A stretch of DNA of 35,369 nt from an uncultured Actinomycetes bacterium (GTDB lineage: Bacteria > Actinomycetota > Geothermincolia > Geothermincolales > RBG-13-55-18): contig CAKZMC010000095.1 in the NCBI GenBank assembly GCA_937128055.1, positions 1 through 35,369 on the forward strand. Reading direction: 5' to 3'. A program made the position numbers and the translations under genes. The notes under the pieces are model-generated. The model saw only the letters and a program-made list of their open reading frames with translations. It made no database searches and had not been told where the DNA came from. This document shows, one piece after another, positions 1 through 35,369 of the stretch. Positions within the stretch are counted from its first letter, which is position 1. Each line of letters starts with the position of its first letter.

Positions 1-4
1 ATAG

Positions 5-400
5 TTGGCGGAGAAGATCCTCATCGTGGACGACGACCGGGAGATGGTGGAGCTCATCGAGCTCTTCCTGGGCAACGCCGGCTACGATACCATCGTCGCC
101 TTCTCCGGGGAAGAGGCCCTGGAGAAGACCTTCCGCGAGAAACCCGACCTCATGCTCCTGGATATCATGATGCCCAAGATAGACGGCTGGGAAGTCTTGC
201 GGCGCATCAAGAACGACCCGGAGGTGCAGGACACGCCGGTCGCCTTCATCACCGCTCGCACGCAGAACATCGACAAGATGATCGGCCTCTCGGTCATGAA
301 GGCCGCGGGTTATATCACCAAGCCTTTCAGCAAGCAGGAGCTGCTCACGGAGGTGAAGCGCATCCTCGACGAGCGCCGCAGGAGCGCGAGTCCCTCCTGA
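5..400 (+). CDS. Single-domain response regulator (CheY-like receiver)
   Basis: This 131-residue protein is a stand-alone receiver domain with no output domain. It shows the acidic pocket D9-D11, the phospho-acceptor D53 in LLDIMMP, the switch threonine T83, and K106 in the TKPF motif. These are all the residues needed for phosphotransfer in the CheY/OmpR receiver family. The start is a TTG at the window edge; the protein begins normally (AEKILIVDDD), so it is probably complete, but the ribosome binding site lies at or before the edge and cannot be judged. A membrane histidine kinase lies about 700 bases downstream on the same strand, after two small membrane proteins, which suggests a partner kinase (inference). 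Without a DNA-binding domain it would act by protein contact or in a phosphorelay. It is not the main CheY of the cluster further right. Confidence 0.9.
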   Translation: MAEKILIVDDDREMVELIELFLGNAGYDTIVAFSGEEALEKTFREKPDLMLLDIMMPKIDGWEVLRRIKNDPEVQDTPVAFITARTQNIDKMIGLSVMKAAGYITKPFSKQELLTEVKRILDERRRSASPS

Positions 401-441
401 GGCGCGAGCCGGCTTACGAGGAAGCGAGAGAAGGGGGAACG

Positions 442-747
442 GTGACGTCCTACGCGTGGTGGAAGACCTTGTCCCTGTTCTTCTGGTTTTACAACGCTGT
501 GGCCACGGCCATGGTCCTGGCCTACTTCTACGGCATATGCCGCCTGGCGGAGCAAAGGTTCGGCGGGCGCACCTACGCCCCGCTGTTGATCCCCTTCTTC
601 GTCTTCATGGGCGCCGGCACGCTCATCTACGCGCTGGGAGAATCAGCCGTCGCCGTCTACCCGTGGTACGCGATATGGCCGGCGCTGGCCGGGCTCTCGC
701 TGCTGGTGGTGGTCTACCGTGTCTATCGCCTGATGCTGGGAAGATGA
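442..747 (+). CDS. Small membrane protein, three predicted TM helices, unknown function
   Basis: I do not recognise this 101-residue protein. It has three hydrophobic stretches, at about residues 8-31, 45-66 and 74-96, with few charged residues, so it should be an integral membrane protein. The start is GTG at 442, preceded by a purine-rich AGGGGG site at 432-438. Its stop codon overlaps the start of the next membrane gene as ATGA at 744-747, so the two are probably translationally coupled. It lies between a response regulator and a membrane histidine kinase, which suggests a role in signal input or in membrane assembly of that kinase. That role is inferred from context only. Confidence 0.75.
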   Translation: MTSYAWWKTLSLFFWFYNAVATAMVLAYFYGICRLAEQRFGGRTYAPLLIPFFVFMGAGTLIYALGESAVAVYPWYAIWPALAGLSLLVVVYRVYRLMLGR

Positions 748-1103
748 CTTACCTTTCGTCGACCCTGTTCGTCATCGGACCCCTCTCGGTGGGGATAATG
801 CTGATGCTGCTCATGGTGTTGAGCAAGCGCCTGGGGCATGCGCTGGAGATCCCCCCTTATCACCGCCTCTACCTGGTATCCGCCTTCTTTCTCCTCTTCC
901 CCCTCCCGGCCGCCTGGATACTGCTGCTCACCGGGACCTGGGGGCTTCCGGAAGCGGAGCCGCAAACGCTCCTGATCCTGAAGATATTCGTCACCCTTGT
1001 CCCCATGGCCATCGCCATCACCTTCGCGCTGGTGGCCACCGTTAAATACTGGTACTGGGTCTGGGGAGAGCTGCAGGAGCCCCGAGGGAAGGGCGGTGAT
1101 TGA
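744..1103 (+). CDS. Small membrane protein, three predicted TM helices, unknown function
   Basis: This is a 119-residue protein starting at ATG 744, inside the stop of the preceding gene (ATGA overlap), with GGGAAG just upstream. The frame is open for a longer stretch upstream, but that part is arginine- and histidine-rich and overlaps the previous gene, so it is not coding. Hydrophobic segments lie at about residues 4-27, 42-64 and 75-101, followed by a short charged tail. It overlaps the following histidine kinase by 8 bases. The two membrane proteins and the two kinase helices could together form one sensory membrane unit, but no family motif is seen and the function is unknown. Confidence 0.75.
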   Translation: MTYLSSTLFVIGPLSVGIMLMLLMVLSKRLGHALEIPPYHRLYLVSAFFLLFPLPAAWILLLTGTWGLPEAEPQTLLILKIFVTLVPMAIAITFALVATVKYWYWVWGELQEPRGKGGD

Positions 1104-3204
1104 CATAAAGGGCAGGACCAGCAGCCGGCTTTTCTTCGTGGCCCTCGCCGCTTCGGCCCTGTTCGTGCTCCTCACCCTGGCGGGTCGCGCCGCCGGATGG
1201 GGCGCCGCGACCACCGTTTTCGCCTCCCTTTCCCTCCTCTGCATCGCCTTGAGCGCCGCCGCGGCGGTCGCGGGGCTTCCCGGCGTGGCGAGGCTCTTCC
1301 CTACCTCTCAGGATCCCCGGGCATCCATCCTTCCCTCCCTGCCCTATCCCGTCCTGCTGGTAGACGGGGAAGGGCTCATCGTGGCCGCGAACGCCCCGGC
1401 GGAGGATCTCCCGCTCGCCATGGGCAGGCAGAGGACCGAGCTCGCGGGGATGGCGCTGGACGAGGCTTTCCTGCCGCCGTTCTTTGCGGGCTGGACGCTG
1501 CAGCTCGAAAAGGCCGCCGCGGAGGGTGGGTCCCTCGAGCGTCCCTTCGAGCAGTATCACCTGGAGGACCGCTCCGGCGTATGCCGCGTCTGGATCAGGC
1601 AGGCGGGAAAACCCAAGTCGGACGAAAAATTATTCGTGATAACCATACAGGACATCACGGCGGAGGCCGAGGAGAAGTCCTCCCTCATGGAAGCCGCGGA
1701 GCTCGAGGCCGGCCTCTTCGAGAGCGTCCCGGTGAAGATAGCCGTCCTGGACCGCAACTTCCGCCTGCTGCGCTGCAACCGCCCCATGCTGGAGTGGCTG
1801 GAAGACGCGTGCGGGCTGCGGGACACGTGCCTTCCCGGCCTGCCCGCCCTCGACTTCATGCCACAGGAATTCCGGGCAGACTGGAAGCACATCCTGCGCC
1901 GCGTGCTGGTGGAAGGCCGCTCCTTCGAGCAACCGCGCGTGCACCAGGTGGTGGAGGGCGTGGATTACTTCCACCGCGTGCGCCTGCACCCCCTGACCGA
2001 CGAGGCGGGCAACGTGCGAGAGGCCCTGCTGCTCTTCGAGGACGTCACGGAATACGTGCGCCTGGAGCGCCGCCTCGCGGAGGCCACCGACTACCTCAAC
2101 CTGCTCATAGAAAGCCTCAACGACGGCTTCTACGCCATGGACGCGGAGGGGAGGTTCACCTTCTGCAACCAGGCGTTCCTGGATATGCTGGGCATGAGCT
2201 TTCCCGACGAGCTCATGCGGAAGACGCCGCATGATATCGTCACGACCGAGGAAACCGGCAAGGTAGAGCGCATGCTGGAAAGGCGGCGGAGGGGAGAGAA
2301 GGTTTTCTTCGAGACCTTCCTCCGCAGGGTCGACGGAAGCTCCTTCCCCGTCCAGATAAGCTCCGCCCCGCTCTTCCGCGGCGGCAACTTCGTGGGCATC
2401 GTGGGGATAGCGCACGACCTCAGCGAGAGGAGGAGGCTGGAGGCGATGGTGGAACGCACCCACCAGGACCTGGAAAAAGCCTACGAGGAGCTCTCCGTCC
2501 TGGACAAGATGAAGTCGGATTTCATCGCCATAGCCTCCCACGAGTTGCGCACGCCCCTCTCCATCATCAAGGGATACGCGGACGCCTTCCAGTACGGCGA
2601 GCTGGGTGACCTGGCGCCGCTCCAGCTGGATAAGATCAAGATCATGAACGCCCGCGCGGACCAGATGACCAAGATAATCAACGACCTCCTGGACATCACG
2701 CGCATGGAAGAGGGGCGCCTGGTGGGCAAGAAATGGCCCGCGCCGGCGGACGAGCTGGTCATGAACGCCGTCTCGGAATACAAGAACCAGGCCGCGGAGA
2801 AGGGGCTGGAGCTGACCTACACCATCGCGGAAGAGCTGCCGCCGGTCAGCGTTGACGTGTGGCGCGTCCACCAGGTCCTGGAGAATCTCATCGGGAACGC
2901 TATCAAGTTCACGCCCTCCGGGGGCGCCATCGAGGTCTCGGCGCGCCGGTCCGCGGAGCCGGACATGGTCGAAATCGAGGTGAAAGACACCGGTCCGGGC
3001 ATACCCCCGCGCGAACAGGAGCGGCTTTTTACCATGTTTTACCAAGTAGAAACCGACTCCACCCGCTCCGCCGGCGGCCTGGGGCTCGGGCTGGTGATCT
3101 CCAAGGGCATCGTGGAAAGCCACGGCGGCCGCATCTGGGTGGAAAGCGAGCCGGGCAAGGGTTCCTCCTTCAAGTTCACCCTGCCCGTGCACAAGGAGGG
3201 GTGA
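1096..3204 (+). CDS. Membrane sensor histidine kinase with PAS domains
   Basis: This 702-residue kinase starts at GTG 1096, directly after the GAGGGAAGGG site, and overlaps the previous gene by 8 bases. An upstream open extension is rejected because it overlaps coding sequence and is compositionally poor. Two hydrophobic helices lie in the first ~75 residues. Three PAS-like repeats follow (each with a PVLLVD, IAVLDR or GFYAMD-type start), then a short coiled linker. The dimerisation domain carries the H-box ASHELRTPL with phospho-accepting H482. The ATPase domain shows the N-box (ENLIGNAIKF), G1 (DTGPGIPP) and G2 (GGLGLGLVIS). All catalytic boxes are present, so it should be active. It sits in a tight operon with two membrane proteins upstream and a CwlM-like gene 3 bases downstream. 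The response regulator at the left edge is the obvious partner. The signal is unknown. Confidence 0.93.
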   Translation: MIDIKGRTSSRLFFVALAASALFVLLTLAGRAAGWGAATTVFASLSLLCIALSAAAAVAGLPGVARLFPTSQDPRASILPSLPYPVLLVDGEGLIVAANAPAEDLPLAMGRQRTELAGMALDEAFLPPFFAGWTLQLEKAAAEGGSLERPFEQYHLEDRSGVCRVWIRQAGKPKSDEKLFVITIQDITAEAEEKSSLMEAAELEAGLFESVPVKIAVLDRNFRLLRCNRPMLEWLEDACGLRDTCLPGLPALDFMPQEFRADWKHILRRVLVEGRSFEQPRVHQVVEGVDYFHRVRLHPLTDEAGNVREALLLFEDVTEYVRLERRLAEATDYLNLLIESLNDGFYAMDAEGRFTFCNQAFLDMLGMSFPDELMRKTPHDIVTTEETGKVERMLERRRRGEKVFFETFLRRVDGSSFPVQISSAPLFRGGNFVGIVGIAHDLSERRRLEAMVERTHQDLEKAYEELSVLDKMKSDFIAIASHELRTPLSIIKGYADAFQYGELGDLAPLQLDKIKIMNARADQMTKIINDLLDITRMEEGRLVGKKWPAPADELVMNAVSEYKNQAAEKGLELTYTIAEELPPVSVDVWRVHQVLENLIGNAIKFTPSGGAIEVSARRSAEPDMVEIEVKDTGPGIPPREQERLFTMFYQVETDSTRSAGGLGLGLVISKGIVESHGGRIWVESEPGKGSSFKFTLPVHKEG

Positions 3205-3207
3205 TCC

Positions 3208-4212
3208 TTGCGGACCATCGTGCGCGGCGACCGCGGCCTTGCCGTGGCCGACATACAGAAAAGGCTCCACGAACTCGGGTTCTCGCCTCCCGGTTTCGAT
3301 GCGGAACTGCGGGATTCCTTTTTCGGGGAGAGCACGGAGCGCGCGGTGAAGGAGTTCCAGTCCAAGCGGGGGCTGCACGTCGACGGCAGCGTGGACGAGG
3401 TCACCTGGCACGAGCTGGTGGAGGCCTCCTTCCGCCTGGGAGACAGGTTCCTCTACCTGCGTGTCCCTCCCTTCCGCGGCGACGACGTGAGGGAGCTGCA
3501 AGGCTACCTGAACCGCCTGGGGTTCAACGCGGGGCGCGAGGACGGGATCTTCGGGGAGGACACCGACCGCGCCCTGCGTGCCTTCCAGCACAATACGGGC
3601 CTACCCGTGGACGGCATTGCCGGCTCCTCCACCCTATCCTGCCTGCTGCGGCTGCGCCATGCCATGAAGGAAATGAGCGTGGCCGAGGTGCACGAATCCC
3701 TGCGGGACCGCCTGGAACGGGGGCGGGAAGGCCGCAGCGTGGTCCTCGACGCGGCCGCCGGCCAGGCGGCGTGCGAGGATGTCATGCGCCGCGCATGCGG
3801 CGAACTGCGGTCGCAGGGCCTCGTTCCCATCATCACCGGCAGCGGATCTGGCGATATCAGCGAGAGCCAGCGAGCCCGCCTGGCCAACGACAAGGGGGCG
3901 GACGTCGTCCTCTCCCTCCAGCTGGGCGACCACGAGGAGGCCCGCTTCCACTACTTCGGCGGCAGGCATTATTCCTCGCCGCGGGGGATAAGGCTGGCGG
4001 GCCTGCTCCGCGACGAGGTGGAAAGGGCCACCGGGATAAGAACCGCCGACCCCGAGGGGAAGAGCTATCCCCTCCTGCGCGAAACGCGCATGCCCTGCGT
4101 CATCATGGAGTGGCCGCCGGGAGAGGAGATGCCGACCGGCCTGTCGGGCGCCATCGCCCGCGCGGTGCTCGCGTACTTCACTCCCCTGGAAGAGGAAACG
4201 CCCGGCGCCTGA
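3208..4212 (+). CDS. CwlM-like protein: two peptidoglycan-binding domains plus inactive amidase_3 domain
   Basis: This 334-residue protein starts at TTG 3208, with AAGGAGGGG ten bases upstream, 3 bases after the kinase stop. Residues ~1-70 and ~80-150 are two PG_binding_1 repeats, each ending in a DG.FG.DT.RA or DG..G..T pattern. Residues ~170-325 match the amidase_3 fold (N-acetylmuramoyl-L-alanine amidase). The metal-binding motifs are lost: the usual DPGHGG reads LDAAAGQ, and the second histidine motif (SIHAN) reads SLQLG. A glutamate survives in VIMEWPP. No signal peptide is seen, so the protein is probably cytoplasmic. This matches mycobacterial CwlM, a cytoplasmic pseudo-amidase that regulates the first steps of peptidoglycan synthesis and also maps near parAB (family knowledge, from memory). 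A regulatory role here is inferred. Its operon link to a histidine kinase is unusual. Confidence 0.85.
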   Translation: MRTIVRGDRGLAVADIQKRLHELGFSPPGFDAELRDSFFGESTERAVKEFQSKRGLHVDGSVDEVTWHELVEASFRLGDRFLYLRVPPFRGDDVRELQGYLNRLGFNAGREDGIFGEDTDRALRAFQHNTGLPVDGIAGSSTLSCLLRLRHAMKEMSVAEVHESLRDRLERGREGRSVVLDAAAGQAACEDVMRRACGELRSQGLVPIITGSGSGDISESQRARLANDKGADVVLSLQLGDHEEARFHYFGGRHYSSPRGIRLAGLLRDEVERATGIRTADPEGKSYPLLRETRMPCVIMEWPPGEEMPTGLSGAIARAVLAYFTPLEEETPGA

Positions 4213-4279
4213 CCGGCCGCGCGCGAGGGAGGCATCGGGCGCGTGGCGCGCTCGTCAGGGCGGGGCGTGCGCCGTTACC
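4213..4279 (+). other. Convergent junction between the cwlM-like gene and the asp23 gene
   Basis: These 67 bases separate two converging transcription units. The sequence is very GC-rich with imperfect inverted GC stretches, but there is no stem followed by a T-run on either strand. No intrinsic terminator can be supported. Confidence 0.5.
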
Positions 4280-4630
4280 TCATGACGGTGGAGGCTCGAT
4301 GTCCTCGATGACCACCTCCACCTCCTCCACCTGGATATCGGTGAGCCCCTCCACGTACTCCTTCACTCTCCGCCTCACCTCCCGGGCCAGGGAGGGGAGG
4401 TTGACCCCGTACTCCACCTTAAGGTACATGGTCAGCCGGCACGATGCGTCCTCGCGTTCCACCTTAACGCCCTTGTGCACGAACTCCCTCTTCACCCGGG
4501 AGGTGATGCTTTCCACCGTCTTGCGGTAGCAGGCCACCACCCCCTCGACCCCCGCCGCCGCCTGGGCCGCCAGGGTCGCTATGGCATCCCTGGAGACCTC
4601 TATGCCCTCGCTCCGGGATTCGCTCGTCAC
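4280..4630 (-). CDS. Asp23/Gls24 family envelope-stress-type protein
   Basis: This is a 116-residue protein read on the minus strand. The start is GTG at 4630, overlapping the cheD stop as GTGA. The frame is open further upstream, but that part overlaps cheD and is not coding. The N-terminal half (ISRDAI-type: EVSRDAIATLAAQAA, GVEGV) and the alternating pattern in LTMYLKVEYGVNLPSLAREV followed by VKEYVEGLTDIQVEEVEV are typical of Asp23/Gls24 (DUF322) proteins. These attach to membranes or envelope assembly through a partner, AmaP, in Firmicutes. No AmaP-like gene is seen here. It is the last gene of a chemotaxis operon, an unexpected place for this family. It has no catalytic motif, so its role in taxis or envelope stress cannot be told from sequence. 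Confidence 0.85.
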   Translation of the reverse strand: MTSESRSEGIEVSRDAIATLAAQAAAGVEGVVACYRKTVESITSRVKREFVHKGVKVEREDASCRLTMYLKVEYGVNLPSLAREVRRRVKEYVEGLTDIQVEEVEVVIEDIEPPPS

Positions 4631-5142
4631 AGTTCCCTCACCCCGTGCTTTATCGAGCTGATAATGACCTTCCCGTCGGAGATGCGGAAGCGCATGGTCC
4701 TCCCGTAAGCCCCACCCGTGTCCTCTCCCACCAGGGGGATCTTGAGTTCCCGCAGGGCGCGCTTGGCCGCCTTGATGTTCCTCTCGCCAATCTGCATGCC
4801 CAGTGCGGGACCGGGAACGTTCCTGGGATTGGTGGCCCCCGGTATGGTGAACATGCATGCCCCCCCTGCCATCTTGGCCTTTATGTCGCGGCGCCGCGAT
4901 CCAAGTCTTTCCATCTCTACGACCATGGCCTGGATGGCCGTGTCCGCGTAACGGCCGGCCCCCCCGGGCTTGCTGATAGCCTTGGAGTCGGGCAGCATGA
5001 TGTGGGCCATCCCCCCGATCTTCCTCTTCTCGTCATAGAGGGCCACCCCCACGCAGCTGCCCAGGCCGTAACTGGCCAGCACATGGGGATTGTGGGTGAC
5101 ATAGAACTCGGCTACCCCTACGTTTACGGTTTCCTCTTCCAC
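4627..5142 (-). CDS. cheD: CheD, chemoreceptor glutamine deamidase
   Basis: CheD deamidates receptor glutamines and binds CheC to control CheC phosphatase activity and adaptation. This 171-residue protein shows the catalytic cysteine C30 in SYGLGSCVGV and the histidine H47 in GGMAHIMLP, both diagnostic. The later GGA(C)MF and GERNI(K)A segments also match the family. The start is GTG 5142, overlapping the cheC stop by one base (TAGTG), and its own stop overlaps the Asp23 start (GTGA), so cheC, cheD and asp23 are translationally coupled. The pairing with cheC is the standard arrangement in Bacillus, Thermotoga and archaeal chemotaxis systems. Confidence 0.96.
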   Translation of the reverse strand: MEEETVNVGVAEFYVTHNPHVLASYGLGSCVGVALYDEKRKIGGMAHIMLPDSKAISKPGGAGRYADTAIQAMVVEMERLGSRRRDIKAKMAGGACMFTIPGATNPRNVPGPALGMQIGERNIKAAKRALRELKIPLVGEDTGGAYGRTMRFRISDGKVIISSIKHGVREL

Positions 5143-5753
5143 TAAGCGCTCACTCCAAGCCTTCCCAGTATGATATCCAGGGACCCCAGGTCGGGGAAAA
5201 GGATGAGGTGGCCCCGGATCTTGTGCTGCATGATGTCGAACTCCGTCTCGATGACCAGCACGTAGTCCTCGGACTGGCTTATCTCCACCAGGATGAAATC
5301 GATGATCGCCCCCGCCATGTCCATGGCGAAACCGGGCACGGAGGGCTTGAGCAGGATGCCGGTCATCTGGGAAAGGGCGTTCAGGTAAGACCCCGCCAGG
5401 ATGCTCCCCGTCTCCTGCAGGGCGGACTGGGCCACCGTGGAGAGGTCGCTCCCTTCCGCCCCGGTGACCATGAGCTGGGCGAGCTCCCGCGCGCTCCCCT
5501 CCTCCAGCAGGAGCAGCATGCTTCCCGACGCGTCTCCGCTGATATGCAGGTAAATCCCCACCACCGGCGTCTCCGCTCCCCCCACCAGTTCCGAGACTCT
5601 CACCAGGGGAACCAGCGAAGCCCTCGGCACGCTCAGCATCACCTTCTTGTCAACCATGGTGGAAAGGGCCACCGCGGCGTTGCCGGAGCCTATGTTGCCC
5701 ACCTCCCTCAGCGCGTCGAGCTGCAGCGGGGTAAGCCCTCTCCTCTCCGCCAT
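5142..5753 (-). CDS. cheC: CheC, CheY-P phosphatase / adaptation protein
   Basis: CheC removes phosphate from CheY-P and is regulated by binding CheD. The 203-residue protein starts at ATG 5753 with AAAGGAGGA just upstream. The first active-site helix has the E-x-x-N signature (E17, N20 in REVGNIGSGNA). The second copy of the pseudo-symmetric fold reads QETGSILAGS, so E114 is kept but the usual asparagine is serine 117. In CheC both sites are normally used, so this protein may have one weakened site. It lies 37 bases downstream of cheA and is coupled to cheD. CheZ is absent from the window, so CheC would be the main CheY-P phosphatase. Confidence 0.93.
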   Translation of the reverse strand: MAERRGLTPLQLDALREVGNIGSGNAAVALSTMVDKKVMLSVPRASLVPLVRVSELVGGAETPVVGIYLHISGDASGSMLLLLEEGSARELAQLMVTGAEGSDLSTVAQSALQETGSILAGSYLNALSQMTGILLKPSVPGFAMDMAGAIIDFILVEISQSEDYVLVIETEFDIMQHKIRGHLILFPDLGSLDIILGRLGVSA

Positions 5754-5790
5754 GATTCCTCCTTTCCGGGTACCCGTCTTCCTGCCTGTA

Positions 5791-7803
5791 TCAGGATATC
5801 AAAGTCGGGATGTCAAGGATAAGGGCGACCTCTCCCGTCCCCAGGATGGTGGCGCCGCCGAATCCCTTGATCCCCTTCAGGAACCTGTCCAGGCTGGTGA
5901 TCACGATCTCCTGCTGGCCCAGCAATTCGTCCACCGCTATGGCCACGCTGCGTGGCGCGACCTCCACGACCACCACGGGGAAGCTCCCCTTCCCGTTCGT
6001 CTCCGCCAGGCCCAGGCAACGCGAGAGGCGCACTAGGGGAAGGGTCTCGTCCCGGAGGAAGATGACCTCCTGGTTCGAGACGTACCTCACGTCATGCGAC
6101 GAGATCACCGCGGTCTCGGCCACCATGCCCAGCGGTATGGCGTAGATCTCGCCCTGCACTTTCACCAGCAAGGCCTGGATGATGGCCAGGGTCAGGGGGA
6201 GCTTCAGGGCGAAGGTGGTGCCCTCGCCCTTGGCCGTCTGCATGATGAGCATGCCTCCCAGGGACTCCACTTTGTTCTTCACCACGTCGAGCCCCACGCC
6301 CCTGCCCGATACCCCGCTGATCTCCCTGGCGGTGGAAAACCCAGGCGTGGCGAGGAGGCGCAGGGCATCCTCCTCGCTGAAGGACAGGCGCTCCTCCGCC
6401 GTAACCAGGCCGGCCTCCAGGGCCGCTTCGAAAATCTTCCCCAGGTCCACTCCCTGCCCGTCGTCGGATACTTCTATGGACACGTAATTGCGGTCCCGCC
6501 GGGCCGCGAGCCGTATGCTGCCGCGCCTCGGCTTGCCCCTCGCCTCCCGTTCCTCGGGCTCATCGATGCCGTGGTCCACCGCGTTACGCAGGAGGTGCAT
6601 GAGGGGGTCGCTGATCTCGTCCAGGATAGTGCGGTCGAGCTCTATGTCCCTTCCCTCCATGGCGAAATCGACCTCCTTGCCGCGGCTCTTGGCCAGGTCG
6701 CGCACCATGCGCGGGAAGCGGTTGAAGATATGCTCCACGGGGACCATGCGTGTCTTCATCACCTCGTCCTGCAGGTCCGCCGTGAGCCTTGCGGTTTGGG
6801 CAAGGGCTTCCTTGAGTTCCGGTATGTTGTAGGAGGAGGATATCTCCTGCAGGCGAGTGCGGTTGATGACCAGCTCGCCAATGAGGTTCATGAGGTTGTC
6901 CAGGCGCGAGATGTTCACCCTGACGCTCTGGGTGCGGACGGTCGGGGGTGCCGCGCCCATGGGCTCCGGGGCAATCTCCCTCTCCTCCGCTTCCCTCAAG
7001 GCGGCCGCTCTCGGGGCCTCCTCCCCTTCCAGCTCCTCTCCCTCCGCGGGGGACACCTCCACCTGGTAAACCTCGGCGATGGTCAGCAGGGCCCTGCGTA
7101 TGTCCTCCTCGCTCTCCGCCGTCTCCAGGCGGACCTCGAAGGAGCGCTCGAACTTCTCGTCCTCCAGGTCTTCCATGGACGGCTTGGACCCGACTATTCT
7201 CCCCAGGCGGGACAGCTTCTTGAAAATCATGAAAACGCGCACCGACTTGAGCACGCAGTCCTTGTCAAGGGTGATCCTCAGGCGCAGCCTGCCAGCCCCT
7301 GCCGCCCTCTCTTCCGCCGCCGCTGCCGCAGGCTCCACGGCCTTCTCCTCCGGCTTTTCCTCCGCTTTCCTCGGCTTCTTGCGCTTCGCCGCCTCGCGGT
7401 CGGTATAGGACGGCCTCGCGCCCCCGTATACCTCCCGCAAGGCATCTATCACTGGCTGGGTGTCTACCACCGCCCCGCTCTCCTCGGCTATGGCGGAAAC
7501 CATGGCCCCCAGCATGTCGAAACAGCCGAAGAGGAGGTCGACGATCTCCGTGCTTACCTCTATGTCCCCGCTGCGCAGGCCGTCGAGGACGTTCTCCATC
7601 TCGTGGGTCAACTCGGTGAGCTGGTCGAAACCCATGGTGGCCGACATGCCCTTCAGGGTATGGGCGGAACGGAAGATCTCGGTGAGGACATCGGGGTTTC
7701 CGGGGTCCTTCTCCAGGTCCACCATGGACTGGTTGAGCGCCTCCAGGTGCTCCTGGGCCTCGTTTATGAAGAGCTCCTTGTACTGCGATATGTCCATGTC
7801 CAT
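5791..7803 (-). CDS. cheA: CheA, chemotaxis histidine kinase
   Basis: CheA is the central kinase that phosphorylates CheY and CheB under control of receptors and CheW. All five domains are visible in 670 residues. P1 (HPt, ~1-105) carries H48 in AHTLKGMSATMG. A proline/alanine/lysine-rich linker follows, then the P2 CheY-binding domain (~172-252), P3 dimerisation helices (~292-355), P4 ATPase (~356-536) and P5 CheW-like domain (~540-670). P4 has N-box asparagine N407 in LLRNAVDHG, G1 DDGQGVD (447-453) and G2 GVSGRGVGLD (497-506). Length and domain order match Bacillus and Thermotoga CheA. The first ATG at 7803 is used here; a second at 7797 is also possible. It lies between cheB and cheC on the minus strand. 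Confidence 0.97.
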   Translation of the reverse strand: MDMDISQYKELFINEAQEHLEALNQSMVDLEKDPGNPDVLTEIFRSAHTLKGMSATMGFDQLTELTHEMENVLDGLRSGDIEVSTEIVDLLFGCFDMLGAMVSAIAEESGAVVDTQPVIDALREVYGGARPSYTDREAAKRKKPRKAEEKPEEKAVEPAAAAAEERAAGAGRLRLRITLDKDCVLKSVRVFMIFKKLSRLGRIVGSKPSMEDLEDEKFERSFEVRLETAESEEDIRRALLTIAEVYQVEVSPAEGEELEGEEAPRAAALREAEEREIAPEPMGAAPPTVRTQSVRVNISRLDNLMNLIGELVINRTRLQEISSSYNIPELKEALAQTARLTADLQDEVMKTRMVPVEHIFNRFPRMVRDLAKSRGKEVDFAMEGRDIELDRTILDEISDPLMHLLRNAVDHGIDEPEEREARGKPRRGSIRLAARRDRNYVSIEVSDDGQGVDLGKIFEAALEAGLVTAEERLSFSEEDALRLLATPGFSTAREISGVSGRGVGLDVVKNKVESLGGMLIMQTAKGEGTTFALKLPLTLAIIQALLVKVQGEIYAIPLGMVAETAVISSHDVRYVSNQEVIFLRDETLPLVRLSRCLGLAETNGKGSFPVVVVEVAPRSVAIAVDELLGQQEIVITSLDRFLKGIKGFGGATILGTGEVALILDIPTLIS

Positions 7804-7839
7804 GCCGCTGCATACCCCCGGACGGTCACGTCGGCAAGG

Positions 7840-8883
7840 TCAGAGCAGCTCCAGGATCTTCCCCGGGATCCTCTCCAGGGGCATTACCCAGTCCACGCAA
7901 CCCCTCTCGATTGCCACCTTGGGCATGCCGAAGACCAGGCAGCTCTCCTCGTCCTGGGCTATGGTGCTTCCCTTGCCCTTCTTTATCCTCTCCATACCCT
8001 TGGCCCCGTCCGACCCCATCCCGGTCATGATCACCCCTATGGCGTTGGGACCGTAAGTCTCCGCCGCGGTGATCATGGTGGTGTCGATGCGGGGCGTCGC
8101 TCCTCCCCGGTTCAGGGATTCCATGAGCTCCACGCGCGCGGGTCCGCCGTCGCCGACCGCGATGATGAGGTCGCTTCCCCCGGGAGCCACCAGAACCGTC
8201 CCGGCACGGACCTCGTCTCCGTCCTCCGCCTCCCTCACCGGCAGCGAGGCTATGCTGTTCAGCCTGCCCGCGAACGAGCGGGTGAAGACCCCCGGCATGT
8301 GCTGTACGATGACGATGGCTGCCGGGGTTTCCCTGGGGAACATGGGCATTATCTCGGCGAGGGCCTTGGGCCCCCCGGCGGAAGCCCCGATCACCACCAG
8401 CCTCTCGCCTTCGCGGACCTGCTTGCCGACCTCGAGCTTCTTGCCCGCCTTCGCCTTGTGATAGCCCCTGCGTACGCGGTCCATGGCCTGAAAGGCGGTC
8501 TTTATTTTCAAGGCGACCTCGTCGCGCACCTCCTTGACGGCGGAGGGATAATGGCTCGGCTTGGCGATGAAATCCACCGCCCCCAGCTCCAGGGCCTTCA
8601 GCGTAGGGGTGGCCCCTTTCTGTACCAGCGCGCTGAGCATCACTACCGGGCGCGGGTGTTTGCGCATGATATATTCCAGCGCCGTCAGCCCGTCCATCTC
8701 CGGCATGTGGATGTCCATGGTGACGACGTCGGGGTCGAGTTCGCTCACGGCGCGGATGGCCTCGACGCCGTTGGACGCGGTCCCCACCACCTCCATCTCC
8801 GAGTCGGCGGCTATCACGTCCCTCAAGAGCTTGCGCACCAAGGCGGAGTCATCCACGATAAGAACCCTTATTTTTTGGGGCAA
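7840..8883 (-). CDS. cheB: CheB, receptor methylesterase/deamidase response regulator
   Basis: CheB removes methyl groups from chemoreceptors when phosphorylated by CheA. The receiver domain (~1-125) has the DD pair near residue 11, phospho-acceptor D57 (TMDIHMP) and K108 in AKPS. The C-terminal esterase (~160-347) has the serine in IGASAGG (about S168), the histidine in VQHMP (about H195) and the aspartate in MTGMGSDGA. The longest frame would start at GTG 8892, but the AGGAGG site at 8892-8897 overlaps that codon. TTG at 8883 is 8 bases downstream of the AGGAGG and gives the normal start (PQKIRVLIVDDS), so I use 347 residues. It lies 36 bases upstream of cheA. Confidence 0.95.
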   Translation of the reverse strand: MPQKIRVLIVDDSALVRKLLRDVIAADSEMEVVGTASNGVEAIRAVSELDPDVVTMDIHMPEMDGLTALEYIMRKHPRPVVMLSALVQKGATPTLKALELGAVDFIAKPSHYPSAVKEVRDEVALKIKTAFQAMDRVRRGYHKAKAGKKLEVGKQVREGERLVVIGASAGGPKALAEIMPMFPRETPAAIVIVQHMPGVFTRSFAGRLNSIASLPVREAEDGDEVRAGTVLVAPGGSDLIIAVGDGGPARVELMESLNRGGATPRIDTTMITAAETYGPNAIGVIMTGMGSDGAKGMERIKKGKGSTIAQDEESCLVFGMPKVAIERGCVDWVMPLERIPGKILELL

Positions 8884-8918
8884 TCGACTCACCTCCTCCC
8901 CTTACGGGGAGAAACGGC

Positions 8919-9284
8919 TCAGCTCTTGAGCGCCTTCTCTACCGCCTCGATAACCTTCGATGGCTGGAAGGGCTTGATGATGAAGTCTTTTGCGCCAGCC
9001 TCAAGTGCCTCGACTACCAGCGGCTGTTGCCCCATAGCGCTGCACATAAGGATCTTGGCGTCGGGGTCTATTTTCATGATTTGCTTGACCGCCTCGATGC
9101 CATCCATCTCGGGCATGACGATGTCCATGGTCACGAGGTCCGGCCTCATTTCCCTATACCGCTCCACGGCCTCCACGCCGTTTTCGGCCTCGCCGATCAC
9201 CTCAAAACCGTCCTTGGACAGGATGTCCCTGATCATCATGCGCATAAACAGGGCGTCATCGACGATCAGCACGGTCGGCGCCAT
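8919..9284 (-). CDS. cheY: CheY, chemotaxis response regulator
   Basis: This single receiver domain of 121 residues carries phosphorylated output from CheA to the motility motor. Key residues are D9-D10, phospho-acceptor D54 in VTMDIVMP, a serine at the switch position (MCSAMGQ) and the lysine in IIKPF. The MRMMIRDIL helix 1 and the CSAMGQQ segment are typical of Bacillus/Thermotoga-type CheY, which works with CheC rather than CheZ. Start ATG 9284 has GGAGGAAGGG directly upstream. It lies 35 bases upstream of cheB. It is closer to motor-type CheY than the receiver at the left edge of the window. Confidence 0.94.
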   Translation of the reverse strand: MAPTVLIVDDALFMRMMIRDILSKDGFEVIGEAENGVEAVERYREMRPDLVTMDIVMPEMDGIEAVKQIMKIDPDAKILMCSAMGQQPLVVEALEAGAKDFIIKPFQPSKVIEAVEKALKS

Positions 9285-9341
9285 CCCTTCCTCCTTTCCC
9301 TCCTCTCATATCTAAATATATCGTATTTACCGGGTCGCTCC

Positions 9342-9815
9342 CTAAAACCCGAGCCCGGCCATTTCCTCCAGCGAGAGAACCTTGGTGAGGTCGAGGAGGA
9401 TGATCAGCCGGTTGTCGTGCTTTATAACGCCCGTCAGAAAGGCGGCGGCCACGTCGGTCGCGATGGTGGGGCTGGGCTCCAGCGCATCGGCGCCCACTCT
9501 CAGCACCTCGGAAACCGAGTCCACGATCATGCCCACCTTCACTTCACCAGCCTCCACGACGATGATGCGGGTCTCCCCGCCGCGTTCCTGCGCCTCGATG
9601 TTCAGGCGCTTGGCCAGGTCGATGACGGCGATTATCTGCCCGCGCAGGTTTATTATCCCCTCCACGAAGTGAGGGCTCTTGGGCATGCGCGTGATCTCCT
9701 CCATGCGCATGATCTCGCGCACCTGGGTGACCTCCACGGCGAACTCCTCCCTTCCCAGGCTGAAGACCACCAGTTGGAGCTCCTCCGCCGCCCTTGCTTC
9801 TTCCGCCATGGGCAT
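9342..9815 (-). CDS. cheW: CheW, receptor-kinase coupling protein
   Basis: CheW links chemoreceptors to CheA. The protein is one CheW (SH3-like) domain with conserved VFSLGREEFAV, IREIMRM, and the ring-interface segment GIINLRGQIIAVIDL. The later VDSVSEVLRV and GVIKHDNRLIILLDL stretches also match. The longest frame would begin at 9869. ATG 9815 follows GAGGGAGACA and gives 157 residues, close to the normal CheW size. ATG 9809, two codons downstream, has a slightly better spacing to the same site and is also possible. It lies between an MCP gene and cheY. Confidence 0.94.
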   Translation of the reverse strand: MPMAEEARAAEELQLVVFSLGREEFAVEVTQVREIMRMEEITRMPKSPHFVEGIINLRGQIIAVIDLAKRLNIEAQERGGETRIIVVEAGEVKVGMIVDSVSEVLRVGADALEPSPTIATDVAAAFLTGVIKHDNRLIILLDLTKVLSLEEMAGLGF

Positions 9816-9913
9816 TGTCTCCCTCTCGATGTTACCTCCCTGCAGCGGGTATGCGGTCCTCATACCCACTATATATCACGCCACCAGCCTCCTCAATGCG
9901 CGCTGCCGTCCTC

Positions 9914-11209
9914 TCAGGTCCTGAACTCTTGCTGCATGGCGCGCAGGCGGTTGGCGATCTCTTCCAATTCCTGGGCTGCCGCCGTCACTTCCTCCATGGC
10001 CGCGGTCTGTTCCTGTATGGAAGCGGAAACCTCCTGGGTGGAAGCCGCGGACTCCTCCGCAATGCCCGCGATGGAGTTCATGGCCTCGACCACCTTCCCG
10101 CTCTTCTCGAACACCTGCTGGGTGGCCTCGTAGATGGAGGCCACCTGGCCGGCGATGCCCTTGGAAACCTCGTCAATCTCTTCCAGCATGACCCGCGCTT
10201 CCCCCACCACGATGTTCCCCTCGTCCGCCACCAGCGTCCCGCCCTCCATGCCCTCGATGGTCCTGTCTATTCCCCTCTGGATCTCCCGTACCAGGTTGGC
10301 GATCTGGGAGGCGGCCTTCGCGGATCCCTCCGCCAGGTTGCGCACTTCCCCGGCCACCACCGCGAAGCCCCGTCCCTGCTCTCCCGCCCTGGCCGCCTCG
10401 ATGGCGGCGTTGAGGGCGAGCAGGTTGGTCTGGTCGGCTATGGAGGTGATGACGTCCACGATGAGCCCTATCTGGGTGGAGTGCTCTTCCAGCTCTCTCA
10501 CCGCGCCCGCCGAGGCGTCCACTGTCTGCTTGATCTGCTGCATCTTGTCCGCGGCCCGGTGCACCGCCAGCACTCCCTTCTTCACCGTTTCCTGTGCCTG
10601 GGCGCTGAACTTGCTGGCTTCCTGCGAGTTCTCCGCCACCCGGTATATCTCGTCCACGATCTCGCTCACCGTGTTCTGGGCTTGCATGATGGCGTTCACC
10701 TGCTCCTCCGCCCCGCGGGCAAGCTGGGCCACCGTGTTCGCAGTCTCCTGCGAGGTCTCGGTGGTTTCCCTCGATACGCCGGACATCGTCTCGCTGGCCG
10801 TGGTCAACTGGTCGGCGGTCTCCGCCTGTTCCCGTATCATGGCGCGCATGGAATCGGCCATCGCGTTCATGGCCTCGGCGAAACTCCGCAGGATCCCGGC
10901 GCGTTCCTCGTCCGCGTGCGCGGTGAAGTCTTTCTGCCGCAACCTCTCCAGGACGACGTTCATGCTGCGCACCGGCAACATGTATATATAGAGAACGAAG
11001 ACGGCGGCGGCGGAAAGCGTCACGGTCACGACGCAGAATCCGAAGAGCAGCCCCACCAGGAGCGGGGACCAGGAAAGCCTGTCGGCCGCGTAGGCTATGC
11101 CTATGCTGCCAGCCATGCCGAGGGGGAAGACGATCGCCGCCGTGATGGACACGAACTTGATGATGATCGAGGTCGTCCTCCTGGTGACCTCCCTCTCCAG
11201 ATCCTCCAT
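9914..11209 (-). CDS. Methyl-accepting protein without periplasmic sensor domain
   Basis: This 431-residue chemoreceptor has two transmembrane helices (about 14-41 and 50-79) joined by a loop of only about ten residues, so there is no extracellular ligand-binding domain. A HAMP-like segment follows (about 78-130). The long coiled-coil signalling domain has the conserved hairpin tip around [16 protein letters not shown] and [16 protein letters not shown], where it contacts CheA and CheW. Glutamate/glutamine/alanine-rich stretches offer likely methylation sites. No C-terminal pentapeptide tether for CheR is seen. It starts at ATG 11209, 19 bases after the preceding MCP. It may sense a membrane or cytoplasmic condition, or act as a helper in mixed receptor arrays. 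Confidence 0.92.
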
Positions 11210-11228
11210 TTTTCAGGCCTTCCGCTCC

Positions 11229-12608
11229 TCACACCTTAAAACCGCTCACGAGCTGGTTCAGCTTTTCCGCCATGGCAGCGAGCTCCGCGGCCGCCGCCGC
11301 CATCTCCTGCATGGACGCCGTCTGCTCCTCCACCGTCGCCGAGGCTTCCTCCGATGAGGCTGCGGTCTCGTCGGCTATGCTGGCGATCTCGGTGATGGCC
11401 TTGAGGGCTTCCTCGTTCTCCATGACCTGCCGCCGGGTGATGTCCGCTATCTCGCCGGCATACCGCGAGGTGGTTTCTATGGAGACCGCGATCTCCTTCA
11501 GCGCCCTGCCCGCCTTTTCCACCACCTCCGTTCCCCCTTTCACCTGATCGATCGCCGCATCGATGCTGCCCCTCATCTTGTTGACTCCCGCCTCTATCTC
11601 CCTGATGAGGTTGGAAATCTGCTCCGCCGACTTGCGGGAGTTCTCCGCCAGGCTCCTCACTTCCTCCGCCACCACCGCGAATCCCCGTCCCTGCTCTCCC
11701 GCCCGGGCCGCCTCGATGGCGGCGTTGAGGGCGAGCAGGTTGGTCTGGTCCGCCACGCTGGTTATGACGTCCACGATGATGCCGATCTGCATGAACCTTT
11801 CCTCCAGGCCGGTACTGGCCTCCACCACGGATTCGGCTGCCTTGCGGATGACTTCCATGGCCCCCGCCGTTTCCACCGCGGCCTCCGCCCCCCTCTGCGC
11901 TATATCGATGGCCTCGTTCGCCGCCTGATTGGAAAGACCTGCCTTTTCCGCCATTTCCTGGATGGAAACGTTCATCAGCTCCATGGAATGCGATGTCTCC
12001 AGCACCCTGCGGGCCTGCTCCTCTCCCCCCTTGGCGATGTGGGCGATGGTGCTCGATATGTCCTGGCTCGAGGCGTTCATCTGCTGGATCACCGCCGACA
12101 TCTGCTCCGCGCTGTCGTTGAGCCCCCCCGCTATCCTGCTGATCTCGGCCACGGAGCCGCGCAGCGCCCCGATCATAACGTTTATGGAATCGGCGAGGTC
12201 CCCGAAGGTGTGGCGATCCCTCACCGCGATTGTGCGGGTGAGGTCCCCGTCCCCGGCCGCCACCTGCTGCACCTGCCAGGTTATCTCCTTCACCGTCCCG
12301 TGCAGCCACCGATACAGGAATATCCCCGTCACCGCCGCGAGGGCCGCCTCCAGCACCAGCACTGCCACGGCAAACGGCAACGCCCCTCCCAGCACATCGC
12401 TCACGGACTCGATCTCTTCCTGCGCTTCCCTCAGTTCACCAGCCTCGGCCGCCTTGTTCGCACGCGAGGCGCCCGAGGCGAAAACGGCGATCCCGCCAAT
12501 GCAAAAAGCGATGGATAGGGCGACCAGGGCGGCAGCTGCAGTGTACGCTGCCCGGCGCGAGTTCATCTGGAAACCCGGCTTTCCGCTCGTTTCGGCGCTC
12601 TTATCCAT
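11229..12608 (-). CDS. Methyl-accepting protein with very short periplasmic loop
   Basis: This 459-residue chemoreceptor has transmembrane helices at about 20-46 and 76-102, joined by a loop of roughly 30 residues, too short for a Cache or four-helix sensor domain. A HAMP domain (about 100-155) and the full signalling coiled coil follow, with the tip motif [16 protein letters not shown] and [16 protein letters not shown]. Start ATG 12608 is preceded by GGAGGGATATGC. Its hairpin region is almost identical in DNA to that of the next MCP (81 of 83 bases), suggesting duplication or gene conversion. A possible motility-type promoter lies about 95-125 bases upstream. Confidence 0.93.
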   Translation of the reverse strand: MDKSAETSGKPGFQMNSRRAAYTAAAALVALSIAFCIGGIAVFASGASRANKAAEAGELREAQEEIESVSDVLGGALPFAVAVLVLEAALAAVTGIFLYRWLHGTVKEITWQVQQVAAGDGDLTRTIAVRDRHTFGDLADSINVMIGALRGSVAEISRIAGGLNDSAEQMSAVIQQMNASSQDISSTIAHIAKGGEEQARRVLETSHSMELMNVSIQEMAEKAGLSNQAANEAIDIAQRGAEAAVETAGAMEVIRKAAESVVEASTGLEERFMQIGIIVDVITSVADQTNLLALNAAIEAARAGEQGRGFAVVAEEVRSLAENSRKSAEQISNLIREIEAGVNKMRGSIDAAIDQVKGGTEVVEKAGRALKEIAVSIETTSRYAGEIADITRRQVMENEEALKAITEIASIADETAASSEEASATVEEQTASMQEMAAAAAELAAMAEKLNQLVSGFKV

Positions 12609-12703
12609 GCATATCCCTCCACGCTCTCACTGCCCGTGCTCGTCGCCGGCTATACAAACACGCGCGACAAGTCCTTTCTTGGCAAACGATGCCGCTATGG
12701 CCT

Positions 12704-12731
12704 TTTTCGGCATTGTCCCGTTATAGTTTTA
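12704..12731 (-). promoter_or_regulatory. Possible sigma-28/sigma-D type promoter for the MCP-che genes
   Basis: On the minus strand TAAA (12731-12728) is followed after 16 bases by GCCGAAAA (12711-12704). The flagellar/chemotaxis sigma-factor consensus is TAAA, about 15 bases, then GCCGATAA or GCCGATAT. The match has one mismatch in the -10 element. Transcription would start near 12697 and read into the MCP at 12608. This lies in the only large gap (12609-12827) in the cluster. The site is suggestive only. Confidence 0.4.
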
Positions 12732-12827
12732 TATTAGTCACGCGTTTCTTCCTTCCCGGAACCTCCTGCTTTCTCCCGCCCCCCCGCTCTCACTCGTCTT
12801 TCTTCCGCGCGGCAAGGCAGGCCGGCA

Positions 12828-13649
12828 CTACTGCCTGCGGTAGATTCTTTCCTTCCTCCGGTAGGGAAGGAAGCCGCTGTCCTCGGACTTTATTATGGCC
12901 TCGCTCTTCCCCAGGACCAGGAAGCCCTCCGGCCTCAGACACTTGCGGAAGATCTCCAAGATGGCGGCCTGCTTGTCTCTCTCGAAGTAGATCAGCACGT
13001 TGCGGCAGAGGATCAGGTCGAGCTGGCGCAGCGGCGGCGTCTTCACGAGGTCCATGAGGAGAAAGCGGACCGGCCGCTTGACCTCTTCCCGCACCAGAAA
13101 TCCCTTCTCGAGCGGCATGAAATAATCCTCCATCCTGATGCCGGGAAGTTGCTTGATCTCCTCGTACAGGCCTATCTTCGCCTTCATTACCGCCTGATCG
13201 TCGAGATCCGTGGCGGTGATGCGCAACGTCCACGGCTCGTCCTTCCGCATCTTTCTAATTTCTTCCAGGAAGAGTATGGAAAGGGAGTAGGGTTCCTCCC
13301 CGGTGGCGCAACCGGCGCTCCAGGCGCGCAAGCTGTACAGGCTGCGCTCTCTCTTGTGCTTGACTATCTCCGGGATGATATGCGACCTCAAGGCCTCGTA
13401 CACATCCTGATCGCGGAAGAATTCCGTCACGTTGATGGTGAGGTCGTTCACCAGCTTTCCGGCTTCATCCGGATTCTGCCTCAGAAACTGCCGGTACTCC
13501 AGGTAATCGGAACACCCGGTGGCCCGCATGCGCACCCCTATGCGCCTCTTGAGGTAGTTGGGCTTGTACTGTTTCAAGTCAAGCCCGATCTGCATGTTAA
13601 GATGGCGCATGAGCAGCTCCAGACCCTGGTCGGGTCTCTCCCTTACCAT
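12828..13649 (-). CDS. cheR: CheR, chemoreceptor methyltransferase
   Basis: CheR methylates glutamates on receptors with S-adenosylmethionine. The N-terminal helical domain (~1-75: YKPNYLKRRIGVRMRATG) and the SAM-binding domain are both visible. Diagnostic motifs are NVTEFFRD, WSAGCATGEEPYS (SAM motif I) and LILCRNVLIYF. Two starts are possible. ATG 13670 has no ribosome site, while ATG 13649 is preceded by GGAGAAGAG and gives 273 residues, so I use the latter. It is the first gene of the minus-strand chemotaxis cluster, separated by 219 bases from the MCP genes. Confidence 0.95.
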   Translation of the reverse strand: MVRERPDQGLELLMRHLNMQIGLDLKQYKPNYLKRRIGVRMRATGCSDYLEYRQFLRQNPDEAGKLVNDLTINVTEFFRDQDVYEALRSHIIPEIVKHKRERSLYSLRAWSAGCATGEEPYSLSILFLEEIRKMRKDEPWTLRITATDLDDQAVMKAKIGLYEEIKQLPGIRMEDYFMPLEKGFLVREEVKRPVRFLLMDLVKTPPLRQLDLILCRNVLIYFERDKQAAILEIFRKCLRPEGFLVLGKSEAIIKSEDSGFLPYRRKERIYRRQ

Positions 13650-13670
13650 CTCTTCTCCGCTACGATCCAT

Positions 13671-14001
13671 CTGCCAAGCCTTGCCTCGCGCCGGGCCCGC
13701 GCGCCCCGCGCAACCGCCTTCTTTCCCTGTACCGCGTGGCGACCGCCACAGAGATTTATCGACCCGCCCTTGTTGCGGCTTGATCCGGCGCGGACCCCCT
13801 TCGCGCCAGGACGCGGGGACGCCCTCCGCCTCCCCGCCGCCACGGCTCCCCCGCCTCCGCCGCGCGCAGCCCGGGGCAGGCTCTGCCTCGACCTTCCCGG
13901 GAAACCTTCTTCTGCAGGATGCTCCCCTGCTGGTATACTACATCTCATATATTGCCGGTTGGCGCGGTGCGGCGGCGAGCCGGCCGAAGAGGTGTTGAGG
14001 A
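13671..14001. other. Divergent intergenic region between cheR and the aminotransferase
   Basis: About 330 bases with no credible gene. The cheR-proximal part is GC-rich and featureless. The right part holds the extended -10 promoter described separately. No convincing promoter for cheR is visible on the minus strand and no terminator hairpin with a T-run is seen. Confidence 0.5.
13931..13939 (+). promoter_or_regulatory. Extended -10 promoter for the aminotransferase-ddl operon
   Basis: TGG followed by TATACT (13934-13939) fits an extended -10 element (TGn + TATAAT with one mismatch). No good -35 box is present 17 bases upstream, as expected for this type. Transcription would start near 13946, giving a leader of about 56 bases before ATG 14002. 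Confidence 0.5.
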
Positions 14002-15282
14002 ATGTCCCCGAAATATGTTCTGGACCCTTTCAGCGAGAAGTACGCCCACCGGACCTCCAGCATGTTGTCGTCGGAGATCCGGGATCTTCTCGAAATCACC
14101 GCGCGGCCGGATATCATCTCCCTCGCCGGGGGCCTGCCCTACACCCAGGCGTTCGACCCCCAGGTCATCCTGCGCCTGGTGAGCAGGGTGCTCGCGGAGG
14201 ATTGCGCTGCATCGCTCCAGTACGGTCCCAGCGACGGCTTCGCTCCCCTCAAGCGCAGCCTGACGGAGATCATGCGCGAAGAGGGCACCCCGTGCCTGCC
14301 CGAGGACCTCATCGTCACCAGCGGTGCGCAGCAAGGCCTGGAATTTATTTCCAAAATATTCATCAACCCCGGGGACCACATCATAACCGAGGCGCCGAGT
14401 TACGTCGGCGCCCTGAACAGCTTCCTCAGCTACCAGCCTCAGATCCATGCCATACCCATGGACGAGGAAGGCATGGTCCTCGCGGAACTGCGGAACACCC
14501 TGCAGCGCCTGGAGGAAAGGGGGGAGCGGGCGAAGTTCATCTATACCATACCCAATTTTCAGAACCCGGCGGGGATAACCATGAGCCGGGATCGCCGCTA
14601 CGCGCTGCTCGAGACGGCCGAGGAATTCGACTGCCTGGTGGTGGAGGATAACCCGTACGGGCTGCTGCGTTTCGAGGGAGATCCCGTCCCCACCCTGCGC
14701 AGCCTCGATGAAAGCAAGGTGATCTACCTGGGCACGCTCTCCAAGATATTCTCCGCCGGCATGAGGATAGGGTGGGTGGCGGCTCCCCATCCCGTCCTGG
14801 AAAAATTGCTGCTGGCCAAGCAGTCCGCCGACCTCTGCACCTCTTCGTTCACCCAACGGATCGCCCATCTCTACTTCGCGGAGGAGGACTGGAAAGGCCA
14901 GGTGAGCCAGCTGGTGGAGATCTACCGCGAAAGGAGGAACGTCCTGCTCGCGTCGCTGGATGAATTCCTCGCGGAGCTGTGCAGCTGGACTCACCCGCAG
15001 GGGGGGCTCTTCGTATGGGTCACCCTCCCCGCATACATCCATGCCTCCGAGATGCTCGCCTCGGCTATCGACGCCAAGGTGGCGTACGTGCCCGGCAGCG
15101 GTTTCTTCCCCTACCGCGGCGGGGAAAACTGCATGCGCCTAAATTTCAGCTACCCGGAACCGGAAGTCTTGTGGGAAGGAGTAAAGCGACTGTCCAAGGT
15201 GATCAAGAGAGAGGTGGCGCTGGCCAAGTCCCTCGGCTTGCAGGGGAAACCGGCTGGCGGCCGCCCTCATGGCCAGGAATAG
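14002..15282 (+). CDS. PLP-dependent class I/II aminotransferase
   Basis: This 426-residue protein belongs to the fold-type I aminotransferases close to 2-aminoadipate aminotransferase (LysN) and MocR-type enzymes. Visible motifs are GGLPY near the start, TSGAQQGLEF, EAPSYVG, IPNFQNPAG (substrate/PLP contact), VEDNPYG (the aspartate that holds the pyridine nitrogen) and LSKIFSAGMRIGW with PLP lysine K248. There is no N-terminal GntR DNA-binding domain, so it is an enzyme, not a MocR regulator. ATG 14002 follows TTGAGGA. It is followed 12 bases later by ddl, and an aminotransferase near ddl and parB also occurs in actinobacterial origin regions (from memory). The substrate cannot be deduced; a role in amino acid supply for the cell wall is speculation. 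Confidence 0.9.
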   Translation: MSPKYVLDPFSEKYAHRTSSMLSSEIRDLLEITARPDIISLAGGLPYTQAFDPQVILRLVSRVLAEDCAASLQYGPSDGFAPLKRSLTEIMREEGTPCLPEDLIVTSGAQQGLEFISKIFINPGDHIITEAPSYVGALNSFLSYQPQIHAIPMDEEGMVLAELRNTLQRLEERGERAKFIYTIPNFQNPAGITMSRDRRYALLETAEEFDCLVVEDNPYGLLRFEGDPVPTLRSLDESKVIYLGTLSKIFSAGMRIGWVAAPHPVLEKLLLAKQSADLCTSSFTQRIAHLYFAEEDWKGQVSQLVEIYRERRNVLLASLDEFLAELCSWTHPQGGLFVWVTLPAYIHASEMLASAIDAKVAYVPGSGFFPYRGGENCMRLNFSYPEPEVLWEGVKRLSKVIKREVALAKSLGLQGKPAGGRPHGQE

Positions 15283-15294
15283 GGGGTTGACGCC

Positions 15295-16236
15295 ATGCGT
15301 ATCGGGATCCTTATGGGAGGCAGGTCCCTGGAGAGAGACATTTCCCTACGCTCGGGGAGAAGGGTTTCCCGTGCCCTGCAGGAATTGGGTCACGAGGTGG
15401 TGGAGTATGACGTCGACGAAACCCTGGTGCCAAACCTGAAAGGCGCCGGGTTGGACCTCGTCTACATCGCCCTCCACGGCAAGTTCGGCGAGGACGGCAC
15501 GGTGCAGGAACTGCTGGAGATACTGGACATCCCCTACACCGGGCCCGGCGTCTATTCCAGCGCCGTGGGCTTCAACAAGGCCTTCTCCAAGGAGATCTTC
15601 CGCCGCCACGGGGTCCCCACCCCGCCTTTCTTCGTGCTCAGCGAGGCGACTTTCCAGGAAATGGGATCCCTGCACGCGCTGCCCGTCATCGGCAAGAAGC
15701 TGGGCTTTCCCCTGGTAGTCAAGCCGGTAGCCCAGGGTTCCGCCCTGGGCGTGAGGGTAGTGCAGGAAGGGGGCGAGCTGCCGGAGGCGGTCCGTTCCGC
15801 GCTCCACTACGACGAGCGCGTGCTTCTCGAAGGGTACGTGAGGGGAAGCGAGGTGGCGGTGAGCATACTGGGGAACGCAGAGCTGGAGGTCCTCCCCGTC
15901 GTGGAGATCGTGCCCCGCAGCGGATTCTTCGACTTCGATTCGCGTTACACGCTTGGTGCCACGGATTATTACTGCCCGGCCCGGCTGGACGGGGAGATCA
16001 CGCAGAGGATAGTCGAGGTGGCCACGCGCGCCCACAGGGCTCTGGAGTGCGAGAACGTGTCCCGCGTGGACATCATCGTCGACGAGGCCGGCAACCCGCA
16101 GGTGCTGGAGCTGAACATCAGCCCCGGCATGACCGAGTCCAGCCTGCTGCCCCTGGCCGCCGAGGCAGCGGGGCTGGGTTTCCGGGACCTGGTGGAGAGG
16201 CTTGTCCGCCTCGCCTTGGAAAAATATTCCAGATAA
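15295..16236 (+). CDS. ddl: D-alanine--D-alanine ligase
   Basis: Ddl joins two D-alanines with ATP for peptidoglycan precursor synthesis in the cytoplasm. The 313-residue ATP-grasp protein has the N-terminal GGRSLERDISLRSG, HGKFGEDG, YTGPGVYSSA, the ATP-binding KPVAQGSALGV, EGYVRGSEVAV and the C-terminal LELNISPGMTESS with metal ligands. In the omega loop the SRYTLG segment keeps a tyrosine where true D-Ala-D-Ala ligases have one (VanA-type depsipeptide ligases have histidine or other residues). The start ATG 15295 follows AGGGGGTTGACGCC. Its TAA stop abuts the parB stop on the other strand with no gap and no terminator. Confidence 0.93.
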   Translation: MRIGILMGGRSLERDISLRSGRRVSRALQELGHEVVEYDVDETLVPNLKGAGLDLVYIALHGKFGEDGTVQELLEILDIPYTGPGVYSSAVGFNKAFSKEIFRRHGVPTPPFFVLSEATFQEMGSLHALPVIGKKLGFPLVVKPVAQGSALGVRVVQEGGELPEAVRSALHYDERVLLEGYVRGSEVAVSILGNAELEVLPVVEIVPRSGFFDFDSRYTLGATDYYCPARLDGEITQRIVEVATRAHRALECENVSRVDIIVDEAGNPQVLELNISPGMTESSLLPLAAEAAGLGFRDLVERLVRLALEKYSR

Positions 16237-17106
16237 TTAGCCCGCGCTCGCCTGATCCCCGGGGGCCGCCACCCCCATATCCTTCAGGATGCGCTGCAGC
16301 TCCTTCTCTCCCTTGAACTCTATGATGATCTTGCCCTTCCTCTTTCCCTGCACCACCCTGACCTTCGCCTGCAGGCTCGCCGCGAGGACCTCCGCGTATC
16401 CTTCCAGGACCCTCGGCTTCTCCTTTTTCCTCTCCTTCTCCCCTTCTTTGTCCAGGCGCTTCCTTACCAGCTCCTCAACCTGCCTCACCGACAGCCCTTC
16501 CTCCACCGTCCTCTGCAGGATCACCGCCTGGTAGGGATCCCCCTGTAAGGCGAGGAGGGCGCGGGCATGTCCGGGGGTGATATCCTCGGCGACGATAGAA
16601 GCCTGAATCTCAACTGGAAGTTGAAGCAGGCGCAGGGAGTTGGCCACCGCCGACCTGCTCTTCCCCACCTTCTGCGAGATCTCCTCCTGTGTAAGGCCGA
16701 AGTCCTCCATCAATTGGCGGTATGCGGTGGCCTCCTCGATGCCGTTGAGGTCATCCCTGTGCAGGTTTTCCACCAGGGCCACCTCAAGGCACTGGGAGGC
16801 TTCCGCCTCCCTGATGACCGCGGGGATGGCTTTTAGCCCCGCCATCTGGGCAGCGCGCCACCTGCGCTCCCCCACGAGCAACTCGTATCCCGTACCCGCC
16901 GGCCGCACGATAACGGGCTGCACCACGCCGTGTTCTTTCAGCGATTCGGCCAGCTCCTCGAGGCTTTCTTCCTTGAACCTTTTCCTCGGTTGCAGGGGGT
17001 TCGGCGAGATGCTGTCCACCGGTATCATCTCCTGGTGCCCCTGCTCCGCAGATACGCTGGAGGTTATCAATGCGCCCAATCCCTTTCCAAGCCCTCTCTT
17101 AGTCAT
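16237..17106 (-). CDS. parB: ParB, chromosome-partitioning CTPase
   Basis: ParB binds parS and slides along DNA as a CTP-dependent clamp, and it works with ParA in origin segregation. The 289-residue protein has the N-terminal GLGKGLGAL ParA-contacting segment, the CTP-binding motifs GERRWRAAQMAG (79-90) and ENLHRDDLN (113-121), a helix-turn-helix (about 139-160) that reads parS, and a basic linker followed by a dimerisation domain. The 5' end overlaps parA by 8 bases. Two perfect parS sites lie about 2 kb upstream. The stop codon abuts the convergent ddl gene. Confidence 0.97.
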   Translation of the reverse strand: MTKRGLGKGLGALITSSVSAEQGHQEMIPVDSISPNPLQPRKRFKEESLEELAESLKEHGVVQPVIVRPAGTGYELLVGERRWRAAQMAGLKAIPAVIREAEASQCLEVALVENLHRDDLNGIEEATAYRQLMEDFGLTQEEISQKVGKSRSAVANSLRLLQLPVEIQASIVAEDITPGHARALLALQGDPYQAVILQRTVEEGLSVRQVEELVRKRLDKEGEKERKKEKPRVLEGYAEVLAASLQAKVRVVQGKRKGKIIIEFKGEKELQRILKDMGVAAPGDQASAG

Positions 17107-17902
17107 GGGATATCACTTCCTTCGCCAACTCGTGATAGGCCGCTGCGCCTCTTGAACGTGGGTCGTACTGGGAGATCGGCTTCCCGTAACTGGGCGCCTC
17201 GCTCAGCCTTACGTTCCTGGGGATCACCGTCTGAAAGGTCTCCTTGGGGTATTGCCTGCGAACCTCCTCCATCACCTGGCGGGATATGTTGGTGCGCGCG
17301 TCGTGCATGGTGAGGAGTATCCCCCCGATGCGAAGGTCAGGGTTAAGGTAGACCTTTATCTTTTCAATGGTCCTGAGCAGGAGGACCAGCCCCTCGAGCG
17401 CGTAATACTCGCACTGTATGGGGATGATGACCTCGTCGGCGGCCGCCAGCGCGTTGACGGTGAGCAGGCCCAGGGAAGGGGGGCAATCTATGAGGATGAT
17501 GTCGTATTCCCCTGTTACCGCCTCCAGGCTCTTCTTCAGCCTGCTTTCCCTGGAAATCTCGGAAACCAGTTCCACCTCCGCGCCCGCCAGCCGCAATGAC
17601 GAGGGGGCGATGTCAAGGCCATCCATCGTCGTGGGCACGATGATCTCTTTAATGGACACCTCCCCTACCAGCACGTCGTATATCTGCTGCCCGTCCAGAT
17701 AAGGCCCGATGCCCAGCCCGCTCGTGGCATTGCTCTGCGGATCGAGGTCGACCACCAGCACTTTCTTGCCTTCCACGGCCAGGTAGGCCCCCAGGTTGAT
17801 AGCGGTCGTGCTTTTCCCTACCCCTCCTTTCTGGTTGGCTACGGCCACCGCCTTCGCGCGGGAGCGATTCTCCTCCCCGGACCTCGGCTCATCACCTTCC
17901 AC
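17099..17902 (-). CDS. parA: ParA, chromosome-partitioning ATPase (Soj type)
   Basis: ParA is a Walker-type ATPase that binds DNA in its ATP dimer form and is stimulated by ParB. The 267-residue protein has the deviant Walker A motif NQKGGVGKSTT (25-32 core) and VVDLDPQSNAT, plus IIIDCPPSLG-like Walker B (ILIDCPPSLGLL) and the C-terminal VRLSEAPSYGKPI motif. The start is GTG 17902, preceded by AGGTGAGGAAAA. A charged N-terminal extension of about 16 residues precedes the P-loop domain. It follows rsmG by 139 bases and overlaps parB. Confidence 0.97.
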   Translation of the reverse strand: MEGDEPRSGEENRSRAKAVAVANQKGGVGKSTTAINLGAYLAVEGKKVLVVDLDPQSNATSGLGIGPYLDGQQIYDVLVGEVSIKEIIVPTTMDGLDIAPSSLRLAGAEVELVSEISRESRLKKSLEAVTGEYDIILIDCPPSLGLLTVNALAAADEVIIPIQCEYYALEGLVLLLRTIEKIKVYLNPDLRIGGILLTMHDARTNISRQVMEEVRRQYPKETFQTVIPRNVRLSEAPSYGKPISQYDPRSRGAAAYHELAKEVISHD

Positions 17903-18041
17903 TTTTCCTCACCTCGTAATAATCTCGCTCCGTTTACTGCCGGCGCCTTCCTCAACACGAACGGCCTGCCGCCCATGCGCCGTCCGCCGCGAAGCGCGCT
18001 TTCCGCATCGCGCCCCCTGGACTATCATGACCCCCGTGCCT

Positions 18042-18743
18042 TCACGCGGGGTTTTCCTCGCTCTTCTTGAGCATCACCAGGTAGAAATCCTTATGCACGA
18101 TCCTCTGTGTGGATCTCACCGCCTCCAGGCGCCAGCCCGCTATCCCCTGCTGGGCCGCCTTTTTCCTCACCATCTCCGCCTCCCTCTTCCCAAGGTATAG
18201 CAACGCCGTTCCCCCATCGGCGAGCAGCGGTTTCGCCAGGCGGAACAGGCGAAAGGGGTCCATGGCGGCCCTTGCCAAAACCAGGTCGAATCCGTTCTGC
18301 ATATCCTCCTCGCGAACCGCGTTTTCCAGCCTTCCCGGATAAATGGTTGTCTTCTCCAGCGAGAGCATCTTTCTCACGTGCCTCAGGAACGTCACCTTCT
18401 TCCTCTGCGCCTCCACCAGGGTAAGAGGAAAGGGCCCTCCTATGATATAGAGCGGTATGCCTGGCATCCCCGCCCCCGTGCCGACATCCAGGACCTCCTT
18501 CCGTTCCTCGATCAACCCCTTTACCGCCAGCGGCGTGATCGCGTCGACGAAAAGCCCTGCGAGCTCCTCCGGCCCAAGCTTCCTCCCCACGAGGTTATAC
18601 GCCTTGTTCCAGCGCACCAACTCCTTCATGTACAGGGCAGCTCTTTCCCTCCGTTCCTCGTCTATGATCAGGCCCATCCTCCTCGCGGCCCCATCCAGGG
18701 AGCTTGCCAGCGCCTCCGTGACCCCGTCTGCGCCTATTCCCAT
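18042..18743 (-). CDS. rsmG: RsmG (GidB), 16S rRNA m7G527 methyltransferase
   Basis: RsmG methylates N7 of G527 in 16S rRNA with SAM. The 233-residue protein has the LVRWNKAYNLVGR N-terminal signature, the SAM-binding motif LDVGTGAGMPGIPL (about 85-98), VEAQRKKVTFL, and LVLARAAMDPF. A longer frame reaches ATG 18797, but there is no ribosome site there. ATG 18743 is preceded by GGGGAG and gives a normal family length. Position upstream of parAB is the usual actinobacterial and firmicute arrangement. Confidence 0.95.
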   Translation of the reverse strand: MGIGADGVTEALASSLDGAARRMGLIIDEERRERAALYMKELVRWNKAYNLVGRKLGPEELAGLFVDAITPLAVKGLIEERKEVLDVGTGAGMPGIPLYIIGGPFPLTLVEAQRKKVTFLRHVRKMLSLEKTTIYPGRLENAVREEDMQNGFDLVLARAAMDPFRLFRLAKPLLADGGTALLYLGKREAEMVRKKAAQQGIAGWRLEAVRSTQRIVHKDFYLVMLKKSEENPA

Positions 18744-18882
18744 GTGCCGACGCTCCCCGCGGCGCCCTTTGCTTGGGGGTTCTGCCCGTGCTGACATATT
18801 GTCCGGCCCAACAAGGATACTATCATCCGGCGGCCTGCCTCCCTGTTTTATTCATAATTTCTATCCCCTCTTTCTTTTTCCT

Positions 18883-18891
18883 TTTATATCA
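18883..18891 (-). promoter_or_regulatory. Extended -10 promoter upstream of rsmG-parA-parB
   Basis: On the minus strand the sequence TGATATAAA (18891-18883) is an extended -10 element. No -35 box is seen. Transcription would begin near 18876, giving a leader of about 130 bases before ATG 18743. The same TGATATAA core occurs upstream of gyrB and the dnaA operon. Confidence 0.4.
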
Positions 18892-19156
18892 ACACGAGGG
18901 GCTTGCGCAGCGATATTCGCACCCCTTAGGCCGGAAAGCGGCTTCGATACATGCATTCATCCTAATCCGGCCAGTTGTTTCGCGCATTGTATGGTTGTGT
19001 TTTGGCGCCGTATCTCTCTCAAGAGGCCGTCTTCCCCCATATCTTACGCGGGTTAGCCTGGCTAGATCAGGCGCATCGCGCATGCCCTGGCAATCTTTTT
19101 TTGCGAGCGGCGGCGTGCCTCCCGGCCGTTCAGCCGCCTTTATGGCGTGCCTGAGA

Positions 19157-19172
19157 TGTTTCACGTGAAACA
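19157..19172 (+). other. parS site 1 (ParB-binding palindrome)
   Basis: The 16-base perfect palindrome TGTTTCACGTGAAACA matches the parS consensus exactly. It lies within about 2.1 kb of parB and about 5 kb from the probable oriC, where ParB would load for origin segregation. Confidence 0.97.
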
Positions 19173-19273
19173 AGGTTGCTTGATTTCTGCCAGATGTCCC
19201 CGGACACGGCATAATGGCAATATCTTAACCTATAGTTGCGGTTTACACTTTCTATGGCGGCGCCGCCTTCAGG

Positions 19274-19289
19274 TGTTTCACGTGAAACA
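19274..19289 (+). other. parS site 2 (ParB-binding palindrome)
   Basis: This is a second identical 16-base palindrome TGTTTCACGTGAAACA, 117 bases from the first. Two close exact copies point to a strong ParB nucleation centre. Confidence 0.97.
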
Positions 19290-19314
19290 ACGGCACCTGT
19301 ATCTGCCGGGCGGC

Positions 19315-19770
19315 TTATGCCGGCGAGATGACCACTCTCCTCTGGGGTTCCTCGCCCTCGCTCTTGCTCTCGATGCCCGGTATGTCCTTCACGGCATCGT
19401 GCACTATCTTTCTTTCCCTGGCCCCCATCGGCTCCAGCCTGACGGCCTTTCCCGTCGTCATGGCCCTCTCGGCCATCCTTTCCGCGTATTCCCTCAGTTT
19501 TTGCTTTTTCCTTTCCCGGTATCTCTCAACATCTACGACTATCCTCCTGTCCTCGCCGCAATTTTTCCTCACGATAACGGCCACCAGGTCTTGCAGGGCC
19601 TGCAGGGTGGCTCCTCCTTTTCCAATCAATATCCCCAGGTCATCCCCCCAGATGTCGACATGGATCTCCTCTTCGTCTTCCCACGAGGTGACCCGCGTCC
19701 TAAGGTTCATCAGGTTGACGATATCCACCACTATGCCCTTGGGGGTTACGGATCTTTCTAACGCTTCCAT
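19315..19770 (-). CDS. khpB: KhpB/Jag RNA-binding protein (KH and R3H domains)
   Basis: KhpB (Jag, SpoIIIJ-associated) is an RNA-binding protein linked to cell elongation in Gram-positive bacteria. ATG 19770 follows AAGGAGAAGAAGC and gives 151 residues. The KH domain has the GILIGKGGATL loop (47-57) and the R3H domain carries R120-x3-H124 in the ARERKIVHDAV segment. The N-terminal Jag_N domain found in many Firmicutes is missing, as in many actinobacterial homologues (from memory). It lies 52 bases downstream of yidC, the standard order. A longer open frame upstream overlaps the end of yidC and is rejected. Confidence 0.93.
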   Translation of the reverse strand: MEALERSVTPKGIVVDIVNLMNLRTRVTSWEDEEEIHVDIWGDDLGILIGKGGATLQALQDLVAVIVRKNCGEDRRIVVDVERYRERKKQKLREYAERMAERAMTTGKAVRLEPMGARERKIVHDAVKDIPGIESKSEGEEPQRRVVISPA

Positions 19771-19822
19771 GCTTCTTCTCCTTATCTCCAATCGCGCTGC
19801 GCCCCGCGGGGCGCAGCCTCCG

Positions 19823-20863
19823 TCAACGTTTCTTGTGAGGGGGCGGGCCCTTGGGCTTTTTCTTCTTGGGGGGCGCCTGGCCCCTTGCCGCCTTCGCGGG
19901 CACTCCCTTTCCGGCACCTTTTCCCTTCGACGCCGCTACCGCGTCCTTTCTGGCGGGCGCGCCCTGCTTTTTCGCCTGCGGTGCCGCCTTTCTCTTCTCG
20001 GGAACCGCGGGTTTCTTGCCCGCTCCCGCCTTTTCCTTGGCAGCCACACCCTTCCCCGCGGCCTCCTTTTTCTTCTCCGCGACGGCGCTCTTCGCCGCCA
20101 GCGGCGCTTTTCCTTCCTTGCTAAATTTCTTGTCGTAGAACTCCATGCCGAACTGCTGCAATATCTGCAATATGTTGGTGGTCACCCAGTAGAGGACAAC
20201 CCCCGCGGGGAGGCTTATGCCGATAAACGCGGTGATCAGCGGCATCACGATCATCATGTTCTTCTGCCGCGGGTCGGTCATTACCTGCTTTTGCGAATAC
20301 CATGTCGAGGCCGCCAGCAGTATTATGAGCACAAAGGTGGGGTCCGCTATCCGCGTCGTGTCCGCCAGGTTCCCGATCCAGAGGAACCCCGCGCTCTTGG
20401 TTATGGGCAGGGCCGCATAGGCCGCCGTGGCCCCCTGGCCGAACCAGGACAGGTCCTTGAAGACGGCGAACGTGTTCCCGATGATGATCGCCGGGGGCGT
20501 CATGATATACTTCCTCAACACGGTGAAGAGCGCAAAGAACACCGGCATCTGCAGCAAGAGCGGCAGGCACCCTCCCAGCGGGTTTACCTTGTTCTCCTTG
20601 TAGAACTTCATCATCTCCTGGGAGAGTTTCTCCTTGTCGTCCTTGTATTTCTCCTGCAGCTTCCTTATCTCCGGCTGGATCTTCTGCATGGCTATCATTG
20701 ACCTCGTCTGCTTGATGGTCAACGGCAGCAGCACCAGTTTTATAAGCAGCGTCAGCAATATAATCGCTATGCCGTAACTTCCGGAAAACTTGTAGAACGC
20801 CTGGAGCAGGAAGTTGAGCCCGGCTACTATCCCGTTCCATATGTCGCCAAACGCGTTCATCAT
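19823..20863 (-). CDS. yidC: YidC/SpoIIIJ membrane protein insertase
   Basis: YidC inserts proteins into the cytoplasmic membrane, alone or with SecYEG. The 346-residue protein is of the short Gram-positive type without the large periplasmic domain. Membrane helices include the groove helix YGIAIILLTLLIKLVLLPLT (30-49), where lysine K42 stands at the position of the usual arginine, and the GGCLPLLLQMPVFFALF segment. The last ~85 residues are a very basic Lys/Ala/Pro-rich tail, probably for ribosome binding. The start is ATG 20863 (or ATG 20860), preceded by GGAGGGATAGAGT that overlaps the yidD stop. Confidence 0.95.
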   Translation of the reverse strand: MMNAFGDIWNGIVAGLNFLLQAFYKFSGSYGIAIILLTLLIKLVLLPLTIKQTRSMIAMQKIQPEIRKLQEKYKDDKEKLSQEMMKFYKENKVNPLGGCLPLLLQMPVFFALFTVLRKYIMTPPAIIIGNTFAVFKDLSWFGQGATAAYAALPITKSAGFLWIGNLADTTRIADPTFVLIILLAASTWYSQKQVMTDPRQKNMMIVMPLITAFIGISLPAGVVLYWVTTNILQILQQFGMEFYDKKFSKEGKAPLAAKSAVAEKKKEAAGKGVAAKEKAGAGKKPAVPEKRKAAPQAKKQGAPARKDAVAASKGKGAGKGVPAKAARGQAPPKKKKPKGPPPHKKR

Positions 20864-20866
20864 ACT

Positions 20867-21118
20867 CTATCCCTCCGGTAGAGGGTCATATCCCCCTTCG
20901 TTCCACGGGTGGCACCGGCAGATCCTGCGCAACCCCATGGCCACCCCCCTTGCTACACCGAGCCTTTCTATCGCCTGTATCATGTATTGGGAGCACGTGG
21001 GGTAGAACCTGCAACGTGGCGGCATCCAGCTCGATATTAGCACCTGGTAGGCCTTTATCGCGCCTATCACCGGTTTTCCAGCCGCCCTCCCGATGCGTGT
21101 GGCCTTTCCTTTTTTCAT
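20867..21118 (-). CDS. yidD: YidD, membrane protein insertion efficiency factor
   Basis: This small protein of 83 residues has the conserved [19 protein letters not shown] and GL.RI.RCHPW patterns of the YidD family. It assists YidC-dependent insertion at the membrane. ATG 21118 overlaps the rnpA stop as ATGA, so it is translationally coupled. The frame extends 18 codons further into rnpA, but that part is not conserved. The gene ends 3 bases before yidC. Confidence 0.94.
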
Positions 21119-21423
21119 CTTCTCAACCTGCGTATGTCTTTCTCGATCTCGCTGAAGTCCGCTTCCAGGCACTTCCTCCCCGCTATTATCACGATGTCTT
21201 CCTTTTCCGGCAAAAGGGAGGCGTTTTTTCTCAGCGCCTCCCTCAACCTTCTTTTTATCCTGTTCCGCTCAACGCTTCCGCCCGCTTTCCCGGAAACGGA
21301 TATTCCTATCCTGGTAATTCCTTCCTGTTTGGGAAGCCTGCAGACGGTTATGGTTTCCAGTTTTTCCCTGCTGCCGCCTTCTGCCACCCTTTTAAAGTGG
21401 CGGCTTTTCCTCAGGGTTTCCAT
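21115..21423 (-). CDS. rnpA: RnpA, ribonuclease P protein component
   Basis: RnpA is the basic protein subunit that helps RNase P RNA mature the 5' ends of tRNAs. The 102-residue protein has the [10 protein letters not shown] start and the diagnostic RNR motif in [15 protein letters not shown]. Start ATG 21423 lies only 6 bases after the rpmH stop with no good ribosome site, so it probably depends on coupling from rpmH. The stop overlaps yidD. Confidence 0.95.
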
Positions 21424-21429
21424 GTGGCA

Positions 21430-21564
21430 TCAGGCGCTTAAGCGCTTCCTGCCCTTCAGCCTCCTCCTTTTGAGGATAGCTCTTCCGGCACGCGTGCTCA
21501 TCCTCTTGCGGAACCCGTGGTTCTTTTTCCTTTTTCTGGTATTTGGTTGATATGTTCTTTTCAT
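21430..21564 (-). CDS. rpmH: Ribosomal protein bL34
   Basis: The minus strand encodes a 44-residue, very basic protein starting MKRTYQPN and containing [16 protein letters not shown] and [13 protein letters not shown], the universal L34 sequence. ATG 21564 is preceded by GGAGGGAATGAG. The gene is too short for a usual length cutoff and easy to miss. A consensus promoter lies 27-55 bases upstream. It opens the rpmH-rnpA-yidD-yidC-khpB operon. Confidence 0.98.
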
Positions 21565-21590
21565 CTCATTCCCTCCGAAAAAGCAGAAAG

Positions 21591-21619
21591 ATTATATCTA
21601 CGGCCCGTATTAGTGTCAA
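21591..21619 (-). promoter_or_regulatory. Consensus vegetative promoter for the rpmH operon
   Basis: On the minus strand there is a perfect TTGACA (21619-21614), a 17-base spacer, and a perfect TATAAT (21596-21591). Transcription should start near 21584, with a leader of about 20 bases. It is the strongest promoter in the window. Confidence 0.9.
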
Positions 21620-21780
21620 GGAACTGGTGGTCGCGGCGCCCCCCCTTGCCAGCCGAGCCAGGGCCCGCAATCTCCGCGAGGCACGCGACCCCCGCGCGGG
21701 TTCCACGACCTTCCCTCATGTAAGGTTATCGCGCGGCCGCGCCCGGGCCCGCGGCGGGGTGGCACGGTACCGGATGCCAT

Positions 21781-21824
21781 CGATGCGGGCGGCCGGCCAT
21801 ACCGATGCGGGCGGCCGGCCATAC
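21781..21824. repeat. Two tandem copies of a 22-base GC-rich repeat
   Basis: Bases 21781-21802 and 21803-21824 are identical 22-mers beginning CGATGCGGGCGGCC and ending GGCCATAC. Each contains the palindrome GGCCGGCC. The repeat sits between the divergent promoters, directly upstream of the dnaA-side -10 element. Confidence 0.95.
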
Positions 21825-21847
21825 GGTTTATATAAAAGGCCTATCGC

Positions 21848-21856
21848 TGATATAAT
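21848..21856 (+). promoter_or_regulatory. Extended -10 promoter for the GHKL-dnaA operon
   Basis: TGATATAAT is a perfect -10 hexamer with the TGn extension. The -35 region (around 21828) is weak. Transcription would start near 21863 and run through the DnaA-box cluster at 21896-21927, so DnaA binding could regulate it. Confidence 0.55.
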
Positions 21857-21895
21857 TCATACTTGCCATTGTGGCGCCGTAGCATATCGGTCGGG

Positions 21896-21927
21896 TTTTC
21901 AACATCTGTGCATAAGGCTGTGGAAAA
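21896..21927. promoter_or_regulatory. DnaA-box cluster upstream of the dnaA operon
   Basis: Three DnaA-box-like 9-mers lie within 32 bases: TTTTCAACA (21896-21904, plus), TTATGCACA (21915-21907, minus; an exact TTATNCACA match) and TTTTCCACA (21927-21919, minus). This placement just downstream of the promoter suits autoregulation of dnaA or one half of a bipartite origin. Confidence 0.65.
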
Positions 21928-22022
21928 CGTTTGGGTGGCGTGATCAGCGGGATAGCACATGACGTCGTATGCCCTTCCTTCCTGGCCTTTAGTGCGTCCG
22001 CGCGCGCGGCACACGGCGCGCC

Positions 22023-22862
22023 GTGTCGCACCGCACGCCTGTTTTTCCGCCCTTTTCCGCGGCTTTCAACCATCCTCGTCGTCCGTTTCTCCGCTTTTAC
22101 CGTGTGGTGAAATCGGTGGCCAAAACGGTTAGGGGGGAGCAAAACGAGCAGGGGCTCCTTCCTCCCCATACGCGCCTGGCCTTGCCCGAAAGTGAGGGGT
22201 TCAGCGTCATTGAGTTCCGCGAGCGCGACTTCCCCGCTTTTGCGGAGAAGCTTGTCGGTACCATCCTCGCTTACCTCGAGGAGGCGGGGTGCCCCCTTCC
22301 CCGTATCGCCTTGCGTGAGCTGGTGGACAACCTGGTCCACGCCGTGCCCTGTACCGCTTCCGTCGTCGTAGACCCTTCCCTCAACCGCATTTACATCTCG
22401 GATACCGGCCCCGGCATCTCCCATCCGGAGCAGGCCTTTGAGCTCGGATTTTCCACCGCGAGCGAGCTGCATAGGTCGCTTATCAGGGGAGTAAGTATAG
22501 GTCTTTACCTGGCGCGGGAAGACCTGCGTGCGCTGGGAGGGGATCTCCGCATCACCTCGGAGCGTGGCTCCGGGACCCACATCTGCATCTCCCTGCTCGG
22601 CGGCTTCGGGCCTCCCGCGGAGACGGCCGCCGGGGGGGTACCCGAACTTTCTCCCCGCCAGAACAACATCCTCTTCCTGCTCTCCGAGGGGGTTTTTCTG
22701 GGTCCGACCGGCATATCCCAGGAACTCGGCATCAGCCCCGGTACGGCGTACCGTGAGCTGGTAAGGCTGGAGCGCCTGGGCCTCGTCGCCTGCAAACCAG
22801 ATGGAAAAAGATTCCTTTCAGAAAGTGGCCGAACATACTTGCAGGCGCTTCTGTCACTGTAA
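22023..22862 (+). CDS. GHKL ATPase fused to a C-terminal winged helix, upstream of dnaA
   Basis: This protein of up to 279 residues joins two domains. Residues ~60-195 are a histidine-kinase-type ATPase with the N-box ALRELVDNLVHAV (E99, N103, H106), G1 ISDTGPGIS (126-133) and a G2-like RGVSIGLYLA (155-164) followed by LGGDLRITSERGSG. There is no H-box or dimerisation domain, so it is not a classical kinase. Residues ~209-279 form a helix-turn-helix/winged helix (LSPRQNNILFLLSEG, GISQELGISPGTAYREL). The start is unclear: GTG 22023 gives the longest frame, but GTG 22104 or 22107 is also possible and the first ~55 residues look unconserved. It ends 50 bases before dnaA on the same strand. Nucleotide-gated DNA binding or anti-sigma-like activity is inferred from the domains only. 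Confidence 0.8.
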   Translation: MSHRTPVFPPFSAAFNHPRRPFLRFYRVVKSVAKTVRGEQNEQGLLPPHTRLALPESEGFSVIEFRERDFPAFAEKLVGTILAYLEEAGCPLPRIALRELVDNLVHAVPCTASVVVDPSLNRIYISDTGPGISHPEQAFELGFSTASELHRSLIRGVSIGLYLAREDLRALGGDLRITSERGSGTHICISLLGGFGPPAETAAGGVPELSPRQNNILFLLSEGVFLGPTGISQELGISPGTAYRELVRLERLGLVACKPDGKRFLSESGRTYLQALLSL

Positions 22863-22912
22863 TAGAATAACCCCTGTGATTGTTCGCGTGACCTACCTCG
22901 GGGGATGATCCG

Positions 22913-24274
22913 ATGTCTTCCAAAGACGGCACCATGTGGGAGAAGTGCAAGAAGGTCATCCTCGACAGGGTTCCCGACTCCTTCTCTTTGTGGCTTAAAA
23001 ACGTGCATTTTGAGGGGGTCGATGGAGACACGCTCGTCCTCTACACGAACAATATCTTCACGAAGGAATGGGTGGAAAAAAGATTCCTTAACCTTATACG
23101 TGAGATCGTTACCGAAAGTTTTGACGGCGTAAACGAAGTCAGGTTGGTGTTCAAGGATCGCCGCAAGGGTCCCGGCCGCAAGCCGGTATACCTCGATGTG
23201 AACCTGCTCGAGGAGGACAGCGCGCCGCGTGACCTAAGCCCGAGGTTCACCTTTGAAACCTTCGTCATCGGCGCCAGCAACAGGTTTGCACATGCCGCAG
23301 CACTCTCCGTCTCAGAGAACCCCACGTGCTTCAACCCGCTCTTCATCTACGGGGGGGTGGGGCTGGGAAAGACCCATCTCCTGCATGCCATCGGCCACTA
23401 CACCCGTAGGCTATACCCCAACTTCAAGATAACCTATATAAGCACCGAGAAGTTCGTTAACGACTACATAGAAGCGGTGCGCGACAACAGCTTCCCTTCC
23501 TTTCAGAAGAACTACCGATCGTGCGATGTCCTGCTCGTCGACGACATCCAGATACTGGCGAAGAAGGAGCGTATCCAGGAGGAGTTCTTTCACACCTTCA
23601 ACGATCTCTACAACAATAACAAGCAGATCGTCCTGAGCAGCGACCGCACCCCTAACGAGATTCCCACCCTCGAGGACAGGTTGAAGTCGCGGTTCGGCTG
23701 GGGCTTGATAACTGACATACAACCCCCTGACCTCGAAACGCGCATAGCCATCCTCAAGAAGAAGGCCGCCTTGGACAAGCGCGATGTCCCCGACGACGTC
23801 ATCGAGTATATCGCCTCGAGGTTCGACTCCAACATCAGGGAGCTTGAGGGTGCCCTTATCCGGGTGGTGGCTCATTCCAGCCTGACCAAAGAACCCGTCA
23901 GCCTACAGCAGGCGATCGAGGTCCTGCGGGTCATCCTTCCCGAAAGCGAGGCCAGAATCATCACTATAGACGAGATCATCAAAGTTACCGCCGACTGTTT
24001 CAACATCTCCGTCGAGCAGTTAACAAGCGCCAGCCGCTCCCGAAACCTGGTCACCGCCAGGCAGGTATGCATGTATCTCTGCCGCGAGCTGACGGATGCG
24101 TCGCTGCCCACCATAAGCAGTGCATTGGGGGGGCGCCACCACTCCACAGCCATCCACTCGGTCGAGAAGATAAAGGTGCTCATCGAGGAGAAGCGCGATA
24201 TCTATCACATGGTCCAGAAAATAACCAATCAGTTGAGGCACGGTTTCAACAACCTGTCTGTTGAAAGGATGTGA
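22913..24274 (+). CDS. dnaA: DnaA, replication initiator
   Basis: DnaA binds DnaA boxes at the origin, oligomerises with ATP and melts DNA. The 453-residue protein has the N-terminal helicase-interaction domain (~1-75), a short linker, the AAA+ domain with Walker A GGVGLGKTH (147-155), Walker B VLLVDDIQ, and sensor motifs (LSSDRTP, RLKSRFGWGL). The C-terminal DNA-binding domain carries the signature GRHHSTAIHSVEKI (about 406-420). The linker domain is short compared with mycobacterial or streptomycete DnaA. ATG 22913 is preceded by a weak GGGGGAT site, so coupling to the upstream gene 50 bases away is likely. Confidence 0.98.
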   Translation: MSSKDGTMWEKCKKVILDRVPDSFSLWLKNVHFEGVDGDTLVLYTNNIFTKEWVEKRFLNLIREIVTESFDGVNEVRLVFKDRRKGPGRKPVYLDVNLLEEDSAPRDLSPRFTFETFVIGASNRFAHAAALSVSENPTCFNPLFIYGGVGLGKTHLLHAIGHYTRRLYPNFKITYISTEKFVNDYIEAVRDNSFPSFQKNYRSCDVLLVDDIQILAKKERIQEEFFHTFNDLYNNNKQIVLSSDRTPNEIPTLEDRLKSRFGWGLITDIQPPDLETRIAILKKKAALDKRDVPDDVIEYIASRFDSNIRELEGALIRVVAHSSLTKEPVSLQQAIEVLRVILPESEARIITIDEIIKVTADCFNISVEQLTSASRSRNLVTARQVCMYLCRELTDASLPTISSALGGRHHSTAIHSVEKIKVLIEEKRDIYHMVQKITNQLRHGFNNLSVERM

Positions 24275-24493
24275 ACTCTTGTCTATAAGTCACCGTCTTG
24301 AAAGGAGCCGCGGTTTGTTGCGTGTTTTTTCTCACGGTATGTACTTTTTATCAACAGCTTCTGTCCGCAACACCATGCCCTTCTCCACGTTCTTGGGGCG
24401 TTATCAACATTTTCTACAGGGTATATGATGAAGATGATGAGATTTTAATTATCACTTCGTAGTAGAAAGAGGTATAAAGCAGGAGGTCAAGAG
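24275..24493. other. Probable chromosomal replication origin (oriC) between dnaA and dnaN
   Basis: This 219-base gap holds DnaA-box-like sites TTATCAACA (24348-24356 and 24401-24409), with TTTTCTACA (24410-24418) abutting the second, and a degenerate TTCTCCACG (24381-24389). An AT-rich stretch (about 24421-24460) follows, a likely unwinding element, and TAGTAG occurs at 24460-24465. Genes on either side mostly diverge from here. The boxes depart from the best consensus, so the assignment rests on position plus clustering. Confidence 0.8.
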
Positions 24494-25582
24494 ATGAAGT
24501 TCAGCGCACTACGCGAGGATCTGGTGAAATCGGTTCATCTCCTCCAGTATTCCGTGAGCGCGCGGGGGATGATGCCCATACTCTCCGGGGTAAAGATATC
24601 ATCGTCCTCCGATGTCCTGACCATGACGTCTAATGACCTGGAATCGTCTACCACCACAACCTGCGCGGCGCAGGTGGAGGAAGATGGGGTGTGTGTTGTA
24701 AACCACAAGCTTCTCATGGAACTCCTGAGGGACATGAAGGATGAGAAGGTCCTGCTGTCGACGGTGGGGAACGAGATGGTGCTGGAGGGAGGGAAGTCGT
24801 ATTTCAAGATATTCACCCTTCCTGTGGAGGACTTTCCCACAACCCCCGAGGTTGACCGCGCCGTTGTAAAAGGGATCGATGCGGCCGCTTTCATAAAGTC
24901 CGTGCAGAGGGTATCGAGAGCGGCATCAAAGGACGAGAAGAGGCCTACCTTGATGGGGATACTTTTCGAGGTGGGGAAGAACGGCATAAGGATGGTGAGC
25001 ACTGACAGTTACCGCCTGGCGGTCGACGTAGTAAGGAACGGCTTCGAAGTTTTTGAAGAGGACAGCTATATCATCCCTGCCGGCGCTCTCCTCAACCTGT
25101 CGAGGGTGATAACGGCGGATGAAAAGGTGGATTTTTACAGGGATGAAAACAGGGGGCAGGTAAGGTTCAGCGCGGGGGGAGTGGACTATACCATAAGGCT
25201 TATAGAGGGAAAATTTCCCAAGTACGAGCAGTTTTTGCCGGAGAGTGTGGAGAGAAAAGCGGTCGCGAACAAGGAGGAGATCCTGGGGGCCATAAAGAGG
25301 ATATCGGTGGTGAACTCGGTCATAAAATTAAACATGGGAGGGGAAGAGATAACGGTAGTAGGGGAGTCGCGCGAGGTGGGTGAGGGGAAGGAGACGGTAA
25401 AGGCGGAATATGACGGTGACCCGGTCGCCATCGCTTTCAACAGCAGGTTCCTGGAAGACGGACTGGCATCGGTGGACGAAGAGGAGGTAGTGCTGGGAAT
25501 AACGGAACCCCTCAAGCCGGGAGTGATAAAAGGAAGGGAAGGTGAGGATTTCCTGTACATCATCATGCCGGTGAGGATATAG
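24494..25582 (+). CDS. dnaN: DnaN, DNA polymerase III sliding clamp
   Basis: The beta clamp encircles DNA and tethers polymerase III and repair factors. The 362-residue protein has the three repeated clamp domains, with family features such as MPILSGVKI near residue 30, DSYRLAVD in the middle domain and the C-terminal YIIMPVRI. The start ATG 24494 follows AGGAGGTCAAGAG, a very strong ribosome site. Ile codon ATA and Arg codon AGG are unusually common compared with the genes to the left. It is followed 3 bases later by recF. Confidence 0.97.
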   Translation: MKFSALREDLVKSVHLLQYSVSARGMMPILSGVKISSSSDVLTMTSNDLESSTTTTCAAQVEEDGVCVVNHKLLMELLRDMKDEKVLLSTVGNEMVLEGGKSYFKIFTLPVEDFPTTPEVDRAVVKGIDAAAFIKSVQRVSRAASKDEKRPTLMGILFEVGKNGIRMVSTDSYRLAVDVVRNGFEVFEEDSYIIPAGALLNLSRVITADEKVDFYRDENRGQVRFSAGGVDYTIRLIEGKFPKYEQFLPESVERKAVANKEEILGAIKRISVVNSVIKLNMGGEEITVVGESREVGEGKETVKAEYDGDPVAIAFNSRFLEDGLASVDEEEVVLGITEPLKPGVIKGREGEDFLYIIMPVRI

Positions 25583-25585
25583 AAA

Positions 25586-26605
25586 TTGGTCAGAAGGGTA
25601 AGGCTGAACAACTTCAGGAACTACGGGGAAGAGACGGTCGCATTCGAACCGGGCATAAACATAATAATCGGAGAAAACGGCGTCGGCAAGACAAACATGC
25701 TCGAGGCCGTTTTTATTTTGATCGAGGGGAGATCCATGCGCACGTCAGACATAAGAGAGGTGATAAGGACCGGGGAAGAAAGAGCCTATATAGGCGGGTG
25801 GTTTGGGGAGAGGACGGAGCGGGAGGCGAGGGCGGAGATAGAGAGGGAAGGCGGCTTGCAGAGGAAGGCGGTAGAAGGCATCGCCGCGGTGTCCTACACG
25901 CCGGACGACGTGTATATGGTGAAGGGGAGCCCGGAAGAGAGGAGAAGATATCTGGACGAGACGGCGGGGCGCGTGAGGAAGGGGTATAGGGAGGTCGCCA
26001 GGGAATACGGGAAGGTGCTGAGACAGCGGAACGAGGCCATCAGGATGGTCAGGAGGGGATTGTGGGGAAGGGAGAGCATCAGGCACTGGAACCCGCTGCT
26101 GCTGGAAAGGGGAGCGGAGATAACGAGCGAGAGGGCGCAGGTCGTGCGGAAGGCGGAGGAGATGGCCAACCGCAGCGGCGAGAAATGGGGGGCGGAGCGG
26201 ATAGAGATCAGGTATTACAGCAACCTCTACAGGAGGGAGGCGGAAGGAAGGGAAGACGAGGAAAGGCTCCTCAAGGTGGAGGACGCGGAGATAAGGAGGG
26301 GAGTGACGCTGATCGGGCCGCACAGGGATGAGATGTTGATTTCCTACGGCGGGCGCAATGCGAGGAGGGAGTGCTCGCACGGCGAGCAGAAGATCGTCTC
26401 CCTTCTCCTGAGGATCGCGCAAGCGGGGATCATGGAAGAGTTCACGGGGGAAAAGCCACTGCTCCTCTTCGACGACTGCCTCTCTGAGCTGGACAGGAAG
26501 AACAGGAGCGCTTTACTCGAGCTTCTGGCGGGCTGGGAGCAGGCGATAATCACCGACACGGATGACATCGGGGGAGCGCAGGGAATAAACAGGGTATACC
26601 TCTGA
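25586..26605 (+). CDS. recF: RecF, recombination/repair SMC-like ATPase
   Basis: RecF loads RecA at gaps with RecO and RecR. The 339-residue protein has Walker A GENGVGKTN (31-39), the ABC signature-like SHGEQKIVSLLLRIAQ and Walker B LLLFDDCLSELD. The start is TTG 25586, preceded by GTGAGG nine bases upstream and overlapping nothing, with only 3 bases after dnaN. It is slightly shorter than typical RecF (about 360-370). The coding strand is strikingly purine-rich (AGG, ATA, GAG codons). Confidence 0.95.
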   Translation: MVRRVRLNNFRNYGEETVAFEPGINIIIGENGVGKTNMLEAVFILIEGRSMRTSDIREVIRTGEERAYIGGWFGERTEREARAEIEREGGLQRKAVEGIAAVSYTPDDVYMVKGSPEERRRYLDETAGRVRKGYREVAREYGKVLRQRNEAIRMVRRGLWGRESIRHWNPLLLERGAEITSERAQVVRKAEEMANRSGEKWGAERIEIRYYSNLYRREAEGREDEERLLKVEDAEIRRGVTLIGPHRDEMLISYGGRNARRECSHGEQKIVSLLLRIAQAGIMEEFTGEKPLLLFDDCLSELDRKNRSALLELLAGWEQAIITDTDDIGGAQGINRVYL

Positions 26606-26777
26606 GGGGCAAGAGGGGGATGCGGCCGGCGCGGGGCGCCAGGCCAGAGGAACAAGGGCGGCGAGTGCGAGTTCGCGGTGGCGGGGCCCGGTAAGGGCGG
26701 CGCAGGGATGCTGTCGTACCCAGACGGTACCATAAGCAGGGAAAGTATTAGGCGAGGAGCGCAGGCAGGGGGTTCTC

Positions 26778-27056
26778 TTGCAGGAAATAGGCAAGCTGGT
26801 AAGGGACATCATGAAAGATGCGGGCATGGAGGAAGCCGGCAAGCTCGCGGAGATAAGGGAGGTATGGCCTTCCCTGTCCGCGAACGCGCGGCACGCGGAG
26901 CCTTACCGGCTGGAGAACGGGGAGTTGTTCGTGAAGGTGGACTCGCACGCCTGGGCGCAGGAACTGCGCTACAGCGTTGCCGAGTTGGCGGAGGAGATAA
27001 AGCGCAGAAAAGGCATAGAAATACGCAGCGTCAAGATAAAAGTAAACTTCAAGTAG
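26778..27056 (+). CDS. dciA: DciA-like (DUF721) replicative helicase-loading protein
   Basis: This 92-residue protein starts at TTG 26778 with a GGGGG stretch just upstream. The core VWPSLSANARHAEPYRLENG followed by LFVKVDSHAWAQELRY is the DUF721/DciA pattern. DciA proteins help load or activate the DnaB helicase in bacteria without DnaC or DnaI. Position between recF and gyrB matches Mycobacterium Rv0004. It is short compared with actinobacterial homologues (about 150-190 residues), with only the KH-like core domain. The 172-base gap after recF shows no clear promoter. Confidence 0.85.
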   Translation: MQEIGKLVRDIMKDAGMEEAGKLAEIREVWPSLSANARHAEPYRLENGELFVKVDSHAWAQELRYSVAELAEEIKRRKGIEIRSVKIKVNFK

Positions 27057-27100
27057 AGGTTGATTTAGGCACATAGAACTCCCACGTAAAAGCCCCTGAA

Positions 27101-27109
27101 TGATATAAT
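27101..27109 (+). promoter_or_regulatory. Extended -10 promoter for gyrB-gyrA
   Basis: TGATATAAT is a perfect -10 hexamer with the TGn extension; no -35 box is evident. Transcription would begin near 27116, giving a leader of about 85 bases before gyrB. It is identical to the element upstream of the dnaA operon. Confidence 0.6.
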
Positions 27110-27131
27110 AATCATGGGAATAAAGGGCTGA

Positions 27132-29120
<1,989 letters not shown>

Positions 29121-29180
29121 ACGGGCGCGACTGGGCTTTGGGCCCGTTCCAGCAACCCTGGCTCTTGGGAGGAAGAGAGA

Positions 29181-31673
29181 ATGGTGCAAGCACTTGCCGG
29201 AAAGATAAAGCCCGTGGAGATCGACGAGGAGATGCGGCGCTCCTACATGGATTACGCCATGAGCGTAATCGTGGGCAGGGCTCTGCCCGACGTGAGGGAC
29301 GGCCTCAAGCCGGTGCACAGGCGCATCCTCTACGGCATGTTCGAGCAGAACCTTACGCCGAACCGGCCTTACCGCAAGTCGGCAAGGGTTGTGGGGGACG
29401 TGATGGGAAAGTACCACCCCCACGGGGACGCGGCCATCTACGACACCCTGGTGCGCATGGCGCAGGACTTCTCCTGCCGCTACGAGCTGGTGGACGGCCA
29501 CGGCAACTTCGGGTCCGTGGACGGAGACAGCCCGGCGGCGATGCGCTACACGGAGGCGAGGCTCTCGCCCATCAGCATGGAGATGCTCCGCGACATAGAC
29601 AAGGAGACGGTTGACTTCGTCCCCAACTACGACGGCTCGCTCGAAGAGCCCGTGGTCTTGCCCTCCCGCTTCCCGAACCTCCTGGCCAACGGCTCTTCCG
29701 GGATCGCGGTGGGGATGTCCACCAACATCCCCCCCCACAACCTTGGAGAGGTTATCGACGCGACCATAATGCTCGTCGATAACCCCGAGGCGGAGATCAG
29801 GGACCTCATGAAGCACATCAAGGGCCCGGACTTTCCCACCGGCGGGATGGTCATGGGCCTGGAGGGCATCAGGGAAGCCTACGAGGGCGGTCGCGGCGTG
29901 ATCAGGGTCAGGGGCAAGGCGCACGTGGAACAGAGCAAATCGGGGCGCAGCAGCATCGTGATCACCGAGATACCCTACCAGGTGAACAAGTCGAAGCTGA
30001 CGGAGAGGATAGCGGAGCTGGTTCGCGCCAAGAAGATAAGCGGCATCGCGGACCTGCGCGACGAGAGCGATCGCTCGGGAATGAGGCTGGTTATCGAGTT
30101 GCGCAAGGAAAGCCCTCCGCAGGTGGTCTTGAACCAGCTGTACAAGCACACCCAGCTTCAGGAATCCTTCGGGATCATCATGCTCGCCCTGGTGGGAGGC
30201 GTGCCGCGCGTTCTCGACCTCAAGGAAGCACTGGCGGGCTACGTGGAGCACCAGGTCGAGGTGGTGACCCGCAGGACACGATTCGAGCTGGACAAGGCGG
30301 AGAAGCGCGCCCACATCCTCGAAGGCCTCCTGGTAGCGCTGGCCAACCTGGAAGAGGTGATAGACCTCATCAAGAAGTCCCGCACCGTGCCGGATGCGCG
30401 GAATGGGCTCATGAAACGGTTCAAGCTGAGCGAGGAACAGGCGCAGGCGATACTGGACATGCGGCTGCAGAGGCTCACGGGGCTCGAGAGGGAGAAGGTG
30501 AAGGAAGAGCACAAGGAGCTCAAGAAGGAGATCGCCAGGCTGAAGGAGGTGCTCGCCGACGAGAAGAAGCTGCGCGCCATAATCGTGGAGGAGCTGCAGG
30601 AAATCAAGAGGAAATACGGCGATCCGCGGCGGACGGAGATAGTCCCCGACTACGAGGACCTGGAGATCGAGGACCTCATCGCGGAGGAAGAGGTGGTGGT
30701 GACCATCACGCATTCCGGCTACGCGAAGAGGCTGCCCATCACCACCTACCGCACCCAGCGCAGGGGCGGCAAGGGCGTGACGGGGATGAACCTAAAAGAA
30801 GGCGACTTCGTCGAGCACCTTTTCGTGGCCTCGACCCACCATTACATCCACTTTTTCTCCAACCGCGGCAAATCGTACCGCCTCAAGGTTTACGAGCTCC
30901 CGGAGGGATCACGCACCTCGCGCGGCCAGGCGCTGGTCAACCTCCTCCCCCTGGGGCCAGGGGAGAAGATATGCTCCGTGATCGCCACGCGGGATTACCC
31001 GGAGGAAAGCTTCCTGGTCATGGCGACGGCGAGGGGAATGGTTAAGAAGACCCCGTTCCGGCTGTACGATTCGCCCCGCAAGGACGGGCTCATCGCCATC
31101 AGCCTTCAGGATGGGGACGAGGTGATAGACACGCGGCTTACCGACGGGAGGAGCGACCTCATACTGGTCACCCGTGAGGGGCAGGCCCTGCGCTTTCCCG
31201 AAACGGACTGCCGTTCCATGGGCAGGGACACCAGGGGGGTGAGGGGGATAAGGCTGGCCCCGGGGGACGAGCTCATCGCCATGGGGATCGCCGCCGAGAA
31301 CGCCGACCTGTTCGTCATAACCGACCAGGGATACGGTAAGAGGACGGCCATATCCAGGTACCCGCGCAGGCATCGCGGCGGCAAAGGGGTGAGGACCATG
31401 GCTGCGGGCGGCGTGAAGGGCAGGATCGTGGGGGCGAGGGTGGTCAGGGAAAACCAGGAGCTGATGGCCATATCCGTGGATGGCGTGGTCATCAGGGTGC
31501 CCATCGAAGACATCTCGCGCCAGGGGCGCGCCACCCAGGGAGTGAGGGTCATGAACTTGAAAGGGGAAGACCGCGTCGCCTCCATAGCCCACCTGGCTTC
31601 CCGTGAAGGGCTTGCGGAGACGCCCCAGGAAGGTGAAGAGGCTGAAGAGGCTGAAGAGGCTGAAGAGGTTTGA
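29181..31673 (+). CDS. gyrA: GyrA, DNA gyrase subunit A
   Basis: GyrA breaks and rejoins DNA through tyrosine Y123 ([11 protein letters not shown]). The 830-residue protein has the breakage-reunion domain (to ~500) and a six-bladed C-terminal wrapping domain with the GyrA box QRRGGKG and a second RHRGGKG repeat. The quinolone-determining segment reads [10 protein letters not shown], with alanine A84 where E. coli has Ser83, as in mycobacteria. The C-terminus is a short acidic tail ([12 protein letters not shown]) encoded by a 9-base tandem repeat that also encodes the start of the next gene. ATG 29181 follows GGGAGGAAGAGAGA. Confidence 0.98.
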
Positions 31674-32076
31674 GGCCGTAGAGCATACGGCGGACGTGGG
31701 CGTGCGGGCCTACGGAAAATCGCGGGCGGAGGTCTTCGCCAACTGTGCACTGGGGATGGTGTCGCTCATGTATGACCCGGAGTCCGTGCGCGGGTCAGGG
31801 AGGGCGAGGATAGAGGCGCGGGCGCCGGAAGAGAAAGCGCTTCTCGTCGCCTGGCTCTCCGAGATACTCTACCTGGTGGAGGTGGAAGGCTGGGCCTTCG
31901 GCGAATTTGTGGTAGACGAGGCGTCCGGGACGGAGGCCAGGGGATGGGGCGTGGGGGAACCCCTGGATCACGAAAAACACAGGGTGTCCGGAGAGGTAAA
32001 GGCGCCCACCTATCATATGCTGGAGCTGGCGGAGAGGGGCGGCCGCTGGGAAGCCCAGGTGATATTCGACGTCTGA
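31633..32076 (+). CDS. Archease, activator of RtcB RNA ligase
   Basis: Archease helps RtcB reach and turn over its guanylylated state. The core starts at [17 protein letters not shown], the family's typical N-terminus with the metal-binding EHTAD motif. [19 protein letters not shown] and the final VIFDV also match the family. The protein as drawn starts at GTG 31633 (147 residues), overlapping gyrA by 41 bases and giving a basic [11 protein letters not shown] leader. The leader is not part of the archease fold, and a start at ATG 31603 or at a non-standard codon close to the core is possible. The rtcB gene follows after 79 bases. Confidence 0.88.
31635..31670. repeat. Four tandem 9-base repeats shared by gyrA end and archease start
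   Basis: The unit GAAGAGGCT occurs three times in a row (31635-31661) and a fourth copy ends GTT instead of GCT. In the gyrA frame it encodes an acidic Glu-Glu-Ala repeat; in the archease frame it encodes a basic Lys-Arg-Leu repeat. Copy-number change keeps both frames because the unit is a multiple of three. Confidence 0.95.
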
Positions 32077-32155
32077 GCCGCGGGCATGTGCGGCGCCCCG
32101 CGGTGCGTACGGGCGGTTGGCGGGAGTACGGGATGGGATCGCGAGGTGAGGGCGG

Positions 32156-33601
32156 TTGAGCCTGCTGGGCTTCGTGCAGGAAGTGGAAAAATTTACCTGG
32201 CAGATATCGGCGGGGGCGCAGGAGGGGATGCGTGTGCCAGGCATCGTCTTCGGCGATCGCGAACTGTTGGAGAAGGCCGACGCGGACAACGCTCTTCAGC
32301 AGGTGGCCAACGTGGCATGCCTGCCGGGGATAGTGCGGGCATCCCTGGCCATGCCGGATATCCACTGGGGATATGGTTTCCCCATAGGGGGGGTGGCCGC
32401 CACAAGGGTGGACGAAGGGGTGATATCGCCGGGAGGGGTGGGATACGACATATCCTGCGGGGTGAGGTTGGTAAAGACGTCCATGCGGTACGGGGAGGTA
32501 AAGGAGAGGATCCCGGAGCTCTTGGACATGCTCAACGCCAGCGTTCCCAAGGGGCTGGGGACCAAGGGCAGGCTGCACATGGAGCGGCGGGAGATGGAGA
32601 GGCTGATGGCCAGAGGGGCCAGGGAGCTGGTTGCGAAGGGCATCGGGTGGGAAGAAGACCTCGAGGCCATGGAGGAAGGGGGATGCTATGCGGGGGCCGA
32701 CCCCTCAAAGGTAAGCGACCGGGCGTTCGCACGCGGAAAAGATCAGGTCGGCACCCTCGGATCCGGCAACCATTTTCTGGAAATGCAGGTGGTGGATCAG
32801 GTCACGCCGGAGGCGGAAAAGCTGGGCATCTTCGAAGGGCAGCTGGTGATCATGGTGCATTCCGGGTCGCGGGGGCTGGGCCACCAGGTCTGTACCGACT
32901 ATATAGAGGTAATGAACAAGAAACTGGAAAAATATGGTTATAATCTGCCTGACCGCCAGCTTGTATGCGCGCCGGTGCAGTCACGGGAAGGCGCCGATTA
33001 CCTGGCCGCCATGGCCTGCGCAGCCAACTTCGCCATGTGCAACCGCGAGGCCATAACCCACTGGATAAGGGATTGTTTCGAAAGGGCCTTCAAGGCGGAG
33101 GCGAGAAAGTTGGGCATGGAAGTGCTCTATGACGTATCCCACAACCTGGCGAAGCAAGAGGAACACCGCGTTGATGGGCGTACGCTGACCCTCATGGTAC
33201 ATCGCAAAGGCGCAACGCGCGCTTTCCCCGGGAACAGGCCGGAGGTGGCCGAGAGGTACGCGGAAACCGGGCAGCCTGTGATAATACCGGGAGACATGGG
33301 CAGCCACTCCTACGTTCTGGTGGGGACGGAGGAATCGTTGGAAAAGAGCTTCGGGTCGACATGCCACGGGGCGGGCAGGGCGATGAGCAGGAAGGCGGCG
33401 AAGAAGAGAATAAGGGGAGAGGAGCTGAAGAAACGCCTGGAAAGCGAGGGCATCCTGGTCAGGGCCGGCCATCCCGCCGGGCTTGCGGAAGAGGCGCCCG
33501 AGGCATACAAGGACGTGCAGGCGGTGGTGAAGATCTGCGAGGGAGCCGGGCTCTCGCGCCGGGTTGCCCGCATGCGACCCGTGGCCGTGATGAAAGGTTG
33601 A
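32156..33601 (+). CDS. rtcB: RtcB, 3'-phosphate RNA ligase
   Basis: RtcB joins RNA 2',3'-cyclic phosphate or 3'-phosphate ends to 5'-OH ends using GTP and manganese, in RNA repair or tRNA splicing. The 481-residue protein has GVGYDISCGVR with metal-ligand C101, GTLGSGNHFLE, HSGSRGLGHQV, YDVSHNLAKQE and the guanylylation motif STCHGAGRAMSR with nucleophile H404. The start is TTG 32156, preceded by GTGAGGGCGG. The length matches archaeal and bacterial full-length RtcB. The archease gene upstream is its standard partner. No RtcR regulator or RtcA cyclase is seen nearby. Confidence 0.97.
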   Translation: MSLLGFVQEVEKFTWQISAGAQEGMRVPGIVFGDRELLEKADADNALQQVANVACLPGIVRASLAMPDIHWGYGFPIGGVAATRVDEGVISPGGVGYDISCGVRLVKTSMRYGEVKERIPELLDMLNASVPKGLGTKGRLHMERREMERLMARGARELVAKGIGWEEDLEAMEEGGCYAGADPSKVSDRAFARGKDQVGTLGSGNHFLEMQVVDQVTPEAEKLGIFEGQLVIMVHSGSRGLGHQVCTDYIEVMNKKLEKYGYNLPDRQLVCAPVQSREGADYLAAMACAANFAMCNREAITHWIRDCFERAFKAEARKLGMEVLYDVSHNLAKQEEHRVDGRTLTLMVHRKGATRAFPGNRPEVAERYAETGQPVIIPGDMGSHSYVLVGTEESLEKSFGSTCHGAGRAMSRKAAKKRIRGEELKKRLESEGILVRAGHPAGLAEEAPEAYKDVQAVVKICEGAGLSRRVARMRPVAVMKG

Positions 33602-33605
33602 GGAG

Positions 33606-34175
33606 ATGGGGCGGAAGCGCATCGTACTCATGGCGGCCTGCATGGCGTGTCTTGTCCTGGGGTGCGGGGGCTCGCGTACGGGGGACGACCCCCTGCAGCA
33701 GGCGAAAAGGGCAACCCTGGAGGGCAGCTACCAGGTGAAGGCCCTGGAAGAGGGGGAAGCGCTGGGGGTGGGCATATACGACAACGGGTCCTTCCGCGTG
33801 GTGCTCGAAGGGACCCCTTCCATGATCATCTACAACGCGGAAATCGGTGAGGGGTGGATGGTCAACCTCCACGTGAAGACCTGCAAGAAAATCTCCTACG
33901 AGGAGGCGGCGAAGCGCGCGGGCTTCATGCCCCACGCGGCGATGAAGCCTTACTTCGAAGTGGAGAGGTACTGGGGCGAGGAGGGCTTTAACATGGAGAC
34001 GTCCGACGGCAGGTCAATTCGGGTGTATCTCGAGGCACCGGACTACCTGCCCAGCGCCTGGGAGGCCCGCTTGCGAGGGGACATCATCAGGAGGATTGAC
34101 TGGGAATACCGCAGGGTAGGCGCGGTATCTCAGGAGAACTTCCTGCTGCCCGAAGGCTTGAACGAGCAATCTTGA
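33606..34175 (+). CDS. Putative lipoprotein of unknown function
   Basis: This 189-residue protein starts at ATG 33606, 4 bases after rtcB, with GAGGAG overlapping the gap. The N-terminus is a lipoprotein signal: basic GRKR, hydrophobic stretch (7-19) and lipobox VLGC with cysteine C20, followed by GGSR. The mature part has alternating beta-type hydrophobic segments (RVVLEGTPSMIIYNAEIG and others), no cysteine-rich or catalytic motif, and two tryptophans late in the sequence. I do not recognise the family. Its placement right behind rtcB looks like operon membership, but a functional link to RNA repair is unlikely for a secreted lipoprotein. Confidence 0.75.
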   Translation: MGRKRIVLMAACMACLVLGCGGSRTGDDPLQQAKRATLEGSYQVKALEEGEALGVGIYDNGSFRVVLEGTPSMIIYNAEIGEGWMVNLHVKTCKKISYEEAAKRAGFMPHAAMKPYFEVERYWGEEGFNMETSDGRSIRVYLEAPDYLPSAWEARLRGDIIRRIDWEYRRVGAVSQENFLLPEGLNEQS

Positions 34176-34223
34176 GAAGCCATGCGGAGCTTTTAACACA
34201 ATATATAGTGCTTCATCGAGTTG

Positions 34224-34256
34224 TTTTCCACAACATATTGTTGATAATGTGCATAA
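34224..34256. promoter_or_regulatory. DnaA-box cluster downstream of the gyrase-rtcB region
   Basis: Three DnaA-box-like 9-mers occur in 33 bases: TTTTCCACA (34224-34232, plus), TTATCAACA (34247-34239, minus) and TTATGCACA (34256-34248, minus, directly adjacent; exact TTATNCACA). The latter two also occur in the clusters near dnaA. The site lies about 10 kb from the dnaA-dnaN gap and just upstream of tRNA-Ile. Confidence 0.6.
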
Positions 34257-34284
34257 GCGCGGTGGCGTTGCCTGGCCCGATTTC

Positions 34285-34313
34285 TTGTATGCGGGACGTC
34301 ACGAGGATATAAT
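34285..34313 (+). promoter_or_regulatory. Promoter of tRNA-Ile
   Basis: TTGTAT (34285-34290), a 17-base spacer and a perfect TATAAT (34308-34313). Transcription would begin near 34320, a few bases before the mature tRNA at 34326. Confidence 0.75.
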
Positions 34314-34325
34314 TTACCATTGCTA

Positions 34326-34402
<77 letters not shown>

Positions 34403-34408
34403 AGCAAG

Positions 34409-34437
34409 ACCGGGAGAAGAACAAGCTCCCGGTTTTT
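34409..34437 (+). terminator. Intrinsic terminator after tRNA-Ile
   Basis: An eight-base stem ACCGGGAG/CTCCCGGT with a nine-base loop is followed by TTTT (total run TTTTT). It lies 7 bases after the tRNA, a classical rho-independent terminator. Confidence 0.92.
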
Positions 34438-34596
34438 CGTTCTCCGCGCCTCTCCCTGCGACCCGGCGGCCGCGGCCAATGCCGCAGAAAGGGCGCGCAA
34501 TGCCCTTCCAGAACATGGCGTACGATCCACTTACAGGGACGGCGCGGGCCGGTCCGCCCTGCTCCCCTGGCTCATCTTGAACAGTTGATTTTCCAG

Positions 34597-35369
34597 ACTC
34601 CCAGGTAAAAGGGCGATTTTCACCTTCAGAAAAGGGCCGTGGCATTAGGATTGGCCTCTTTGGCGGATGGCGGCACCGCGACCCCGACGGCCTTGAATAC
34701 CTGGCCGGCACAACCCTTAAGGGGGCTGCGCAGCAGCCAGGTTGCCCCGTCTTGCTCCACCTCCACCTCGTAGAGGGCCTCCAGATCCCGCTTCATCTCG
34801 TCCCACTCGAATGCGCCCCCGGTCCTTGCCTTGAGTTCGTGCATGAGGAGGAGGGCCAGAAAGGAGACGAAGACGTGGCCCAAGATGTAGGAGTCCGATT
34901 GATGGTAGATGGGCCGGGTCCGGAGCGTGTCCTTGGCCTCGCGGAAGATCCTCTCCACCCGCCACAGCTCCTTGTACTTGGTGGCCACCTCATCCGCGGG
35001 CAGGTCGGTGTTGGTCGAAAGCACCCACTTTCCGTCGTAGCGCTCTTCTGCCTTCACCTTACCCCAGTCTATCTCCGGCCTCTGCCCCGCTTTCAGATAG
35101 CGCCGGTAGCCGGTGTTGCCGATGAGGGAGGAGGGGCTATCCTTAATCTTCCTCTCCAGGTCAGCAACCATGGCCTCGCGAGAGAGGCGGTCCCTCTCGG
35201 CCTCCTGGGGATTTAAGCAGACTATGTATCTCTTACCCTCGTAGAGTACCTCCTTCACCCGGAGGTTGTCCGTTACCTGGCGGAAGCGCCCCGCGCGGGA
35301 GAGCACCCCTGACATGGCCACTTTCTCCAGGCGCATCTTCACCCCCAGGATGTAGGTAAATCCCAGCTT
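34597..35369 (-). mobile_element. Left part of an IS1634-like insertion sequence, incomplete
   Basis: Only the transposase 3' end and its flank are inside the window. The IS end should lie between the tRNA terminator (34437) and the transposase stop (34626). The boundary given at 34597 is a guess at the ACTCCCAGGTAAAAG motif; the terminal inverted repeat cannot be confirmed without the other end. The rest of 34438-34625 shows no gene. Confidence 0.45.
34626..35369 (-). CDS. IS1634-like (DDE) transposase, 5' end beyond the window
   Basis: The frame is open from the right window edge, so the N-terminal part is missing; 34626 is the true stop. The visible ~247 residues start KLGFTYILGVKMR and have the features of IS1634-family transposases: SREAMVADLE, IGNTGYRRYLK, GKWVLSTNTDLPADEVA, then YKELWRVERIFREAKDTL, which carries the glutamate of the DDE triad followed six residues later by lysine (E-x6-K of the IS4 superfamily), and IYHQSDSYILGHVFVSFLALLL. 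No frameshift or stop is seen in this part, so the element may be intact. ORF orientation is toward the tRNA. Confidence 0.88.
   Translation of the reverse strand, partial: KLGFTYILGVKMRLEKVAMSGVLSRAGRFRQVTDNLRVKEVLYEGKRYIVCLNPQEAERDRLSREAMVADLERKIKDSPSSLIGNTGYRRYLKAGQRPEIDWGKVKAEERYDGKWVLSTNTDLPADEVATKYKELWRVERIFREAKDTLRTRPIYHQSDSYILGHVFVSFLALLLMHELKARTGGAFEWDEMKRDLEALYEVEVEQDGATWLLRSPLKGCAGQVFKAVGVAVPPSAKEANPNATALF

Follow-up and report, generated by a model that had tools for sequence, protein, structure and literature searches.

The window analyzed here is a stretch of 35,369 nucleotides from an uncultured Actinomycetes bacterium, in which an open reading frame on the forward strand (22023-22862) is located between rpmH and dnaA. 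On the one side, rpmH (21430-21564, reverse strand, assigned from its sequence) is oriented divergently, with a perfect TTGACA-17-TATAAT promoter found by promoter scan at 21619-21591 on the same strand. On the other side, dnaA (22913-24274, forward strand) was recognized by the Pfam domains Bac_DnaA, Bac_DnaA_C, and DnaA_N. The same cluster contains dciA (DciA, PF05258; 26778-27056), and a parA/soj-parB pair (16237-17902) is found separately from the gene between rpmH and dnaA, which is called the GHKL-wHTH gene hereafter.

The preliminary description of this locus had this gene start at 22023 and end 50 bases upstream of dnaA on the same strand. The open frame and the 50 bp between its stop codon and the dnaA start were found as described, but the start is probably placed too early. 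Position 22023 begins the longest open frame, whereas translation probably starts at the GTG at 22116 (22116-22862, forward strand, 248 aa) or an alternative GTG at 22107, because close homologues begin there (mostly about 30 residues past the 22023 start, with lengths of 246-250 aa) and a TGA closes the upstream frame in three relatives. In one relative (G005), the entire open frame amounts to 248 aa. Residue numbers such as E68 and R213 refer to the 248-aa version. A different layout is seen in one homologue (L029) with an open frame of 454 aa, where a very long linker rich in Pro, Gly, Gln, and Tyr separates the GHKL domain from the winged-helix domain.

The GHKL (HATPase_c) domain spans residues 64-160 (22305-22595, forward strand) and the C-terminal winged helix residues about 178-247 (22647-22856, forward strand). 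In Pfam scans, HATPase_c (PF02518) was matched with an E-value of 3.7e-12 and 47.1 bits (cut-off 26.4) over residues 95-191 of the frame from 22023, and HTH_5, an ArsR-type winged helix, was matched above its cut-off (E 2.2e-5) over residues 210-255 of that frame. HATPase_c was matched by all 14 aligned family members, and the winged-helix part of other members matches HTH_IclR, TrmB, or MarR. The fusion of the two domains, which had been proposed from the letters alone, is further supported by an AlphaFold2 model (mean pLDDT 83.8) in which both domains are well folded, the linker (163-172) is disordered, and the helices and wing of the winged helix exceed a pLDDT of 90. Within the GHKL domain, the N-box (E68-A76, 22317-22343), G1 (D96-G100, 22401-22415), and G2 (I123-G129, 22482-22502), all on the forward strand, are complete as initially reported: E68, N72, H75, and A76 of the N-box, D96, G98, and G100 of G1, and I123, G125, and G129 of G2 are invariant in 62 aligned homologues. 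By profile and motifs, the protein is assigned to the GHKL ATPase superfamily and presumably binds ATP. In the same alignment, R213 in the recognition helix and R232 in the wing are nearly invariant, as would be expected for residues in contact with DNA. Neither a HisKA nor another phospho-acceptor domain is present among the Pfam or NCBIfam matches above cut-off, in agreement with the earlier observation that a phospho-accepting histidine is missing. No NCBIfam model reaches its cut-off for this protein; the model of the anti-sigma F factor (SpoIIAB) scores 16.4 bits against a cut-off of 135.

Several known protein groups resemble the GHKL-wHTH protein in part. The top Foldseek match among solved structures is DIP2311 of Corynebacterium diphtheriae (3lmm), followed by sensor kinases and PDK4. 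The alignment with DIP2311 comprises 269 columns and spans both the GHKL and the C-terminal winged-helix parts of the query, but with 16% identity and a TM of 0.47 by query. DIP2311-type proteins, which we take to be those of COG2865, combine AlbA_2/Schlafen, HATPase_c_4, and a winged helix and are called predicted transcriptional regulators. In contrast, the GHKL-wHTH protein has only about 60 residues ahead of its ATPase motifs, and Pfam scans detected neither the N-terminal AlbA_2 nor HATPase_c_4. The domain folds are known already, and the pairing of GHKL with a winged helix exists in DIP2311-type proteins. Sensor histidine kinases (WalK/YycG, HK853, KinB) are similar in the G1/G2 ATP-lid region and in fold but possess HisKA and sensor domains, both of which are lacking here, where a winged helix is present. 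The N-box differs as well, with E-x3-N-x2-H-A in the GHKL-wHTH family compared with the N-x3-N-A form in histidine kinases. GyrB and MutL use a Glu four residues ahead of the N-box Asn as their catalytic base, and SpoIIAB and pyruvate dehydrogenase kinases carry Glu at this position as well. In histidine kinases the position is usually taken by Asn, which is also found in the one histidine kinase of the genome under study that aligns over this stretch (L006). Judged by E68, the N-box is of the GyrB/MutL or SpoIIAB/PDK type, a likeness that extends to RsbT and BCKDK. Profile matches of the protein likewise include MutL, SpoIIAB, PDK4, and BCKDK; nevertheless, it carries a winged helix in place of the transducer (S5) domain of GHL ATPases and of an anti-sigma or PDK regulatory domain. 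YabA, SirA, Soj, DnaD, Hda, and DiaA act on DnaA or oriC, as is proposed below for the GHKL-wHTH protein, but to our knowledge none of them is a GHKL ATPase or a fixed dnaA-upstream gene. In the open-access literature, no description of a dnaA-linked GHKL-wHTH family was found, which is consistent with the first impression that no characterized protein has this architecture at this place.

The gene was found in 24 of 59 relatives and, where the locus was reached, adjoins dnaA and/or rnpA. In a sample of 297 Actinomycetota genomes (the phylum label was taken from locus names, for example, L034 and L036), 123 carry a family member at E<1e-50, that is, 128 matches less 5 at kinase level only. The gene is almost always single copy, and a sharp score gap separates members (E<1e-50) from ordinary kinases (about 1e-13). 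It is missing from the majority of the sampled Actinomycetota genomes and is present in 38 of the 43 genomes of a second phylum; G309 (labelled Bacillota) and G310 (labelled Armatimonadetes CSP1-3) draw on this one group of 43 genomes, which presumably represents the CSP1-3 phylum. A scan of 84,980 species genomes yielded 322 relatives, the best 80 of which comprise Actinomycetota (Coriobacteriia, Slackia, Hakubella, Humimicrobium, and others) and MAGs labelled Armatimonadetes, Bacillota, and UBP13. The order rpmH-gene-dnaA, with the gene on the dnaA strand, is seen in all 80 of these best loci wherever the contig reaches. The sole variation among them is an Eggerthellaceae MAG (L109), in which the gene and dnaA, lying between rpmH and dnaN, have been inverted together. 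A separate positional check, for which a subset of 80 family members was used, found the gene and dnaA adjacent and codirectional in 69 of 77 genomes; the remaining eight are six circular contigs opened at dnaA and two contig breaks, leaving no true exception among the 75 testable genomes. In 98 loci, a median of 19 bp separates the gene from dnaA. Since this gap is often only 5-20 bp in lineages other than that of the window, co-transcription with dnaA would be the natural expectation there.

The preliminary description had suggested that conserved linkage to dnaA across Actinobacteria would speak for a replication role, and scattered contexts or a known family with an unrelated role against it. 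Neither of the latter was seen, and the linkage is strongly positive and reaches beyond one phylum. As a feature of Actinobacteria it needs qualification, however: the linkage is conserved in carriers, but the family is not confined to this phylum and is missing from most of its sampled genomes. The fixed linkage expected of a regulator of the DnaA locus is present, and as the gene stands beside dnaA in every checkable genome, it is a strong candidate for the control of DnaA or the replication origin. A mobile-element or defence-system origin was rejected because no homologues were found in plasmid, phage, and IMG/VR collections and PADLOC and PHROGs gave weak single-domain matches only.

Both the promoter and the DnaA-box cluster that had been noticed ahead of the gene are present. 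The promoter scan gave TTTATA-18-TATAAT at 21827-21856 on the forward strand, and 40-71 bp downstream of its TATAAT (21851-21856) follows a triple DnaA-box array, TTTTCAACA-N2-TGTGCATAA-N3-TGTGGAAAA, at 21896-21927 (forward strand; boxes forward, reverse, reverse). In most relatives of the window's family, the array is preceded by a TATAAT-like -10 element. Across 105 loci, the interval between rpmH and the gene contains 266 DnaA boxes compared with 5.3 expected, and most loci agree with the array consensus TTWTCMACA-N2-TGTKGAWAA-N3-TGTKGAWAA at 21-26 of 27 positions, where shuffled sequences mostly reach 13-18. The triple array lies on the opposite strand in many CSP1-3 loci. The spacing of 2 and 3 bp, conserved in Actinomycetota and CSP1-3, suggests a defined DnaA complex, and with this precise array upstream, the gene appears to sit inside a DnaA-controlled dnaA unit. 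Important to note here is the control with dnaA loci without the gene, most of which have the triple array upstream of dnaA too. The array therefore offers no evidence for a binding site of the GHKL-wHTH protein and is better attributed to the control of dnaA or to the origin. The gene would either have come to lie between this region and dnaA or have been there ancestrally; the notion that the array is specific to the gene or the winged helix's own site is not supported. No other conserved operator palindrome was found upstream in three groups, where only rpmH or own-promoter elements and leftover DnaA boxes were seen.

A second promoter, TTGCAG-18-TAGAAT (22839-22868, forward strand), is predicted close to dnaA and overlaps the last codons and the stop of the GHKL-wHTH gene. 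Across 12 genomes of the window's family, the DNA sequence itself is conserved through these last codons and past the stop, as TACTTGC(A/G)...CTRTAATAGAAT. Leu is encoded there by TTG in 12 of 12 genomes compared with 12% elsewhere in the gene, and each of 61 other conserved degenerate codons varies. We infer that the conserved 3' end of the gene serves as a dnaA promoter in the window's family, a reading that fits its retention in a congener (G001, locus L114) after loss of the gene. With a promoter of its own, dnaA would not depend solely on the upstream promoter in this family.

This congener, whose DnaA is 87% identical, has kept dnaA while the GHKL-wHTH gene is deleted: homology with the window breaks off upstream of the gene and returns at 22797, so that about the last 65 bases of the gene are left, and a short matching stretch also covers the DnaA-box array. 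Such a natural deletion in a dnaA-keeping congener provides a ready comparison. Because the gene was lost there and is absent from most sampled Actinomycetota, it is dispensable rather than essential in general, and because dnaA was not lost with it, the protein is at most a modulator. Where the gene is present, pairs from six groups of close relatives gave a dN/dS of about 0.08-0.23 (about 0.03-0.08 for dnaA), which shows that the protein is maintained by purifying selection. Furthermore, for 98 loci, the tree of the gene resembles that of DnaA more closely than expected by chance (patristic r 0.52, at most 0.20 after permutation), and the 22 CSP1-3 sequences are monophyletic in both (support 0.999). 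The gene and dnaA are co-inherited.

Taken together, we favor, with a probability of roughly 0.5, an ATP-gated DNA-binding accessory regulator of the dnaA locus or origin that would link nucleotide state to dnaA transcription or initiation. In this model, the GHKL domain would bind ATP and probably hydrolyze it slowly, and the nucleotide state would set the conformation or dimerization of the protein. The C-terminal winged helix would then bind DNA at the dnaA/origin region, and the bound protein may adjust dnaA transcription or initiation in either direction. Given the location of the gene downstream of the DnaA-box array of the dnaA unit, production of the protein is probably under the control of DnaA, as is that of DnaA itself, which would close a feedback loop. 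The replication role first put forward is thus favored by the linkage, but it is weakened by an array that is shared with gene-less dnaA loci and by the loss of the gene in a congener that kept dnaA. Also at odds with the model are its absence from most sampled Actinomycetota genomes, the separate dnaA promoter predicted in the window's family, the lack of a conserved operator for the winged helix besides DnaA boxes and promoter elements, and the fact that winged helices can also mediate protein-protein contacts.

In a possible but rather unlikely alternative, the protein is not a transcription factor but an initiation cofactor that acts positively or negatively on DnaA-origin complexes, with its winged helix in contact with origin DNA or with DnaA itself. 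The linkage would then reflect a protein partnership, for which the absolute association with dnaA, the co-inheritance, the lack of a conserved transcriptional operator, and the neighboring DnaA-box array would speak; against it, DnaA works without the protein in many relatives, and DciA, the gene of which lies in the same cluster, probably serves as the helicase loader, making a loader function of the protein unlikely. If, instead, the resemblance to BCKDK/PDK4 and SpoIIAB in profile and fold matches and the invariant Glu were taken at face value, the protein could be a serine/threonine kinase of the SpoIIAB/RsbT/PDK kind that phosphorylates DnaA or a partner and is brought to the origin by its winged helix. 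We consider this less probable still, as this Glu also serves GyrB/MutL as the ATPase base, the best profile matches are generally HATPase_c of histidine kinases, and no partner-switch genes (STAS/anti-anti-sigma) were noticed beside the gene.

A passenger that regulates unrelated targets and stays beside dnaA only through the stable gene order around the origin would suit both the dispensability of the gene and the high conservation of the yidC-yidD-rnpA-rpmH/dnaA-dnaN neighborhood itself. It is nonetheless improbable, slightly more so than the kinase, in view of the complete lack of unlinked members (80 scanned loci and 75 testable genomes in at least two phyla), the inversion of gene and dnaA as a unit in L109, the short spacing, the position behind the DnaA-box array, and the lack of mobile copies. 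Finally, HATPase_c without HisKA and profile matches to sensor kinases might point to a non-functional remnant of a two-component sensor kinase, but ATP-site residues that are invariant across phyla, an N-box unlike that of histidine kinases, and the low dN/dS largely refute such decay and leave it hardly credible.

Initiation control is well understood in few model bacteria only. A dnaA-adjoining gene shared by CSP1-3 and deep-branching Actinomycetota (Slackia and other Coriobacteriia among them) is a testable candidate for a missing regulator. At about even odds, the family represents an undescribed class of DnaA/origin regulator, in which a GHKL-fold rather than AAA+ ATPase is joined to a winged helix, depends on the ATP state, stands under DnaA feedback, and is common to several deep lineages and lost in others. 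If so, nucleotide state would feed into initiation via a second ATPase fold besides that of the AAA+ protein DnaA.

Two minor observations concern other parts of the window. The dnaA-dnaN intergenic region (24275-24493) contains TTATCAACA boxes and a GATGAAGATGATGAGAT run and may be an origin unwinding region. An archease gene (PF01951; 31603-32076) directly follows gyrA.
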